This document shows positions 1 through 60,716 of a stretch of DNA of 60,716 bases, piece after piece. The notes below the pieces were generated by a model, which saw only the letters and a list, made by a program, of their open reading frames with translations, ran no database searches and was not told where the DNA came from. A program made the position numbers and the translations under genes. Every line of letters begins with the position of its first letter. The stretch's first letter is position 1. Origin of the DNA: Westiellopsis prolifica IICB1 (GTDB lineage: Bacteria > Cyanobacteriota > Cyanobacteriia > Cyanobacteriales > Nostocaceae); the NCBI RefSeq assembly GCF_004323185.1, contig NZ_NAPS01000001.1:273453-334168 (forward strand), in the 5' to 3' direction.

Positions 1-286
1 CCGTAAACAAAACTGATTAAGGGTTGAAAGAACCCGATAATGCTTAACCTTCGACCACGACGCTTACTTTGCTCTAAGCGTTTTTGCTTACCTCGAAAGT
101 AATATGTATAACTAGGTTCGCTCCACGTACAAAATCCAGATTCATCAAGGTATTTCAGGTCTATTTCTCCCGTAGCAGCAGCCAGTTCTAACATCTCTAA
201 GTCTGCTTGTTTACAAACTCGCGCTATTGGGTCTTGTTTTCCTTTGTGACTTTTCCTAGTTCGTTTCCAGTTGACCCCCTTTTTTT
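1..286 (-). CDS. IS630-family transposase, DDE part (partial, -1 frame)
   Basis: In the -1 frame relative to the upstream HTH ORF, the minus strand encodes KGVNWKRTRKSHKGKQDP followed by a helical linker. Then comes YLDESGF, which holds the first acidic residue of the IS630 DDE catalytic core, then SEPSYTYYFRGKQKRLEQ. The frame is open to base 1, so the remaining catalytic residues lie outside the window. It overlaps the HTH ORF by about 60 bases and has no obvious start codon or ribosome binding site of its own. This supports production as a fusion by frameshifting. Confidence 0.75.
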
Positions 287-679
287 GAGTACCCGTCTTA
301 ATCTGTCAGGACTCAGTTTGATTTTGCGATCGCTTGACAATTTTTCAGCAAGTTGACGACTGTTATATGTACGTGGTTCTTTTTTAAGGCACTCTTCCAA
401 AAAGATTATGTCTTCTTCGGACCACTTCAGTTTTCCCCCTCGACCTGCTAATTCCCAAAGCCCTTCCAGACCTAGTTTTTGCCATTTATGCAAAACTTCT
501 CTCACGGTCTGTGAAGTCCAGTTAAAGTGAGCAGCTATTTTTTCTACATACCAGCCGTGAGCGTTTAGTCTGATTACCTCTGCTCGGTCTTTAACTTTCT
601 GCGGTACATCCGCAGTTCTCAGTTTTAACAAGGTGTTATCTTGCTCACGAGTTAAAAATACTCTTAAACGAGCGCCCAT
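224..679 (-). CDS. IS630-family transposase, N-terminal (HTH) part
   Basis: This 151-codon ORF encodes the DNA-binding half of an IS630-type transposase. A winged helix-turn-helix region lies around residues 25-80 (the AAHFNWTSQTVREVLHKW stretch), followed by a second HTH-like segment (residues 85-130) containing SRQLAEKL. The ORF stops at 224-226 just after a poly-A/poly-G run. The conserved continuation (KGVNWKRTRKSHKGKQDP, then YLDESGF) is readable immediately downstream in the -1 frame. A full-length enzyme would therefore need either programmed -1 frameshifting at the A7G5 run (plus-strand 275-286) or a mutation that broke the gene. Both arrangements occur in IS630 relatives. Confidence 0.85.
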   Translation of the reverse strand: MGARLRVFLTREQDNTLLKLRTADVPQKVKDRAEVIRLNAHGWYVEKIAAHFNWTSQTVREVLHKWQKLGLEGLWELAGRGGKLKWSEEDIIFLEECLKKEPRTYNSRQLAEKLSSDRKIKLSPDRLRRVLKKRGSTGNELGKVTKENKTQ

Positions 680-799
680 AACTTAGTCACCTCGGTAGAT
701 GCATTTTCCGTATTTACATACCTTAACATAGTTTGGTTTTTTCATGCCCACCTACTTACTCAAAAACCCTATGCGATAATTAATGGTAAAACTAAACGA

Positions 800-2206
800 T
801 TGGCTGCATCTGATAGTAGTGATCCTCTGATTCAAGCTACTGCTAAGTATTTACAGCCAAAGCTGGGATACTTGCAACAAATTAAAGAAAAGCAGCAGTT
901 AATGTTTGATTTCAAAGGCGATCGCCAATATGTTAAAGTTACTCCCTGGCGCGATCAGTTTGGTTTAGACTGGCTTGTGGTCGTCACTGTCCCCGAAGCT
1001 GATTTTATGGGGCAAATCAACGCCAACACTCGCACTACAATAGCTCTGTGCTTACTGACTTTGATAGCAGCTTCGGTAATTGGGATTTATACATCTCGTT
1101 GGATTACCCGACCCATTTTACAGCTGAGTCAGGCAAGTCAGGCAATTGCTGATCAAAAATTAGATCGCCCGGTTGAAGTCAAAGGAATTTATGAGTTGGA
1201 GATTCTGGCGCAATCTTTCAATCATATGGCTAGACAGTTACAAGAATCTTTTACAGCTTTAGAAAAAACAAACACTGAACTAGAACAACGAGTAGAAACA
1301 CGCACGACTGAGTTGCAAAAAACCATTGCGGAACTGCATTATACACAAGCACAGATGGTGCAGAGTGAAAAAATGTCAGCCCTTGGTGAAATGGTGGCAG
1401 GAGTCGCCCACGAAATCAACAATCCAGTTAACTTTATTCACGGTAATCTCACTTATGTTGAGGATTACACTCAGGATTTATTGCGTTTGGTGCAACTTTA
1501 TCAAAAATATTTACCTGAACCACCTCTCGAAATTCAAGAAGAACTTGTTGAAATTGATTTTGATTTCTTGGATAAGGATTTAATCAAGGTAATCGAATCA
1601 ATGCAAATAGGAACAAACCGCATTCGTGAAATTGTGCTGTCATTGCGAAATTTTTCGCGCTTAGATGAAGCAGAGGTGAAAAAAGTTGATATTCATGAAG
1701 GTATCGATAGCACATTGGTAATTTTGAATCACCGTCTCAAGGCTAAATCAGATCGTCCTGAAATCCAAGTTATTAAAGAGTATGGAAATTTACCTTTAGT
1801 AGAGTGTTATGCAGGTCAGTTAAATCAAGTGTTTATGAATATTCTCAGTAATGCAATTGATGCATTGGAAGAACGCGATCGTACACTAGAGGAAATTAAA
1901 GCTCAACCAAGCACAATTTATATATCGACGTCTGCTGAAAATCAGACTGTAACTATTAGTATTAAAGATAACGGGATGGGTATTAATGAAACAGTACGTT
2001 CCAAGTTATTTAATCCATTTTTTACTACTAAACCTGTAGGTAAAGGAACAGGTTTAGGTTTAGCCATTAGCTACCAAGTTATTACCGAAAAACATGGTGG
2101 TAAGCTTTTGTGTAATTCTCAACCAGGACAGGGAGCAGAATTTTTGATTGAACTTCCCACACTGCAACTATCTGCTCATTCACCAAATTGCACAAGTTTA
2201 GTTTAA
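800..2206 (+). CDS. Sensor histidine kinase, 5'-truncated (Cache remnant-TM-HAMP-HisKA-HATPase)
   Basis: The visible part begins inside an extracellular Cache-type sensor domain (residues 1-75). It then has one membrane helix (about 80-98), HAMP (99-155), a coiled coil (150-190), HisKA with the phospho-acceptor His204 in GVAHEINNPV, and an HATPase domain ending in a [12 protein letters not shown]-box. Relatives normally have a first membrane helix and a complete Cache domain of about 250 residues before this point. Here the reading frame stays open upstream (AIINGKTKRL before the TTG at 800) until it meets the IS630 end near 757. The gene therefore looks decapitated by the insertion. The kinase core is intact, so a soluble-sided fragment might still be made. 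The stop codon falls in a dispersed repeat. Confidence 0.85.
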   Translation: MAASDSSDPLIQATAKYLQPKLGYLQQIKEKQQLMFDFKGDRQYVKVTPWRDQFGLDWLVVVTVPEADFMGQINANTRTTIALCLLTLIAASVIGIYTSRWITRPILQLSQASQAIADQKLDRPVEVKGIYELEILAQSFNHMARQLQESFTALEKTNTELEQRVETRTTELQKTIAELHYTQAQMVQSEKMSALGEMVAGVAHEINNPVNFIHGNLTYVEDYTQDLLRLVQLYQKYLPEPPLEIQEELVEIDFDFLDKDLIKVIESMQIGTNRIREIVLSLRNFSRLDEAEVKKVDIHEGIDSTLVILNHRLKAKSDRPEIQVIKEYGNLPLVECYAGQLNQVFMNILSNAIDALEERDRTLEEIKAQPSTIYISTSAENQTVTISIKDNGMGINETVRSKLFNPFFTTKPVGKGTGLGLAISYQVITEKHGGKLLCNSQPGQGAEFLIELPTLQLSAHSPNCTSLV

Positions 2207-2294
2207 GTAAGTCGGCACAAATATAGAGACTGTTATTTGTCATTTGTCATTTGTCATTTGTAATATAGTTATATTTATGAGCGCCGATTTACTT
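2205..2294. repeat. Short MITE-like element (AAGTAAGTCGGC family)
   Basis: The left end reads AAGTAAGTCGGCACAAAT. The right end is its imperfect inverse (GCCGATTTACTT, preceded by AATATAGTTATATTTAT). The interior holds a triple TCATTTG heptamer repeat. The left end overlaps the stop codon of the kinase gene. The ends resemble those of the IS630-family element at the left edge of the window. Confidence 0.6.
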
Positions 2295-2386
2295 AAATAT
2301 ATAATTCAATTTGCTTAGTAATTTTTGTATTTTTGTCAATCTGCTTGCGAAACTTGCTCTGCGGGTAGTAGTTTATAGTGCTTTTC

Positions 2387-3742
2387 TTATATTACTCTAA
2401 CTTCACCTTCTTCTAGTGTCAGTTCATATATTGCTATTAAATCATTGTTCATTTTTTCTTTATTAATTTGTCTAATTCTGGGTTCTATTACACATGGATC
2501 AACATTATAATGTTTGGATGCTTCAGACATATCATACATTAGCAATTGAATATTCCCCAATTCATGTTTAATCAGAGGTTTAGTTAAATGTACATTAAGC
2601 AATTTGATAATTTCTGATGCTACTGCTTTAGCCAATAACGGAGGGACCGAATTTCCTATTTGTCTAAATCCATGCCATTTAGTAACATGAAATCTAAACC
2701 AATCAGGATAAGAATGTAAACGTGCTGCTTCACGTACAGTAATACATCTTGGCGTAAATGGGTGAATTGGTCTAGGAGAAGTAAAAGCTCCTCTATTACT
2801 AGGAGTTCCGGCTCTAAGTGTATTAGATATACCTTCAGGATCAAGTTTATGAAAGCGACTTATGGGTTCTATTTTACCATGTTGAGTAGACTCAAATCTT
2901 TTAATAGATTCTGAATTGTGTTTTGTTCTTAAACTAGAGGTAAGAATTCTAGAGTCATATTTACGTTCGTATGAATAGTTATTATCTGGAGAGTAAAGGC
3001 TGCGAAGTTGTCTACCATAATCACTAGGCTTACCAAAATCCGCAACTATCCAATCTCTTGTGTATAATTCTTGATATTTTTCCACTTCTGGTAGGTCTTT
3101 TAGTGCATCCCAAACTGTAGGAACTTGTGGAAGTTGATTCTCAAAACTTGATTTATTTTGTCTTCTATGTTTAGTAATTGGAAGTGGGTACTTTGGCAAA
3201 TTTAAATCATCACGACAACCTAATAAAAATAATCTTTCTCTGTTTTGAGGTACTCCATAGTTAGCAGCATTCAATACTTGATATTTTTGATTGATTTTGT
3301 AATTTTTTATCTCAAATTCTCTGATGATTTTGAAGATAAAATCTTTGTGTTTTCCTATAGTCATTCCTTTAACATTTTCCAAAACAAAATATTTGGGCTG
3401 TAGCTCCAAAACTAATCTAATGAAATGAAATACCAGAGAATTGCGAGGATCGTCAATAAAACGTTTGCCTATCAATGAAAATCCTTGACATGGTGGTCCC
3501 CCAAAAATAACATCAATTTCTCTATTGCCAATGGGTGAATTTTTTCTAATTTCTTCTCCTGTAATATCGACTACATTTTTACAAAAAATACTCCAAAAAG
3601 GAAAATTAAATTCGTGCGTAGCACAATGAATTGGATCAATTTCCACAGACGCAAGCACATCAAAACCTGCTTGTTCAAATCCTAATGACATTCCACCAAC
3701 ACCAGCAAATAAATCGATAGCAATAGGTCTACAATTTATCAT
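2387..3742 (-). CDS. DNA (cytosine-5-)-methyltransferase
   Basis: This 451-residue enzyme transfers a methyl group from SAM to C5 of cytosine in a specific DNA site. The motifs are in the usual m5C order: motif I DLFAGVGG (10-17), motif IV GGPPCQGFS with catalytic Cys85, motif VI ENVKG (about 122), motif VIII QNRERLF (166-172), a variable target-recognition stretch (about 180-310), motif IX around VREAARLHSYPD, and motif X QIGNSVPP. There is an unusual C-terminal tail of about 80 residues after motif X. No restriction endonuclease gene is adjacent, so it is probably a solitary methylase. Cyanobacteria commonly have one for CGATCG, the HIP1 core, but the target cannot be read from this sequence. 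The gene is AT-rich relative to its neighbours. Confidence 0.9.
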   Translation of the reverse strand: MINCRPIAIDLFAGVGGMSLGFEQAGFDVLASVEIDPIHCATHEFNFPFWSIFCKNVVDITGEEIRKNSPIGNREIDVIFGGPPCQGFSLIGKRFIDDPRNSLVFHFIRLVLELQPKYFVLENVKGMTIGKHKDFIFKIIREFEIKNYKINQKYQVLNAANYGVPQNRERLFLLGCRDDLNLPKYPLPITKHRRQNKSSFENQLPQVPTVWDALKDLPEVEKYQELYTRDWIVADFGKPSDYGRQLRSLYSPDNNYSYERKYDSRILTSSLRTKHNSESIKRFESTQHGKIEPISRFHKLDPEGISNTLRAGTPSNRGAFTSPRPIHPFTPRCITVREAARLHSYPDWFRFHVTKWHGFRQIGNSVPPLLAKAVASEIIKLLNVHLTKPLIKHELGNIQLLMYDMSEASKHYNVDPCVIEPRIRQINKEKMNNDLIAIYELTLEEGEVRVI

Positions 3743-3905
3743 TTTGCTTCATGATTTAGTTAATTATTTTTCAATCATTAAATTATACTAGATGAATTAT
3801 AAACTACTGATTGTTCATATGAATTAAACATGAAAAAATCGATTATTGAATTTTTAGAAATCTATTTTTCTGTGTAAGTTGAGTAAGGTAAAATTATTGA
3901 ATTAA

Positions 3906-3959
3906 GTTCGTAGTAAGGACTTTAGTCCTCAAGAAAGGACTAAAGTCCTTACTACGAAC
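3906..3959. repeat. Long perfect palindromic hairpin repeat
   Basis: Two 23-base arms (3906-3928 and 3937-3959), GTTCGTAGTAAGGACTTTAG plus TCC and its exact inverse, flank an 8-base loop. A shorter version sits at 11120-11153 and a decayed one at 58932-58986. The hairpin lies in the gap between the metal-binding protein gene and the methyltransferase gene, both on the minus strand. It may also act as a transcription barrier. Confidence 0.8.
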
Positions 3960-3967
3960 CTTTGGTC

Positions 3968-5041
3968 TTACTTATCAGCGGAAAATGGCGTATACTTGCC
4001 TCCCAATGCTTCTACAATAGTCCGTGTATTTGCTGCCATCATTTTGCTATAGGTATCACCCTCACTTCCAGCTGCACCTATAGAATCAGAATACAGTTGA
4101 CGCGGCGCTAATTTGACTCCTGCTTCTTGTGCTACTGTTTGTATTAAATTTGGGTTAATTGTCGTTTCCGCAAAAATTGCCGATACACCAATTTTTTTGA
4201 TTGATTCTACTAGTTGTTTAACAGTTTGGGCGCTTGGCTGTTCTTCGGTGCTAATACCGATCAGTGTACCGACAATCGGTATTTGATAAGCACGCCCGTA
4301 ATACTGAAAAGCATCGTGAGTGGTTACAAGTTTGCGTTTATTTGGGGGGATAGTTTGAATTTGTTGGGTAATCCAGCGATCTAACTGTTGTAATTCTGTA
4401 GTTAGTTGCTGTGCATTCTCGGTAAATTCAGCTTTGTCTGCGGGTGATAACTCAATTAAGCTATCTCGAATTATATTCACCATTGCGATCGCATTTTTTA
4501 CATTACCCCAAACATGCGGATCTGGTACTACTTCACCCTTACCTTTATCTAACTGTAAGGGTTTCGCGACTTCTCCCACCGCTAACTTCCGCGCTTTTGT
4601 TCCAGCAGCATTCATTAACTTAATCAATCCAGGTTCTAAATTATACCCGTTATACAAAATCAAGTCTGCTTCTTCTAAAAATTTACTATCTTGTGGTCTA
4701 GGTTCGTATACATGCGGATCTGTACCCGGTTGAAGAATTCCCGTTAATTGAATTTCATCTCCTCCAACCTCCTCAGCCAAATCAGCAATAATTGTGCTAG
4801 TTGCGACAACTTGCGGTTTGTCATCCGTCTGTGAGTTGGAATTTGATGGCGCACAGGCGAATAAAGCAAGCGGTAAAAGTATTGCTAAACAAGCATTTTG
4901 GTAGATACGTCTCCAGGGTGAAAAAGCAGAGACTAGGAAAACCAAAGGATAAAAATAGCTTCCGTATCTCCCGTGTATCCCATATCCTCCTTCTACTTCT
5001 AATCCTCTGTCCGAAGTATTAAGTTTACTTATATTAAACAT
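3968..5041 (-). CDS. Metal ABC transporter substrate-binding lipoprotein (cluster 9, Mn/Zn type)
   Basis: This is the periplasmic metal-capturing subunit of a cluster A-I (TroA/MntC/ZnuA) importer. A hydrophobic segment ending LALFAC at Cys63 is a plausible lipobox. The expected ligands are visible: His110 (TDPHVYEP), His176 (PDPHVWGN), His242 (TTHDAFQYYG) and Asp319 (LYSDSIG). Three His plus Asp is the TroA/ZnuA set, whereas classical MntC/PsaA proteins have Glu at the third position. However, the His-rich loop of true ZnuA proteins is absent, so the metal is uncertain (Zn, Mn or Fe). The about 44 residues before the signal (GGYGIHGRYGSYFYPL and so on) are unusual and may derive from inserted repeat DNA. 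The gene is divergent from the ATPase and permease genes, with 76 bases between. Confidence 0.88.
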   Translation of the reverse strand: MFNISKLNTSDRGLEVEGGYGIHGRYGSYFYPLVFLVSAFSPWRRIYQNACLAILLPLALFACAPSNSNSQTDDKPQVVATSTIIADLAEEVGGDEIQLTGILQPGTDPHVYEPRPQDSKFLEEADLILYNGYNLEPGLIKLMNAAGTKARKLAVGEVAKPLQLDKGKGEVVPDPHVWGNVKNAIAMVNIIRDSLIELSPADKAEFTENAQQLTTELQQLDRWITQQIQTIPPNKRKLVTTHDAFQYYGRAYQIPIVGTLIGISTEEQPSAQTVKQLVESIKKIGVSAIFAETTINPNLIQTVAQEAGVKLAPRQLYSDSIGAAGSEGDTYSKMMAANTRTIVEALGGKYTPFSADK

Positions 5042-5117
5042 TATTCCTAGCTATAGATGTTTTCATTTTCTTCTCATTTTTATAGTAAGCTGAAGCAAGA
5101 ACTATAAAAACACAATT
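5042..5117. promoter_or_regulatory. Divergent promoter region of the metal transporter genes
   Basis: This 76-base AT-rich gap separates the substrate-binding protein gene (minus) from the ATPase gene (plus) and must hold both promoters. A possible -10 box for the plus strand is TATAGT at 5082-5087. I see no clear palindrome that would mark a Fur, Zur or MntR operator. Confidence 0.4.
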
Positions 5118-5936
5118 ATGGAAATGCTATTTTTGCACCCAAGCCAATCCCAAAGGAAAACGGTGGAAATGTCTAGCGCAGAGATACAAACTATTGAAAA
5201 TAATCCTAGTGATGCCATTACTATTGCTGATTTAAGCGTGTATTATCGAGCAGTGGAAGCTCTCACAGATATAAATTGCACTATCAAACCGGGACAACTC
5301 ACAGGTATTTTTGGCCCCAATGGTGCTGGTAAAAGTACGCTGATGAAGGCGATGTTGGGGTTGGTTCCTAGTAACGGCAAAATACTGTATAAAGGTAAAC
5401 CTTTAATGCAGCAACTAGATCAAGTAGCCTACGTACCCCAGCGTAGTCAAATTGATTGGACTTATCCCGCTACTGTTTGGGATGTGGTGATGATGGGAAG
5501 GGTGAAAAAAACAGGCTGGTTACGTGGTTTTAGTACGGTAAGTCGTCAAGTAGCAAAAGCTGCGTTAGAGCGAGTTGGTATGAGTGAATACCGTTATCGA
5601 CCCATCGGACAGCTTTCTGGTGGACAACAACAACGAGTATTTTTAGCACGGGCCTTAACACAGGAAGCAGAAATTTTTTGTTTTGACGAACCTTTTGTAG
5701 GGATAGATCAAAAAACTCAGTCAGTAATTTTTGAAGTCTTCAGCGAACTTACCAAAGCTGGAAAAATAGTTGTTGTTGTCAATCATGATTTGGGTGAGTC
5801 AATCTCTCATTTTGATGAATTGATTTTATTAAACCGTGAATTAATTGCTACAGGTTCTCGACAACAGGTATTAACAGAAGAAAACTTATCCCGCGCCTAC
5901 AGTGGTAATGTAATCTTTTGGAAAGAGGCAGCATAA
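5118..5936 (+). CDS. Metal ABC transporter ATP-binding protein
   Basis: This is the 272-residue nucleotide-binding subunit of a cluster-9 Mn/Zn importer. Walker A GPNGAGKST lies around residue 66, the Q-loop is in YVPQRSQIDW, the signature is LSGGQQQR, Walker B is EIFCFDEP and the H-loop is VNHDLG. The YVPQ...IDW..P.TVWDVVMMGR stretch is typical of MntA/TroB-type ATPases. The first about 35 residues are not conserved, so translation could also start at a later Met (such as Met18, MSSAEIQT). The permease gene follows after a 70-base spacer filled by STRR repeats, probably in one transcript. Confidence 0.9.
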   Translation: MEMLFLHPSQSQRKTVEMSSAEIQTIENNPSDAITIADLSVYYRAVEALTDINCTIKPGQLTGIFGPNGAGKSTLMKAMLGLVPSNGKILYKGKPLMQQLDQVAYVPQRSQIDWTYPATVWDVVMMGRVKKTGWLRGFSTVSRQVAKAALERVGMSEYRYRPIGQLSGGQQQRVFLARALTQEAEIFCFDEPFVGIDQKTQSVIFEVFSELTKAGKIVVVVNHDLGESISHFDELILLNRELIATGSRQQVLTEENLSRAYSGNVIFWKEAA

Positions 5937-5940
5937 TTAA

Positions 5941-6003
5941 TCATTGGTCACTAGTCATTGGTCATTGGGATGACAAAGGACAAATGACAAAAAACAAAGG
6001 ACA
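5941..6003. repeat. STRR heptamer tract
   Basis: Degenerate repeats of TCATTGG or TCACTAG, followed by the inverse ACAAATGACAAA and GGACAA units. They fill the spacer between the ATPase and permease genes. Similar tracts occur throughout the intergenic regions of the window. Confidence 0.75.
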
Positions 6004-6006
6004 AGT

Positions 6007-6855
6007 ATGTTAGAAGCGTTGATTGAGCCTTTACAATATGGCTTTATGCAGCGATCGCTTGTAATAGCCATTTTGGTAGGGATGTTGTGTGCGGTTGTCG
6101 GTAGCTACTTGATGGTGCAACGATTAGCTTTGCTGGGTGATGCAATTAGTCACTCGGTTTTACCAGGACTGGCGATCGCTTTTTTGTTGGGCGCTAACAT
6201 TTTTATTGGAGCGTTCATTGCTGGTGTTGTGAGTACAATGTGCATCGCTTTGATCAGGACGCGATCGCCAATCAAAGAAGACGCTGCAATGGGGATAGTA
6301 TTTTCGGCTTTTTTTGCGCTTGGTGTGACGTTAATTACTGTGATTCAAAAAGAAAATAAAATTGACCTCAATCATTTTCTTTTTGGTAATATTCTGGGCG
6401 TGACTACGCAGGATGTCAGAGATACTGCGCTCATAGCCGCTATAGTGTTTATAGTCGTTTTTTTACTGTACAAAGAACTGTTATTTTATACTTTTGATCC
6501 TTTAGGCGCACAAGCAGCAGGTTTACCAGTCAATCGTCTCAACTTTGGACTGATGCTGTTGATTGCGTTAACAATAGTCGCTAGTATGAAAGCCGTTGGT
6601 GTCATCTTAGTTTTATCATTATTAATTACACCAGGCGCTACTGCCTATTTATTAGTTCAACGTCTCCACGAAGTCATGATTTTAGGGGCAGTAATTGGGG
6701 TAATTTCTAGTATTAGTGGTATGTATTTAAGTTACTTTTATAACTTGCCTTCTGGCCCTGCGATTGTTTTAGTAGTGTCAGGATTATTTGTATTGGCGTT
6801 GCTATTGAGTCCTAATCATGGTGTTTTTAGTCAGAGACAGAAGCTGAAAAATTAA
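6007..6855 (+). CDS. Metal ABC transporter permease
   Basis: This is a 282-residue integral membrane subunit of the ABC-3 family (Mn, Zn or Fe chelate uptake). About eight hydrophobic segments are visible. They include the conserved N-terminal region (QRSLVIAILVGMLCAVVGSY, then RLALLGDAISHSVLPGLAIA) and the C-terminal TPGATAYLLVQRL segment. The length is normal for the family. It ends shortly before a strong hairpin that probably terminates transcription from both sides. Confidence 0.9.
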   Translation: MLEALIEPLQYGFMQRSLVIAILVGMLCAVVGSYLMVQRLALLGDAISHSVLPGLAIAFLLGANIFIGAFIAGVVSTMCIALIRTRSPIKEDAAMGIVFSAFFALGVTLITVIQKENKIDLNHFLFGNILGVTTQDVRDTALIAAIVFIVVFLLYKELLFYTFDPLGAQAAGLPVNRLNFGLMLLIALTIVASMKAVGVILVLSLLITPGATAYLLVQRLHEVMILGAVIGVISSISGMYLSYFYNLPSGPAIVLVVSGLFVLALLLSPNHGVFSQRQKLKN

Positions 6856-6874
6856 GAATGAGAATTGAGAAAGC

Positions 6875-6905
6875 AAAAAAATCCCACACTTTTAAGTGTG
6901 GGATT
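6875..6905 (-). terminator. Rho-independent terminator for the RRM gene
   Basis: The perfect stem AATCCCACACTT / AAGTGTGGGATT (6880-6905) is followed on the minus strand by a run of seven T. It lies 70 bases past the stop of the minus-strand RRM gene and 20 bases past the plus-strand permease gene, so it may stop transcripts from both sides. Confidence 0.85.
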
Positions 6906-6974
6906 GAAAAACTTTTCTAGTACATTTGCACGGGATAACTTCAGATTAATCCCAAATGTTGTATAGATTTAGGA

Positions 6975-7271
6975 TTAGTAGCGGTTACGGAAGTTGTTTC
7001 CTCTGTTACCACCATAGGAACCCCTGTTTTCTTTGGGTTTGGCTTTATTCACTTTGAGGTCGCGTCCCATCCACTCAGCACCATCAAGAGCTTCAATGGC
7101 GGCGGATTCTTCAGCTTCTGTACCCATTTCTACGAAACCAAAGCCACGCAAGCGGCCTGTGTCACGGTCGGTTGGTAGCTGAACTCGCTTAACAGTACCA
7201 TATTCTGCAAAGACAGCGTTGAGACTATCTTCAGTAACATCGTAGGAAAGATTGCCTACATAAATTGACAT
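6975..7271 (-). CDS. RRM-type RNA-binding protein (Rbp family)
   Basis: This 98-residue protein has one RRM fold. RNP2 is IYVGNLSYD (3-11) and RNP1 is RGFGFVEM (about 42-49), and a short Gly/Arg/Asn-rich tail (GSYGGNRGNNFRNRY) follows. This is the layout of cyanobacterial RbpA proteins, many of which are cold-induced. The window holds a closely similar paralogue at 16497-16793 and a relic at 13370-13411. All three share a conserved 5' leader in which an inverted repeat covers the ribosome binding site. The ORF starts with ATG after GGAGAAAATTT. It has its own terminator and appears to be a single-gene unit. Confidence 0.92.
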   Translation of the reverse strand: MSIYVGNLSYDVTEDSLNAVFAEYGTVKRVQLPTDRDTGRLRGFGFVEMGTEAEESAAIEALDGAEWMGRDLKVNKAKPKENRGSYGGNRGNNFRNRY

Positions 7272-7390
7272 AAATTTTCTCCAAAACCAGACATAAATGT
7301 GTAGAGATGAGCGATTTCGGAGAAAAGTCTGTCAATACCAAAAGGAAAAAACCCATCAATACTAAGAACAAACACGGTCGCCGAATGAAC
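7272..7390 (-). promoter_or_regulatory. Structured 5' leader of the RRM gene with masked ribosome binding site
   Basis: Upstream of the start codon, the minus strand reads TTTTCTCCGAAA (7315-7326) and then TTTTGGAGAAAA (7275-7286). The two can pair over 12 bases with one G-U wobble, and the right arm contains the GGAG ribosome binding site. Further upstream is a conserved AT-rich block (around 7328-7388, plus strand AGTCTGTCAATACCAAAAGG and so on, to CGGTCGCCGAAT). It is shared with the leaders at 16800-16905 and 13412-13507. The 5' untranslated region of rbpA1 in Anabaena is known to mediate cold regulation. Direct masking of the ribosome binding site is my inference. Confidence 0.7.
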
Positions 7391-7542
7391 TCTCACCCTA
7401 CCAGCATGACATAGCAACCTAAATATCGGCAGCGAAGTTTGAAAAACTGTTATAAAAAGTTATGTTAGCAATTGATAACTAAGCATAAGTTTAATTTTTA
7501 TTTTTTAACTAAATTAAATTTAAGATAACATAATATTATAAT

Positions 7543-7845
7543 TCATAACATGTTAATTAAGTCAGCAAAACCATAAAAACTAACTACTAGTAATAGTAAT
7601 GCTGTCAATTGGGTAACTCGCGTTTGAGGAGAGGGAGCGATCGCTTCTCGGACTAAAATAGAAATTGATGCACCAACCACAAAACTTAAACCCAATACCA
7701 TATAAGGTACTTCTCTTGGTACAACACTAGAAATAGCCAACATCGTAATTGCTAACATCAACATTAACAATTCCACAAACCGCGGTGGATTGTATTGGCT
7801 AGATAAAATTAAAGTGTTTAACCAAAAGCGCCAGCTTCTCATCAC
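7543..7845 (-). CDS. Small conserved-type membrane protein
   Basis: This is a 100-residue protein with about three hydrophobic segments (residues 24-40, 48-66 and 77-97) and a short basic N-terminus (MMRSWRFW). I do not recognise a named family. It lies 87 bases downstream of chlI on the same strand, separated by STRR-like repeats. It might share the chlI transcript, but nothing in the sequence ties it to chlorophyll synthesis. Confidence 0.6.
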   Translation of the reverse strand: MMRSWRFWLNTLILSSQYNPPRFVELLMLMLAITMLAISSVVPREVPYMVLGLSFVVGASISILVREAIAPSPQTRVTQLTALLLLVVSFYGFADLINML

Positions 7846-7932
7846 AAATCAACCATCATTGACATTTTTGCTGTTTGTTGTTGGTTGGTCTTTATTTGTG
7901 ACAACCAACAACAAACAACCAGTAACAATAAA

Positions 7933-9042
7933 CTAACGAACACCTGTTTTCAATTGACTAGTGCCATTTGTTTGTGCGATGTCTTCTGATAGTTCTACAC
8001 CAAAGACACGTGCAAAGGCTTTTTCCACCTTGTAACCAGAATCAATTGACTCTAGAGGATCTTTTCTAAGTCTGTGACGTAAACACAGGACAATCACACG
8101 ACGGATATCATCAACAGTCACTTCGGTACGCCCTTCAAAAGCTGTTAAAGCTTTGGCGGCGCGGTTGGTAACAATATCACCTCGTAAACCATCGACATCA
8201 AGCTCAGAACATACTTCGGAAATTTTCACCCGCAGATCATAGTCAAGATTAACTGAGGGTAAAAGCTCTTGGGCATTAATAATGCGTTGTTGCAGTTCCT
8301 GTTGCTGAGATTGATACTTTTCCACAAAAACAGGAGGATTTTGGTCAAATTCTGACCTTTGCTCCACAATTTGCACCCGCAAAGCTGGCTCTTTGACAGT
8401 GTGAATTTCAGCGTGCATTCCGAAGCGGTCGAGTAACTGGGGACGTAGTTCACCTTCTTCTGGATTCCCAGAACCAACCAGAACAAAACGGGCTGGGTGA
8501 CGGATAGAAATACCTTCCCGTTCTACTGTATTCCAACCACTCGCAGCAGAGTCCAGCAGTACATCTACCAGGTGATCATCCAGCAAGTTTACCTCATCCA
8601 CATAGAGAATACCCCGGTTGGCTTTTGCCAAAAGTCCTGGTTCAAAGGCTTTTACACCTTCTGAGAGGGCTTTCTCAATATCGATAGTGCCGCAAACACG
8701 ATCTTCCGTAGCGCCCAGTGGTAAATCAACCATTTGGACTTTTTTATGATCAACGGGAATCTCACCGCCAGTTTCCAGTTTTTGGCGGATTTCATCGCTC
8801 ATCAAATCAGGATCGCTGGGGTGACTATTGAAGGGATCATTCGCAACTACGGGAATTTCTGGCAGTAAGTCAGCCAGCGCCCGAATAGTTGTGGATTTGC
8901 CTGTACCGCGATCGCCCATAATCATCACACCACCAATTTTCGGGTCAATCACGTTCAATATCAGAGCCAGTTTCATTTCTTCCTGGCCTACAATTGCCGT
9001 AAACGGAAATACCACACGACGCGCAACAGCTGTTGGACTCAC
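7933..9042 (-). CDS. chlI: Magnesium chelatase ATPase subunit I
   Basis: ChlI is the AAA+ motor of magnesium chelatase. With ChlD and ChlH it inserts Mg2+ into protoporphyrin IX, the first committed step of chlorophyll synthesis. Walker [10 protein letters not shown] lies at 43-51 and is preceded by [19 protein letters not shown]. Walker [11 protein letters not shown] is near 150, the sensor region has [22 protein letters not shown], and a C-terminal helical domain follows. The length of 369 residues is normal for cyanobacterial ChlI. The start [20 protein letters not shown] fits the family. Short repeats lie immediately upstream, so its promoter is close to or within the repeat tract. Confidence 0.97.
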
Positions 9043-9108
9043 TAAACTACCTTTATCAATATTTTATATTTATTACCGCTTTTTATTGTGCCATAGATGG
9101 AGAGTCGG

Positions 9109-9240
9109 GAGACAAGGGAAGGGAGACAAGGGAGACAAGGGAGACAAGGGAAGGGAGAATTATTTAACAAGTCTCTTTCCGATCCCCAATCCCCAATCCC
9201 CGATCCCCAATCCCCGATCCCCGATCCCCGATCCCCAACA
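9109..9240. repeat. STRR tracts: GGGAGACAA and ATCCCCA/ATCCCCG repeats
   Basis: Two simple-repeat blocks lie between chlI and the next plus-strand gene. The first is GGGAGACAA repeated about four times (9116-9150). The second is a run of CCCCAAT and CCCCGAT heptamers (9180-9236). Such STRRs are a recognised feature of heterocystous cyanobacteria. The rest of the gap shows nothing else. Confidence 0.85.
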
Positions 9241-9299
9241 ATCAACAACTTAGTTTGATGTTAGGATCTTTTTGTTACTGCTGTGAATCCTCGCTGTTG

Positions 9300-9764
9300 A
9301 TGAATAAATTACTGGATGAAGCGCTGTCTATTGATATTGCTGCTCGCATCAAAAGTAAAGCTAAGAAACCGTTTGATAATGCTTACAAAGCTGCCTTAGC
9401 GACTGAAGGATCTGTTTATGTGCAAGGATTTTTAGCTACCAAGGGTAAACCTTACCAACCTATGGAATATGCTTGGATTGAGTTGAGCGATCGCATTATT
9501 GATCCCACCTTACCCCATCTCCATAAAAATGTAGAAGAACTTTGGTATTTTCCGGCACAGTCATTAACACTAAAAAAACTCAAAGCAATTCTTGAAGAAT
9601 CTCAAGAAGATTATCCAGAAGACGACCCATTACCAGTGTATGGCGATGCACCATATGAGTATTACGGCGATGTGATGTTGGGTGGCAAAAATTACTTACA
9701 AGCTTTTCAAGCCGCAGAAGCGAAATGTAGAGAAGTAAATAAGTCAATTGTTGAGAATAACTAG
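9300..9764 (+). CDS. Hypothetical protein, soluble
   Basis: A soluble protein of about 154 residues. Translation could begin at 9255, but the first 15 codons (MMLGSFCYCCESSLL) look non-conserved, and MNKLLDEALSIDIAARIKSK at 9300 is the more natural N-terminus. The segment SVYVQGFLATKGKPYQPMEY, then AWIELSDRIIDPTLP, suggests a small alpha/beta domain. A strongly acidic stretch (EESQEDYPEDDPLPVYGDAP) follows. I do not recognise a characterised family. Confidence 0.7.
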   Translation: MNKLLDEALSIDIAARIKSKAKKPFDNAYKAALATEGSVYVQGFLATKGKPYQPMEYAWIELSDRIIDPTLPHLHKNVEELWYFPAQSLTLKKLKAILEESQEDYPEDDPLPVYGDAPYEYYGDVMLGGKNYLQAFQAAEAKCREVNKSIVENN

Positions 9765-9776
9765 CTAACCGATAAC

Positions 9777-9807
9777 TGTACAGACGCGATGTTCCTCGCG
9801 TCTCTAA
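9777..9807. repeat. Dispersed GACGCG...CGCGTC palindrome
   Basis: An imperfect member of a family of roughly 28-base palindromes (TGTACAGACGCGAT...CGCGTCTCTA). It lies between two convergent genes at 9764 and 9816. Confidence 0.7.
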
Positions 9808-9815
9808 CTGATAAT

Positions 9816-10220
9816 TTAATTTGACTTACCATCACTACCAAAATACTCCCGGTAGCTACAAATTTTGTCGCCACGTATATCAAAGGAAACGGCTACCCGA
9901 TTTTTGTATGGTTCTCCCAATAACATCCCCTCATCTCGAAATTCAAACACAACCGTTGTTTCACTGCTAGTAACGCGGTCTAATGAAGTTAGTTTGAGTC
10001 CAGGATGAAAAGCCTGTGTGACGTATTGAAAAAACTCTTGCGCTCGTTCTTTACCCACATTCAACCCGTGAAATTTTCCCATTGGGAACCAAAAAGTAAA
10101 GTCTTCAGTGAGCATATCTAAAAACTGGTTCCAATCACCAGTTTCTAAACCATGTTGAAAGTATACAAATGCTTGACGACCAACTTTTAGAGTATTTTCT
10201 GACTCTTGTGTCATAATCAT
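9816..10220 (-). CDS. SnoaL/NTF2-fold protein
   Basis: A small single-domain protein of the SnoaL-like/NTF2 fold (about 134 residues). The helical start (ARQAFVYFQHGLETGDWNQF type) is followed by LDMLTEDFTFWFPMG and a beta-rich C-terminus ending SYREYFGSDG. This fold serves as a ketosteroid-isomerase-like enzyme or a ligand-binding dimer, and the ligand cannot be told from sequence. The frame extends to a TTG at 10226, but ATG codons at 10220 and 10214 are the likelier starts. Confidence 0.75.
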   Translation of the reverse strand: MIMTQESENTLKVGRQAFVYFQHGLETGDWNQFLDMLTEDFTFWFPMGKFHGLNVGKERAQEFFQYVTQAFHPGLKLTSLDRVTSSETTVVFEFRDEGMLLGEPYKNRVAVSFDIRGDKICSYREYFGSDGKSN

Positions 10221-10469
10221 CACCAATCAAATTTAATTATTTGCGATCGCCAAGCAAAAAGAAAATATTAATCACCTGATTAATTTCTACCACAAAAACC
10301 CTGCGTTTCTTTGCGTTTCATCTGCGCCCCTCTGCGTTGAACGTAAAGCTACTCTAATTGAGGTTTATGTTATGACTCAATGATACAAGTGTAATTTAAA
10401 ACATACCCAGCCTCTTTATATGAGATTGTTAGTTACAGAGCGATCGCTGTTGAGTTAGTATTTGACAAC

Positions 10470-10784
10470 ATGATATTAGAAGTTGCAATTGTTGATATTA
10501 AACCTGGTTTGGCTACTGAATTTGAAACTACTTTCAAAATAGCTTCAACCATAATTGCTTCTATGTCAGGATATATTTCTCATGAACTGCAACGTTGCAT
10601 AGAAAGTCCCAACCGCTATATTCTACTGGTACGCTGGCAAAAATTGGAAGATCACACCGTTGGCTTTCGACAATCACCAGAGTACCAACAGTGGCGTTCT
10701 TTACTGCATCACTTTTATCAGCCGTTTCCCACAGTCGAACATTATGAAGTTGTTTTGCACAACTTCAGTACTACACCACACTAA
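10470..10784 (+). CDS. Antibiotic biosynthesis monooxygenase (ABM) domain protein
   Basis: A 104-residue ferredoxin-like fold protein of the ABM superfamily. It has an N-terminal strand MILEVAIVDIKPG, a helix FETTFKIASTIIASMSGY, a second strand HELQRCIESPNRYILLVRWQ, and the typical W..LEDHTVGFRQSPEYQQW segment. Members act as quinone-forming monooxygenases, heme-degrading enzymes or uncharacterised stress proteins. There is no functional context here, as the gene stands alone between repeats. Confidence 0.8.
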   Translation: MILEVAIVDIKPGLATEFETTFKIASTIIASMSGYISHELQRCIESPNRYILLVRWQKLEDHTVGFRQSPEYQQWRSLLHHFYQPFPTVEHYEVVLHNFSTTPH

Positions 10785-10791
10785 TTTTGAT

Positions 10792-11117
10792 AAGTAAGTC
10801 GGCGGGAAAAATTCAATGTATATGAAGAAATATAAATTAGCTGTAGGGTGCGTTGTCGCACAGCGCAACGCACCTTGAATTCTTGACCGTGCGTTATGCC
10901 GTAGGCTAACGCACCCTACATTTAAACTTCTTAACATAGCTAAGTAAGTCGGTAGGAATAAACCTAACCATGTTACGAAAAGTAAACAGCACTAAAATCC
11001 TTACTAATAGCCAATGACAAGTGACTAATTAATGACGACCCCAACGAGTAGAGACGAGCCATGGCACGTCTCTACATTTGTGCCGACTTACTTATAAATA
11101 TTAGCGCCAACTTACTT
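10792..11117. repeat. Composite of MITE-like ends and nested hairpins (no gene)
   Basis: This stretch without a real gene holds four copies of the AAGTAAGTCGG end. Two are in plus orientation (10792, 10942) and two inverted (GCCGACTTACTT at 11082, GCCAACTTACTT at 11106). The end at 10942 continues TAGGAATAAACCTAACCATG, matching the IS630 end at the left edge of the window. Between the first two lies a palindromic insert, TGTAGGGTGCGTT...AACGCACCCTACA (10848-10922), with two inner hairpins. This looks like elements inserted next to or into each other. Confidence 0.65.
11048..11075. repeat. Dispersed GTAGAGACG palindrome
   Basis: GTAGAGACGAGCCATGGCACG followed by TCTCTAC: a 28-base near-perfect palindrome with an NcoI-like centre. 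It lies inside the composite repeat region. Confidence 0.75.
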
Positions 11118-11119
11118 AG

Positions 11120-11153
11120 GTTCGTAGTGAGGACTAAAGTCCTCACTACGAAC
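11120..11153. repeat. Hairpin repeat related to 3906-3959
   Basis: The arms GTTCGTAGTGAGGAC and GTCCTCACTACGAAC are exact inverses around a TAAA loop. This is a shortened relative of the hairpin at 3906-3959, with compensating differences in the stem. Confidence 0.75.
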
Positions 11154-11290
11154 TCCTTTAGTCTGTCGAAATCTTTGTGGCGGAGATCATCAAAATCAGA
11201 GAATAACCAAATATTTTTCTGGAATTTATAAAAAGTACTGTGTAGTAACTTTTTGTTCACTCCCACTAAATTTGAGGAAGAAAAACTTAA

Positions 11291-11572
11291 ATGTCGAGTA
11301 AACGTTTTTTACGTAAGCTTTTGGTAGTTATACGTAAGTTTTTAGTAGTTAAAGAGAAACCAGAAAAATCTTCAAAACCAAAAAATAATAAATCAGGCAA
11401 CCCACCTCCAGTAGGACAAAAAGATAAAGTTCAAATCATAAAACTATTATTCACTGTATTACCATTTATTTCATTAATACTAGGCTTTATTTTAATTATA
11501 AATTTTGATCAATCCAAAACTCAGAGAAAATGTGTATTTCTGTGTCCTAATAACACTAATCAAACTCCGTAG
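11291..11572 (+). CDS. Hypothetical single-span membrane protein
   Basis: A 93-residue protein with a very basic N-terminal half (MSSKRFLRKLLVVIRKFLVV, then many Lys), one strong hydrophobic helix (about 57-75, FTVLPFISLILGFILIINF), and a short Cys-containing tail. A ribosome binding site (TTGAGGAAG) precedes the ATG. The gene is AT-rich compared with nearby housekeeping genes. It lies 38 bases before another membrane protein gene, so the two may be co-transcribed. No known family is recognised. Confidence 0.6.
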   Translation: MSSKRFLRKLLVVIRKFLVVKEKPEKSSKPKNNKSGNPPPVGQKDKVQIIKLLFTVLPFISLILGFILIINFDQSKTQRKCVFLCPNNTNQTP

Positions 11573-11610
11573 TTCATTGTTTATATTTCATAATTAAAAG
11601 GAAAAACATA

Positions 11611-12003
11611 ATGTACGGTTTTCAACTATACTTTGTAACATTTATATTAGCTATCCTCGTTGTTGTCGATGGAATATTATCAGCTACAGGATTAGTTAAT
11701 ATATTGCAAGCAAATAATTTATTTACATATATTTTAGCTGTAGGAATGGGAATATTTATAACTGGCATGTCATTAATGCATAAAATGTTAGATTATAAAC
11801 CAATTGGTTTAAAAATGTTAATTTATTTAGGAATAATGTTAGATGCATTGACAACAATTATAGCAACACATAATTTAGTAGGTAGTTCAACAAATTCTGA
11901 ATTAAGTAATTTAATAAGTGGTGTAGTTGGAATCACAGGCGGGATAGTTCTTACCTCAACTACTATATATACAGGTGATTTTATTGATGACTATTGGAAC
12001 TAA
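11611..12003 (+). CDS. Hypothetical four-span membrane protein
   Basis: A 130-residue protein with four hydrophobic segments (about 5-25, 38-58, 72-90 and 103-122) and short loops. AAAGGAAAAACATA precedes the ATG. It follows the single-span protein gene closely on the same strand. It is AT-rich and I recognise no family. Its short length and even spacing of helices suggest a small integral membrane bundle. Confidence 0.6.
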   Translation: MYGFQLYFVTFILAILVVVDGILSATGLVNILQANNLFTYILAVGMGIFITGMSLMHKMLDYKPIGLKMLIYLGIMLDALTTIIATHNLVGSSTNSELSNLISGVVGITGGIVLTSTTIYTGDFIDDYWN

Positions 12004-12123
12004 AATTGAATTAGAAAAGGTGCGGTTTCATCTGTTGTACTGACGTATGCTTCATGTACATGAAATGAACTCGGCACCCTTCATACCATGAGATTTTATC
12101 AAGCGATCGCAACCCTTCACAAC

Positions 12124-12963
12124 CTAACGATTATCAGCTATTTTCCTTTCTAAAACAGAAATGCGTTCCCGTGGGTTTGGGTGAGTACTTAAAAACGCTG
12201 GTGCAGAAGAACGATTCACCAATTTCTTTAAGAAAGCAGGCATAGCATTCGGATCATAACCAGCCCGTTGCAAATACTGTAATCCCTTAGCATCAGCATT
12301 AAACTCAGCCTCACGACTATTAGGCAAGTCTACAGCCAGCTGATAAGCCGCAGCAGTCAATTTACTTCCATTTAAACCAGCAAGTGAAGCTGCACCTTGA
12401 GCTAGTTGTGTTTGCCTGAGTTTGTTAATCAAGTCATCATTACAAATGTGAGCAATTTCGTGTGCTATCACCGACGCCAATTGGTCTTCATTATCCGCAG
12501 CATTAATCAAGCCACTATGGACATAAACATAGCCGCCTGTGGTAGCAAAAGCATTAATACTTGGATCTTGAACTACATAAAATTTAAAAGGAGTTTGAGA
12601 ACAGTTACTGGAACGCACTAATTTTTGACCAATTCTGGTAATATTTGCATTCGTACCAACTCTGTAATTACTGCGTACCTGCTGATGTATATTGCTGCCT
12701 AATTTAACCTTGTCCTTAGTTGATAAATTAGAAAGTTGAAAATATTGAATTCCTGGAACAATTAAATCTTGAAATGGAAGCGCTTCCGCAGGTTTAGGAG
12801 CAGATAAACCTACACTCGCAGCAGTTCCCAATCCCAAGATTAAAGAAAGGCCTTTATTTAACTTCTTAGGCAAACGAGAAAGATCTTCCTTCCTTTGTGT
12901 TCTTTGCGTACTTCGTGGTAGCCTGTGGCAAGCCGCTTGCGCGTCTACTTTAAAAAAAATCAT
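12124..12963 (-). CDS. M48-family zinc metalloprotease (exported)
   Basis: A peptidase M48 domain protein. The zinc-binding motif HEIAH (in SVIAHEIAHICNDD) and the third ligand region SREAEFNADAKGLQYLQRAG are both present, followed by the typical STHPNPRERI. A signal-like helix (GLSLILGLGTAASVGLSA) precedes the mature part, so it probably acts in the periplasm. It resembles BepA/YggG-type quality-control proteases. The first about 22 residues (VDAQAACHRLPRSTQRTQRKE) are encoded by a dispersed repeat that occurs without a gene at 56650-56712. The true or ancestral start may therefore have been further in. Confidence 0.85.
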   Translation of the reverse strand: MIFFKVDAQAACHRLPRSTQRTQRKEDLSRLPKKLNKGLSLILGLGTAASVGLSAPKPAEALPFQDLIVPGIQYFQLSNLSTKDKVKLGSNIHQQVRSNYRVGTNANITRIGQKLVRSSNCSQTPFKFYVVQDPSINAFATTGGYVYVHSGLINAADNEDQLASVIAHEIAHICNDDLINKLRQTQLAQGAASLAGLNGSKLTAAAYQLAVDLPNSREAEFNADAKGLQYLQRAGYDPNAMPAFLKKLVNRSSAPAFLSTHPNPRERISVLERKIADNR

Positions 12964-13069
12964 TTCTCCAACTCAAATGAATAAAATGACTGCTATGTCA
13001 TTCTTCTACTATTTATATAATAACTAATTAAAATCGTTGAAAATCCTCTACCTTGGGGTTGAAATTTTT

Positions 13070-13345
13070 GTATGTGCTATTATTGATGACTTATTAAAAG
13101 CGATCGCTCATAAAGAAGATATTCGTCGATAAATGAGTGATGCAAAAATTATTACAGCAGCTTTGACAGCAGCGATATTCTTTAGTGGTAATCATACCAA
13201 GGCTTGTGAATATATAACAGACCATAAGCTAGTGACAAAGATGCTATAAAATTCACACTTTAACCGACGATTACATAATATTTCAACGTTAATAAATGAT
13301 TTATTTCATCAAATAGGAGCGATCGCATTCAATAGTAATTTTATA
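13070..13345 (+). pseudogene. Decayed IS982-like transposase N-terminus
   Basis: One reading frame can be followed through two stop codons (13130-13132 and 13246-13248). It gives VCAIIDDLLKAIAHKEDIRR, then MSDAKIITAALTAAIFFSGN, then NSHFNRRLHNISTLINDLFH. This resembles the N-terminal part of IS982-type transposases (FCIIDDLL...MSDAEI...RFNRRLH...LFHQLG). No catalytic domain follows, as the homology fades before the rbp relic at 13411. It is a small, long-dead fragment. The family assignment is from memory of the motif pattern. Confidence 0.55.
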
Positions 13346-13369
13346 TTTAATAATCCGCAAATTGGATTA

Positions 13370-13411
13370 CTACTGGCTAGTGTTAAAGCATCCAGTAACG
13401 TAAAGTGACAT
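13370..13411 (-). pseudogene. RRM-protein gene relic (start codon and first codons only)
   Basis: Immediately downstream of an intact-looking rbp-type leader, the minus strand begins ATG TCA CTT TAC GTT (MSLYV). This matches the MSVYVG and MSIYVG starts of the two complete RRM genes. It then diverges to TGCFNTSQ and stops. The rest of the gene is missing and is replaced by the IS982-like debris to its left. Confidence 0.6.
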
Positions 13412-13507
13412 AAAATTGTCTCCAAAATCAAATTGTGCAGAGATTTAAATTTTGGAGACAAGTCTGTCAATCACAAAAAGCAAAAACCTGTTAATACTAA
13501 AAAAAAT
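13412..13507 (-). promoter_or_regulatory. Orphan rbp-type leader with perfect inverted repeat over the ribosome binding site
   Basis: The arms TTGTCTCCAAAAT (13416-13428, plus strand) and ATTTTGGAGACAA (13449-13461) are exact 13-base inverses. The conserved block AGTCTGTCAAT...CCTGTTAATACTAA follows as in the two functional leaders. On the minus strand the GGAGAC lies 7-8 bases before ATG. It is the most regular of the three hairpins although its gene is gone. Confidence 0.65.
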
Positions 13508-13636
13508 TGTGTCTGATTTTATTATCATCTTCAACCTTAACACGAAATTCAGTCTCTCTACAGAATATTTTTCTAAAGGCTTATTTGCAGTGTTAAGCAA
13601 TCTTTCGCCCATTTTATCTGAATCTCGGCTGAATGC

Positions 13637-13900
13637 CTATCTTAATTCAACGTCTTGCTCAAAAACTAAAATAAAATCATTTACGGTTTTTTTGTATTGA
13701 AAACCATAATCCAATAAAGCTTGCTTTAAAGTTTGCAAGTCAGATTGTTGTAATTGAATTTTATTGGTTGCTATCTCAATAGCTTTTTGATTGACAGTAA
13801 AACTGAAACAATCTTTAAATTGCTTATAATCCCAGTTTAATTTTCTAGCTGCATTTAACTCTATGGCAGCTAATGTATCATCAAATTTGCTTGCATTCAT
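13637..13900 (-). CDS. Hypothetical small protein
   Basis: An 87-residue soluble protein (MNASKFDDTLAAIELNAARK to FILVFEQDVELR), mixed alpha/beta and rich in Lys, Asp and Gln. On the minus strand a good ribosome binding site, TTGGAGAGAATAATTT, precedes the ATG, which supports it being a real gene. No family is recognised and no neighbour gives a hint. It is flanked by transposon debris on one side and a non-coding AT-rich region on the other. Confidence 0.6.
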   Translation of the reverse strand: MNASKFDDTLAAIELNAARKLNWDYKQFKDCFSFTVNQKAIEIATNKIQLQQSDLQTLKQALLDYGFQYKKTVNDFILVFEQDVELR

Positions 13901-14129
13901 AAATTATTCTCTCCAATCATCTTACCTATATTTTAACAGTCATAATATCCAACAAACCAAATATAAATATTAATTAAGAGTCAATAAACAAGAAAAATAT
14001 TTTATATTTTTCCAAAGATAAATCTTTCGGTAAATGTTGAACAAAGAGTCATATAGTAGTAATTTATAGTTAATAAATCGATGCAGTTGCTTTAACAGGG
14101 GTGGGAGTAACTTAGAACTGCTGGGCTGG

Positions 14130-14324
14130 GTGTTGTTTTTTAGTCTCATGCAATGCAATTATATATACAACCAAAACAATATTAATATAAAATATTTAGG
14201 GAAATATAACTGCTATAATAACAATAAAATAACTGCGATAACGCTACACATTAGTAAGGCAGCTAATATGGCTGCTAATGAAGTCTTGAGATTATATGCA
14301 AATAGAGAAATAAATTTTAGTTAG
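14130..14324 (+). CDS. Possible small ORF, doubtful
   Basis: A 64-codon frame ends inside a strong hairpin. Only its last part (LHISKAANMAANEVLRLYAN) looks protein-like, and the first half is Asn/Tyr-rich and looks non-coding. No convincing ribosome binding site is seen. It may instead be a short non-coding transcript ending at the hairpin. The remainder of 13901-14460 shows nothing else. Confidence 0.25.
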   Translation: MLFFSLMQCNYIYNQNNINIKYLGKYNCYNNNKITAITLHISKAANMAANEVLRLYANREINFS

Positions 14325-14356
14325 GCAGATTTGCTCAGAATCAGCCTAACTAAAAT
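14314..14356 (+). terminator. Perfect 13-bp hairpin, terminator-like
   Basis: ATTTTAGTTAGGC (14314-14326) and GCCTAACTAAAAT (14344-14356) are exact inverses with a 17-base loop. The 3' side is A-rich rather than T-rich beyond the stem, so termination efficiency is unclear. It could work in either direction. Confidence 0.5.
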
Positions 14357-14466
14357 AAATCGAAGGAATGATGTAAAAAATCTGTAGCATAACTAACCAA
14401 TGAATTCTTTTTTATACTCGTTAGTCTCAAAGAATTACAGAAACTTAAAGTTTAATTAGTACATTT

Positions 14467-14663
14467 AAGTAGGTTGGCACAAATGTACCAGACGTGCCAT
14501 GGCACGTCTGGTACTCGTTAGGATCGTCATTGTGTTTTACTCTTACGGGTAGGCGCGTAAGCGACTTCTGCAAGTAGCCGCTTGCGCGTCTATGTCATTA
14601 GTAAGCGTTTGGGCGATTTTATATTTCTTAACATAGTTATGTTTATTTCCGCTTACTTACTTA
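14467..14663. repeat. MITE-like element upstream of apcA2
   Basis: The left end is AAGTAGGTTGGCACAAAT. The right end, read inwards on the opposite strand, is TAAGTAAGTAAGCGGAAATA then AACATAACTATGTTAAG. Inside are a perfect 30-base palindrome (14485-14514) and a copy of the GCGCGTAAGCGAC / GCCGCTTGCGCGTC repeat. It fills most of the space upstream of apcA2 and ends about 78 bases before its start codon, so it may contribute to the promoter. Confidence 0.6.
14485..14514. repeat. Perfect 30-base palindrome
   Basis: GTACCAGACGTGCCA and its exact inverse TGGCACGTCTGGTAC meet at the centre. It is a diverged member of the GTAGAGACG...CGTCTCTAC family, in which both arms changed together. Confidence 0.75.
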
Positions 14664-14740
14664 TTTCATTCCACTAGTTAAGCAACCCCTGTAATTCCGA
14701 TAGAACAAACATAATTTCATTTTTTTGAAGGAGTCTGTTA

Positions 14741-15226
14741 ATGAGTCTGATCATAAAGTCGATTCTGAATGCGGACAGCGAAGCTCGCTATCTCAGCCCT
14801 GGTGAGCTAGAGCCAATTAAAAGCTTTGTCAAAAGTAGTGAGCGTCGTCTGCGCCTTGTTCAAGTTTTAAACGAAAACCGAGAGCGCATTGTTAAGCAAT
14901 CTGGAAACCAGCTGTTTCAAAAACGCCCAGATGTTGTTTCCCCTGGTGGTAATGCTTATGGACAAGAAATGACTGCAACTTGTCTACGAGACATAGATTA
15001 CTATTTACGTTTGATCACTTACAGTATAGTAGTTGGTGATTCCACTCCAATTCAAGAAATTGGGGTCATTGGTGCTCGCGAAATGTACAAGTCTCTTGGC
15101 ACTCCGATTGAAGCCGTTGCTGAAAGTATTCGTGCGATGAAGAATATCAGCGTCTCAATGATGTCAGGAGAAGACGCTAGTGAAATTGGTACTTACTTCG
15201 ACTACTTAATAGCTGGACTCCTGTAG
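14741..15226 (+). CDS. apcA2: Allophycocyanin alpha-type subunit, divergent second copy
   Basis: A 161-residue phycobiliprotein of the phycobilisome core. The bilin attachment site Cys81 is present in [18 protein letters not shown], along with the family hallmarks [15 protein letters not shown] and [16 protein letters not shown]. The sequence follows ApcA rather than ApcD, but it differs from a standard ApcA at many surface positions ([15 protein letters not shown], ending [14 protein letters not shown]). It stands alone without apcB, apcC or apcE. An isolated second apcA (apcA2) is known from Calothrix/Fremyella PCC 7601. A good ribosome binding site (GAAGGAG) precedes the ATG. A tiny Lys-rich ORF follows 44 bases later. 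Confidence 0.9.
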
Positions 15227-15270
15227 AGCATTGTAGCTACTTTACTGACTACTAATATTGGAGAGTAATA

Positions 15271-15378
15271 ATGTCGAAGAAAAAAAATGGCAATAGAGAA
15301 GTCAAAAAACCAAAAAAAGATCCTCATAAAAAAAAGGAGAAAAAAGACCCGAACAGACATGACACTATAGGTCAATAA
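15271..15378 (+). CDS. 35-residue lysine-rich peptide ORF
   Basis: ATG at 15271 follows TTGGAGAGTAATA, a well-placed ribosome binding site. The ORF runs to TAA at 15376-15378 and encodes MSKKKNGNREVKKPKKDPHK followed by KKEKKDPNRHDTIGQ. More than a third of the residues are Lys. It lies 44 bases downstream of apcA2 on the same strand without an intervening terminator, so co-transcription is plausible. I know no family for it. A basic disordered peptide might bind an acidic protein or RNA, but that is speculation. Confidence 0.45.
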   Translation: MSKKKNGNREVKKPKKDPHKKKEKKDPNRHDTIGQ

Positions 15379-16029
15379 CTGGGAGAATATTAGAGCGAAA
15401 AAAGTACGTTTACCTCTAGGCAAAGTATAGCCTGGAGGACAAACAGAATCCTGAAAAACGTAAGGCGTTTAAAGAAAAGTTATCAGAATATTTAAGAATA
15501 ACTAAAAACTGCTAGCTAAAAACAGCACAGTTTGACACTCCCTTGCCTAAAGGCGAAGGGATTCTTGGTACTCTTCGAGAAGGCTTCGCCTACAACGAGT
15601 CCACTTAGATTAGATCCCTTGCGGTATCGTTCCCCAGAGGTGGTTCTCTCCCCAAGCTTTAACTTTCGGTCTGCCCGACCGTAGTTGAATATTCCAAAAT
15701 TTGTTTGATTTAAATTCTGTTCGCGTTAGCGTCTCGTTAGAGAATCGTCTAGTCCCCATGAAGATTTTACCTATTCCTGGGAAGGAACTAGAACTATGGA
15801 ATAGAACGCCATATCTTCAATTGTCAAGGTGCAGATTGCCGTTAGGCAGCTAGGTTTTTATACAGGTTGATTACCGTTCCTGTTAAGCTTAACTGTACTA
15901 CAAATTGACTCAGGCGTAAAACGCCTTGCGGCAGCTTTCAACACGCAGCCTGAAGTACGAAATACGGCGCTGTGCGCCTGTTCGGGGCGGGTTTTCAGCT
16001 AGCCTTTCTTATAAAAAATAAATTATTAA
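15379..16029. other. Non-coding region with possible transposon end (IS200/IS605-like) remnants
   Basis: No convincing gene is visible. After a short open stretch (15420-15515, LEDKQNPEKRKAFKEKLSEY, without a start codon) comes GACACTCCCTTGCCTAAAGG, continuing CGAAGGGATTCTTGG (15533-15567). This forms a GCCT/AGGC hairpin and resembles the structured right ends seen beside TnpB genes. The sequence up to about 15730 (including AGAGGTGGTTCTCTCC) has the feel of conserved structured RNA. No TnpA or TnpB coding remains. Assignment is from memory and weak. Confidence 0.3.
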
Positions 16030-16335
16030 TCAATAGAAAGCTTCTATGTTGTGTCGAAAAGCGATTAAGGCGTGCTTCCCCTGTTCCTGTTTTAGCGCAC
16101 AAAGGATCGCATCAGATGCTTCTAATGATACTATTGTTTTAATTTCGATATTAGTGTTGTAGCCTGCTAAGTCTGCCAAGCGTCTTCCGTGACCGCCTTC
16201 ACCCTGCACTTGGCTAATGGTGTAGCCGCTTACATTATGGCTTTTTAGGAGCTTAACAATACGGTCTTTAAGCACCGTTTCACCAATGATGGTGATTAAA
16301 ACAGCAGGTTCTAGGGGAGTGAGTGAGTCTGACAT
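16030..16335 (-). CDS. PII-like signalling protein (GlnB/SbtB superfamily)
   Basis: A 101-residue protein with a PII-like ferredoxin fold. The first strand is VLITIIGETVLKDRIVKLLK and the diagnostic start of the T-loop region is HNVSGYTISQVQGEGGHGRR. The second half is NIEIKTIVSLEASDAILCAL. It lacks the conserved uridylylation Tyr region of GlnB and the C-terminal Cys-containing extension of SbtB, so it is a divergent PII-like protein. Ligands could be nucleotides, but this cannot be read here. No sbtA or ammonium transporter gene is adjacent. TCTGGAGTTCTCT precedes the ATG. Confidence 0.7.
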   Translation of the reverse strand: MSDSLTPLEPAVLITIIGETVLKDRIVKLLKSHNVSGYTISQVQGEGGHGRRLADLAGYNTNIEIKTIVSLEASDAILCALKQEQGKHALIAFRHNIEAFY

Positions 16336-16404
16336 AGAGAACTCCAGAGATTAGGTTTTGGTTCAGAAAGCTTAAATTTTCGTTGCCCAGTCCAGATTCT
16401 GTAT

Positions 16405-16434
16405 TAAAAAGGCTCAAGCATTTGTGCTTAAGCC
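16405..16434 (-). terminator. Rho-independent terminator of the second RRM gene
   Basis: On the minus strand GGCTTAAGCA and TGCTTGAGCC form a 10-bp stem with a CAAA loop, followed by five T. The G-T wobble occurs only in the minus-strand RNA, which agrees with it ending the RRM transcript (gene ends at 16497). Confidence 0.85.
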
Positions 16435-16496
16435 AGTAGTGAATAGAATTAATGTGCTATATTAATCAGCTATGTTTACAGCTAAATCAATAAAGC

Positions 16497-16793
16497 TTAG
16501 TAGCGGTTACGTCCGCCGTAGCTTCGCTGACCACCAAATGAACCTCTATCTTCTTTAGGTTTAGCCTTATTCACTTTAAGGTCACGTCCCATCCACTCAG
16601 CACCATCAAGTGCTTCAATTGCAGCTGTTTCTTCTGCATCTGTACCCATTTCCACAAAGCCAAAACCGCGTACACGACCTGTTTCACGGTCAGTAGGTAG
16701 CTGAACCCGCTTTACAGAACCATATTCTGCAAAAACTGCATTCAAACTATCCTCTGTAACATCATAGGAAAGATTGCCTACATAAACTGACAT
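16497..16793 (-). CDS. RRM-type RNA-binding protein (Rbp family), second copy
   Basis: This 98-residue paralogue of the protein at 6975-7271 differs mainly in the C-terminal tail (GSFGGQRSYGGRNRY). RNP2 is VYVGNLSYD and RNP1 is RGFGFVEM. The tail is Gly/Arg-rich, as in cold-inducible cyanobacterial Rbps. The gene has its own leader and terminator. The two RRM genes keep similar coding and leader sequences about 9.5 kb apart, which suggests a fairly recent duplication or ongoing gene conversion. Confidence 0.92.
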   Translation of the reverse strand: MSVYVGNLSYDVTEDSLNAVFAEYGSVKRVQLPTDRETGRVRGFGFVEMGTDAEETAAIEALDGAEWMGRDLKVNKAKPKEDRGSFGGQRSYGGRNRY

Positions 16794-16910
16794 AAATTGT
16801 CTCCGAAATCATAAGGGTGTGGAGATTTAAGTTTCGGAGAAAAGTCTGTAAATACCAAAAGGAAAAAGCCCGTCAATACTAAAAACAAACGCGGTCGCCG
16901 AATTAACTTC
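16794..16910 (-). promoter_or_regulatory. Structured leader of the second RRM gene
   Basis: TCTCCGAAA (16800-16808, plus strand) and TTTCGGAGA (16832-16840) are exact 9-base inverses. On the transcript the GGAGA ribosome binding site is in the stem. The conserved upstream block runs to CGGTCGCCGAAT near 16903. From the start codon of this gene to the radical SAM gene at 17555, the rest of the sequence holds only the MITE at 17045-17222. Confidence 0.7.
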
Positions 16911-17044
16911 TCGCTTATTTAAGATAACATAGCAAGCCAATTATTACGGGATAGTTGCAACAACTGTTATATAAAGTTATGTAAACTATTTATAGCTAAG
17001 TATGAATGATAACGAAAATCCAAAGTGCGATTCGTTGATGACCA

Positions 17045-17222
17045 CCCACATTCCGCGCTTCGTTTTGTAATATAATTGTATTGCACGATTTGGGCTAATA
17101 ATGTAGTTAAATAGCGATCGCCAAAAATCTAAAAAAACAGTACTAATACTTAATGCTAATAAGCGTTTCTGTAAAATTTATTGAAGTATTTATGTATGAC
17201 ATTTTGAAGTGCGGAATGTGGG
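17045..17222. repeat. MITE candidate with 17-bp terminal inverted repeats
   Basis: CCCACATTCCGCGCTTC (17045-17061) and GAAGTGCGGAATGTGGG (17206-17222) are inverted repeats with one mismatch. They bound a 178-base AT-rich stretch without coding capacity. The GCGGAATGTGGG end is of the kind seen on cyanobacterial insertion sequences, so a related full-length IS may mobilise it. Confidence 0.7.
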
Positions 17223-17554
17223 TTCTTTTAATTAAATCAGAAATAAAATTTTAGGCTGTAGTCTTATTACTTTAGATAGAGAGAATTAAAGTTTTCTTAG
17301 TTTTAATATTTAAATGTGTTTGCTAATGCGGTTAATGAAGATATGACAAATCTTCAGAGAGATGTGTTGCAATTATAACAGCCCAACTATAAAAAATTAA
17401 TGATTTTTGTGTCTGTATCATTGCTATATATCCAACTTGTAGTGCAGATATTAATGGGCGTTAATTTTTTTTGAGCAGCATTTGAATTCCCGAACTGAGC
17501 GCGTTGGCTATTGATGGGTGTTCGAGATACCAGAAATTTTGCAACAAGGATTTT

Positions 17555-19135
17555 ATGAAAGCATTATTGCTCTACCCTCAGTTTCCGCAGTCTTTTTGGT
17601 CTTATGATCGCTTCATGGAAATCGCCGGACTCAAAGCCGTCTTGCCGCCACTAGGAATTATTACAGTTGCAGCACTGCTACCCAAGGACTGGCAAATTAA
17701 ATTTTGTGATCGCAACGTCAATCTGGAAACAGAAGCTGATTGGGAGTGGTGTGACCTTGTAATCCTTTCCGCAATGCTAGTGCAGAAACCAGATTTTCAT
17801 GCCCTAATTAAAAAAGCGGTGCGCTTAGGCAAAAAAGTGGCAGTCGGCGGCCCTTACCCAACATCAATCCCACAAGATGTCTTGAACTCTGGAGCGCATT
17901 ATTTAATTTTGGATGAGGGGGAGTTGACAGTTCCTCAGTTTCTGGAAGCCCTCAACCAAGGTAAGGAACAAGGAATCTTTCGCTCCCTAGAAAAACCTGA
18001 TGTTACCCAAAGCCCGATGCCCCGTTTTGACTTGCTGCAACGGGATGCTTACTTGATGATGGCTATTCAGTTTTCTCGCGGTTGCCCCTTCAACTGCGAG
18101 TTTTGCGATATTATTACACTCTACGGCCGCAAACCACGTACAAAAGAGCCTCAGCAAACTATAGCTGAGTTACAAACTCTTTATGATTTAGGCTGGCGAG
18201 GGTCACTGTTCATAGTTGACGACAACTTTATTGGCAATCAGCGTAATGTCAAACGCCTCCTAAGAGAGTTAATTCCTTGGATGAAGCAGCACGACTATCC
18301 TTTCAGCTTCATCACTGAAGCTTCTGTGAATTTGGCCGAAGATAAAGAACTGTTGCAATTAATGAATGAAGCAGGTTTTTATGCAGTTTTTCTCGGCATA
18401 GAAACTCCTGATCAAGACAGCCTACAAGTAACACAAAAACTGCAAAATACTCGTAATCCTCTCGTGGAAGCCTGTCGCAAGATTAATGAAGCAGGAATGC
18501 TCATCTATGCAGGGTTTATCCTTGGTTTTGATGGAGAACGTCCAGGAGCAGGAGAACGAATCCAAGCTTTTGTAGCACAAACCAGTATTCCTCAACCGAT
18601 GTTGGGCATCCTTCAAGCTTTGCCTAATACTGCTTTATGGAGCCGTCTGCAAAAAGAGCAGCGTTTATTAGAAAGTAAGGGTATTGGTGGCACTGAAGTG
18701 GGAGACCAGAATACCTTAATGAATTTCATCCCCACCCGCTCCATTCATGAAATCGCTAGAGAGTATGTAGAAGGTTTGTGGATGTTATATGAACCGAGTA
18801 ACTATCTCAAGCGCTGTTTTCAGCAATGTCTGAGTATTGGTTCGCTAGAGCAGCGAAAGCAAACCATGCAATTTTCTCCAGGTAAGGGCTTGCGGCTCGT
18901 TGCTCAATTAATCTGGCATCAGGGCTTACGGCGACCTGAAATTCGCTGGCAGTTTTGGCGACAACTATGGGCAATTCTGTTGACAAAACCTCAAGTTCTC
19001 AATATGTATTTAGGGCTATGTGCTGCGGGGGAACATTTTTGGGAGTACCGCGCTTTAGCTAGAGAACGGATTACTCAACAATTAGGCTATGACTCACTAA
19101 CAGAGCCTGTGCTGTTGACAGAAGAAGCTCTTTGA
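17555..19135 (+). CDS. B12-binding radical SAM enzyme (DUF4070 type)
   Basis: A 526-residue enzyme. The N-terminal cobalamin-binding-like Rossmann domain (1-140) includes PPLGIITVAALLP and VGGPYPTSIP. The radical SAM core has the [4Fe-4S] motif CxxxCxxC in RGCPFNCEFCDI, and a C-terminal DUF4070-like helical part follows. The frame is open from a TTG at 17504, but ATG at 17555 has AAGGA 5 bases upstream, and MKALLLYPQFP is the family-like start. Members methylate or rearrange unactivated carbons, and the hopanoid C-2 methylase HpnP belongs to this broad family. I cannot say that this is HpnP. It has no pathway neighbours. Confidence 0.85.
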   Translation: MKALLLYPQFPQSFWSYDRFMEIAGLKAVLPPLGIITVAALLPKDWQIKFCDRNVNLETEADWEWCDLVILSAMLVQKPDFHALIKKAVRLGKKVAVGGPYPTSIPQDVLNSGAHYLILDEGELTVPQFLEALNQGKEQGIFRSLEKPDVTQSPMPRFDLLQRDAYLMMAIQFSRGCPFNCEFCDIITLYGRKPRTKEPQQTIAELQTLYDLGWRGSLFIVDDNFIGNQRNVKRLLRELIPWMKQHDYPFSFITEASVNLAEDKELLQLMNEAGFYAVFLGIETPDQDSLQVTQKLQNTRNPLVEACRKINEAGMLIYAGFILGFDGERPGAGERIQAFVAQTSIPQPMLGILQALPNTALWSRLQKEQRLLESKGIGGTEVGDQNTLMNFIPTRSIHEIAREYVEGLWMLYEPSNYLKRCFQQCLSIGSLEQRKQTMQFSPGKGLRLVAQLIWHQGLRRPEIRWQFWRQLWAILLTKPQVLNMYLGLCAAGEHFWEYRALARERITQQLGYDSLTEPVLLTEEAL

Positions 19136-19321
19136 GCTTCCTAAGTTGTTTTCTCGCAGGATATATACTTCTTGATTTTGATGAATTGTTTTTAATCCCC
19201 AATCCCCGTTCCCTATTCCCGTTCAAAAAAATAATGGAAGAGGTAATCAAACCCCTTCCATATTTTGGAATATTTTCCCTGTTCTCGGTAAATATTAACT
19301 ATTAAGGCGATCGCAAGGTTA

Positions 19322-21019
19322 TTATTTATCAATTCCTGAAACCAACGCTATATTAGATTGTGTGGATTTAGGAAATAACAAGTCCTTGGCAAATATTTGA
19401 GGATTGGTTTGAGAGATTTGGACGTAAGATTGGCGTACCTGGGCATTGACTGCGACAGTCTTTACATCATACATTTCAGTAGCCAGTTTTGGATAAACAC
19501 CAATACCGATGGTTAGCAGCAAAAAGCAAACAGCGATAAATATTTCCCGTGGTTTAGCATCGCTAAATTTTGCTTCAGTAGGTAGGACGCAGTTGGTTCC
19601 AAAACAAACTGCTTCATCATTGTCTTGGTTTTGCAAGCTTGCATCCGTAATTTCACAGGTAGGAGCGGCATCAGAACCGTAGAATACTTCTCGTAGCATT
19701 GAGAGGAGGTATATTGGTGTGAGGATGATTCCGACTGCTGCTAAGAAAACCATGACGGTACAGAAAGTCGAACTGTAAATGTCGCTAGTGGTTACGCCAA
19801 CAAAAACTGCAAGTTCACCAACAAAACCACTCATCCCAGGAAGAGCTAAAGAAGCCATTGCAGCAGCTGTAAACAACGCAAATACTTTTGGCATCGCTCG
19901 ACCAATACCACCCATATCTGACATAATTAATGTGTGAGTGCGATCGTAGGTTACGCCTGCAAGGAAGAATAAGGCTGCTGCAATCAAACCGTGGGAAATC
20001 ATCTGTAGCATTGCCCCACTAATTCCCAAATCTGTAAAGGATGCAATACCCAGCAGTACAAAACCCATGTGAGACACCGATGAATACGCAAGGCGACGCT
20101 TCATATTGGGCTGGGCGAAGGAATTTAACGCACCATAGATAATATTGACAACACCCAGACAAGCTAGGATCGGCGCAAAATAAACGTGAGCATCAGATAA
20201 CAGTTCTAAATTGAGGCGAATCAAACCATATCCCCCCATTTTCAGGAGTACACCTGCCAAAATCATCGACACAGGTGCAGAAGCCTCACCATGAGCATCA
20301 GGTAGCCAGGTATGCATGGGGAAAACAGCTAGCTTGACGCCAAAAGCAATCAATAATCCTGCATAAAGTAACAGTTCAAGTCCCAATGGGTAATCCTTCA
20401 TACCCAATTCGACCATATCAAAGGTCATGTTATCGCCGTAGAGAGCCATTGCCAGCCCTGCAACTAGAATAAAAATCGAAGCTGCTGCGGTATACAACAA
20501 GAACTTTGTAGCTGCGTAGCGACGCTTTTGTCCACCCCAAATAGAAACAAGCAGGTAAACGGGAACCAGTTCTAGTTCCCACATAATAAACAACAGCAGC
20601 ATGTCCTGGGCAACAAACACGCCTATCTGTGCAGAATACAGCACCAACATCAGGAAATAGAAAAGGCGAGGTTTGCGATCGACCTGCCAGGCTGCAAAAA
20701 TTGCGAGCGTTGTTACAAATCCTGCTAAAAGCACTAGTGGAACAGACAACCCATCCACTGAAACTGCCCAGTTTAAACCCAATTGGGGTATCCAGGTGTA
20801 CTTCTCCACAAGTTGAAGGGATGCGGTGGTGGGATCATAATTTTGCCAAAAGCCACAGCACATCAAGAAAAAGTCCACGATACCCACACCCAAGGTATAC
20901 CATCGCAGACGTTTACCGTCTTTGTCAGGTACGAAAGGAATCGCTAGGGAAGCCACTAGTGGAAATAGGATAATCGTAGTGAGCCAGGGAAATTGATCGC
21001 CTATCATGTTTATGAGCAA
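19322..21019 (-). CDS. ndhD: NAD(P)H-quinone oxidoreductase subunit 4 (NdhD)
   Basis: NdhD is a proton-pumping antiporter-like subunit of the NDH-1 complex in the thylakoid membrane, used in respiration and cyclic electron flow. The protein has 565 residues and about 14 hydrophobic helices. Hallmarks are [17 protein letters not shown], then [19 protein letters not shown], and the [15 protein letters not shown] region. The C-terminal loop ([20 protein letters not shown]) is longer than in some paralogues. Cyanobacteria have several NdhD forms, and NdhD1 or NdhD2 is likelier than the CO2-uptake types. No ndhF lies beside it in the window. Confidence 0.93.
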
Positions 21020-21205
21020 AAATACTTATGAAGGGATATTACTATCTTATTAAACTTTGTAAATTTTTCTTATAAGTATTTACCGCAGATAAGTATTGAC
21101 AAAACTCTAGTTTGGTAAAACACAATAAGAAATCTCTATGATGAAGCTTAAAAGATTTTACAATTGAGTTTTCTTGCGAACATCCCAAATATTCAAAAAA
21201 CCCGC

Positions 21206-21253
21206 CTGCGATTGAAATCGCAGTCTTATAGTAAAAGTCTGCTTCAGCAGACT
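21206..21253. repeat. Two adjacent palindromic hairpins
   Basis: CTGCGATTGAAATCGCAG (21206-21223) and AGTCTGCTTCAGCAGACT (21236-21253). The first recurs in reversed form at 60057-60076 next to GGCGGTTTTTTGAAC, and the second at 25165-25182. They are members of a dispersed hairpin family located between ndhD and mnmG. No other element is seen in 21020-21310. Confidence 0.7.
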
Positions 21254-21310
21254 ACTTGATTTTATGAAGTTAAAATTGATCAGAATCTCAAAGCCTAGTG
21301 TTTTCTAATT

Positions 21311-23248
21311 ATGACCATGCACAATTCTATAGATTTCCAAGACGCTTTTGATGTTATCGTCGTCGGTGCTGGTCACTCTGGTTGTGAAGCAGCACTTGCA
21401 ACTGCACGCCTTGGTTGCCGTACCATGCTGTTGACACTCAACTTAGATAAAATTGCTTGGCAACCTTGTAACCCAGCAGTGGGTGGCCCTGCCAAATCTC
21501 AGTTGACCCATGAGGTAGATGCACTCGGCGGAGAAATAGGCAAGATAGCAGACCGTACCTATTTGCAAAAGCGGATTCTCAATTCTTCGCGGGGGCCTGC
21601 GGTGTGGGCATTACGCGCCCAAACTGATAAGCGGGAATACGCGGCGGTGATGAAGGGAATTGTTGAGAATCAAGAAAATTTAACTGTTCGTGAGGGGATG
21701 GTTACAGATTTAGTACTGGGTGCTAATGATGAAGTTATTGGTGTTCAGACTTATTTTGGTGTGGGGTTCGAGTGCAAAGCAGTCATTCTCACAACTGGTA
21801 CATTCTTGGGCGGCAAAATTTGGGTTGGTAACAAGTCGATGTCAGCCGGAAGGGCTGGGGAATTTGCTGCTGTTGAGTTAACGGAAACTCTACAACGTTT
21901 GGGCTTTGAGACTGGTCGGTTGAAGACGGGTACTCCTGCACGAGTTGATAAACGGTCTGTAGACTATGGCAAATTGGAACCCCAACCAGGAGATACAGAT
22001 GTCCGTTGGTTTAGCTTTGACCCCCAGGTGTGGATAGAAAGGGAACAAATGCCTTGTCATATGACACGGACAACAGCCGAAACCCATCGTCTAATTCGGG
22101 AAAATCTCCACTTGTCGCCAGTGTATGGCGGTTGGGTAGAAGCAAAAGGGCCGCGTTACTGTCCTAGTATTGAAGATAAGATTGTGCGCTTTGCTGATAA
22201 GGAAAGCCACCAAATATTTATTGAACCTGAAGGTAGAGATATACCAGAACTTTATATTCAAGGGTTTTCGACAGGATTACCAGAAAACTTGCAATTGCAA
22301 ATGTTGCGGAGTCTGCCTGGTTTAGAAAACTGTATCATGTTACGTCCAGCTTATGCTGTTGAGTATGATTATTTGCCTGCAACTCAGTGTTTTCCCACAC
22401 TGATGACCAAGAAAATAGCAGGACTGTTTTGTGCAGGACAAATTAACGGTACAACTGGCTACGAGGAAGCCGCAGCCCAAGGTATTGTGGCGGGAATTAA
22501 TGCGGCGCGATTTGTGCGTCAAGAAGCGATGATAGTGTTTCCGCGTGAAGAAAGTTACATCGGTACATTGATTGATGACTTGTGTACAAAAGACTTGCGG
22601 GAGCCTTACCGGGTGTTAACTAGTCGGTCAGAGTATCGTTTAATTTTACGTTCTGATAATGCTGACCAACGCCTGACACCATTGGGAAGAGAAATTGGTC
22701 TAATTGACGATCGCCGTTGGGAATTATTTACCCGCAAGCAAGCAAATATCACCGCCGAAAAAGAACGTTTGCACAGCATCCGGGTAAAAGAACATGATGA
22801 AATAGGCAAAGCGATCGCCCAAGCAACTGGACAAGCAATCAAAGGTTCGATAACCCTTGCTGACTTATTACGGCGTCCAGGCTTTCATTATTTAGACCTC
22901 AACACCTACGGACTGGCAAATCCCAATCTTAATCGTGCTGAAACCGAAGGTGCAGAAATTGATATCAAGTACTCTGGTTATCTGGCTAGGCAGCAAAATC
23001 AAATTGAGCAGATTGCTCGTCAAGCCAATCGTCACTTACCAGCTAACTTAGATTACGGAGCAATTGATACCCTTTCTAAAGAAGCACGGGAAAAGCTCAC
23101 CAAGGTAAAACCGTTGACAATTGGTCAAGCCGCACGTATCGGTGGTGTGAATCCAGCAGATATTAATGCTTTGTTAATTTATTTAGAATTGCGTAAAACA
23201 AAGACATATACTGACTTTTCAGCTTTAGCTTCTCAAAAAACTTTATGA
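21311..23248 (+). CDS. mnmG: tRNA uridine-5-carboxymethylaminomethyl(34) synthesis enzyme MnmG (GidA)
   Basis: MnmG with MnmE modifies U34 in the wobble position of certain tRNAs. It is an FAD-dependent, cytosolic enzyme. The 645-residue protein has the dinucleotide-binding motif [19 protein letters not shown] (about 15-35). The family signatures [14 protein letters not shown] and [12 protein letters not shown] follow, then [17 protein letters not shown] for FAD contact. The C-terminal helical domain involved in tRNA binding is complete. The start [19 protein letters not shown] is normal. The gene stands alone, as usual in cyanobacteria. Confidence 0.96.
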
Positions 23249-23273
23249 AGCGGGAGTATAGTAGTAGGGTAGA

Positions 23274-23339
23274 TCAGGGTATAGTTTAGTATGATTGACA
23301 ACACTAGTATATACTGAACACAATCATACACTATCCTGA
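23274..23339 (+). repeat. Imperfect inverted repeat in the leader of the next gene
   Basis: TCAGGGTATAGTTTAGTATG-ATTG and CAATCATACACTATCCTGA are near-inverse arms of about 20 bases around a 23-base loop. It lies between mnmG and the proline-rich protein gene. It may be a weak terminator of mnmG or a leader structure. There is no T-run. Confidence 0.5.
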
Positions 23340-23473
23340 CTACAAGTCGAATTTAATACTCAATTCCTGATCAACTCGTCTCACTAAGACGGGTAATTGG
23401 TGTTTGCTCCCAGATCAGCACATAGGGCTAGGAAGTAATTGGTTCCCCGACGAAGCTAAAACTGAAAATCGTT

Positions 23474-24754
23474 ATGTCTCAACAAGCCAGCACAAATCTT
23501 ATTATTCCAGAACCATCAGATGAATTAATCGCCAGTGAACCTTGGACGATAGAAACCTACGCCGATGGGTTTATGGATGATCTATTTGCCGAGATAGACT
23601 CGATTTTGGATGGTAGCCCCAATCTACCTTCGGACACGGTGCAGCAAACACACACGCATCTCCAAACAGTAAAGATACCGCCAATGGTCTTGCCAAATAA
23701 ACCATGGCGAAGCCTACAAACAGTGTCGCACTACAAAAACAATCCCAATGCAGTAGTAGTAAATACTGCTCCTGTCAGCAAAGTTGTCAAGAGAGTACGC
23801 CCAAAATCACGACACTCATTAAGTAAAATACTGAAGGTGGGAACAAGCTTAGGATTAGCGATCGCCACCATTGTCTGGTTAATAAACTCTGGTTTATTCA
23901 ACCACACCAAATTAACCTCTTTTCAGCAAGCTTTAGAAGCACCCCAACCAAAATTACCCACAAAAGCAGAAATAGAAGCAGATTTTGTGAATTATATGTT
24001 GGGTTCGCTTGCAGCCATAGACAGACAAGAAGCCAAAACTGATATTAAGCCTGTCAATGTTGCACTCACACCCGCAGTCACAACAAACCGCACAGCCTTG
24101 GCTTATGTCAGGAATGATCAATCTCCTGCTGCTAACCTACCACCAGTTTTGACCGCTAACAACACATCTCCAACTTCGAGTCGTTCCCCAAACGTTGTTG
24201 AACGCATCTATATCCCTGTTTATCAAGCGCCATTACCAATGCGCTACGTACCTCCAAAAGTTTCTGGTAGTACTAGCACAACTTTGCCACCAATTCCATC
24301 TGCTATTCATCAAAAGACAACAAATACACCTAAAAAACCTACATCTGTCGTCAAACCTTCTCCGAAAACTGATATAAAACCAACTAAACCTGCGAACGTC
24401 TTAGCAGTAGTGCAACCAACCCTGAAACCCATAGACGTAAAAACTGCACCAATTACAGTCACACAAGCAACCAAACCAACCACCAATCAACAGCCAACAC
24501 CAGTACCAGTAAAAACAGAACTGACAGCTGTTGCATCTGCTCCTCCTCCTACCCATATCCTTGAGGGATTGCTAGAGTCAGAGAATAAATCCAAATCTGC
24601 TGCTTTATTTCAAGTTAATGGTGTGACTCAGCGCATTGATATCGGTGAAAGCATTGGTTCTAGTGGTTGGACACTAGTAGATGTTGCGAACAAAGAAGCA
24701 ATCATTCGTCGCAATGGCGAAGTGCGATCAATTTTTACTGGACAAAGATTTTAA
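23474..24754 (+). CDS. Single-span protein with proline-rich linker and GspC/PilP-like C-terminal domain
   Basis: A 426-residue protein. The acidic cytoplasmic N-terminus (1-115) carries WTIETYADGFMDDLFAEIDS. It is followed by one membrane helix (about 125-142, GTSLGLAIATIVWLINSGLF), a long Pro/Thr/Lys-rich periplasmic linker (150-365), and a compact C-terminal domain (about 365-426, AALFQVNGVTQRIDIGESIG then SSGWTLVDVANKEAIIRRNG). That domain resembles the HR domain of GspC and the PilP fold of type II secretion and type IV pilus systems. I infer a trans-envelope connector, but no pil or gsp genes are adjacent. Confidence 0.6.
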   Translation: MSQQASTNLIIPEPSDELIASEPWTIETYADGFMDDLFAEIDSILDGSPNLPSDTVQQTHTHLQTVKIPPMVLPNKPWRSLQTVSHYKNNPNAVVVNTAPVSKVVKRVRPKSRHSLSKILKVGTSLGLAIATIVWLINSGLFNHTKLTSFQQALEAPQPKLPTKAEIEADFVNYMLGSLAAIDRQEAKTDIKPVNVALTPAVTTNRTALAYVRNDQSPAANLPPVLTANNTSPTSSRSPNVVERIYIPVYQAPLPMRYVPPKVSGSTSTTLPPIPSAIHQKTTNTPKKPTSVVKPSPKTDIKPTKPANVLAVVQPTLKPIDVKTAPITVTQATKPTTNQQPTPVPVKTELTAVASAPPPTHILEGLLESENKSKSAALFQVNGVTQRIDIGESIGSSGWTLVDVANKEAIIRRNGEVRSIFTGQRF

Positions 24755-24873
24755 ATTGGTTAGTAGTTGGTGGTTAGTAGGGAAAAACAACTTCTAATTT
24801 ATTTATTCACTAACTATATTTCGCCTTTTGTGCAGGCCAGACTTTAGGGTACATCATTTCCAATTTTTCGGGT

Positions 24874-25158
24874 TTAAGTTTTATGCCAATCTTGCACTTG
24901 TTGCCGAATATCTGATAATTCTTCCTCAGACATCTTATCCAAATTCTTCAATATAAAACTCATCCGCCCCTGATTTTGTAACTTCTCTCGGTGCTTCTCA
25001 AGAAAATTCCAATAAAAGAAATTGAACGGACAAGCATTTTTCCCAGTGCGTTCTTTGGGATTGTAAACACAGCTTTTACAATATATCCAAATTCCTGTAG
25101 TCATTTTTATGTTTTCAAAAATTTTAAATAAACGCGTCGGCTCAAATTGGAGTTTCAT
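24874..25158 (-). pseudogene. C-terminal fragment of an FeS-type (6-4) photolyase/cryptochrome
   Basis: Residues 25-94 (CKSCVYNPKERTGKNACPFN, then FFYWNFLEKHREKL) match the very end of the FeS-BCP photolyase family. Two of the four cluster-ligating Cys lie in this region. A full protein has about 500 residues. Here only about 70 remain, preceded by about 24 unrelated residues. A hairpin repeat (25165-25182) sits directly at the upstream break. The gene was therefore cut, perhaps at the repeat. No further photolyase sequence is seen upstream. Confidence 0.7.
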
Positions 25159-25223
25159 AACTAAAGTCTGCTTAAGCAGACTGTTTGAATGAATTTGAGT
25201 CGTATAAATTGATTATTCTATTT

Positions 25224-25568
25224 TTAACGGGACTCTAATTGAGTAACTCGCTGTTCCAACTTTTGGACTTGCCGTTTGACTTCAACTACTAATGTAGCCA
25301 GTCTATCAAACATAGGATCTTTTTGTTGGGAGAGATTACGCCGAGAAGGTGGTGATAGAGTGATGGTTGTTCTTCGTGATGAAGAAGGACGGTTTAATAG
25401 CTGAGATTGAAGTTGATTTACTTGTGACTCCAAGCGATTAAAATCTGCTTCTAGATTATTCAGACGAGATTCTATTTGTTGCGATGCAGCAGGATGAGAA
25501 AACAAACCACCCCAGAACAGAATAAATACCAATGTTCCCAGGCACATCAATACCCAGATTCTTTTCAT
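25224..25568 (-). CDS. Hypothetical exported or anchored coiled-coil protein
   Basis: A 114-residue protein with an N-terminal hydrophobic helix (residues 5-24, LMCLGTLVFILFWGGLF). It then has heptad-rich coiled coils (33-60, SRLNNLEADFNRLESQVNQL, and 85-114, ending VKRQVQKLEQRVTQLESR) separated by a Ser/Arg-rich linker. It is probably tethered to the plasma membrane. No family name is recognised. Confidence 0.6.
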   Translation of the reverse strand: MKRIWVLMCLGTLVFILFWGGLFSHPAASQQIESRLNNLEADFNRLESQVNQLQSQLLNRPSSSRRTTITLSPPSRRNLSQQKDPMFDRLATLVVEVKRQVQKLEQRVTQLESR

Positions 25569-25610
25569 TACTTTGTGATAGTGATAGTGATACCACTAAG
25601 TTAACGCACC

Positions 25611-25997
25611 TCATCGCATAATTGGGCTGGCGTGATGGTGTATTAAGTACCATTTTCCACCAAGAAATTCAAATATATTCGTAGCAAGCGATCGCGCTTC
25701 AATTTTCCTACCGTTAATCACTTGCATGACATTTTCTACTAACACAATATAAGCAAGATGATCGCGGATTTCAACAGTCATTATTTCGGTATTTATTTCA
25801 ATATAAAGCGTATTTTTAAAAATCTTCTCCCAAGAGGTAGAAATTGCTTTCCAACCCCGGAGTATATTCCAACCCGGATGAACACAAAGACTACCCGTCC
25901 CTTGAGACCAAACTGCACTCATAGCCTCAATATCTTTTTTTTCAAACGCACGATAAAATGCGTCATTTACAGCTAAAATTTCAGAGTTATTAGTCAT
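25611..25997 (-). CDS. SnoaL/DUF4440-like (NTF2-fold) protein
   Basis: A 128-residue NTF2-fold protein of the kind often annotated as a DUF4440 or SnoaL-like protein. It shows NDAFYRAFEKKDIEAMSAVW, the CVHPGW motif typical of this subgroup, and a C-terminal WYLIHHHASPIM strand. The role is unknown. These proteins are usually small dimers in the cytosol. It is the only gene between the coiled-coil protein and the signalling cluster, with STRR repeats upstream. Confidence 0.75.
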   Translation of the reverse strand: MTNNSEILAVNDAFYRAFEKKDIEAMSAVWSQGTGSLCVHPGWNILRGWKAISTSWEKIFKNTLYIEINTEIMTVEIRDHLAYIVLVENVMQVINGRKIEARSLATNIFEFLGGKWYLIHHHASPIMR

Positions 25998-26145
25998 TAG
26001 TCATTAGTCATTAGTCATTAGTTATTCACTCCCCACACTCCCTTTTCCCCGATCCCCAATCCCCGATCCCCGTACTCTATGAGAAGCCGCTGACGCGTCT
26101 ACAAAGTAGCGTCTCCTCTGGAGAATCCCCGATCCCCTTCCCCCA
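25996..26145. repeat. STRR tract with TCATTAG and ATCCCCA heptamers
   Basis: Four TCATTAG units (25996-26023) are followed by CCCCGAT and CCCCAAT heptamers (26047-26072), an AGACGC-type repeat and again CCCCGAT. It fills the gap downstream of the signalling cluster. Confidence 0.8.
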
Positions 26146-26146
26146 A

Positions 26147-28039
26147 CTATTTTCCACTTTTGACTACGCCAATGGTTTGCAATAATTGCTTGGCGGTGTA
26201 GGGTTTGGATAAAAATGCTTTGACACCTATGTCTGTGGCGGCGTTCACCTTTTCGGTGGATGCTAGTCCACTGACGGCGATAATTTTGACTTGGGGATTT
26301 ATTTTTTTCAAGGTGCGAATGGTTGTCAGTCCATCCATAGAGGGCATGAGCATATCTGTTAATACTACAGATATTTTGTCGCGATATTCTGCATAAAGAG
26401 CGATCGCTTCAATGCCATCGCAGGCTGTGATTGCTTTATAATTATGAGTCTCCAAGGATGTTTTGGTGATGTCGCGAATTGAATCTTCATCGTCAACGAC
26501 CAAAATTAATTCACCATTACCACTGGGTAACTCTTTTTCTGGTTCTTCTGTAGTTTCGGGTATCTGTTGTGCTGGTAAAAACACTTTAAATTGACTACCC
26601 TTGCCAATTTCACTGTAGACATTGATAAAACCGCCATGACTTTTGACAATTCCCAGCACTGTAGAAAGACCAAGACCAGTTCCTTTACCAAATTCTTTTG
26701 TTGTATAAAATGGTTCAAATATTCGATCCAATATTTCAGGAGTAATACCGACTCCCGTATCACAAACGGTAATAGCTACATAAGCACCAATTCGCGCGTC
26801 AAAATGCATTCTGGCATAATTTTCGTCTACTAAAAAATTTTCGCCAGAGATACCTAAACTACCACCCATAGGCATAGCATCACGGGCATTGACACACAAA
26901 TTCATCAGTACTTGATGGAGTTGCGTAGGATCACCATATATAGTCCAGAGGTTTGCTGGGATGGAGGTAGAAACTTCTATAGATTTCGGGAATGTTTCTT
27001 TCATCACTTGCTGAATTTCTCTGACTATGTGCTTGAATTGCAGCAAGGTGCGATCGCCTTCCATCCCACGAGTAAAAGATAATACTTGCTTGACTAAATT
27101 TGCTCCTCGTTTGGCATTAGTAATTAAAATGGGTAAAAGTCTTTTACTGCGCTCATCATTCAGTTGTGATTCTAATAGTTGTGCTGTCATTAATATTGGT
27201 GCTAGGACATTATTAAGGTCATGGGCAATACCGCTAGCCAGAGTACCTATACTTTCTAATCTTTGGGCGCGTAAAAATTGAGATTCTAATAGTTTTTTTT
27301 GGGTAATATCAGTATTTACAACTAAAAAACATTGAGTTCTATGGTCAAAATCTTTGACGAGTGTCCAACGGCTTTCAACTGTTATTTCTTGACCTGTCTT
27401 TGTGATTTGCTGTAATTCTCCTTCCCAGGCAAAATTTTTCATCAAAATGGGGAAGGCTGTTTGTAATTTTGATAAGTCTTTTTCTTGCCAAAGTTCCAAG
27501 GCTTTTTTCCCAATAGCCTCTTCTTTTTTCCATTGATAAAGAAGTTCGGCGGCTTTATTCCAAAATAATATTTTGTGATCTAAATCCTGTACAAAAATAG
27601 CATCAGTAGCCACATCTAACAGGGCGGCTTGTTCCCGGATTTTTTTCTCATTTTGTTTACGTTCTAAAGCATAGCGAATAGAACGCTCAAGTAAAGGGGC
27701 TGCTAATTGGCTTTTTTCTAGATAATCTGCGGCTCCAGCTTTCATGGCCTCAATATCTATTTCTCTGTCTCCTTGACCTGTGAGAAAAATAATTGGGGCT
27801 GCACAGCCATTATTAATAGCTTCACGTAATAGTTCTAATCCGTTACCTTCGCCTAAACGATAATCTACAAGATAAACATCATATTGCCCCGTGAGCATCC
27901 CATCCTTGCCAGCTTGATAGCTATTTACCCATTCCAAAGCACAAGAAGCTACTTGAAATTCTCTAAACCAATCACGAGTTAATATATAGTCATCTTCATC
28001 ATCATCAATCAGCAGAACTTTGATCAGGTTGTTTTTCAT
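26147..28039 (-). CDS. Hybrid histidine kinase (REC-PAS-HisKA-HATPase-REC)
   Basis: A soluble 630-residue signalling protein. It has an N-terminal receiver (1-125, acidic pocket LLIDDDEDD, phospho-acceptor in YLVDYRLGEG), a PAS domain (about 140-250), HisKA with His in [12 protein letters not shown], HATPase with [15 protein letters not shown], and a C-terminal receiver (about 510-630, VVLTDMLMPSMDG). The part from PAS to the end is clearly paralogous to the kinase at 31872-34700. It lacks a membrane helix, so its input probably comes by phosphotransfer to its first receiver. It is 15 bases downstream of the Rcp1-like gene, so they are almost certainly co-transcribed. Confidence 0.92.
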   Translation of the reverse strand: MKNNLIKVLLIDDDEDDYILTRDWFREFQVASCALEWVNSYQAGKDGMLTGQYDVYLVDYRLGEGNGLELLREAINNGCAAPIIFLTGQGDREIDIEAMKAGAADYLEKSQLAAPLLERSIRYALERKQNEKKIREQAALLDVATDAIFVQDLDHKILFWNKAAELLYQWKKEEAIGKKALELWQEKDLSKLQTAFPILMKNFAWEGELQQITKTGQEITVESRWTLVKDFDHRTQCFLVVNTDITQKKLLESQFLRAQRLESIGTLASGIAHDLNNVLAPILMTAQLLESQLNDERSKRLLPILITNAKRGANLVKQVLSFTRGMEGDRTLLQFKHIVREIQQVMKETFPKSIEVSTSIPANLWTIYGDPTQLHQVLMNLCVNARDAMPMGGSLGISGENFLVDENYARMHFDARIGAYVAITVCDTGVGITPEILDRIFEPFYTTKEFGKGTGLGLSTVLGIVKSHGGFINVYSEIGKGSQFKVFLPAQQIPETTEEPEKELPSGNGELILVVDDEDSIRDITKTSLETHNYKAITACDGIEAIALYAEYRDKISVVLTDMLMPSMDGLTTIRTLKKINPQVKIIAVSGLASTEKVNAATDIGVKAFLSKPYTAKQLLQTIGVVKSGK

Positions 28040-28054
28040 TGCTCCCTCCCACGC

Positions 28055-28501
28055 TCATAGCGGTAGTTCTACAATTTCAAACCAATATTTTCCTATAGCC
28101 TTCATTACCTCCACTAAGGCTGCGAATGTCACGGGTTTAATAATAAATGAATTCGCTCCCAAATTATAGGTACGATAAATATCTTCCTCAGCTTTTGAGG
28201 TAGTTAGTACTACAACGGGAATTGACCTTAGCTCTGGATCATTTTTAATTTCTCTAAGTGCCTCACGACCATCTTTTTTAGGCATATTTAAATCTAACAG
28301 AATCAGACCGGGATGAGGTGAAATATTAGGATCAGCATACCGACCTTGTCGATACAGATAATCCATTAACTCCTCTCCATCGCGAACGATGCGTAGATCA
28401 ATAGCCAAGCGGCTTTCTGCCAATGCTTCACGAACTAACATGTAGTCGTCCTCATCATCATCAGCCATTAAGATCGTGACGGTTGTTTGCCGACCCTTCA
28501 C
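28055..28501 (-). CDS. Rcp1-like single-domain response regulator
   Basis: A 148-residue receiver protein without an output domain. It has MADDDEDDYMLVREAL near the N-terminus, the phospho-acceptor Asp in LILLDLNMPKKDG, the conserved Thr in VVVLTTSKAEEDI and Lys in SFIIKPVTF. It belongs to the Rcp1/CheY-like class that partners cyanobacterial phytochromes and related kinases. It sits between a kinase with a bilin-type GAF domain upstream and the hybrid kinase downstream, so it is well placed as a shuttle in a phosphorelay (inferred). Confidence 0.92.
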   Translation of the reverse strand: MKGRQTTVTILMADDDEDDYMLVREALAESRLAIDLRIVRDGEELMDYLYRQGRYADPNISPHPGLILLDLNMPKKDGREALREIKNDPELRSIPVVVLTTSKAEEDIYRTYNLGANSFIIKPVTFAALVEVMKAIGKYWFEIVELPL

Positions 28502-28675
28502 TCTGCATTTTCTCCTTTGTGATGTTGATTAGGATTAATTCATTATTAAATTGAAACAAATCAATTGCTAGAAATTGAATGTCAATCGCCCCACCCAAAA
28601 AGAGATGGGGATTTAAGCACGTTTAATAAAAAACTTTTATATGGAGATATAATAAACCGATGAGGAACAGAAAAA

Positions 28676-31594
28676 TTAGGAATGGGGATGAATTGGCAAA
28701 GTGACAATAAATTTTGCTCCTTGCCCTGGCTCACTTTTAGCGGTAATGCTTCCGTGATGACGCTCGACTATTTTTCGGCAGATTGCTAACCCTATACCAG
28801 TGCCATCATACTCACTACGACCATGTAGGCGCTGAAAGACATTGAAAATACGGTCTAAGTATTTCTCATTAAACCCTATACCGTTATCTTCGACAATAAT
28901 TTCGCATTTTTCGGTATTACTATGTTCTGATGGTTCTGATAAGACTTGGCTATAAATTTTTACAATTGGCGTTATTTCTGGGCGGTGAAACTTCAGAGCG
29001 TTAACAATTAAATTTTGTAACAATTGTCGTATTTGCAACGGGTCGGCGTTGATAGTGGATAATTTACCTATTTCTATCTTTGCTCCGGTTTGCTGAACAC
29101 TAATTTCTAAATCAGACAAGACTTCTTGTGTTAACAGCAAAAGATCCACTGAGACAAAAGGCTGCGCCCTAGTGGTGACTCGTGAAAGGCTTAATAGATC
29201 TTCTATTAAAATCTGCATCCGGCGAGCTGCATTTTGTATCCGCTCAAGATAGTCATGTCCTTGTTCCGAGAGGACATCACCACAGCTAGCTTTGAGGCGA
29301 TCGCCAAAGGTTTTGATTTTTCGTAGTGGTTCTTGTAAATCATGAGAAGCCACAAAGGCGAATTCTTGTAGCTCGTTGTTAGAACGGCTAAGTTCTTCCC
29401 GTTGACGCCTTTCTTGTTCTAAGAGTTTAGCTTGACCAAGAGCAATACCCATTTGGTCTGCTAGTTGTCGCAATAGTTCTGTTTCCCATTCATTCCAATC
29501 ACGGGGATGGGCGCACTGATGAGCAATCAATAGCCCCCATAGTTTATTATGTTGGAGAATGGGGACAACAAGGTTAGCTTTGATTGCATATCTTTGCAAC
29601 ATTTCTAGGTAGCAAGGCTCAAGATTACCTTCTTCGACATTGGTAATGATCCCAACTCGCCCAGTTTTGTATTTATCAATGTATGCTTCGTGAAAGCAAG
29701 GGTCAATGATGTTTTCTCCGATAATTACAGGGAAACCAGGAACGACTGCTTCTTTAACTACACTTCCATTACCTTCAGACAGCAACTTAAAAATGACAAC
29801 TCGGTCGGCGTTTAGGAGTTTTTGTACCTCTGTAACACTAGTTTGAAGAATTTCATCGATTTGTAATGACTGGCGAATTCTGAGAGTGATATCAGCAAAC
29901 AAACGCGATCGCATGTTTTGACGCTGTAATTCTTCTTGTACGCGTTTGCGACCGCTAATATCCATCATGGCTCCGATCATGCGTACAGGATTACCCGTGC
30001 GATCGCGGACAATGTAACTGCGGTCAAAGATGTATGCATAAGAACCATCACTACGGCAAAAGCGGTATTCATTAGCCCAAACTTGTTGTTGACTTTCTAT
30101 GACAGCATGAATATCAGTAAAGATTCTCTGTCTATCATCTGGGTGTATGCATTCATACCACCAATTAGCGTTATTGCCGATTTGCTCTGGTAAATAACCA
30201 AACAGTGTTTGGACATTGTTATTCCACCAGACGTAGTCTTTGAGTATATCCCAGTCCCAAACTACATCTGTGGTCGCACGAGCTAGGAATTGAAAGCGTT
30301 CCTCACTCTGACGCAAATTTTCTTCTGCTAGCTTACGTTCGGTAATATCGCTATGGGAACCTGCCATCCGTACAACGTCACCTTGATCATTCCACAGCGC
30401 TTGACCGCGATCCAAAATCCATTTGTAAGTGCCGTCTTTACAAAGAATACGATATTCACTGATGTAAAAAGGAGTTTTTTGCTCAAAGTGATCTTGGACA
30501 AGTTGTCTCACCCAGCCTATATCATTAGGGTGTACTCGATTTGACCATTCATCCAAATGGTTGGAAATTTCCTGTTCTTCGTAACCAAGCATTTCTTTCC
30601 AGCGTGTGGAATAGAAAACCTCGTTGGTTTTGACATTCCAATCCCAAATACCATCATTATTACCCCGTAAAGCTAAATGCCAACGTTGTTCACTTTCTTT
30701 CAGTGCGTCTTCAACCCTTTGGCGTTCGATCGCCGTAGCTAAAACGTTAGCAGTTGCTTGCAAAAAGTAAATGTCATCATTGCTGAAAATGCGATGTTTA
30801 GTTGTGTGTGCGCCCAAAACACCAAAAGGACGATCTTTACCATGAATAATCACCGAAAAACCGCTAATTACTTGATGGTCTATTAGCAGTTGTGGTCCTG
30901 TGAAACGGGTTTCTGTGCGGAGGTCTTCTACAATAACTGGGTCGTTAGAAACTAGAGTGTAACCCGCTTGAGAATTTATACCTGCACTAACAATTGCCTG
31001 TTCTACCAGACCTGGTTGCCAACCTACTCCCGCCCGTAGCAGCAAGTTATTTCCATCTGGTAGCAGTTCCAAGACTTTACAATACTCTACCTCTAGACAT
31101 TCGGCAACAAAGGTAACGGCTTGCTGCATCAGCAAGATTAAATCTACACCAGCTAGTGCTTGTTGACTGAGTTCTGCTACTAGAATCTGCTGTTTAGTTT
31201 GTTGCTGTAGTGTTTGCATTGCACTACTAGCTTCTAAAAGACGCTGTACTCGTTGATGCAAAATTGGCCATTTAATGGGTTTGGTAATCAAATCTGCTGC
31301 ACCTACCGCAAAAGCCTTTTCGATAGATTCTTGGTCAGCAAGACCTGTAACCATTAATATGGGTGTGCGATCGCCACCAGGAAGTGCTTTTAATTGGGCG
31401 CAGCAGCTAAACCCATCCATACCTGACATCAAAGCATCTAGCAGCACTAATTTTGGTTGCTGTTGAGTATAAACAGCTAAGGCTTCCTCACCACTACTCG
31501 CTTCTATCACCTCATAGTCTGCTGTTGCTAGCAATTGATGTAATTGCCTGCGTATCAAATCGTCATCATCGACAACCAAAATTATATTTGTCAT
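28676..31594 (-). CDS. Receiver-led sensor kinase with cyanobacteriochrome-type GAF (REC-GAF-PAS-PAS-GAF-HisKA-HATPase)
   Basis: A soluble 972-residue kinase. Receiver 1-120 has Asp53 and Lys105. GAF1 is about 145-290, PAS1 300-420 and PAS2 430-550. GAF2 is 560-725. HisKA has His751 (VASHDLQEPL) and HATPase is 800-972 (DNGIGFNE, then GTGIGLAICRKIV). GAF2 follows the cyanobacteriochrome pattern: ADRVVIFKL, GENIIDPCFHEAYIDKY with Cys633 in a DPCF motif, GRVGIITNVEEGNLEPCY with Cys661, and IKANLVVPIL then LLIAHQC. The 28-residue Cys spacing is that of DXCF photoreceptors such as TePixJ. The usual His after the second Cys is Tyr662. Bilin binding is likely but unproven. Confidence 0.9.
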   Translation of the reverse strand: MTNIILVVDDDDLIRRQLHQLLATADYEVIEASSGEEALAVYTQQQPKLVLLDALMSGMDGFSCCAQLKALPGGDRTPILMVTGLADQESIEKAFAVGAADLITKPIKWPILHQRVQRLLEASSAMQTLQQQTKQQILVAELSQQALAGVDLILLMQQAVTFVAECLEVEYCKVLELLPDGNNLLLRAGVGWQPGLVEQAIVSAGINSQAGYTLVSNDPVIVEDLRTETRFTGPQLLIDHQVISGFSVIIHGKDRPFGVLGAHTTKHRIFSNDDIYFLQATANVLATAIERQRVEDALKESEQRWHLALRGNNDGIWDWNVKTNEVFYSTRWKEMLGYEEQEISNHLDEWSNRVHPNDIGWVRQLVQDHFEQKTPFYISEYRILCKDGTYKWILDRGQALWNDQGDVVRMAGSHSDITERKLAEENLRQSEERFQFLARATTDVVWDWDILKDYVWWNNNVQTLFGYLPEQIGNNANWWYECIHPDDRQRIFTDIHAVIESQQQVWANEYRFCRSDGSYAYIFDRSYIVRDRTGNPVRMIGAMMDISGRKRVQEELQRQNMRSRLFADITLRIRQSLQIDEILQTSVTEVQKLLNADRVVIFKLLSEGNGSVVKEAVVPGFPVIIGENIIDPCFHEAYIDKYKTGRVGIITNVEEGNLEPCYLEMLQRYAIKANLVVPILQHNKLWGLLIAHQCAHPRDWNEWETELLRQLADQMGIALGQAKLLEQERRQREELSRSNNELQEFAFVASHDLQEPLRKIKTFGDRLKASCGDVLSEQGHDYLERIQNAARRMQILIEDLLSLSRVTTRAQPFVSVDLLLLTQEVLSDLEISVQQTGAKIEIGKLSTINADPLQIRQLLQNLIVNALKFHRPEITPIVKIYSQVLSEPSEHSNTEKCEIIVEDNGIGFNEKYLDRIFNVFQRLHGRSEYDGTGIGLAICRKIVERHHGSITAKSEPGQGAKFIVTLPIHPHS

Positions 31595-31650
31595 TTGTCA
31601 ATAGTCATTTGTCAATAGTCATTTGTCATTGGTCATTGGTCATTAGTTTA
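31593..31650. repeat. STRR tract (TCATTTG and TCAATAG heptamers)
   Basis: Alternating TCATTTG, TCAATAG and TCATTGG units lie just upstream of the kinase start codon, where its ribosome binding site and leader should be. The start region of this large gene is therefore embedded in repeat sequence. Confidence 0.75.
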
Positions 31651-31723
31651 TAGTTAGAGATTGGTTAATTTGTGAGTTGATATTTAAATTTTGTCAATAT
31701 TATCTATATAAATATTAACTATT

Positions 31724-31825
31724 AAGTAAGTAGCCCTGACCAATTATTCCTTGATGTTACACTTCTACACCCTACACCCCATTTTCAAGCTAGGTGGAAT
31801 AAACATAACTATCTTAAGAAACATC
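31724..31825. repeat. MITE-like element between two kinase genes
   Basis: Left end AAGTAAGTAGCCCTGACC (31724). The other end-type sequence, TAGGTGGAATAAACATAACT then ATCTTAAGAAA (31791-31821), is the same motif as the IS630 end and the 14627-14663 end. Here both ends read in the same direction, so this may be two partial copies. Confidence 0.5.
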
Positions 31826-31871
31826 AAATCGCTGCAACTCTTACAAATGACCAATAACCACTGACAAATGA

Positions 31872-34700
31872 CTATTGACAAATGACCATATGTAATGTTT
31901 TTAATAATTCCTGTGCAGTATAAGGTTTGGGCAAGAAAACTGTATGCGTTGTCTTGTGATTGAGTAAAACTTGTTCACCTGTAGCTAATCCACTGACAGC
32001 AATAATACGTAAAAGCGGATTCATTTTCAGCAATGTGTTAATAGTGGTTGTGCCATCCATATTTGGCATCATCATATCTATAATTGCTGCACTGATTTTG
32101 TCTTTGTATTGGGCATAAAGTGCCACAGCTTCAATACCATCACTTGCAGTGATAACTTTGTAGTTGTGATTTTCTAAAGAAGTTGCTGTAATTTCTCTGA
32201 CAGCCACTTCGTCATCTACAACCAAGATCCATTGTCCCTCGCCTCTTGGCATTTGCAAATCATCTGACGGTAGTTCTATGTGTGTTTGAATTGCTGGTAA
32301 ATACACTTTAAATTTTGTACCTTTACCAATAGTACTAGAAACACTGATAAAACCACCATGACCTTTGACAATACCCATGACTGTGGATAGACCTAGTCCT
32401 GTACCTTTCCCAAATTCTTTAGTTGTAAAAAATGGCTCAAAAATTCTGTCTAATAGTTCATTAGAAATACCGACTCCTGTATCAGTAACTTTGATCACGA
32501 TATAGGAACCTATTTGTGCATCAAGATGCATTCTGGCATAATTTTCATCAATAACAATATTATCAGCAGAAATGGTTAAAGTTCCACTTGTGGACATTGC
32601 ATCACGAGCATTAAGACACAAGTTCATTAGTACTTGATGCAGTTGGGTACTATCTCCACAAACATTCCACAAATCTGGTTGAATTTCGGTGTTGACAGTA
32701 ATTGATTTCGGAAATGTTTGTTCAACAATTTGTTTCATTTCCAAAATCAGGTGTTTGACTTGTAAAACAGTGCGATCGCCTTCTATTCCTCTGGCAAATG
32801 ACAGTACTTGTTTGACTAGACTTGCACCACGTTTGGCATTATTTTCTACTATTGATAAGATTTGGCGATCGCGTCGGTCTTCACATTTCATTTGCAGCAA
32901 TTGTACCGACATCAAAATTGGCGATAGGACATTATTTAAATCGTGAGCTATACCACTAGCAAGAGTACCAATACTCTCCATGCGTTGAGCGCGTAAAAAT
33001 TGTTTTTCTAATTGTTTCTTTTGAGTAATATCTGTGTCAACAACAAGGATCGATTTTGGTTGATTATGCTCATCTTTTACCAGCGTCCAACGACTTTCAA
33101 CAATGATTTGTTTACCAGATTTACTAATTTTTTGTAATTCACCCTGCCAAAAACCAGATTCTAGAACTGTGTTATGAATTTCTCGTAGTAATAATGGTTC
33201 GTTAAATAAAAGTTCATCAGCATACTTACCTATAGCCTCTTGCGATCGCCAGCCGTAAAGATTTTCTGCACTTCTATTCCACAGTAAAATCTGATGAGAT
33301 AAATCTTTGAGCATTATGGCATCAGTGGCGATATCCAGTAATGCAGCTTGTTCGCGCAGTTGTTGTTCTGCTTGTTTGCGAGCAGTGATATCCTCAAAAA
33401 TATATAAACGTCCAAAATATCGATCATTGGCATCACGAACTTGAGTTGAGAACCGTCGCACGATCCGCCCATCTGTAAACAAAATTTCGTCTTCAACAAC
33501 ACATTGGTTGTCTTCGCTTTGCAAAGGTTTACACGACTCGGCAAAAGCAGGAATGTCTAATATTAATTGTAAGCAATCGGGAATGATATCTTGATTTTTT
33601 AATTGACCACGTTCCATGAATGTTTTGAGGTGTTGAATACCCCAAATTTCACAAAAGCGATCGTTAAAATATAAAATATTGTCTGTACGATTATCTACAA
33701 CATAAAATGCTAGTGGTGAAACGCTTGTCATAGAACGTAATAAGGCTTCTTGGCAACGGAGATGTTCTTCGGCTAGTTTCCGCTCAGTAATGTCTTCTAC
33801 TACGTAAGCAAATTGTGAAGTACAACCACAACATGCGCCAATTGATGAAACTGTACTTCTCAGCCATTTTTTACCTTGAGGGTGGTCGTGAACATATTCA
33901 AAGCTGACAGGTAATTTAGTATATTCAGCTTCACGGTAATAATTAATCCACTCATTCACATATTCTTGCGGAACACCTAACTCAGTAGCAAAACGCTTTT
34001 GCATCGCCTCTGGAGTTCTTCCAAAAAATTTGGCACTAGTGGCGTTATCAGAAATATGTACAATGTCATTACCTTGAAGTTCCACAATTCCCATCATCAT
34101 GGGCGCACTGTCAAAGAAACTACGGATGGTACATTCACTTTGTTGTAGTGCTATTTGCGAGTCTTTGTATTCAGTTTTTATACTGCTTAATTCGGAGAGA
34201 TTTCGCCGTAATTCTAATTGTCTAATGACCAAGCGACCAATAGCTTGTAATGCTTCTATTTGGTTTAAGTTAATTTCTTTTGGAACGTGATCTGCTATAC
34301 ACAGTGCGCCTATTGGCATTCCTTCTGGTGTTATCAAAGGTACACCACTATAAAATCTTATATACGGGTAAGACGTGACTACAGGATTATTCGCAAAACG
34401 TTCATCAGCCAAGGTGTCAGGAATAATCAAAACATCGCCTAAGTTCATACAAATGGAACCAAAGCCGATATCTCTGGGCATTTCCGTTACATCTATTCCC
34501 ACCTTAGCCTTGAACCACTGACGCTTGGCATCAATCAAATTAATTAGAGCGATCGGTGTTTGACAAACTTGAGCCGCTAAAAACGCTAAATCGTCAAACA
34601 CTTGTTCTGGTAGAGTGTCTAAAATTTGATACTCATGAAGAGCTTCAAGCCTCTTCACTTCATTATTAGGCACTAAAGTTATCATGAGACGTTTTCCCAC
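31872..34700 (-). CDS. Hybrid sensor kinase (GAF-PAS-PAS-PAS-HisKA-HATPase-REC)
   Basis: A soluble 942-residue kinase. The N-terminal GAF (15-165) is of the type with [20 protein letters not shown] and RQWFKAKVG, widespread in bacterial signalling and not bilin-binding. Three PAS domains follow (about 190-320, 325-445 and 450-570). HisKA has His in [12 protein letters not shown] and HATPase has [17 protein letters not shown]-terminal receiver (about 825-942) has the phospho-acceptor in [13 protein letters not shown]. From the third PAS to the receiver it parallels the hybrid kinase at 26147-28039. It is the first gene of the four-gene minus-strand signalling cluster. Confidence 0.92.
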
Positions 34701-34790
34701 TATTGCTGATTTACGGCTTGCCTTTGTGTAACTTGCTCTTGTTAAGATGACTAAAGTAGGGCGGTAAGAAATTAAAGGGGGAGATCAGTC

Positions 34791-34847
34791 ATGAGTGTCT
34801 TTTGCAAGCCCAACGGAAATTCGCTTGCTGATTTACCAAGTGATTAA
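34791..34847 (+). CDS. Possible 18-residue peptide ORF
   Basis: ATG at 34791 is preceded by GGGGGAGATCAGTC, a very strong ribosome binding site at proper spacing. The frame encodes MSVFCKPNGNSLADLPSD and stops at 34845-34847. It lies divergent to the kinase cluster in the 576-base gap before moaE. It may be a small peptide, a leader peptide or a chance match. The rest of the gap (34850-35110) holds no recognisable element. Confidence 0.25.
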   Translation: MSVFCKPNGNSLADLPSD

Positions 34848-35115
34848 TTTAGCTGGTATTGAGGTCAAGTACTATCCAGTCATCTAAAATCAAGGATAAT
34901 TAGCCAACTTTGTCACTTAACCTATAGTAATATGCCTTAGGGAAGATGACAAAATAAGATAAAAAATTGAGTAAAATTACTTAAAATATTGCAAAATTGT
35001 GCATTGTGTCAGCATTTTTTGATAGATGATTTTTGTTCCAAGCTGACATAAGATCGCAAAAATGGCGCTTTAGATGAAAATTAAGCTTGTATCAATAAAT
35101 TTTCAGGGATCGGGG

Positions 35116-35275
35116 ATGAATCAGTTATCAGTTATCAGTTATCAGTTATCAGTTATCAAATTAAACTGTTCACTGTTCACTGTTCACTGTTCACTGATTA
35201 GTTGTCCCCCCTGTCCTCCTTGTCCTCCTTGTCCCCCTTCCCTTGTCCCCGCTCCCCAATCCCCGATCCCACTGC
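35116..35275. repeat. STRR tract upstream of moaE
   Basis: CAGTTAT heptamers (35119-35158), CTGTTCA heptamers (35166-35197), TCCTCCTTG-type units (35205-35250) and CCCCAAT heptamers (35252-35270). An open frame runs through this tract into moaE, but the repeats make a poor coding sequence. Confidence 0.85.
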
Positions 35276-35276
35276 T

Positions 35277-35753
35277 ATGACAACAACATTTACCTTTCCT
35301 ATCAAACCTAAATCTGAAGATAGCTTTGCCATTACCTTTGCACCATTGCTAGTTGAAGAAATCTACCAATTAGCTGGATCGCCAGCAAATGGAGCAGTAG
35401 TGGTAATGAGTGGTACTGTTCGCAATCAAACTGATGGTAAACCTGTGATTGCCCTGGAATACCAAGCTTATGAACCAATGGCTTTGCGAGTTTTCTATCA
35501 AATTGCTGCCGAGATTCGGCAAAAATGGACTGATGTAAATTGTGTAGTCATTCACCATCGCATTGGACATCTGCGAATTGGCGAAATTAGTGTTTTAGTG
35601 GCAGTGGGCTGTCCTCATCGGTCGGAAGCCTTTGAAGCTTGTCGCGATGTTATCGACACTCTCAAACACAATGCCCCTATTTGGAAAAAAGAGCATTGGC
35701 AAGATGGTTCTAGTAGTTGGGTAAGTATTGGTGCTTGCGAACAAAACTGTTAA
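35277..35753 (+). CDS. moaE: Molybdopterin synthase catalytic subunit
   Basis: MoaE is the large subunit of molybdopterin synthase. It converts precursor Z (cPMP) to molybdopterin using sulfur from MoaD. The 158-residue protein shows AVVVMSGTVRNQTDGKPVIA, then LEYQAYEPMA, the HHRIGHLRIGEISVLVAVG segment, and the active-site region HNAPIWKKEHW with the conserved Lys pair. I chose ATG 35277 (MTTTFTFPIKP) because the upstream frame is only STRR repeats. No moaD is seen nearby, so it is encoded elsewhere. Confidence 0.93.
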   Translation: MTTTFTFPIKPKSEDSFAITFAPLLVEEIYQLAGSPANGAVVVMSGTVRNQTDGKPVIALEYQAYEPMALRVFYQIAAEIRQKWTDVNCVVIHHRIGHLRIGEISVLVAVGCPHRSEAFEACRDVIDTLKHNAPIWKKEHWQDGSSSWVSIGACEQNC

Positions 35754-35769
35754 GGCAAAACATAACGCG

Positions 35770-35930
35770 CATTTGCGGTAATTCATGAATTACCGCTACG
35801 CAAGAATAAGGTTTTCGGCCACATCTTGCGTAAGTCCTGAGTCAGATAAATCTGACTAGGACGATGTTTGAGTCCGTTTTAACGGACTTATGCTATTAGC
35901 CTCAGAATTAATTCTGAGGCGGGATTGAAA
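35770..35930. repeat. Row of short palindromic hairpins
   Basis: Four palindromes in succession: GGTAATTCATGAATTACC, GTCAGATAAATCTGAC, AGTCCGTTTTAACGGACT and GCCTCAGAATTAATTCTGAG(GC). They follow moaE directly and could terminate it. They resemble the dispersed hairpins at 21206 and 60057 and are followed by GGCGGGATTGAAAGGG. Confidence 0.65.
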
Positions 35931-36019
35931 GGGCTAGAATTTTGGTTTTTTGTTTTCAGATAAAATTCTTATAATTTTCTTATTATTATTTACTAAGTTT
36001 ATCAAATACATAATTATTT

Positions 36020-36067
36020 TCAGTCAAGGTTGTTCCCCCCTGTGGCAACAGGGAGGATATTTTTTTT
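36020..36067 (+). ncRNA. Small-RNA 3' end candidate 1 (terminator hairpin)
   Basis: CCCCCCTGTGGCAACAGGGAGG followed by ATATTTTTTTT is a strong intrinsic terminator on the plus strand (stem 36033-36056). No gene precedes it within 280 bases, so it should end either a long moaE 3' transcript or a small RNA. Candidate 2 at 36191 is similar in sequence around the stem (GTTCCC...GGGA). Confidence 0.45.
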
Positions 36068-36099
36068 ATAGTAATTAACTTAGACTATAAAATCCTTAG

Positions 36100-36228
36100 A
36101 ATTTCCTTACTCTCATTTCGTAAGCTAATTGAGATTAGGTCTGATGTTACTTGTTGCTTGACCTGTCACATCTTCAACATTGCAAACTTGTTCCCTCCTG
36201 TACTGTTATGGGAGGGAATTTATTCTTT
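36100..36228 (+). ncRNA. Small-RNA candidate 2 (terminator hairpin)
   Basis: TTCCCTCC and GGGAGGGAA form a stem at 36191-36218, followed by TTTATTCTTT. The sequence before it, TTGCAAACTTGTTCCC, parallels TCAAGGTTGTTCCCC of candidate 1. This suggests two diverged copies of one unit about 160 bases apart. Confidence 0.4.
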
Positions 36229-36436
36229 CTAGCATGAAATAGCTTCCTTCTGTGTTCGGTTTTCCTTTGAAGTTTTTACTGTTACTGAATTTCTTTAGCT
36301 GTGAGTTGAATTTCTTGGGTAATAATCTTTTCCTCATTGAGGGGTTAGAGGTATGAGGGGGTTGCCACTGCAATCATTAATGGCATTAAATATATACAAT
36401 CATTATTATTGATAACTCCTATCTAGGAGTCATTAA

Positions 36437-36478
36437 AGCGATCGCGTATACGGAACTCACTACGATCGCTTTTTTTTT
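36437..36478 (+). terminator. Strong intrinsic terminator, gene unknown
   Basis: AGCGATCG (437-444) and CGATCGCT (463-470) pair, followed by nine T. The stem is built from HIP1-type sequence. Nothing coding precedes it between 36230 and 36436, only a G-rich stretch (36340-36361), so a third non-coding transcript is possible. Confidence 0.7.
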
Positions 36479-36689
36479 GCAATCTTTGTCAAAATTAATA
36501 AAAAACCTCATGATCTAAATTGTGATCTGAAAGTCGGGAACTATACGAGAAGGGCTGCGCCCTACGGTGCAGGGTAATCCAAAATCTAAAATGGTAGCAC
36601 TCATCTATCGATTGTTAATCACAATATTAATTAATCGCGTAGCTACTGATACAAAATTATTTTCAAAAAATGTACATAATCGCGTTAAT

Positions 36690-36870
36690 AAAAAATAATG
36701 TCGTGATTACAAAACCACGACATATGAGGAATAATGCCTTCTAATCTAAGTTAAGGGATGTTTTCGATAAACAAGTTTATCTATCCATGAAATATTATCT
36801 AAACTTTGAAAAAATTAGACATCTACCAATTGGTTAGTAAAATATTAAAAAATCGTGTATCAACGTACAC
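36690..36870 (-). ncRNA. Tandem small-RNA candidate, copy A
   Basis: On the minus strand the hairpin ATGTCGTG...CACGACAT (36698-36723) is followed by TTATTTTTTATT, a rho-independent terminator. Upstream come AGAAGGCATTATTCCTC and GATAAACTTGTTTATCGAAA. A stretch near 36825-36860 (plus TTGGTTAGTAAAATATTAAA) has a counterpart in copy B. G-U pairs in the stem occur only in the minus-strand RNA, which supports that direction. Confidence 0.5.
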
Positions 36871-36984
36871 AAACTAATTAAAATTGAATCAAATCGTAAA
36901 ACTTCTAATAAATCAATGTTTATGAACAGAGATTGCGGAAAACAAATGTTCTATTTAATCCCGTCACAAATAATTGCTTAATGC

Positions 36985-37140
36985 ATGAAAAATACCGCCG
37001 CGATCGCAAAATCACGACGGTAGAAACAACAATGCCTTTGTTAGGGTCATAGACCTCAAGTATTATCATTGTTTTCAAAATAGAATGTATCTATCTGTTG
37101 GCTAATAAGATTATTAAATAATAATGTAGTGAGAAATACT
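36985..37140 (-). ncRNA. Tandem small-RNA candidate, copy B
   Basis: On the minus strand TACCGTCGTGAT and ATCGCGGCGGTA pair (36993-37022) using G-U wobbles, followed by TTTTTCAT. The upstream sequence AACAAAGGCATTGTTGTTTC matches copy A (AAGGCATTATT). Further upstream, plus TTGGCTAATAAGATTATTAA parallels copy A's TTGGTTAGTAAAATATTAAA. The two copies are about 295 bases apart and well diverged. Confidence 0.5.
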
Positions 37141-37344
37141 AAATGGTTTTAAAATGCAGAAAAAAGCTTTATTTTAGCTTGTAAACTGATGATTTTTAAA
37201 AATTTCATAAACAAAATGTATCCCGATTTTTCAAAAATACCTAACACGAGCAGTTGCAGCTACACAAACCAAGGCTGCTTAACCTCCAGGAACGCAGACT
37301 TAGTTTATAAGTCATTGACTATTTAGACATCTCCGACAAAGAAT

Positions 37345-37373
37345 GTAGAGACGTAGCATTGCTACGTCTCTAT
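37345..37373. repeat. Dispersed GTAGAGACG palindrome
   Basis: GTAGAGACGTAGCA-TTGCTACGTCTCTAT followed by TTTT; almost identical to the copy at 44807-44835. It is 105 bases upstream of rpoZ and could act as a terminator upstream of it. Confidence 0.75.
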
Positions 37374-37477
37374 TTTTCACCATATGTCTATATGATCAAT
37401 CTAAAATCCAAAATTGTTTGACCTTTAACATTATGACAATACTGCTAAACTAAAAAAGACCCAAAGAACCAGTAAAT

Positions 37478-37714
37478 ATGCTAAAGCGTTCTAAGTTCGA
37501 GACAACCCCAACCCAAATTATGCATCGTGCGGAAGATTTGATTAGCGCAGCTTCAAATCGTTACCGCATTACGGTTCAGGTGGCAAATCGCGCCAAACGT
37601 CGGCGTTATGAAGACTTCGAGAGTAACGATGATATGATGATGAAGCCAGTGTTAAGGGCAATTATTGAAATGTCAGACGAACTGACTCAACCAGAAATCA
37701 TCGGAGAAGTATAG
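37478..37714 (+). CDS. rpoZ: DNA-directed RNA polymerase subunit omega
   Basis: A 78-residue omega subunit, which helps assembly of the RNA polymerase core by holding beta-prime. The typical N-terminal helix region [20 protein letters not shown] is followed by [18 protein letters not shown] and a C-terminal acidic helix. Length and sequence are as expected for cyanobacteria. A secreted hypothetical protein follows 39 bases downstream. Confidence 0.92.
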
Positions 37715-37753
37715 GTAAATTATTTTCAAGAAGGTGTTAAGGTGTGGTGTACT

Positions 37754-38260
37754 ATGCTTAAGCATTGGCAAGCATTATTTACTCCCCACTATTTTAGAGG
37801 TGTGGGGTTAATTTTAGTGTTAGGTATGTTTTGGTTGAGCTTAGATCAAAATCAATCTATCTATGCTAATTTACTCTCCACTTCGCCTGCTTATGCTCAA
37901 AATATTAGGTCAGGTGATATTTGGCAGCGAGTGTATGAACAAGTACCTGATTTACCAAAAGAAAACCAGTACATCAGCACAGAAACAGGGAAGGTTGCAG
38001 AAAACAGTACCCTAGTGACTCGTCTGATTCAGTATCATGTCTATCTTAAAGGGCGTGCGCCAAATTATCGCCTAGACTGGAAATTAACTTTGGCTGATTA
38101 CTTAAATGCCAACGAACTCATGTACGATTCATCCTATCCAGGTCATGATACTTTACGGAAGAATCCTTTGGAAGGCGATCGCGCTGCTATTCGTCGCCTC
38201 ACCCGCAACCAACGAAACGCCTTAGTGCAAGCATTAGTCAATGCTTACAGTGGAAATTAA
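37754..38260 (+). CDS. Hypothetical exported protein
   Basis: A 168-residue protein with a signal peptide (hydrophobic RGVGLILVLGMFWLSL) and a likely cleavage after SPAYA-QN (about residue 48). The mature part has IRSGDIWQRVYEQVPDLPKE, then NSTLVTRLIQYHVYLKGRAP and NYRLDWKLTLADYLNANE. I infer a periplasmic or thylakoid-lumen protein, with no named family. I use ATG 37754 rather than GTG 37742 because AAGG at 37738-37741 is better placed for it. It may be co-transcribed with rpoZ. Confidence 0.7.
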   Translation: MLKHWQALFTPHYFRGVGLILVLGMFWLSLDQNQSIYANLLSTSPAYAQNIRSGDIWQRVYEQVPDLPKENQYISTETGKVAENSTLVTRLIQYHVYLKGRAPNYRLDWKLTLADYLNANELMYDSSYPGHDTLRKNPLEGDRAAIRRLTRNQRNALVQALVNAYSGN

Positions 38261-38343
38261 GTTAGTGTTTAAGGGAAAGGGCTAATTGCTTACCAGCCTA
38301 TGCGACACTATAAGTATTCAAGCGAACATGATAGAACTCATGT

Positions 38344-38709
38344 ATGGAACGTGTCATCAAAAGTGGATCTGGTTGGCGTATCGGTTGGAATCCATCAGCG
38401 CCAGAGTTTAAGGGTTTAGTGGGTACGGATGATTGGGCGATAGAATTAACGGAAGCAGAGTTAAATGATTTTTGTCGGCTACTGTTGCAGTTAGCAGATA
38501 CAATGCAGCAGCTGACATCAGAATTAATGGATGAAGAAAAAATTGCCTGCGAAGCCGAAAGTGATTTGTTGTGGATGGAAGTAGAAGGTTATCCCCACGC
38601 TTACAGTTTGCGCTTTATTCTCAATACAAATCGTTGTGCAGAGGGGAAATGGAATGCTGCGGCTGTTCCGGGTTTATTGCAAGCTGCGGGAATGGTGAAA
38701 GTTTTTTGA
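38344..38709 (+). CDS. DUF1818 family protein
   Basis: A 121-residue cyanobacterial protein of the DUF1818 family (ERVIKSGSGWRIGWNP, then GLVGTDDWAIELTEAELNDF). It has a mixed fold with the conserved VPGLLQAAGMVKVF end. Function is unknown and it appears cytosolic. The ATG is not preceded by a strong ribosome binding site. It precedes tRNA-Pro by 83 bases. Confidence 0.85.
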   Translation: MERVIKSGSGWRIGWNPSAPEFKGLVGTDDWAIELTEAELNDFCRLLLQLADTMQQLTSELMDEEKIACEAESDLLWMEVEGYPHAYSLRFILNTNRCAEGKWNAAAVPGLLQAAGMVKVF

Positions 38710-38792
38710 GTAGACTAGTTGATTATTTCAGCGCTTATTGTTAATATTATTGGGTTGAATAAAACAATTCAATTTTGATGAATTGTTGTGTC

Positions 38793-38866
38793 CGGGGCGT
38801 AGCGCAGCTTGGTAGCGCGCCACTTTGGGGTAGTGGAGGTCGTGGGTTCAAATCCCGCCGCTCCGA
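38793..38866 (+). tRNA. tRNA-Pro(GGG)
   Basis: A 74-nt cloverleaf. The acceptor CGGGGCG pairs with CGCTCCG (one G-U). The D-arm is GCGCAGCTTGGTAGCGC, the anticodon stem CCACT/AGTGG holds the loop TTGGGGT with anticodon GGG, and the T-arm is GTGGGTTCAAATCCCGC. The discriminator is A. No CCA is encoded. The C1-G72 pair and GGG anticodon mark proline. A recombinase fragment lies 80 bases downstream. Confidence 0.93.
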
Positions 38867-38945
38867 TTAACTAACGAATAACCTGTACCTACTTAATATA
38901 AGTGTTGACTGTGTGTAGACTAGAAAGTCATTTAGCCATAAAAGT

Positions 38946-39278
38946 TTACACTACGGTATCACCTGGTAAGCTATGTAAAATTTTCCTTATTGTGCTGTGT
39001 GTCCACGGTTTACCACTCCTAGTGATCATCCCCTCATTATCCAAATATTCAGCGATCGCCTGGTAGCTCTTGCCAGCTAATCTTAAATCTTTCATAGCAC
39101 TTAAAACCACTTGCTCTTCAGGTTTCTCTTTAAGTTTTTTGTCCAGCAACATATAGCCGTCCGTAGGGTACTTTACCGAGGTGCTTACCTTTTTCTTTAG
39201 CGTTCTGTAGAGCCACTTTTGTATGCTCACTGATAACTTCAGCCTCCCACTGAGATCACTTCCTAAGATATTAATCAC
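38946..39278 (-). pseudogene. Serine-recombinase fragment
   Basis: A 110-codon frame. Residues 50-105 (KEKPEEQVVLSAMKDLRLAG, then KSYQAIAEYLDNEGMITRSG, then KPWTHSTIRKIL) match the middle/recombinase domain of large serine recombinases, including the SYRAIAxxLNxxGxxTRxGxxW...T(V/I)RxIL signature. The catalytic Ser domain and the C-terminal Cys-rich domain are absent, and the first about 45 residues are unrelated. It is probably the leftover of an integrated element beside tRNA-Pro. Confidence 0.65.
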
Positions 39279-39331
39279 AAGTCGTCCAGATGATGTTCTG
39301 GTGTCTAGTTGGTCACAAACACAAATTTTTA

Positions 39332-39606
39332 GAACTTACGCACTATACAAATTGTCTATTATGTGCATAAAGATATTTGGTTGTCTGGGAGTATTATCGA
39401 TTTTAAGCGAGTAATGATGGCTTTACGAGTGCGATCGCTACGGACTTGTGTTGTGAACCAACAGACTTGTGTTGTGAACCAACGGACTTGTGTTGTGAAC
39501 CAACGGACTTGTTTTTGAACCAACAGACTTGTGTTGTGAACCAACGGACTTGTTTTTGAACCAATTATTGTCCACATAATAGCCAATTTGTATAGTGCGT
39601 AAGTCC
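39332..39606. repeat. MITE with 34-bp terminal inverted repeats and internal tandem repeats
   Basis: Left terminus 39332-39365 (GAACTTACGCACTATACAAA, then TTGTCTATTATGTG) and right terminus 39573-39606 (its inverse, with two mismatches) bound a 275-base element. It has no transposase. The GGACTTACGCA-type end is common on cyanobacterial insertion sequences. Just inside the right end are six tandem repeats (39443-39564). The element lies between the recombinase fragment and the copper ATPase gene and includes the only distinctive sequence in that gap. Confidence 0.85.
39443..39564. repeat. Six tandem copies of a 20-21 bp unit
   Basis: The unit is GACTTGTGTTGTGAACCAAC plus A or G. Copies begin at 39443, 39464, 39485, 39506, 39526 and 39547. 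Copies 4 and 6 are the shorter variant GACTTGTTTTTGAACCAAC. A 21-bp period keeps a reading frame (VRWFTTQ heptapeptides on the minus strand), but I see no real gene. Copy number is likely variable between strains. Confidence 0.9.
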
Positions 39607-39708
39607 TAATTTTTTCTCACTACCCCTTGACTCTCCAGCGAGATGGAGATTTCAAAATGTGATTAGTTGATTAAAAAGCAGTTCAGGACATTGCTAGGAG
39701 GTTTGACA

Positions 39709-41967
39709 ATGGAAAACACAAATCTGAAACTGCGGGGTATGAGTTGTGCCTCTTGCGCTAAAACAATTGAAGATGCTATTCGCTCCGTCAGGGGTGTGAA
39801 TGAGTGTAGCGTCAACTTTGGGGCAGAGCAAGCCACTGTCACCTATGACAAGAGAAAAACTGACCCAGAAGCAATTTGCGATGCGGTAGATGCGGTGGGA
39901 TACTCTGCAATACCCGTACAAGACGATGATTTATTTACCACAGATGATGCAGAACAGCAGGTACGCCAAGCAGAAAATCGAGCGTTAGTTATAAAAGTTT
40001 GGGTTAGCAGCATTATCAGCGCCATTCTAGTCATTGGTTCGCTACCAATGATGACAGGGTTGTCCATTCCCTTTATTCCCATGTGGATGCACAATCCTTG
40101 GTTACAGTTGGTACTGTCAACTCCAGTGCTGTTTTGGTGTGGTGCATCTTTCTTTATCAATGCTTGGAAAGCTTTGAAACGTCACACGGCAACAATGGAT
40201 ACTTTAGTAGCAATTGGTACAGGCGCCGCTTATCTGTATTCTCTCTTCCCCACCTTCTTGCCTGGGTTCTTCACTAAGCAAGGATTGCCGCCTGATGTTT
40301 ACTATGAAGCAGCTGTAGTTATTATCACTTTAATTTTGCTGGGACGACTGCTGGAAAATCGTGCTAAAGGACAAACTTCCCAAGCAATTCGTAAACTTGT
40401 AGGCTTGCAAGCTAAAACTGCTCGTGTGATTCGCGATCGCCAAGAGGTAGACATCCCACTCGCTGAAGTAATTGAAGGCGATATTGTTTTAGTGCGTCCG
40501 GGTGAAAAGATTCCGGTGGATGGGGAAATTATTGATGGCTCCTCGACTATTGATGAGGCCATGGTAACAGGTGAAAGTGTACCTGTGAAAAAGCAACAGG
40601 GTGATGAAGTGATTGGAGCCACCATCAACAAAACTGGTAGCTTCAAATTTCGAGCAACACGAGTGGGTAAAGATACATTCTTGGCGCAGATTGTCAAGCT
40701 AGTGCAGCAAGCGCAAGGTTCAAAAGCACCGATTCAGCGATTAGCTGACCAAGTTACTGGATGGTTTGTACCTGCTGTAATTGCGATCGCGATCGCCACT
40801 TTCATCATTTGGTATAACATTATGGGCAATGTGACGATGGCACTAATTACCACTGTAGGTGTATTAATCATTGCTTGTCCGTGTGCGCTTGGCTTGGCAA
40901 CGCCGACTTCAATCATGGTGGGAACAGGCAAGGGTGCAGAAAATGGTATTCTCATTAAAGGGGCAGAAAGTCTGGAACTCGCGCACAAGCTTAAGACTGT
41001 TGTTCTCGACAAAACGGGTACAATTACGCAAGGTAAGCCGACTGTCACCGATTTTGTAACCGTTAATGGTACCGCCAATGGCAATGAGCTAAATCTTCTG
41101 CGCCTTGCAGCATCTGTCGAACGCAATTCAGAACATCCTTTGGCTGAAGCAGTTGTCAATTATGCTCAATCTCAAGGTGTAGAGTTAACTGATACACAGG
41201 ATTTTGAAGCGATGGCCGGTAGTGGTGTGCAAGGGTACGTGTCAAATCAATGGGTACAAATTGGCACCCACCGTTGGATGAATGAGTTAGGTATTGATAC
41301 AGGTGCATTGCAGGAACATTGGGATCGCTTGGAGTATCTTGGTAAGACGGTGATATGGATTGCAGTAAATAGCAAAATCCAAGGAATTATGGGCATTGCT
41401 GATGCGGTGAAACCATCTTCCGTGAACGCGATTCGAGTATTGCAAAAAATGGGATTGGAAGTAGTGATGTTGACTGGAGACAATCGCCGCACTGCCGAAG
41501 TTATTGCGCGTGAAGTGGGCATCAAGCGAGTTTTTGCTGAAGTGCGCCCGGATCAGAAAGCCGAGACTGTTGAGCAGCTTCAGTTGGAAGGCAAAATTGT
41601 AGCAATGGTTGGAGATGGCATTAATGATGCACCGGCCCTGGCTCAAGCTGATGTCGGGATGGCAATTGGTACAGGAACAGATGTGGCGATCGCGGCTAGT
41701 GACATCACCCTCATCTCCGGGGATTTACACGGGATTGTCACCGCCATTCAACTCTCTCGTGCTACGATTCGCAACATTCGTCAGAATCTCTTTTTTGCCT
41801 TTATTTATAACATCGCTGGTATTCCAATTGCAGCAGGAATTCTTTTCCCCTTCTTCGGTTGGCTGCTCAGTCCGATTATTGCAGGTGCAGCAATGGCGTT
41901 TAGCTCCGTGTCGGTAGTCACGAATGCACTACGTTTGCGTAATTTTCGAACCAAAACAATTGGTTGA
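39709..41967 (+). CDS. Heavy-metal-transporting P1B-type ATPase (copper type)
   Basis: A 752-residue copper-translocating ATPase of the CopA/PacS/CtaA group. The N-terminal metal-binding domain has MSCASC (GMxCxxC, residues 10-15). Then come membrane helices, TGESVPVKK (actuator), the transmembrane ion-binding motif CPC (in [13 protein letters not shown]), the phosphorylation motif [13 protein letters not shown] (HP motif), [20 protein letters not shown] and two last helices. CPC plus one N-terminal domain suits Cu(I). CopA-like export cannot be told from thylakoid import. I chose ATG 39709 with AGGAGG 8 bases upstream, not the longer frame at 39667. It heads the copper gene group. Confidence 0.93.
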
Positions 41968-41990
41968 ATAAATCACAGAGATTAGTAACA

Positions 41991-42071
41991 ATGCTTAAAA
42001 AAGTAACATTTTTTGCAACCTTAGCAGGATTTGGATTTTTACTTGGAGCTATTTGGGGCGCATTAGCATAA
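41991..42071 (+). CDS. 26-residue membrane peptide in the copper gene group
   Basis: ATG 41991 to TAA 42069-42071 encodes MLKKVTFFATLAGFGFLLGA then IWGALA: a basic start and one hydrophobic helix with regularly spaced small residues (Gly14, Gly19, Gly23). It lies 23 bases after the ATPase stop and 41 bases before the cupredoxin gene on the same strand. Coding is not certain, since the ribosome binding site is weak. Small single-helix subunits often accompany membrane pumps, so it is a plausible accessory peptide. Confidence 0.45.
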   Translation: MLKKVTFFATLAGFGFLLGAIWGALA

Positions 42072-42112
42072 CTTGCAGTGTAGTTACCTGAGCCAACGGA
42101 GACGTTTAAATA

Positions 42113-42682
42113 ATGAACAAAATAGCAATCATTAGCAGTGTTGCGAGTTTGGGATTGGTGTTTGGAATTACTTCTCACAAAGCAGTTGCACAGATGTCCC
42201 ACGAACAGATGCAACCATCTCAAACACAGCAAACAAGTCAGTTCCGTCGCATGGAACAACCCATATGGGCAAAAGCAGCCGTTACTGCTGGTGGATTAGG
42301 ATTGATAGGACTGGAGTTATGGTGGTTTCTGCTGAGTAAGCCAAAATCGCAAAAAGCACAATCAAAGCAGGGTATTCAGGAGATAACAATTACCGTTGAT
42401 GGTGGTTATGAACCAAGCCAAGTTGTAGTTAATACAGGTCAAAGAGTCCGGCTCAACTTCTACCGCCTAGACCCCAGTAGTTGCCTTGAAGAAATCCGAT
42501 TTCCTGATTTCCACATTGCCCAAGAGTTACCCCTAAACCAGGTTACTACGATTGAGTTCACTCCCAACCAACCAGGAACTTACACTTTTACCTGCGGGAT
42601 GAATATGTTTCGCGGTGTGATTGAAGTAGAGCCATCCAATGCTCTTGGTACACAGCAGTTTTCTACACAGATTTCAGCATGA
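42113..42682 (+). CDS. Membrane-anchored cupredoxin-domain protein
   Basis: A 189-residue protein with an N-terminal signal (about 1-26, ending KAVAQ), a Met/Gln-rich segment (MSHEQMQPSQTQQ), a second hydrophobic helix (about 55-75, AAVTAGGLGLIGLELWWFLL), and a C-terminal cupredoxin-like beta domain (90-180). Possible copper ligands are Cys in PSSCLEEIRF, His in FPDFHIAQE, and Cys/Met in FTCGMNMFRG. The domain belongs to the Cupredoxin_1 type often found beside copper ATPases. I infer a role in copper delivery or buffering on the periplasmic or lumen side. Confidence 0.85.
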   Translation: MNKIAIISSVASLGLVFGITSHKAVAQMSHEQMQPSQTQQTSQFRRMEQPIWAKAAVTAGGLGLIGLELWWFLLSKPKSQKAQSKQGIQEITITVDGGYEPSQVVVNTGQRVRLNFYRLDPSSCLEEIRFPDFHIAQELPLNQVTTIEFTPNQPGTYTFTCGMNMFRGVIEVEPSNALGTQQFSTQISA

Positions 42683-42852
42683 CTAAGCGGGAGCATCTGC
42701 GCCCAGCGTGAGCTTGATAACTAGCCAGCAACGCCTTTGTTTACAAACCTTCCCCAACGCTGGGCAAACTTTCTTGTACAAATTTCTAATACAAATGAGA
42801 GAGATACAGAGTAAACTATACGGTTTTTTTTGTTGTACATCTTACTAAATAA

Positions 42853-42897
42853 GTAGGAGTTAAAACCATTCGCTACTACGAAGAACTTACTATTCTT
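42853..42897 (+). pseudogene. MerR-family regulator relic
   Basis: The frame VGVKTIRYYEELTIL matches the winged-helix start of MerR regulators (SGVSVKTIRYYEEIGLL), but a stop codon (TAA) precedes it and nothing MerR-like follows. It lies at the end of the copper gene group, where a CueR-type copper regulator would be expected. It is only 15 codons long, so the assignment rests on this motif. Confidence 0.5.
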
Positions 42898-42931
42898 TAT
42901 TGGTGTAAGATTAAAAACAAACTTCTGCACC

Positions 42932-44362
42932 ATGCCTACTCGCAATTACCTATTTTATGCTTTAACAAATAGCGTTTGTTCAAAGTGTCTCGTTAAGGTA
43001 GAAGCAAAAATCATTTTCCAAGACGATCGCGTTTACTTAATTAAACATTGTCCCACCCACGGACGAGAAGAAGTTTTAATTGCTGATGATGTTGAATATT
43101 ACAAAAAGTCCCTGGAATTTATCAAGCCAGGAGATATGCCACTCAAGTTTAATACACCAATCAAATATGGTTGTCCTTATGATTGTGGGCTATGTCCAGA
43201 TCATGAACAGCATAGTTGTTTAACTTTAATAGAAGTCACAGATAAATGCAATCTTTCTTGCCCAATTTGCTATGCTGATTCCGGTGCGGAAGAATTTTCT
43301 GAGATTTCTCATCAACCTAGACGTCATCGCAGTTTAGCAGAAATTGAAACCATGATTGATGCGGTGGTGGCGAATGAGGGAGAACCGCAAATTGTGCAGT
43401 TGAGTGGTGGAGAACCGACGCTTCATCCAGAGTTTTTTGAAATTATGGAGCTTGCGAAAAGCAGGCCGATTAAACATTTAATGATTAATACCAATGGTGT
43501 GCGAATTGCTAAAGATAAAACTTTTTGCCGTCGCCTGAGTCAATACATGCCTGGTATAGAAGTATATCTGCAATTTGATAGCTTTGAGGCAGAAGCCCTA
43601 AAAGATTTGCGGGGTGTAGATTTGCGTAGTGTCAGAGAAATGGCGATCGCTCACCTCAACCAATATAATATTTCTACTACTCTCGTTGTCACCCTGAAAA
43701 AAGGGTTGAATGACCACGAAATCGGCAAAATAATTGAGTATGCTTTGCAACAGCCTTGTGTACGTGGAGTGACGTTTCAACCAATGCAAGCGGCTGGACG
43801 CTTGCAAGGCTTTGATCCCAAGCGAGACAGGTACACGCTCACCGAAGTCCGCAAGTCAATTTTACAACAAAGTCCTTATTTTAAACCAGAAGATATTTTA
43901 CCTGTTCCTTGTCATCCCGATTGTTTGGCAATGGCTTATGCACTCAAAGTTAATAGTAAAGTCATACCCCTAACTGGGTTAATTAATCCTGAAAAGTTTG
44001 TGGAAATTATGCCCAATAGCGTACTTTATGAACAAAACCCAGAACTCAAACGCCACATTTTTGAGTTATTTTCCACTAGTCATTCACCCAGTTCTGCGGC
44101 TACATCATTAAAACAGCTTTTGTGTTGTTTGCCAATGCTGCCTGTTCCAGAAGGAATTACCTACGCCAATATTTTTCGGGTGATGATTGTTCAGTTTCTT
44201 GATCCCTATAATTTTGATGTGCGTTCTGTGAAGCGATCATGTATTCATATTGTACATCCAGATGGAAAAATCATTCCTTTTGATACTTTTAATATGTTTT
44301 ATCGTGAAGGTAGTGCAGGGTATGATTTGGTTAATAATAAAAGATTTAATTTTGACAATTAA
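42932..44362 (+). CDS. Radical SAM protein, tetraether-synthase-like (Tes/MJ0619) family
   Basis: A 476-residue enzyme. The N-terminal Zn- or rubredoxin-like Cys/His region has CSKC at 16-19 and later HCPTHG. It is followed by YGCPYDCGLCPDHEQHSCL, then the radical SAM CxxxCxxC motif in TDKCNLSCPICYA. The GGEPTLHPEFFEIMELA motif is the SAM-binding glycine-rich strand. The C-terminal half has further Cys (PVPCHPDC, LLCCLP and SCIH). This multi-cluster layout is that of archaeal MJ0619/Tes, which couples lipid chains, and its bacterial homologues. The function in cyanobacteria is unknown to me. A small membrane protein gene follows 9 bases later. Confidence 0.8.
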   Translation: MPTRNYLFYALTNSVCSKCLVKVEAKIIFQDDRVYLIKHCPTHGREEVLIADDVEYYKKSLEFIKPGDMPLKFNTPIKYGCPYDCGLCPDHEQHSCLTLIEVTDKCNLSCPICYADSGAEEFSEISHQPRRHRSLAEIETMIDAVVANEGEPQIVQLSGGEPTLHPEFFEIMELAKSRPIKHLMINTNGVRIAKDKTFCRRLSQYMPGIEVYLQFDSFEAEALKDLRGVDLRSVREMAIAHLNQYNISTTLVVTLKKGLNDHEIGKIIEYALQQPCVRGVTFQPMQAAGRLQGFDPKRDRYTLTEVRKSILQQSPYFKPEDILPVPCHPDCLAMAYALKVNSKVIPLTGLINPEKFVEIMPNSVLYEQNPELKRHIFELFSTSHSPSSAATSLKQLLCCLPMLPVPEGITYANIFRVMIVQFLDPYNFDVRSVKRSCIHIVHPDGKIIPFDTFNMFYREGSAGYDLVNNKRFNFDN

Positions 44363-44371
44363 GGAAACTGC

Positions 44372-44698
44372 ATGTCGAGAAGAAACGAATTTTCTTATGT
44401 AGTCGGCGGAATTTTTCTAGTCCTGGGAATGCATATCATCGCAATTTTGATTTTGGGCATTCTTGCTTATATAGAGTTAATGCTCGCTTCTCAATATAAT
44501 ATCAGATTTTTTCAGCCAATTTTTGGAATCTATTTTTTGGGGATTGGTATAACTCAACTTGTATATATAATTCCTGTGATTTCTCGATTGAAAAGGCAAG
44601 AAAAATTTGCCTTGATGAAAGGGGTTATTATTGGTGCGATTCTCACAGCTTTACTTAATAGTGCTTGTTGGATTTGGTTTCAAAGTTTAACTTTATAA
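44372..44698 (+). CDS. Small membrane protein paired with the radical SAM gene
   Basis: A 108-residue protein with three hydrophobic segments (about 8-33, 48-68 and 83-103) and short basic loops (SRLKRQEKFALMKG). It starts 9 bases after the radical SAM stop, so it should be translated from the same mRNA. I know no family. A membrane partner would be consistent with a lipid substrate for the enzyme, but this is inference. Confidence 0.6.
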   Translation: MSRRNEFSYVVGGIFLVLGMHIIAILILGILAYIELMLASQYNIRFFQPIFGIYFLGIGITQLVYIIPVISRLKRQEKFALMKGVIIGAILTALLNSACWIWFQSLTL

Positions 44699-44806
44699 GT
44701 TGATAATTTAATGGGAATTTTTGAAATAACCAGATCTTCGATATATTATAGGATGCAGCACACAAATTATACCATTTCACAAAAATTTTGATACAAATAC
44801 GGGTGT

Positions 44807-44835
44807 GTAGAGACGTAGCATTGCTACGTCTCTAC
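44807..44835. repeat. Dispersed GTAGAGACG palindrome
   Basis: GTAGAGACGTAGCA-TTGCTACGTCTCTAC: a 29-base perfect palindrome around one central base. It sits in the gap between the membrane protein and relA, 137 bases from the end of relA. Confidence 0.8.
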
Positions 44836-44971
44836 ATTTGGTGGAATGACGAAAAATTGTTTGACATTTCAACCACACAGCGGCAAAAAATGCAGAAATA
44901 AAAAATAGTTAATTTGATAAATCTGTTAACTGTTCACTGATAACTGTAAACGCACCCTGGTAAATGATTAG

Positions 44972-47254
44972 TTATTCGTCAATTTGACCAATGCGACGAA
45001 TATTAAGAATATCACTCATTTTTTTTATTTGAGTAAATATCTGTTCTAATTGAGGCCGATCGCAAATTTCGATCCCCAAATCAATCAACGCTGGTTGACC
45101 AAATGCTGTTTTCACATTTGCATGGCGGACGTTGATTCCTTGGTCGCTTAGGCGTGACAAAATATCTTTTAAGACTCCGACTCGGTCTAGAGCTTCTATT
45201 TGCAAGTTCACCGCGTAAGTCTGGGGACGGCCAGTGTGTTCTAATGCTTGGTTCCAACTTACTGGTACTAAGCGATCGCACTCTGCTTTTTCTAAATTAT
45301 GACAGCCTTGGCGGTGGATAGAAATTCCTCTACCCCGTGTCACTACACCGATAATTGCTTCGCCGGGAATGGGTGTACAACACCCAGCTAAGTGATATAA
45401 TAATCCCTCAACGCCGACAATCGGGGAATCAGTAGCGCGGGAAGTTGTGTTCGGAGTCGCTTCTCTTAATAACGCGGCTGCTTTGGCTGTGGTGGGTAGA
45501 TTTGTGGTATGATCTGGCTCGCTAGCAACCGGCTGTTGTGCTTTAATAATTTCTCGCCAACGGTTAAGTACTAAGTTGAGTGTGATTTCCCCATAACCCA
45601 AACCTGCGAGTAAATCTTCTGTGGAGTGGTAATTACATTTTTCTGCTACCGCTTGCATCGGTTCAGACTTCAGCACATTTTCAAAACCTGTTCTCCCAAG
45701 TTCTTTTTCTAACAATTCTCGACCGCGAGCAACATTTTCTTCCCGGCGCGATCGCTTGTACCATTGTTTAATCCGGTTTTTGGCTGCACTCGTCCGAACA
45801 AAGTTCAACCAATCTAAACTAGGATGACCATTTTTTTGAGTGATAATTTCGACAATATCGCCATTTTGCAAGCGTGTCGAAAGTGGTACCATTCTACCAT
45901 TGACTCGCACTCCTGTACAGCGATTTCCGACTTCTGTGTGGATGCGATAGGCAAAATCTACTGTTGTAGAACCTGGTTTTAAAGCTATTAAATCTCCCTT
46001 GGGAGTAAATACATAAATATCTTCTTCAAATAGATTATCTTTGATGCTTTCTAAATATTCTTGAGCATCTTTTAAATCACTTTGCCATTCTAATAACTGC
46101 CGTAACCAAGTAAATTTTTCATCGGATGCAGTTAGACTAGCACTAGAACCACCAGTTTCTTTATATTTCCAGTGAGCAGCAATACCATACTCTGCTACAC
46201 GGTGCATTTCTAATGTGCGAATTTGCACTTCTAAGGGTCGCCCCCAAGGGCCTATAACGCCAGTATGCAATGATTGATAACGGTTGGGCTTGGGCAATCC
46301 AATATAATCTTTAAATCTACCAGGAATTGGACGAAAAACATCATGAACTACTGCTAAAGCACGATAGCATTCATCATTTGTCTGGACAATAATTCGCAGT
46401 GCTGCTAAATCGTAAATTTCGTTAAATTCTTTATTTTGCCGTTGCATCTTTTGATAGATACTATAAAGATGCTTGGGACGTCCACTAATATCAAGACAGC
46501 GAATTCCTGCTTCTGCAAGTCGAGTTCTCAATGTTTCGGCTATATTTGTTAATCTCTCTTCTCTATCCGTGCGTTTTTCCGAAACCAACTGTTGAATCTG
46601 TCGAAAAGCTTCCGGTTCCAAATACTTAAATGTTAAATCTTCTAATTCCCATTTAAAACGCCAAATCCCCAAGCGATTTGCTAAGGGAGCAAAAATTTCT
46701 CGCGTTTCTGTAGCGGTGCGACGGCGCTTTTCTTCTGGCATGTATTCTAATGTTCGCATGTTGTGTAAGCGATCTGCCAATTTCACCACAATCACGCGGA
46801 TATCTTGCGCCATTGCCAAAAACATCCGCCGAAAGTTTTCAGCTTGACTTTCAGTTTTGCTTTTGAAATTGATTTTAGATAACTTTGTGACGCCTTCAAC
46901 TAAGCATCTAACTTCTGAGCCAAAACGCTGTTCTATATCTTCAATTGTAACATCTGTATCTTCCACTACATCATGGAGAAATCCAGCTGCTATCATAGCT
47001 GCACTACCACCTAAATCACGCAGCATTCCAGCTACAGCAATTGGATGACAGATATATGGTTCTCCTGATTTGCGGTACTGACCGTGATGCAGCTGATAAG
47101 CAAACTCAAAGGCTCGACAAATCAGACTTGTATCATAATATTTTCGGTCTTCTTCCGTTGGGGTACTGTCTGTCGGCGGTGTACGCAAACAAGTTTCTAG
47201 CCATTCTGGAAGAGTTATATCAATAGGGTGGTTGACAATTGTGCTGCTCATCAT
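44972..47254 (-). CDS. Bifunctional (p)ppGpp synthetase/hydrolase (RelA/SpoT, Rsh)
   Basis: A 760-residue Rsh protein that makes and degrades the stringent-response alarmone (p)ppGpp. The HD hydrolase domain (about 45-200) has HGQYRKSGEPYICHP and FLHDVVEDTDV with intact His-Asp. The synthetase domain (about 230-350) has SGRPKHLYSIYQKM, EIYDLAALRIIV and GRFKDYIGLPKPN. Then come TGS (VFTPKGDLIALKPGSTTVDF), a helical/zinc-finger-like region (GCCTPIPGEAI) and a C-terminal ACT domain. All parts are complete, so both activities are expected. Cyanobacteria usually have one such gene. Confidence 0.94.
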   Translation of the reverse strand: MMSSTIVNHPIDITLPEWLETCLRTPPTDSTPTEEDRKYYDTSLICRAFEFAYQLHHGQYRKSGEPYICHPIAVAGMLRDLGGSAAMIAAGFLHDVVEDTDVTIEDIEQRFGSEVRCLVEGVTKLSKINFKSKTESQAENFRRMFLAMAQDIRVIVVKLADRLHNMRTLEYMPEEKRRRTATETREIFAPLANRLGIWRFKWELEDLTFKYLEPEAFRQIQQLVSEKRTDREERLTNIAETLRTRLAEAGIRCLDISGRPKHLYSIYQKMQRQNKEFNEIYDLAALRIIVQTNDECYRALAVVHDVFRPIPGRFKDYIGLPKPNRYQSLHTGVIGPWGRPLEVQIRTLEMHRVAEYGIAAHWKYKETGGSSASLTASDEKFTWLRQLLEWQSDLKDAQEYLESIKDNLFEEDIYVFTPKGDLIALKPGSTTVDFAYRIHTEVGNRCTGVRVNGRMVPLSTRLQNGDIVEIITQKNGHPSLDWLNFVRTSAAKNRIKQWYKRSRREENVARGRELLEKELGRTGFENVLKSEPMQAVAEKCNYHSTEDLLAGLGYGEITLNLVLNRWREIIKAQQPVASEPDHTTNLPTTAKAAALLREATPNTTSRATDSPIVGVEGLLYHLAGCCTPIPGEAIIGVVTRGRGISIHRQGCHNLEKAECDRLVPVSWNQALEHTGRPQTYAVNLQIEALDRVGVLKDILSRLSDQGINVRHANVKTAFGQPALIDLGIEICDRPQLEQIFTQIKKMSDILNIRRIGQIDE

Positions 47255-47569
47255 AAAATATAGCGGGGCTGGAGATAATTCGGTGGTTTATAAGGAAGGA
47301 GTGAACACAGTTGACGATAATGTCATCGAAAAACTATATTGCTATTGACACGGCAAACTAAAAAGCGATCGCAGGATCATTGCTCAAACAAACAGCTTGT
47401 TGCAGATCATCCTGTGCTAGGTGTCAAGCATAATAGTCATCAAAGTCCAATGATGCCAAATCAGACTCCAAATTTAATATTTTGGAGTTCATAACCTTAA
47501 CAAAAGGTTAGAGAAGAATATTGTATAGGAAAAATTACTTGACATTAATAGTATCTCAATTAGCACTGA
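47255..47569. other. Intergenic region, divergent relA and patD promoters
   Basis: This 315-base gap separates relA (minus) from patD-like (plus). No repeat, RNA or ORF is recognisable. I see no exact NtcA box (GTA-N8-TAC). The nearest is GTATAGGAAAAATTAC at 47523-47538, which has N10 spacing and is therefore doubtful. Confidence 0.4.
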
Positions 47570-47911
47570 ATGTCCGTCAATCAAGAGAGATATCACACCT
47601 TCGTAGTACTATTAGAGCAACTCCGCTCACAAACAGTAACTCACCAAATAGATGCACAGCAACTGCGACAGCATCTTTTGTCTTTACAACAACTTTTTCA
47701 GCAGAATATTTTACCTTTAGCAGAGGAAAAAACACGAGAACTATCCTATAGGACAGAGATCAGTAAGCAACTGCGACTATTGGAAATTGACATCATGTTT
47801 TTTCAAGGTGCGCGACAAGCTGCTACTGCTGTTGATCGACTCAAAACGATTAGCGATCGCCTCACAATTATCATCGAATACTGTCAAGCTATTCTGCAAT
47901 CAGCAGACTAA
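47570..47911 (+). CDS. patD: Heterocyst frequency control protein PatD-like
   Basis: A 113-residue all-helical protein: NQERYHTFVVLLEQLRSQTV, then QQLRQHLLSLQQLFQQNILP, then SKQLRLLEIDIMFFQGARQA and ATAVDRLKTISDRLTIIIEY. This matches my memory of the small PatD family, described in Anabaena as an NtcA-regulated factor that tunes heterocyst frequency. If right, it supports a heterocyst-forming organism. The evidence is sequence pattern only, with no helping neighbours. A ribosome binding site is not obvious. Confidence 0.75.
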   Translation: MSVNQERYHTFVVLLEQLRSQTVTHQIDAQQLRQHLLSLQQLFQQNILPLAEEKTRELSYRTEISKQLRLLEIDIMFFQGARQAATAVDRLKTISDRLTIIIEYCQAILQSAD

Positions 47912-47976
47912 TCAATTGTCAGTCATCAGTTACCAGTGAACAAACAAATTTGCTCACAAGCAAATAGTAGCTGTCT

Positions 47977-49062
47977 CTACGGTAGAATTTCCGGTTCAGA
48001 TTCTCTGACAGGAATGCTGACGGAACTAAGCTTCTTCCCAGATGCTTCTACAACCTGCTGCTGTGTGGTAGTTGCGGGTTCTGACACAGTGAGATCATCG
48101 TTCCTAGCAGCTAAAACATCGCGTTGATTAATCAGGTAAATACTAACTAAAGTCAAACCCACTCCTACCCACTGTAAGGGACTAAGGACTTCTTGCAGTA
48201 ATAAATTACCGAATAATAGAGCAAATACAGGTGTGAGAAAAGTCAGGGAACTGAGACTAGTAAGATTACCGCTAGAAGCAAAATAGAAAAACAATGCGTA
48301 GGCGATCGCACTACCAAATACCGTAGCATACCCTAAAGCTACCAAATCTGATGGTACAAGATTGTGCCATTGTTGGGATTCTGCAACCGATGAAATCCCC
48401 CATAAGGGTAAACCACCTATAATCATATGCCATCCTGTAGCAGTGACGGGATCAGCATGACGGCTGACAAAGCGGATCATCACCGTACCCACCGCCATAC
48501 TCAACGCTGCTAACAGCATTAACCATTCACCACTAGCAAACAGAGAATTGAAAAGTGGGAGAGTCGGAGAAAGGAAAATTTCGGGAGTTTTGTGAGACAA
48601 AAGACTTAAAATCAGTTCATCAGGTAAGCCAATTAGACTGATCCCCGTCACACCTAATAAAAGTCCTAACCATCCCCACAAACCAATTCTTTCCTGAAAT
48701 AACCATGAAGACATCAAAGCAACTGCTAATGGTTGCGAGTCGATCATCACTGATCCCAACCCAGCACCAGTTCTAACTAATCCCTCAGCCAAAAAGCCTT
48801 GAAATAAAGTCCCATCTACCAAAGCGAATAAAGCAATCCACAGCCAAGCAGTCCAGGTTTTGGGTTGGGGTCTGGCCATAAAAGCGCCTGCAATTAAAAT
48901 CAGTACCCCTGCTGGGACTATCCGCACCCCCGCCATAAACAGTGGTGTTGTGTGGGAAATTACTCCTTTCATCGCCACCATCGCCGTTCCCCATAAAAAG
49001 AAGGGTGCGATTAATACTAGGGGAGTTAAGGAAAGCCGAGATGCACTGAATTTCAGCTGCAT
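47977..49062 (-). CDS. EamA-family (DMT superfamily) transporter
   Basis: A 361-residue protein with about ten membrane helices in two EamA repeats (1-150 and 175-310). It has PFFLWGTAMVAMKGVISHTT at the start, then EGLVRTGAGLGSVMIDSQPL, and the second repeat around YALFFYFASSGNLTSLSSLT. A soluble acidic tail (310-361) is probably cytoplasmic. Such proteins export amino acids, nucleobases or other small metabolites, and the substrate cannot be told here. Confidence 0.88.
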   Translation of the reverse strand: MQLKFSASRLSLTPLVLIAPFFLWGTAMVAMKGVISHTTPLFMAGVRIVPAGVLILIAGAFMARPQPKTWTAWLWIALFALVDGTLFQGFLAEGLVRTGAGLGSVMIDSQPLAVALMSSWLFQERIGLWGWLGLLLGVTGISLIGLPDELILSLLSHKTPEIFLSPTLPLFNSLFASGEWLMLLAALSMAVGTVMIRFVSRHADPVTATGWHMIIGGLPLWGISSVAESQQWHNLVPSDLVALGYATVFGSAIAYALFFYFASSGNLTSLSSLTFLTPVFALLFGNLLLQEVLSPLQWVGVGLTLVSIYLINQRDVLAARNDDLTVSEPATTTQQQVVEASGKKLSSVSIPVRESEPEILP

Positions 49063-49351
49063 GAGATTGCTGACGCCTTTGTTTTACAACTGCATAAATT
49101 GCTTTACCTAATTTTACCTAATTATGTCTTTTTGTGAAGGAAAGAATACCTAGTTTGTAAGCTGATGTGCGCTTAGATTAAATATTCTTGGGTTCGGACT
49201 GTCCAGGGTCAACAGTCCAAAGTCCAAGCTAGTCTTTGACTCTGGACTGTTGACTTTTGACAATCTGATCGCAAAATATACAATTTAAATGCATAACAGC
49301 TTAACATAAGTCTTATGCTTATACTTCAAGAATTACTTAAGTGCAAAAAGA

Positions 49352-49849
49352 ATGAATACTTCTACTAAAAAGATTTCGCCTGCACTCTTTTCTTTAACAT
49401 TAATTTGCTTTTTTTTACCTTTTATTACTATTTCTTGTCGTCAAGAACCACTAGTCACTTTAAATGGAGTTGAAGTAGCAACTGGCAAAGAAATTCAATC
49501 GCCAAGCATTTTTGGAGAACCCGCAAGAAAAGAAAAAATTCCTGGTGAACCTTTAGCTGCACTGGCTTTTCTTTCTGGGGCTATTGGTTTAGGTACCAGC
49601 TTTTTGAAAGCTAAAAAAAGTGCTGTTATCCCAGCAGGATGTGGAGCCGCAGGATTTATTTTATTACTAATCGTTAAATCTAAAATTGATAATGAAATTA
49701 TCAAACAGGGACAAGGTTTAATTCTTGTTAATTACGGCTTTGGATTTTGGTTAGCCTTTTTTCTTTTCATTTGTGCCACCTTGATCAATATTTACATCGT
49801 TGTTCAAGAGCAAGATGAAAATAAGCTGGATTCCACAGATGTTAATTGA
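49352..49849 (+). CDS. Hypothetical four-span membrane protein
   Basis: A 165-residue protein with hydrophobic helices at about 8-28, 68-85, 92-110 and 125-150. A hydrophilic loop (29-67) carries CRQEPLVTLNGVEVATGKEI. TFITISC at the end of helix 1 could suggest a lipobox, but the spacing is poor. No family is recognised. It has its own downstream hairpin (49953-49992). Confidence 0.6.
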   Translation: MNTSTKKISPALFSLTLICFFLPFITISCRQEPLVTLNGVEVATGKEIQSPSIFGEPARKEKIPGEPLAALAFLSGAIGLGTSFLKAKKSAVIPAGCGAAGFILLLIVKSKIDNEIIKQGQGLILVNYGFGFWLAFFLFICATLINIYIVVQEQDENKLDSTDVN

Positions 49850-49952
49850 TTTATTAGGAATCGGTGTATGAGTTGGGAAAATTGAAAGGCAATAAACCTA
49901 ATTTATCCAAAAAGTCGCGGTTATTTTTAGCTATTAACTTCAGAATGATTTT

Positions 49953-49992
49953 AGAGAAAGCTGTTACGAACGCAGTTTCCACAGCTTTCTCT
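49953..49992. terminator. Long perfect hairpin downstream of the membrane protein gene
   Basis: AGAGAAAGCTGT and ACAGCTTTCTCT are exact 12-base inverses with a 16-base loop. On the plus strand it is followed by GAAAAATT, not a T-run. On the minus strand it is followed by AAAATC. It may be a stability hairpin rather than a classical terminator. The rest of 49850-50211 is AT-rich and featureless. Confidence 0.45.
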
Positions 49993-50211
49993 GAAAAATT
50001 ACTTATTTTTGTCGAAAAAATATAAATTTAAAATTAATTATATGCTCAAATAAATATTCAATTCCGTAAAGTCAACATTTGGTTTTAGTTAACGCATTTG
50101 TTAGCATTTTAATGTACAGTAGTTATGTATATCCGAATTAAGTTCTCGTCGAATTTACTTTATTTTATCCTGATATTTTCCAAAATTTAATCATCACGAT
50201 TTTGACTACAA

Positions 50212-51387
50212 ATGCTAAATTCACAAATAAAAGAAAACTTAGATTTTCCGCAACAAATAAATACACCAATTAATCATGTATTCGTCTTTTTGGAAATTTT
50301 TTCCTGTGAAGGTGGAATTCAATCTTATGTGAAAGATATTTTTCAAGCCTATTTGGAATTAGCTAAACCAATACATACAGATATATTTATATTACGTGAT
50401 GCCTCTAATTGCATCAATCCTTTTATATCTGAACGCTGCCAATTTCATTATTTTAAAACTTCGTCACCCCGGTTTGGACGAGTGAAAATGGCGATCGCAT
50501 TATTCACTCATCTGATCCATCAACGACCCCAGCGTGTTTTTTGTGGTCATATCAAGCTAGCGCCTTTGGTGGGGATGTTATGCCAATTTTTGGGAATTCC
50601 TTATACTGTCATCACCTATGGTAAAGAAGTTTGGGAACCATTACCAAAGTCCATGCAATCCAGTCTGCAAAAAGCAGCCCAAATTTGGACAATTAGCCGC
50701 TACACTCGTGAAGTTGCCTGTATAGTCAATTATCTTAATCCTGATCGCGTCAAAATTTTACCTTGTGCTGTGGATGGCGATCGCCTGACTCCTGGAGACA
50801 AACCAGTTAATTTAATCGAGCGCTATGGTTTACAAAAAGCTAAAGTATTAATGACTGTAGCGCGGTTGTGGTCTGGTGATATTTACAAAGGCGTGGATAT
50901 TACAATTCAAGCTTTACCACAAATAGCTCAAGTTTTCCCAGAAGTGAAATATTTAGTTATAGGTCGTGGTGATGATCAACCCCGTCTCGCCAAGCTAGCA
51001 CAAGATTTGGGAGTTAGCGATCGCGTTGTATTTGCTGGGTTTGTACCCACGGAAGAACTAGTAGAACACTACCGTCTAGCTGATGCTTACATTATGCCTT
51101 CTCAAGAAGGGTTTGGGATTGTCTATTTAGAAGCAATGGCTTGTGGTGTCCCCGTACTATCTGGTGATGCCGATGGTTCCGCCGAGCCACTACAAGATGG
51201 TAAACTCGGATGGCGAGTTCCACACCGCGATCCTGATGCTGTAGCTACAGCTTGTATTGAAATCCTCAAAGGTGAAGATCAACGATGTGATGGTGAGTGG
51301 TTGCGAGAAATGGCGATCGCAAATTTTGGTATGGAAGCCTTTCACAAACGATTACAACAGGAATTATCTTATACCAATTCTATATGA
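50212..51387 (+). CDS. Glycosyltransferase family 4
   Basis: A 391-residue GT-B fold enzyme transferring sugar from an activated nucleotide donor. The N-terminal domain has VFVFLEIFSCEGGIQSYVKD. The C-terminal domain has MTVARLWSGDIYKGVDITIQ and the E-x7-E donor motif EGFGIVYLEAMACGVPVLSG. Polysaccharide, glycolipid and natural product roles are all possible. The last residues (YTNSI) and the stop lie in an inverted-repeat element (51371-51480), so the original C-terminus may have been altered by an insertion. Confidence 0.88.
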   Translation: MLNSQIKENLDFPQQINTPINHVFVFLEIFSCEGGIQSYVKDIFQAYLELAKPIHTDIFILRDASNCINPFISERCQFHYFKTSSPRFGRVKMAIALFTHLIHQRPQRVFCGHIKLAPLVGMLCQFLGIPYTVITYGKEVWEPLPKSMQSSLQKAAQIWTISRYTREVACIVNYLNPDRVKILPCAVDGDRLTPGDKPVNLIERYGLQKAKVLMTVARLWSGDIYKGVDITIQALPQIAQVFPEVKYLVIGRGDDQPRLAKLAQDLGVSDRVVFAGFVPTEELVEHYRLADAYIMPSQEGFGIVYLEAMACGVPVLSGDADGSAEPLQDGKLGWRVPHRDPDAVATACIEILKGEDQRCDGEWLREMAIANFGMEAFHKRLQQELSYTNSI

Positions 51388-51480
51388 AGACGCATACAAA
51401 GACCCCACCCCGGCTTCGCCACCCCTCCCCGTAAGCGGGGAGGGGTAAAATTCGGGAGCAGCTTCACGAAGAATTGGTAT
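51371..51480. repeat. Short inverted-repeat element at the 3' end of the glycosyltransferase gene
   Basis: ATACCAATTCT (51371-51381) and AGAATTGGTAT (51470-51480) are 11-base exact inverted ends around a 110-base element. Inside is a G/C-rich hairpin CCCCTCCCCGTAAGCGGGGA(GGGG) at 51422-51445, which could act as a terminator. The left end supplies the last codons of the glycosyltransferase. Confidence 0.7.
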
Positions 51481-51508
51481 TAATTTGTTTGTAGTTAACT
51501 ACAAACAA

Positions 51509-52291
51509 CTAAACCCATTCCGAAAAATCTTGCCCAAACTGAGACAATGATAATAACTGAATGCGTGGATCATTTTGGGCTGTAGTTTTTTCTAAAGCAG
51601 TATTGTAACCCCAATCTGCGAGGAAGAGTTTTACATCTTTCAGGTCTATTTGCTGGTCTACTAGCTGTAATGTTTTTAATCGATCTTCCACAAACCAGAC
51701 TGTTTCTTGTGGTGTTTTGTGTAATTGAATCAATTCTCGTAAAATTTCATATTTGGGACGTTTCACTTCTTTACCGAAAATCTCTTCTGAACCTAAATTT
51801 ACTCCTTCTTGGTGTAATAATTGCTGGACAAAACGTCCTTCTTTTGTAGAGATAATATATAGTTTGCTTGTGCTAGCAATTGTCCATTTGAGTTTATCAA
51901 TTATACCTGGATAAAATCGATGCAAGCTCAACCAACTTTCTAAATCATTAGCAATCCATTCATCGCGCAATTTATCTAATTTGGTGCTAACTTCTTTCGC
52001 ATTTAGATTGTCTTGAAGCAAAATTTTCTGGTGAATATGATGCCAATTTTGGAGGATTTCTACTTCTGCAATTCCTTCTAACAAAGCTTTGACTAAAACA
52101 GGCATTTCCCAACCTGTTTCAATTACGGGTCTAAGTCGATAAAATTGAGAAGCCAAACCAGCTGGTGGTGTTTCGTTTGCAGGGAACCAAACTTGGCAAT
52201 AAGTACGCCATGCTACCTCAAAATATTCAATAAGTCCGTCGCAAATTACACCATCAAAGTCTAATGCGAGAATTGAGGGAATATTTGCCAT
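51509..52291 (-). CDS. HAD-superfamily hydrolase
   Basis: A 260-residue protein with HAD motifs: motif I LDFDGVICDGL (catalytic Asp pair), motif II ISTKEG, a Lys around ALEK..EVKRPK and motif IV FVEDRL. The family contains phosphatases and phosphonatases, and the substrate is unknown. The cap is helical and large (about 25-150). Other functions of the fold cannot be excluded. It is convergent with the glycosyltransferase gene. Confidence 0.85.
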   Translation of the reverse strand: MANIPSILALDFDGVICDGLIEYFEVAWRTYCQVWFPANETPPAGLASQFYRLRPVIETGWEMPVLVKALLEGIAEVEILQNWHHIHQKILLQDNLNAKEVSTKLDKLRDEWIANDLESWLSLHRFYPGIIDKLKWTIASTSKLYIISTKEGRFVQQLLHQEGVNLGSEEIFGKEVKRPKYEILRELIQLHKTPQETVWFVEDRLKTLQLVDQQIDLKDVKLFLADWGYNTALEKTTAQNDPRIQLLSLSQFGQDFSEWV

Positions 52292-52476
52292 TGTTTTTGT
52301 AGATGAAAGCTGCTTTCGTCGGCTTAACGTAATTTATCATGGTGCTGAACCATGTACAGTGTCAAGTTTATTGTGACGGACTGTTTTTCACTGTTCAGGA
52401 TTTTACTTTTTCCTTTTCCCGTCATCCTCTAACAGGATTTTGGATTACCCTGCGCTTCGACACGAAGTGTAGCCGC

Positions 52477-52520
52477 CCATAGACGCCTTGCGACTTCCCG
52501 TGAGGGTAGAGCGTCTATGG
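52477..52520. repeat. Inverted repeat of the AGACGC family upstream of infC
   Basis: CCATAGACGC (52477-52486) and GCGTCTATGG (52511-52520) flank a loop with GACTTCCCGTGAGGG. It belongs to a set of repeats built on CGC-rich 10-mers (compare 14551-14590 and 56680-56705). It lies in the 415-base gap between the HAD gene and infC, which otherwise carries only a doubtful 69-codon ORF (52488-52697). Confidence 0.6.
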
Positions 52521-52706
52521 AAAATGGGATTGACTCTCAGGATTTATCTGCTTTCTTGTATCCTGCTCGGAATTATTGGTCAATTAAAAATTGATAGAGT
52601 ACTAGCGATCGCAATTTTTGATGATAAAATAGCTTGCTCATACTTAACGTTGTGTTACCTTAGTATTACTGGCAAAACTAAACTCTTGAAAAACTGAGAG
52701 GAAATT

Positions 52707-53198
52707 ATTATCGTAGTCCAAAAGCAACTCATTAACTCCCAAATCAAGTCACCTCAAGTCTTATTGATTGACCATGAAAATAACAATCGTGGTCTGATAG
52801 ACACCCGTGAAGCTCTAGAAATAGCCCAGAGCGTAGATCTTGACCTGGTTGTAGTCTCCCAAGATAAAGATACTCCAGTGGCGAAGATTCTCAACTATGG
52901 TAAGCTTCAGTATCAAAAGAAAAAACGTCAAACGCAAAGTGCTAGACCCACGGTCAAGGAAGTACGATTCCGTCCAAATGTGGGTGCAGCTGATTACAAT
53001 TTACGTATTAGCCAAGCAACTCAGTGGTTAAGTAAAGGCGATTCAGTAAAGTTTGCTATTCGTTTACGAGGTCGAGAACATCAATATCGTGATCAAGCTG
53101 GAAAATTGCTAGACCGGATTGTCGATGATCTCATTTCAGTGGGTAAAGTTCAGTCGCTTGATAAGCGCTCACTGATTCTTCAAGTCATTCCTGCTTAA
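52707..53198 (+). CDS. infC: Translation initiation factor IF-3, with non-AUG start
   Basis: A protein of about 163 residues that binds the 30S subunit and checks initiator tRNA and start codon choice. The N-terminal domain has INSQIKSPQVLLID, DLDLVVVSQDKDTPVAKILN and NYGKLQYQKKKRQ. The C-terminal domain has KEVRFRPNVGAADYNLRISQ, LSKGDSVKFAIRLRGREHQY and a terminal SLILQVIPA. No ATG, GTG or TTG exists between the upstream stop (52695-52697) and TTG 52764, which lies inside the conserved VLLIDHENN. AGAGGA (697-702) therefore points to ATT 52707 or ATC 52710. An AUU start is classic autoregulation for infC in other bacteria. Confidence 0.85.
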   Translation: MIVVQKQLINSQIKSPQVLLIDHENNNRGLIDTREALEIAQSVDLDLVVVSQDKDTPVAKILNYGKLQYQKKKRQTQSARPTVKEVRFRPNVGAADYNLRISQATQWLSKGDSVKFAIRLRGREHQYRDQAGKLLDRIVDDLISVGKVQSLDKRSLILQVIPA

Positions 53199-53269
53199 AT
53201 TAATTTTTTACCAATCTCCTAAAAAATTCCTCAATGAAGAAATTGAACTAGATGAGGGTTTAATACATT

Positions 53270-53333
53270 GAACGGGTAAGAACCCACTTCACCAATCAAA
53301 AATTGTTCTGGTGGAATGCGGTTCTAGCCCGTT
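53270..53333 (+). terminator. Compound hairpin downstream of infC
   Basis: AACGGGTAAGAACC and GGTTCTAGCCCGTT are near-exact inverses (one extra base), enclosing a second stem around TTCACCA/TGGTGGAA. There is no following T-run, so it may be a terminator or a processing structure for infC. Confidence 0.4.
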
Positions 53334-53344
53334 ATTTAGTGCGG

Positions 53345-54076
53345 TTAAGAGAGTTGTAAATTCAATCCAGAGTTCTCAGTTTCTGGGTTTGAAATATTCC
53401 ATAGAGCAAACATATACTGTGTTCGCTGTTCAGTTAATAGCATACACCAAGCCATTATTAACTCAGAACCACTAGCAAATACTGTACCAACCATATCTGT
53501 GGGTATAGCATTACCAACAAGAGAAACGAAAGCACCAACAAATAACCAAGACCATTGCAATCTCCGCCAAATACCAATACCAATAATCATCACAAACAGG
53601 TTAACTAAAATAGTGATCATTGGTGGTTTGTTAGGTGTGGCGATAACATAACGCAACATACCAGCAAAGGTTTCAGGAACTAATTGTATACCTATAAATT
53701 GAGTAGTGATATCGTATATTCCTAATGCGATCGCTAATATCCAACCAAAAATTCGTATAAACTGACTACCAGCCCAATTTACTCCAGCACGATGAGCAAG
53801 TTCAACCACGACAACAATGAATAAGGGAACAACTATATAATGGGAGAGGAAACGCAGCATATTTAATGATTTGAGTAATTCACCCTCACCAATTAAGCTT
53901 CCCGTCAGCAGAACCAAATTGTCATAGGTGCTAAATAATAACAGCATAGGTAGGACAATCATTGCTATACTATTTGAGTTCCGCCAGGTATGAATTGACT
54001 GATTTAGCAATAGCAATTGGGCAATAATGTAGCCAAGATGACAAAGTGGATAAATCACTAGTAAAATATTCATCAT
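53345..54076 (-). CDS. Hypothetical polytopic membrane protein
   Basis: A 243-residue protein with about seven hydrophobic helices, for example MNILLVIYPLCHLGYIIAQL at the start and TILVNLFVMIIGIGIWRRLQ in the last third. The C-terminus is soluble (NISNPETENSGLNLQLS). No family is recognised. It is next to, and on the same strand as, another multi-span protein of unknown function (54143-55009). Both may work as a pair in the membrane, but nothing in the sequence says how. Confidence 0.65.
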   Translation of the reverse strand: MMNILLVIYPLCHLGYIIAQLLLLNQSIHTWRNSNSIAMIVLPMLLLFSTYDNLVLLTGSLIGEGELLKSLNMLRFLSHYIVVPLFIVVVVELAHRAGVNWAGSQFIRIFGWILAIALGIYDITTQFIGIQLVPETFAGMLRYVIATPNKPPMITILVNLFVMIIGIGIWRRLQWSWLFVGAFVSLVGNAIPTDMVGTVFASGSELIMAWCMLLTEQRTQYMFALWNISNPETENSGLNLQLS

Positions 54077-54142
54077 TATTTTTTATCTCCAAATATATTT
54101 AAATAATTTGTCTGATAACTGTAATAATTATTGACTTGTCAA

Positions 54143-55009
54143 TTAGGTATCGGCTTTTTCAGATTGTTGAACTGGTTGAGATTGACGTCGGGGATTAATG
54201 TATACTAGATAGGTAAAAATAATAATTCCCATCTCTGTACCCGCTAAATCATGCAAAATGTGGAAAAGTGGATTGAGAACAGGATTAGATTGATGTTGAG
54301 CTAAAAGAAATACAAAAAATAAGTTGACACCTACAGAAAAGATAGGTACAAAGATAATTCGCCAATCTTGCAGAACTTTGTAAGCTCGATATGTCAAGAA
54401 TCCAAAGACAATTGTCAGAGCAATATAGATGGGAATCTTCAAAGCAGAAATATCCAAACTTGCTCCTATAGGATACAAAATTGAGATGGCAATTAAACTG
54501 CCTACAAATAATAAGTCAACCAAATGATTGCGAGCAAAAGCATCTGCCCATAATGCAAAAGATGAAATTAAAAAGGCGTAAAATAGAAAGTTTAAGAAGG
54601 TAAAATCATTTTGGTAAAACCAATTTTGTTGAATATGCCAACCAATTTCAAAGGCAATAGCAACCATTTGAAATGGCAATCCTAAGTAAAGAGCAAAAGG
54701 AGAGTTTAACCCTTTAGATACTAAATAATCAGTTCGTTCATAAAAAACTTTCATACTGATTGGAACAATGACAAAGGGAAGCAAATGAGTAATAATGAGC
54801 GCTATTTTCCAGCCCCAAGAAATACCTCCCATTTCGGAAGATTGCCAAAATGTATAGCCAAAACCAGATGAAGTCACTAAAAAATAAAGAGCAGCAATAA
54901 TAAAACCTGAACCAAAAATTGTCTTTTTAATAGTTTTATTATTTAGTTTATTAATTTGGTTAGATTGTGGTATCTGCATTGATAAATTACCCTGAAATTC
55001 AATCTTCAA
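54143..55009 (-). CDS. Hypothetical polytopic membrane protein
   Basis: A 288-residue protein with about seven to eight membrane segments. The first follows a polar N-terminus (residues 30-50), and later ones carry ALYLGLPFQMVAIAFEIGWH and the late motif FVFLLAQHQSNPVLNPLFHI. The His and Gln between helices might be functional. The C-terminus is basic and soluble (RRQSQPVQQSEKADT). Upstream of the gene in a typical operon order, it precedes the 53345-54076 protein by 66 bases, so co-transcription is likely. No named family. Confidence 0.65.
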   Translation of the reverse strand: MKIEFQGNLSMQIPQSNQINKLNNKTIKKTIFGSGFIIAALYFLVTSSGFGYTFWQSSEMGGISWGWKIALIITHLLPFVIVPISMKVFYERTDYLVSKGLNSPFALYLGLPFQMVAIAFEIGWHIQQNWFYQNDFTFLNFLFYAFLISSFALWADAFARNHLVDLLFVGSLIAISILYPIGASLDISALKIPIYIALTIVFGFLTYRAYKVLQDWRIIFVPIFSVGVNLFFVFLLAQHQSNPVLNPLFHILHDLAGTEMGIIIFTYLVYINPRRQSQPVQQSEKADT

Positions 55010-55248
55010 TATTTGTTATCTTCTTGCAGAAATCAAGGAAATAATTAAACAATTTAACAATCCTTTAACTTTTTCCCAACTTCTGCACTAATGTAATTTT
55101 GCAAGTAGTCTAAGCAATAAACTTAGATACCGACAGAATGAAGTTGATTCCAGATTCTGTCCTCAGTTTTTTGATTAAATTTATTTATTGACTTTTCCTA
55201 CACTTTTACATCCCCACACCCATTTTCAACCCAAGCTAATGAACTTTT

Positions 55249-56367
55249 TCAGCTACGTTGATACCTCATTCCTGGTTGTTGTGAAATTAAACCCATCAAT
55301 TCCAACTGCAACAATGCACTAGCAACAGCACTTGTAGCCATACCTGTTTGTTGGATAATCATATCGAAGGGTAAAGATTCTGAGGAAATAACATTCATTA
55401 CTTGTTGCAGTTCTGGTGGCAAATCAGGCAAGATTGGTTGTTGTGGTTCTGGGGAAACTAGATAAGCATCTATTTTTGGTATTGCTCCCAGCATTTTTAA
55501 TAATTCATCTAATTCTTTTAAAATAAGAGCAGCACCTTGACTGAGTAATTTTAAGCATCCTTGAGATGGGTAATCATCGACTCTACCCGGTAAGACATAA
55601 ACATCTCTACCAAATTCATTCGCATAGTTAGCAGTAATTAAAGCACCAGATTTTAAAGGCGCTTCCATCACCAAGACAGCGCGACTCAATCCAGCAATAA
55701 TCCGATTGCGACGGGGAAATTGAGTGCGATCAGGTGGGGTTTTGGCTGGGTACTCACTCAAAACTAACCCCGCACTTAAAATTTGTTTGTACAATTGCTG
55801 ATTTTTCGCTGGATAGATAACATCTACACCTGTACCTAAAACTGCTATGGTGCGTCCTCCAGCTTTCAAAGCAGCGGTATGAGTTTCTGTATCAATTCCT
55901 TCTGCTAAACCAGAAACGACTGTAAAACCATTTTTAGCTAAAGCTGTGCTAATTTGACGAGTCCAACGAATACCATATTCTGAGGGTTGGCGCGTACCAA
56001 CGATCGCAACCAATGGAGTTTCGCCTAAATTTTCTGCAAGTTCGACTTCACCACGAAAATATAATAATGGCGGTGGAGTGGCAATTTCTATTAGCAAGCG
56101 GGGATATTCTGGATCTGCTGGTGTCCAAAAATTTGGGTTTTGTTCTTGGTGTTGGATGAGTAATTGTTCAGGATCAAGATGCGATCGCTGTCTCACCACT
56201 TTTTGTAATGTCTGAAAACCAAAACCTTCCACCACTTGTAACTGTGCTGGACTAGCTTCCCAAGCTGCCTGGAGCGTGCCAAAATGCTGTTGTAATCGTT
56301 GGAGTAATACCGGGCCAATCCCTGATATTTGTGACCAAGCTAGCCAATACGCACTTTCAACTGCCAA
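55249..56367 (-). CDS. dprA: DNA processing protein DprA (Smf)
   Basis: DprA loads RecA on incoming single-stranded DNA during natural transformation. The 372-residue protein has an N-terminal SAM-like helical part (GIGPVLLQRLQQHFGTL, then VVEGFG), the Rossmann-like core (VGTRQPSEYGIRWTRQISTA, GLAEGIDTETHTAAL, GGRTIAVLGTGVDVIYPAKN, then FPRRNRIIAGLSRAVLVMEA), and a C-terminal winged-helix domain (DMIIQQTGMATSAVASALLQ). All domains are complete, so the gene is probably functional. It is alone, with STRR repeats just upstream of its start. Confidence 0.94.
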   Translation of the reverse strand: MAVESAYWLAWSQISGIGPVLLQRLQQHFGTLQAAWEASPAQLQVVEGFGFQTLQKVVRQRSHLDPEQLLIQHQEQNPNFWTPADPEYPRLLIEIATPPPLLYFRGEVELAENLGETPLVAIVGTRQPSEYGIRWTRQISTALAKNGFTVVSGLAEGIDTETHTAALKAGGRTIAVLGTGVDVIYPAKNQQLYKQILSAGLVLSEYPAKTPPDRTQFPRRNRIIAGLSRAVLVMEAPLKSGALITANYANEFGRDVYVLPGRVDDYPSQGCLKLLSQGAALILKELDELLKMLGAIPKIDAYLVSPEPQQPILPDLPPELQQVMNVISSESLPFDMIIQQTGMATSAVASALLQLELMGLISQQPGMRYQRS

Positions 56368-56399
56368 TTCTCAACCCTCATTGAGTATCAAGTCAAGGT

Positions 56400-56712
56400 T
56401 ACTCGCGTTGATTGTCATTTGTCATTGGTCATTGGTCATTGGTCATTGGTACAGACGCGATAAATCGCGTCTGTACAATAGTCGGATGTATTTGAAAAAA
56501 AATCAAACTCGCAATTACACTAAAAAAAGTTATGATAATTCCTCATCCAAAAGTAGTTGGTATCCACAAATACTGACGTTTAAATAAACGTATGATGGGG
56601 ATTTTTTTGGATTTATATTTCAATACAGTTCAGTTAAGCATTTCTTTCTTCTCTCTGCGTCCTTGGCGTTCTTGGCGGTAGCCTGCGGCAAGCCGCTGCG
56701 CGTCTACGTTAT
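56400..56712. repeat. Repeat-rich gap between dprA and the DUF2301 gene
   Basis: The gap holds a TCATTGG heptamer tract (56417-56448) and the palindrome GTACAGACGCGATA...TATCGCGTCTGTAC-type copy at 56449-56476. It also has a CTCTGCGTCCTTGGCGTTCT repeat with GCCTGCGGCAAGCCGCTGCG(CGTCTAC) at 56655-56706. The latter repeat also encodes the N-terminus of the M48 protease at 12900-12955. No gene is seen. Confidence 0.75.
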
Positions 56713-56783
56713 AAAAATTGATTTTGACAAAGAGTTTTAGCCTTAACTGAACCGTATTGATTTATATTTTACATTTTTCTGCA

Positions 56784-57440
56784 TTAAACTTTTGCAGAAC
56801 GTTTTGATTCTAAATAGGCAAACACTGATTTATCTCCAATATCTGCTGGAATTGCTTGTACTGTCTTCCGTATAGCAAAAACTACAAATAAAATTGCCCA
56901 AATTCCTAACAAAAGCTGTTCTAACTGTATTGGCAATATACCAACCAAATGTCCAAGTAATAATAAAGGTACGATGGGAGTTAATAATTTTGTTTCCAGA
57001 CGATTGAAACAAAATGCTTCTTTAAAATAAATACCAGTCAAAGCCACGAATGTAAAACCAACACCCAATAATGTTAATGGTTGAGTGTAAATAGTAAGAG
57101 CTAAAGGCTCACTATTTGTAATTGCTAAGAGCATTACAGATATACTACCAATTAGCCAAAAAACTTGTAAAGCTCGGTGCAACTCTACCATGTAAATATG
57201 AATGGTAAGTAAACTAATACCAAGTCCTAAACTGAAACAGGCGTATAAAGGTGTGAGTAATTTTAAATTAGTGGGATTAGGATTCAATAATACTAAAGCA
57301 CTGCCCACAGCAAAGCAAATTGCAGCTAGCATCAACCCACTACGGTAAATAATTACGCCTTTGCGATCGCTCTGAGTAATCGTAAATTCGCCAAATTGAC
57401 CTTGATAAACTTCTGGTGCTGATATTGTTTGAGTAGTCAT
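56784..57440 (-). CDS. DUF2301 family membrane protein
   Basis: A 218-residue membrane protein matching the DUF2301 family as I remember it: a soluble N-terminus (YQGQFGEFTITQSDRKGVII) followed by about seven hydrophobic helices. It has YMVELHRALQVFWLIGSISV in the middle and GIYFKEAFCFNRLETKLLTP later. Function is unknown. It stands alone, with repeats on both sides. Confidence 0.8.
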   Translation of the reverse strand: MTTQTISAPEVYQGQFGEFTITQSDRKGVIIYRSGLMLAAICFAVGSALVLLNPNPTNLKLLTPLYACFSLGLGISLLTIHIYMVELHRALQVFWLIGSISVMLLAITNSEPLALTIYTQPLTLLGVGFTFVALTGIYFKEAFCFNRLETKLLTPIVPLLLLGHLVGILPIQLEQLLLGIWAILFVVFAIRKTVQAIPADIGDKSVFAYLESKRSAKV

Positions 57441-57465
57441 ATGTCAAATTAGTTAGTGGTCAATG

Positions 57466-57493
57466 GTAGAGACGCGATTCATCGCGTCTGTAC
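57466..57493. repeat. Dispersed GACGCG palindrome
   Basis: GTAGAGACGCGATTCATCGC followed by GTCTGTAC: a copy with one arm of each type (GTAGAGAC and GTCTGTAC), so the arms have diverged. It lies in the upstream region of the DUF2301 gene. Confidence 0.7.
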
Positions 57494-57530
57494 AATAGTC
57501 ATTGGTCATTTATGAGAAGGCAGAAGGAAG

Positions 57531-57747
57531 AAGGCACTTATGCTGAAGGGAACCCCATAAATAAATTTAGGGGTTTCTAACAAGGACGCCTTGTATCTTG
57601 TGCTACGCACCTTGATACAAATCTTATTATCTTTTCCACGAATAAATTCGGGGGCTTGAAACCAAATGGCAGAATGAAGAGGACTGAATTTTTTGGTATA
57701 AATTTTTTATTAAACCTTCTGCCTTCTGCCCTCAGCATAAGTGCCTT
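57531..57747. repeat. Inverted-repeat element downstream of the SAM hydrolase gene
   Basis: AAGGCACTTATGCTGAAGG (57531-57549) and CCCTCAGCATAAGTGCCTT (57729-57747) are 19-base inverted repeats with one mismatch. The 217-base interior holds AATAAATTTAGGGG and AATAAATTCGGGGG units and AGAAGGAAGAAGG tracts, with no coding capacity. This looks like a MITE or a foldback repeat next to the stop of the minus-strand gene at 57755. Confidence 0.65.
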
Positions 57748-57754
57748 TCTTCGG

Positions 57755-58576
57755 TCATTTGTCATTAATTATTTTCTCGCTCACTACTTGTATGGTATCT
57801 CCCAAATTCATCTGCAACTGCGATCGCGCATTACCAGTATTGATCGCCAATTCTACCCAACCGTGACTACCAACGAAGGCGATCGCATCGCCAATTTCCC
57901 CATCTCCATAAGTTTGACGTCCTGGTATGATTTTGTCACCCACAAGTACACCCCAACTTTTGCTTTCTAGGTAAGTTCCAGGAATATTGCTGACTAAGTT
58001 ACCAAAATGATCAATATATTGAATACAACCTGTGATCATATTCTCGCTTTGAGTGCATTCAGCTATCTCTAGCTTGACTAAGCTTTCTGGATTGATTTGT
58101 GTTCCTAGCTGTCCTAGAGGAACACCACAAGCTAGATGCGCTCCTATTGGAGCGAATATATCTCGACCATGAAATGTGCTGCTAGGATTTGGAGTGCGCC
58201 AATAATTAGGATTTGTTAGTTCTACCGCAGCGATAGCAGGACTGTGACTCAACACTCCACTAAATAAGCCATTGTCTGGCCCGATCAAAAATCCATGAGC
58301 AAATTCTACAGCAATCGCCCTTCTTTTTCCTCCCACACCCGGATCTACTACTGCTACATGTACGGTTCCTACAGGAAAGTAAAGATAAGCATCCATCAGA
58401 CAAAACCTAGCAGCAGCAATATTTTGCGGCGGAATCTGGTGTGTTAAGTCTACCACCTTTAGCTGAGGATTAATTTGGGCGATCGCTCCCTTCATCACAC
58501 CTACATATACATCGCGATCGCCGAAATCAGTAAGTAAAGTCAGCAGTGATTGTAGTTTTTCTTGCTTTTCTAACAT
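57755..58576 (-). CDS. SAM hydroxide adenosyltransferase (DUF62) family protein
   Basis: A 273-residue member of the family that hydrolyses S-adenosylmethionine to adenosine and methionine, relatives of the chlorinase and fluorinase. The N-terminus LLTDFGDRDVYVGVMKGAIA holds the conserved Asp, and PPQNIAAARFCLMDAYLYFP then VHVAVVDPGVGGKRRAIAVE follow. The C-terminal domain has GCIQYIDHFGNLVSN. No halogenase signature is evident, so the hydrolase role is likelier. It is cytosolic and stands alone. Confidence 0.85.
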   Translation of the reverse strand: MLEKQEKLQSLLTLLTDFGDRDVYVGVMKGAIAQINPQLKVVDLTHQIPPQNIAAARFCLMDAYLYFPVGTVHVAVVDPGVGGKRRAIAVEFAHGFLIGPDNGLFSGVLSHSPAIAAVELTNPNYWRTPNPSSTFHGRDIFAPIGAHLACGVPLGQLGTQINPESLVKLEIAECTQSENMITGCIQYIDHFGNLVSNIPGTYLESKSWGVLVGDKIIPGRQTYGDGEIGDAIAFVGSHGWVELAINTGNARSQLQMNLGDTIQVVSEKIINDK

Positions 58577-58695
58577 GTGATCTCATTTGCTTTATATGAC
58601 CAAGCTTATTTTTTCTGTAACATATAGAACTAAATTTTGGATATGTTATGATCACAAGACATAAGTAAATAATGATTCAGAGCAAAGAAATTCTT

Positions 58696-58851
58696 ATGAT
58701 CACAAGCAGAACAGAAGTTATTAAAAAAGCACGAGAAGCTCACAGAGAAAGCATTAGAAGAAGTTTGCAGCATCGCTTAGAAGTAGCTAGAACTAAGGGC
58801 GATGAAAACCTCATTCGTCAGCTAGAAGCAGAAATGAAATATTTCGGTTAA
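58696..58851 (+). CDS. 51-residue Arg/Lys-rich small protein
   Basis: The frame encodes MITSRTEVIKKAREAHRESI, then RRSLQHRLEVARTKGDENLI, then RQLEAEMKYFG. It is a helical, highly charged peptide that looks like a genuine small cyanobacterial protein. A longer version starts at 58672 (MIQSKEIL). A strong terminator follows 50 bases later. The sequence ATGATCACAAG occurs twice (58648 and 58696), so the start region includes a short duplication. Function unknown. Confidence 0.6.
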   Translation: MITSRTEVIKKAREAHRESIRRSLQHRLEVARTKGDENLIRQLEAEMKYFG

Positions 58852-58900
58852 ACCATAAAGTCTACTGCACATAGGTTGTTCATAGTTCTGTTGTGTTTCT

Positions 58901-58925
58901 GCCTGCTGTTTTAGCAGGCTTTCTT
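58901..58925 (+). terminator. Intrinsic terminator of the small protein gene
   Basis: GCCTGCTG and TAGCAGGC form the stem with a TTT loop, followed by TTTCTT. It is well placed about 50 bases after the stop at 58851. Confidence 0.8.
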
Positions 58926-59536
58926 ATCTTAAGTTTGTAGTCAGGGCTTTAGTCCTCAGAATAAGCGCTATAACTGCTTACTACAAACAAACAATGAGAA
59001 TTGTATGCCACAACTGCGTAACTCCTAAAAGATATGTGCAATATATTAATTTTTGTAAAAGATAAAAGTAAACATACGCCAAACCCTTACCAATGACAAA
59101 TGACAAATGACTATTGTACAGACGCGATTTATCGCGTCTCTACCAATGACGATCCCTAATTTATTTGTGCCAACTTACTTAAGTATTCTTGCTCAGTTAA
59201 GAAATTTTTAATAAAAATTGGGTCAATCCTAGTAGCTGCAAATATTGTGGATATTAATACGCTGTATATTAGTTTCTGATGACTGCTGTGTGCTGATAAA
59301 GCAAATAGCTATCAGTTAAGGGAACAAGTAAATGTCTAATGGGTAGATCTTTCCTTGTAGTAGGATAAAGTCAAAGCGGACAAACACACATAAGCCCCTG
59401 GGCTAAGTTAGCGAGCTTTGTTACAAAACTTTATCTATTCCACAGGAAACTACTCAAAAGATCTTTACAACCTTTTACTAAGCGCTACTAGCTGAAAACT
59501 TTTTATTTCGGTTTGATGGAAAGAGGTGGAAAAATC
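58926..59536. other. Upstream region of psbU, with dispersed repeats
   Basis: The region holds a decayed long hairpin (58932-58986, TTTGTAGTCAGGGCTTTAGT type), the GTACAGACGCGA palindrome at 59116-59143, and a GCCAACTTACTTAA MITE end at 59169-59182. From about 59200 to 59536 no element is identifiable, and the psbU promoter and leader must be there. Confidence 0.55.
59116..59143. repeat. Dispersed GACGCG palindrome
   Basis: GTACAGACGCGATTTATCGC followed by GTCTCTAC: mirrored relative of the copy at 57466-57493, also with one GTACAGAC and one GTCTCTAC arm. Confidence 0.7.
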
Positions 59537-59962
59537 GTGAAAAAATTGGTGCGTTTATTAACAGTCTTTAGTTTTTTGTTGGTAGGATGCTTGGCATGGT
59601 TAGGTACGCCTCAGATAGCCCAGGCTAGCAATTTTAACAGTTTTGCTTTGCCATCGGTTTCTGTTCTAGCCTTGCAGAATCCAGCAGATGCAAAGCTTGC
59701 AGATGTATATGGTGACAGAATTGATTTAAATAACACTAATGTGCGAGCTTTTCAAAAATATGCCGGATTGTATCCTACCCTAGCAGGCAAAATTATCAAA
59801 TATGCTCCTTACAATGAGGTAGAGGATGTACTAAAGATTGAAGGATTGAGCGAACGTCAAAAACAAATCCTGCAAGCTAACTTAGATCACTTCAAAGTTA
59901 CAGAAGTAGAACCAGTCTACACTGAAGGATTTGACCGTTACAACAACGGAATTTACAGATAA
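59537..59962 (+). CDS. psbU: Photosystem II 12 kDa extrinsic protein PsbU
   Basis: PsbU is an extrinsic lumenal subunit that stabilises the Mn4CaO5 oxygen-evolving centre of photosystem II in cyanobacteria. The preprotein has a signal peptide ([20 protein letters not shown], cleavage near IAQA-S) and mature motifs KIDLNN-like [40 protein letters not shown] and a C-terminal [14 protein letters not shown] 59537 ([11 protein letters not shown]) fits the family. The frame could also start at ATG 59516. A terminator follows at 60001. Confidence 0.95.
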
Positions 59963-60000
59963 GATACGACTGTAAATACGATTACTTGCTATAAAACAGC

Positions 60001-60033
60001 ATCCCACTCTTTTTTCTAGGGAGTGGGATTTTT
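60001..60033 (+). terminator. Rho-independent terminator of psbU
   Basis: ATCCCACTC and GAGTGGGAT (60001-60009 and 60021-60029) form the stem, followed by TTTTTAT. It lies 39 bases after the psbU stop. A hairpin repeat (CTGCGATTTCAATTGCAG, with GGCGGTTTTTTG) sits at 60057-60084. Confidence 0.85.
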
Positions 60034-60223
60034 ATCGAGGGACACGGAAAGAGAAACTGCGATTTCAATTGCAGGCGGTTTTTTGAACAATTGGAATGCT
60101 CCCGTGCAAAATAATCCTTCAGACATACAGAAATTTCAGGGAAACCAGATTTTGGAAAGATGAATCTGTACCCTTATTTTTTTTAGACTGTTTCCAGAAC
60201 AAAATGATCAGGAGTTAAAATTC

Positions 60224-60424
60224 ATGTCTGCTGAAGGAAACGAAAAAGAAACTACACCATCTAATTCTGGTGCTGCTTCTGGTGGTTATCAAACCCCCAT
60301 TGAAGAAGATATCCGTAAAACTGGTAACGCTGCTCAATCTGATGCTAAACAATCAGCTACACCAGAAGCACCAGGGGAAGATACTGTAGCGGGTAGTCCC
60401 AATCAAGGTACAGAGTCTCGTTAA
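60224..60424 (+). CDS. Small acidic disordered protein
   Basis: A 66-residue hydrophilic protein without aromatic or hydrophobic clusters (MSAEGNEKETTPSNSGAASG to TVAGSPNQGTESR), rich in Gly, Ser, Glu and Ala. It is likely intrinsically disordered. ATCAGGAGTTAAAATTC gives a good ribosome binding site before ATG. It resembles small stress-related (hydrophilin-like) cyanobacterial proteins in composition, but I cannot name a family. Confidence 0.55.
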   Translation: MSAEGNEKETTPSNSGAASGGYQTPIEEDIRKTGNAAQSDAKQSATPEAPGEDTVAGSPNQGTESR

Positions 60425-60633
60425 TTGCTTGACGCAAGCTTCAGAACTCTACTCGTGGAATCATCATCTAGATGAGTGCGCTAGCAAAATTTATGGAGTG
60501 GAGTTGTGTTTATCAAATACATAACTTCACTCAGTTTTTATTTTTGTCGATATTTTCTACAGATTATAGCATTTTTAGGGATCTGGGTCTCTCAATATAA
60601 AAATGTTCTTAAATAAACCGTACAGACGCCTGC

Positions 60634-60716
60634 ATTCACAATGCAGATTGATAAATTCACAATGCAGGTTGATAAATTCGCAATGCAAGTTGATACATTC
60701 GCAATGCAGGTCGATA
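60634..60716. repeat. 21-bp tandem repeat, running off the window
   Basis: The unit is ATTCACAATGCAGGTTGATA (20 bases) plus A or C. Four copies start at 60634, 60655, 60676 and 60697, with small changes (ATTCAC or ATTCGC). The array continues past the right edge. The rest of 60425-60633 shows nothing distinctive. Confidence 0.9.

Follow-up and report, generated by a model that had tools for sequence, protein, structure and literature searches.

What does the leader that recurs upstream of small RNA-binding-protein genes in this cyanobacterial locus do to their expression? The 5′ untranslated region (UTR) of rbpA1 reportedly has a role in cold regulation, to go by the title of a 1998 study by Sato and Nakamura. 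The related proteins Rbp1 and RbpA1 are termed cold-induced or cold-shock-responding in passages of PMC12475003 and PMC6091082, and published passages on work by Sato, Maruyama, Hamano, Ehira and colleagues describe conserved 5′-UTR boxes in cold-regulated cyanobacterial rbp genes. No title or abstract opening returned by a literature search states a fold or mechanism for the rbp 5′ UTR; those passages name boxes and no fold, whereas the leader considered here would comprise two defined helices.

The window, a 60,716-nucleotide stretch of the Westiellopsis prolifica IICB1 genome, carries three copies of the leader (Table 1). A sequence-only reading had proposed that they precede three RRM genes and mask the Shine–Dalgarno (SD) sequence within an RNA switch, perhaps a thermal one. 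The hairpin arms that it quoted are present in all three leaders, on the minus strand, and in each copy GGAG lies within the 3′ arm, ahead of the ATG by 7 or 8 nt. These SD-burying hairpins are real: all three are more stable than their dinucleotide shuffles, with z-scores of −3.0 (copy at 16793), −5.26 (copy at 13411) and −5.07 (copy at 7271). The assignment to RRM genes stood for two of the three: an RRM rbp gene lies directly downstream of copies 1 and 2, as in cluster-I rbp leaders, whereas the copy at 13412 precedes a 13-codon frame, its RRM gene having been deleted.

Table 1. Parts of the three leader copies in the window and the frames beneath them.
Feature	Positions	Strand	Basis or remark
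Copy 1, RRM-type RNA-binding protein gene, 98 aa	16497-16793	-	ORF; Pfam RRM_1 E 3.7e-21
Copy 1, 5′ block GCGAGAAGTTAATTCGGCGA, proposed anti-anti-SD strand	16895-16914	-	Family conservation, complementarity, tree-based test
Copy 1, P2 5′ strand GTTTGT	16885-16890	-	
Copy 1, P2 3′ strand ACAGAC	16844-16849	-	
Copy 1, common anti-SD arm TCTCCGAAAC	16831-16840	-	Proposed partner: SD or 5′ block
Copy 1, left arm TCTCCGAAA with right arm TTTCGGAGA	16832-16840 with 16800-16808	-	
Copy 1, conserved loop CTTAAATCTCCACAC	16817-16831	-	Proposed alternative-fold partner: 5′ block
Copy 1, SD GGAG	16801-16804	-	Inside right arm TTTCGGAGA
Copy 2, RRM-type RNA-binding protein gene, 98 aa	6975-7271	-	ORF; Pfam RRM_1 E 2.5e-21
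Copy 2, 5′ block GGTGAGAGTTCATTCGGCGA	7378-7397	-	
Copy 2, P2 5′ strand GTTTGT	7368-7373	-	
Copy 2, P2 3′ strand ACAGAC	7327-7332	-	
Copy 2, common anti-SD arm TTTTCTCCGAAATC	7313-7326	-	
Copy 2, pairing of TTTTCTCCGAAA with TTTTGGAGAAAA	within 7313-7326 with within 7275-7288	-	
Copy 2, loop GCTCATCTCTACAC	7299-7312	-	
Copy 2, right arm GGTTTTGGAGAAAA	7275-7288	-	Holds SD GGAG 7279-7282
Copy 3, SD hairpin, relic leader without RRM gene	13416-13461	-	Shuffle z; deletion versus relative
Copy 3, arms TTGTCTCCAAAAT with ATTTTGGAGACAA	13449-13461 with 13416-13428	-	
Copy 3, decayed 5′ block AAAATCAGACACAA	13507-13520	-	Relative: AAAATTCGGACACAA
Copy 3, residual 13-codon frame MSLYVTGCFNTSQ	13370-13411	-	Spans deletion junction

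Across the order, the SD is covered by a conserved hairpin. When arms were swapped between 92 non-redundant leaders, own arms paired at −13.12 and swapped arms at −11.70 ± 0.18 (0/500), which lends in silico support to SD masking in an RNA switch. The covariation that had been claimed from the three copies is thin. Arm position 6 reads G-C, G.U and A-U, but the relic copy's relative carries G.U at this site, which reduces the A-U to a single G-to-A change in a gene-less relic; arm position −1 reads U.C (unpaired), G-C and U-A. In a 42-leader alignment, 4/14 hairpin pairs show a double change and the CUCC/GGAG pairs are nearly invariant, so sparse that covariation lies beyond the reach of three copies. 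No hairpin pair reached significance in an R-scape-like G-test, and the tree-based pairing excess of the hairpin was not significant (63/400 and 83/400); the second value, for type B leaders, is conservative because the test used the type A register and ignored the type B bulge. RNAalifold returned four pairs with a covariation term of zero on alignment A1 and none on A2, and the hairpin covariation score exceeded shuffles on A1 (0/500) and not on A2 (373/500). Overall, the SD hairpin shows modest covariation.

The leader is a family feature. Among the closest protein matches, a sequence-only profile placed it upstream of 104/106 distinct rbp starts; these loci were the best-scoring matches (the best 80 of 537 relatives, with no more than 30 loci), and the figure therefore holds for close relatives. 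Loci picked mostly by R1 were kept out of that count, and at rbp starts outside the seed of the profile the leader was found at 63/65. Conversely, the 134 R1 matches in 49 genomes divide into 120 that adjoin an RRM start, six palindrome shadows and eight orphans. This adjacency count used 197 of 224 RRM matches, the 27 weakest rows being omitted, and 77 of the 197 had no R1 match; one of the searches behind these counts used stricter filters, which lose weak matches. At the Rfam gathering score, neither the window leaders nor 11 loci gave a match, and in E-value mode positions 7200–7500 gave two matches, both far under gathering and neither a thermometer. The loop TCTCTACA carries 1.2–1.9 bits per base, similar to the arms, and the 3′ half of the loop 0.2–0.7.

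A second conserved element lies further upstream. This 5′ block, whose TCGG stands ~70–120 nt upstream of the AUG, is complementary to the anti-SD arm and the conserved loop together, and would allow a helix, P1, that competes with the SD hairpin and is apparently new here; the sequence-only reading had not described it. Because a plain SD mask needs no conserved loop and P1 uses it, loop conservation favors P1. The type A consensus pairs at −13.7, a value matched by 0.7% of 5,000 shuffles; the type B consensus is weakly complementary, at a level that 5.0% of block shuffles reach. Among TTCGG blocks, 151/153 out-pair the mean of their own shuffles, and in copy 2 the strongest duplex that the arm and loop form with the upstream region (−20.3) falls in the 5′ block. 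Speaking against P1, a type A block and a type B arm pair at −21.1, better than either own pair.

Covariation statistics for the two helices, as far as alignments can tell, are of mixed strength: arm swaps and the tree-based test support two competing helices, but several covariation tests were negative. In the tree-based test, the pairing excess of P1 was 53.4 against −2.2 ± 19.6 for type A, beating the null in 397/400 simulations, and 11.4 against 0.5 ± 7.2 for type B (375/400); slid controls gave 35–282 and 222–338 of 400. Covariation across many leaders, not significant for the hairpin in the R-scape-like and tree-based tests, was significant for the competing helix in the tree-based test (3/400 and 25/400). 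After thinning to <80% identity, arm swaps attained the observed P1 value in 1/400 and 3/400, and one type A slid control was also low in the thinned sets (1, 29 and 46 of 400); at <70% the type A signal fell to 58/400. When blocks were anchored on TCGG, a leader's own block:arm duplex was not better than swapped ones (173/500). Because that anchor dropped leaders with an altered block, blocks were later located with a matrix that ignores the T and C columns. The R-scape-like G-test on type A, P1 included, found no significant pair (best of all pairs, E 2.9), and P1 covariation was not above shuffles on A2 (461/500), an alignment of 53 rows in which MAFFT had partly misaligned the block.

At the core of P1, TCGG faces the arm G in 168/190 leaders, and 22 depart. 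In four of these a double change preserves one core pair: L038, L054 and L260 have TTGG opposite CCAA, and L215 has TGGG opposite CCCA; in L038, L260 and L215 the P1 pair is retained where the hairpin partner at the same site stops pairing. L277 keeps C-G, and in L282 the arm is changed (CCAA) with the block unchanged, leaving no pair. By our own reading of the alignments, L053, L264 and L284 have an extra C inserted in the arm, the matrix picked a site other than the visible TCGG in L113, L243 and L280, the CTCC chosen by the script is not the left arm in L263 and L286, and the remaining eight have a block score below 5, the threshold that excluded 14/190 leaders from the block:arm covariation and fold-balance tests. 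A further stem, P2 (GUUUGU:ACAGAC in type A), lies between block and arm and would juxtapose them. In 53 leaders it is 92.7% paired, versus 32–51% when slid, with seven double-change cells versus 2.1 (0/500).

Predicted folds point to an order of events. In a truncation test of 159/190 leaders, the P1 core was predicted for 102/110 and 45/49 leaders when the transcript ended before the SD, and the SD hairpin for 75/110 and 27/49 at full length. After shuffling of the block, predicted block:arm pairs numbered 7.3 instead of 13.5 and 7.5 instead of 13.2. On the opposing side, with P1 enforced the SD was predicted to be open just 0.23–0.42 of the time, and −10-like hexamers scored no better than in shuffles.

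On these grounds we lean towards reading the leader as a bistable co-transcriptional RNA switch, with translation of cluster-I RRM genes as its probable target. The anti-SD arm and loop (UCUCCGAAAUCUAAAUCUCUACAC) would act as one strand with two alternative partners: in the OFF state it would pair with the SD segment, hiding GAUUUUGGAGA, and in the ON state with the conserved block GUGAGARUUAAUUCGGYGA, forming P1. The block is probably close to the transcript 5′ end. Transcription passes through block, P2, arm and loop ahead of the SD, so P1 would be expected to form before the SD strand appears, and that strand would then have to displace it. The RNA would thus be translatable at birth and close later unless held open, be it by strand exchange slowed in the cold, by a bound protein or by ribosomes. 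The existence of both folds in cells, the inclusion of the block in the transcript and control at the level of translation are inferred; cold or a protein may set the balance between the folds. A more specific proposal, which we regard as unlikely, is that strand-exchange speed itself serves as the thermometer: cold would slow the step in which the SD strand displaces P1, rbp mRNAs made in the cold would stay open longer, and the RRM protein may bias the exchange. With such a bias, the leader would be a bacterial switch under autoregulation by an RRM protein.

The thermal part of the earlier proposal fared poorly. A simple thermometer, in which the SD hairpin melts with temperature, agrees with the local pairing of the SD in all three copies; in predicted folds, however, the SD did not open with rising temperature. 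For 198 family leaders folded locally, median P(SD unpaired) stayed at 0.000–0.001 across 20–45 °C, and in longer folds its mean was equal at 20 and 38 °C (0.14 for type A, 0.11 for type B). Melting would moreover produce heat induction, opposite in sign to the cold induction of Rbp1 and RbpA1 as termed in passages of PMC12475003 and PMC6091082, and would leave the conserved loop unexplained. We therefore rejected it as the main reading and consider it very improbable. The predicted balance between the folds likewise showed no consistent temperature trend in type A and B leaders over 20–38 °C: in equilibrium folds, ALT was relatively better at 20 than at 38 °C in 43/107 type A and 29/48 type B leaders, and mean ΔΔG went from +2.12 to +1.97 (type A) and from −0.05 to +0.67 (type B). 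Of the 190 leaders, this set omits those with a block score below 5 (14), without GGAG (17) or with too few pairs (4).

Two further explanations are compatible with a switch. The RRM protein might itself bind a candidate site in the loop (AUCUCUACA) or the block and clamp the SD hairpin shut; cold, by drawing Rbp to other RNAs, would then raise Rbp synthesis. The near-exclusive linkage of the element to RRM genes, common to paralogues (120/134 R1 matches), the high conservation of the loop and its retention in L066, L261 and L273, where the left arm is lost, all speak for such autogenous control, but P1 already accounts for the loop, and AATCTCTACA occurs 34 times in the genome versus 16 for its reversed control (a plain count of occurrences); we hold it possible, if on the doubtful side. 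Of much the same limited plausibility is a role in mRNA stability, in which the long 5′ hairpin would shield or expose an RNase site and SD pairing would be secondary. Two paper titles (Sato and Nakamura 1998; Ehira et al. 2005) link the 5′ UTR to rbpA1 expression and low-temperature transcript accumulation, whereas the placement of the 3′ arm on the SD, with 7 nt separating GGAG (or a close variant) from the ATG in 84/111 leaders, and the weakening of the hairpin by arm swapping argue against it. We judge it quite unlikely that the 5′ block serves as a DNA element or as an element of the initial transcribed sequence (a promoter, start site or regulator site), with complementarity to the arm that arose by chance. 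The best TATAAT-like hexamer does end 7 nt ahead of GAGA in 24/90 non-redundant type A leaders, type B consensus complementarity reaches only the 5% level, and several P1 tests were null (TCGG-anchored swaps, G-test, RNAalifold and the A2 count). Against this, covariation is seen between block and arm, whereas the flanking GUG columns and the majority of slid controls lack such a signal.

The proposed bistable switch has parallels in known systems. The cold-responsive, bistable leader of the Escherichia coli cspA type has two alternative 5′-UTR folds, one freeing translation initiation, as proposed here, and a cold-induced RNA-binding protein downstream; the rbp leader is shorter, without an Rfam match and without a consistent predicted temperature bias. 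Translational riboswitch expression platforms use anti-SD and anti-anti-SD strands, and here too a common anti-SD strand would swap between the SD and an upstream strand, but no aptamer or ligand is identified for the rbp leader. In ROSE and FourU thermometers the SD lies in the 3′ arm of a hairpin, as in the rbp leader, which differs in its conserved loop, its flat predicted SD opening over 20–45 °C and its wrong sign. Competing helices with named, mutable strands make the question of rbp cold regulation directly testable. If correct, the switch would be a widespread multi-copy RNA regulator in bacteria where RRM proteins act post-transcriptionally, and it cautions that a conserved hairpin loop may be a pairing strand and not a protein site.

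Copy 3 has a separate history. The same-genus genome G226 carries a 99-aa RRM gene at this locus, where the window has lost ~356 bp; by this comparison, copy 3 is a relic leader whose RRM gene was removed by deletion. We considered and rejected a functional decoy RNA, since the degraded 5′ block of this copy resembles decay. Orphan leaders other than copy 3 exist.

All three copies of the leader in the window carry a GGAG, 7 or 8 nt 5′ of the ATG, that is buried by an inverted repeat over the Shine-Dalgarno (SD) sequence. These repeats, reported in the sequence-only reading, are real against dinucleotide shuffles (fold z of −5.07 for the leader of the 6975–7271 gene, −3.0 for that of the 16497–16793 gene and −5.26 for the third copy) and widespread. 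That reading assigned all three to RRM genes, which holds for two. The ATG of the third copy begins a frame of only 13 codons. In the same-genus genome G226, an intact 99-aa RRM gene follows the counterpart leader (L346); compared with it, the window has codon 5 fused to sequence past the gene, a deletion of ~356 bp. Because this RRM gene is deleted relative to G226, we regard the window as holding two live leaders and one relic, whose 5′ block is degraded.

Leaders and genes located in the window
Feature	Position	Strand	Basis	Remark
RRM gene, 98 aa	6975–7271	−	ORF + Pfam	
RRM gene, 98 aa	16497–16793	−	ORF + Pfam	
SD-covering inverted repeat, third copy	13416–13461	−		Without RRM gene downstream
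Remains of the third copy	13370–13520	−		Leader and about five codons
P-II domain ORF (nitrogen regulatory), short	16030–16335	−	Pfam PF00543, E 3.8e-12	Directly downstream of the 16497 rbp gene

The window's genome contains 11 RRM matches, and R1, a covariance model of the leader, identified eight leaders there at E ≤ 0.01: six precede intact RRM genes, one precedes a broken copy (L011) and one is the relic. The stop-broken RRM copy follows an rbp leader at G000:C13:2328-2546 (L011, L015). A leader profile built on sequence alone matched 9 of 10 parsed leaders in this genome. On test sets gathered by protein alone, it recognized 76 of the 78 distinct leaders found at the 80 top-scoring named loci (of 537 relatives) and 28 of 28 from an order sample, or 47/49 and 16/16 with its own seed sequences excluded. 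R1 matched 49 of 146 genomes sampled across the phylum, and its 134 hits comprise 120 adjoining one of 197 RRM places (77 of which have no R1 hit), six reverse-strand shadows of the palindrome and eight orphans. Some RRM genes lack the leader, as the profile also misses 20 of 21 distinct leaders picked because R1 missed them. One orphan is the window's relic. Translation of L165, L166 and L169 would end at a stop about a dozen codons in at most, and L167 and L168 have no start codon at that place; L167 and L168 come from one genus and have flanks in common, so this orphan looks inherited. Two weak orphan hits, whose genomes have no RRM match, are probably noise. L165–L169 all fall in the same cyanobacterial family as the window's relic. 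RRM genes beginning MTIYVGNLSYRATE (L173, L293, L294, L297, L298, L309) have no leader-profile match and have their own upstream motif in common, TTACGTGAYC, beside the ATG. No Rfam family reached its gathering score for the window's leaders or for a set of 11 loci. The pattern AATCTCTACA occurs 34 times in the window's genome, versus 16 for the reversed pattern.

The SD hairpin takes two forms, typically UCUCCGAAAUC–loop–GAUUUUGGAGA in type A and UCUCCGAAUC–loop–GAUUC(n)GGAGA, with a one-base bulge, in type B. CUCC-like and GGAG-like elements are present in 111 of 112 distinct leaders, 84 of which have 7 nt to the ATG. Mean fold z was −2.66 for 60 sampled family leaders (39 below −2) and −0.47 for 27 other rbp leaders (3 below −2). 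Own arms outperformed swapped ones in 111 leaders (−13.69 versus −12.43 ± 0.16) and in 92 non-redundant leaders (−13.12 versus −11.70 ± 0.18; 0/500), with 1 to 144 of 500 within five subgroups, and the covariation score on the 42-leader alignment A1 lay above 500/500 shuffles. However, an R-scape-like test gave no significant pair, RNAalifold contributed no covariation, and the score on the 53-row alignment A2 was not above shuffles (373/500). Nor were tree-based tests significant for double changes (21/300 overall; outer pairs 5/300, inner pairs 137/300) or pairing excess (63/400 in type A, 83/400 in type B); for total pairing, the observed value lay above one tree-based null (0/300), which may overstate decay. 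L307, L277, L092 and L263 keep the stem with rewritten letters, with a strong z in L263 only (−2.84). The evidence that the arms coevolve is real but modest.

A plain SD mask is insufficient to account for the leader, because the loop's 5′ half (UCUCUACA) is conserved at 1.2–1.9 bits per base, about arm level (3′ half, 0.2–0.7), L066, L261 and L273 retain the loop despite a lost left arm, and local folding predicts a closed SD throughout 20 to 45 °C. More important than the mask is a competing helix, P1, which makes the leader a candidate bistable translational switch. The entire anti-SD arm and loop are complementary to a conserved upstream block of three forms (GUGAGARUUAAUUCGGYGA, GAGAAUUAUUUUCGG or one ending AUCGG). 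TTCGG is present in 156 of 198 leaders, 70–119 nt upstream of the ATG; in the main groups, the median TCGG distance is 108–109 nt with type A arms and 82–85 nt with type B. Consensus P1 reaches −13.7 in type A (matched by 0.7% of 5,000 shuffles) and −12.3 in type B (5.0% with the block shuffled, 1.8% with the arm shuffled). The type A block consensus pairs with the type B arm consensus at −21.1 (0 of 5,000 shuffles), exceeding type A's own pair, which could reflect ancestry or cross-talk between paralogous mRNAs. Among 92 leaders combining an ATTCGG block with a type A arm, 50 beat 95% of block shuffles, against 1 for a neighbouring control stretch; among AUCGG-form blocks, only 1 of 26 did so.

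When the block was located with a matrix that ignores T and C within TCGG (190 leaders), TCGG accompanied arm G in 168. Double changes pair TTGG with CCAA in L038, L054 and L260 and TGGG with CCCA in L215, but L282 has arm CCAA with the block still TCGG; in L038, L260 and L215, the SD-hairpin partner at that site is unpaired. The block 15 × arm 6 pair lay above shuffles in both types (A, 2/500; B, 1/500), as did two UUA pairs and all four GAGA pairs in type A (0 to 8 of 500) and fewer in type B; the GUG columns flanking the block did not. Under a tree-based null, P1 gave 3/400 in type A (120 rows) and 25/400 in type B (53 rows), and slid controls gave 35–282 and 222–338 of 400. Arm swaps reached the observed value in 1/400 (A) and 3/400 (B) after thinning below 80% identity and in 58/400 and 4/400 below 70%. 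One type A slid control was also low (1, 29 and 46 of 400); shared ancestry may therefore account for some of the P1 signal. An R-scape-like G-test found no significant pair for type A, P1 was not above shuffles on A2 (461/500), where the block is partly misaligned, and with TCGG-anchored blocks own duplexes were no better than swapped ones (173/500).

An intervening stem, P2 (GUUUGU:ACAGAC), was paired in 92.7% of cells in 53 diverged type A leaders, versus 32–51% when slid, with seven double-change cells versus 2.1 expected (0/500). In the examples inspected, the pre-SD leader with P2 is predicted to form one long imperfect hairpin. The P2 strands may correspond to the conserved 5′-UTR boxes of the literature.

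In transcripts cut before the SD strand, predicted P1 core probability at 20 °C exceeded 0.5 in 102/110 type A and 45/49 type B leaders. Full-length transcripts were predicted to favor the SD hairpin in 75/110 and 27/49 and P1 in 28 and 13, respectively; shuffling the block lowered expected block:arm pairs from 13.5 to 7.3 (A) and from 13.2 to 7.5 (B). At full length the two folds have similar predicted energies: relative to the hairpin, the P1 fold averaged +2.12 kcal/mol at 20 °C in 107 type A leaders and −0.05 in 48 of type B (P1 fold favored in 31 and 20), and +1.97 and +0.67 at 38 °C. It fared comparatively better at the lower temperature in 43/107 and 29/48, an inconsistent trend, so equilibrium does not make the leader a thermometer. 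Together with the predicted closure of the SD, this leaves the thermal switch suggested earlier without support. Because the SD was open only 0.23–0.42 of the time in the model with P1 enforced, the ON state may need more than P1. The order of synthesis instead makes the leader a candidate kinetic switch: the nascent leader would be open first, through P1, and closed later by the SD hairpin. If cold slowed this strand exchange, the sign would be right for a cold response.

Titles and abstract openings returned by a literature search contained no SD switch in rbp leaders, which does not prove its absence. By their titles in the references of PMC6091082, Sato and Nakamura 1998 and Ehira 2005 treat the 5′-UTR; the same source counts rbp1 among known cold-shock genes and describes its induction in the dark in Synechococcus UTEX 2973, and RbpA/Rbp1 is termed cold-induced in PMC12475003. 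Eight rbp genes, with classes, are described in Anabaena (PMC11500504), and a read-ranked list of start sites in Nodularia places rbpA2 second and rbpA1 third (PMC3610870).
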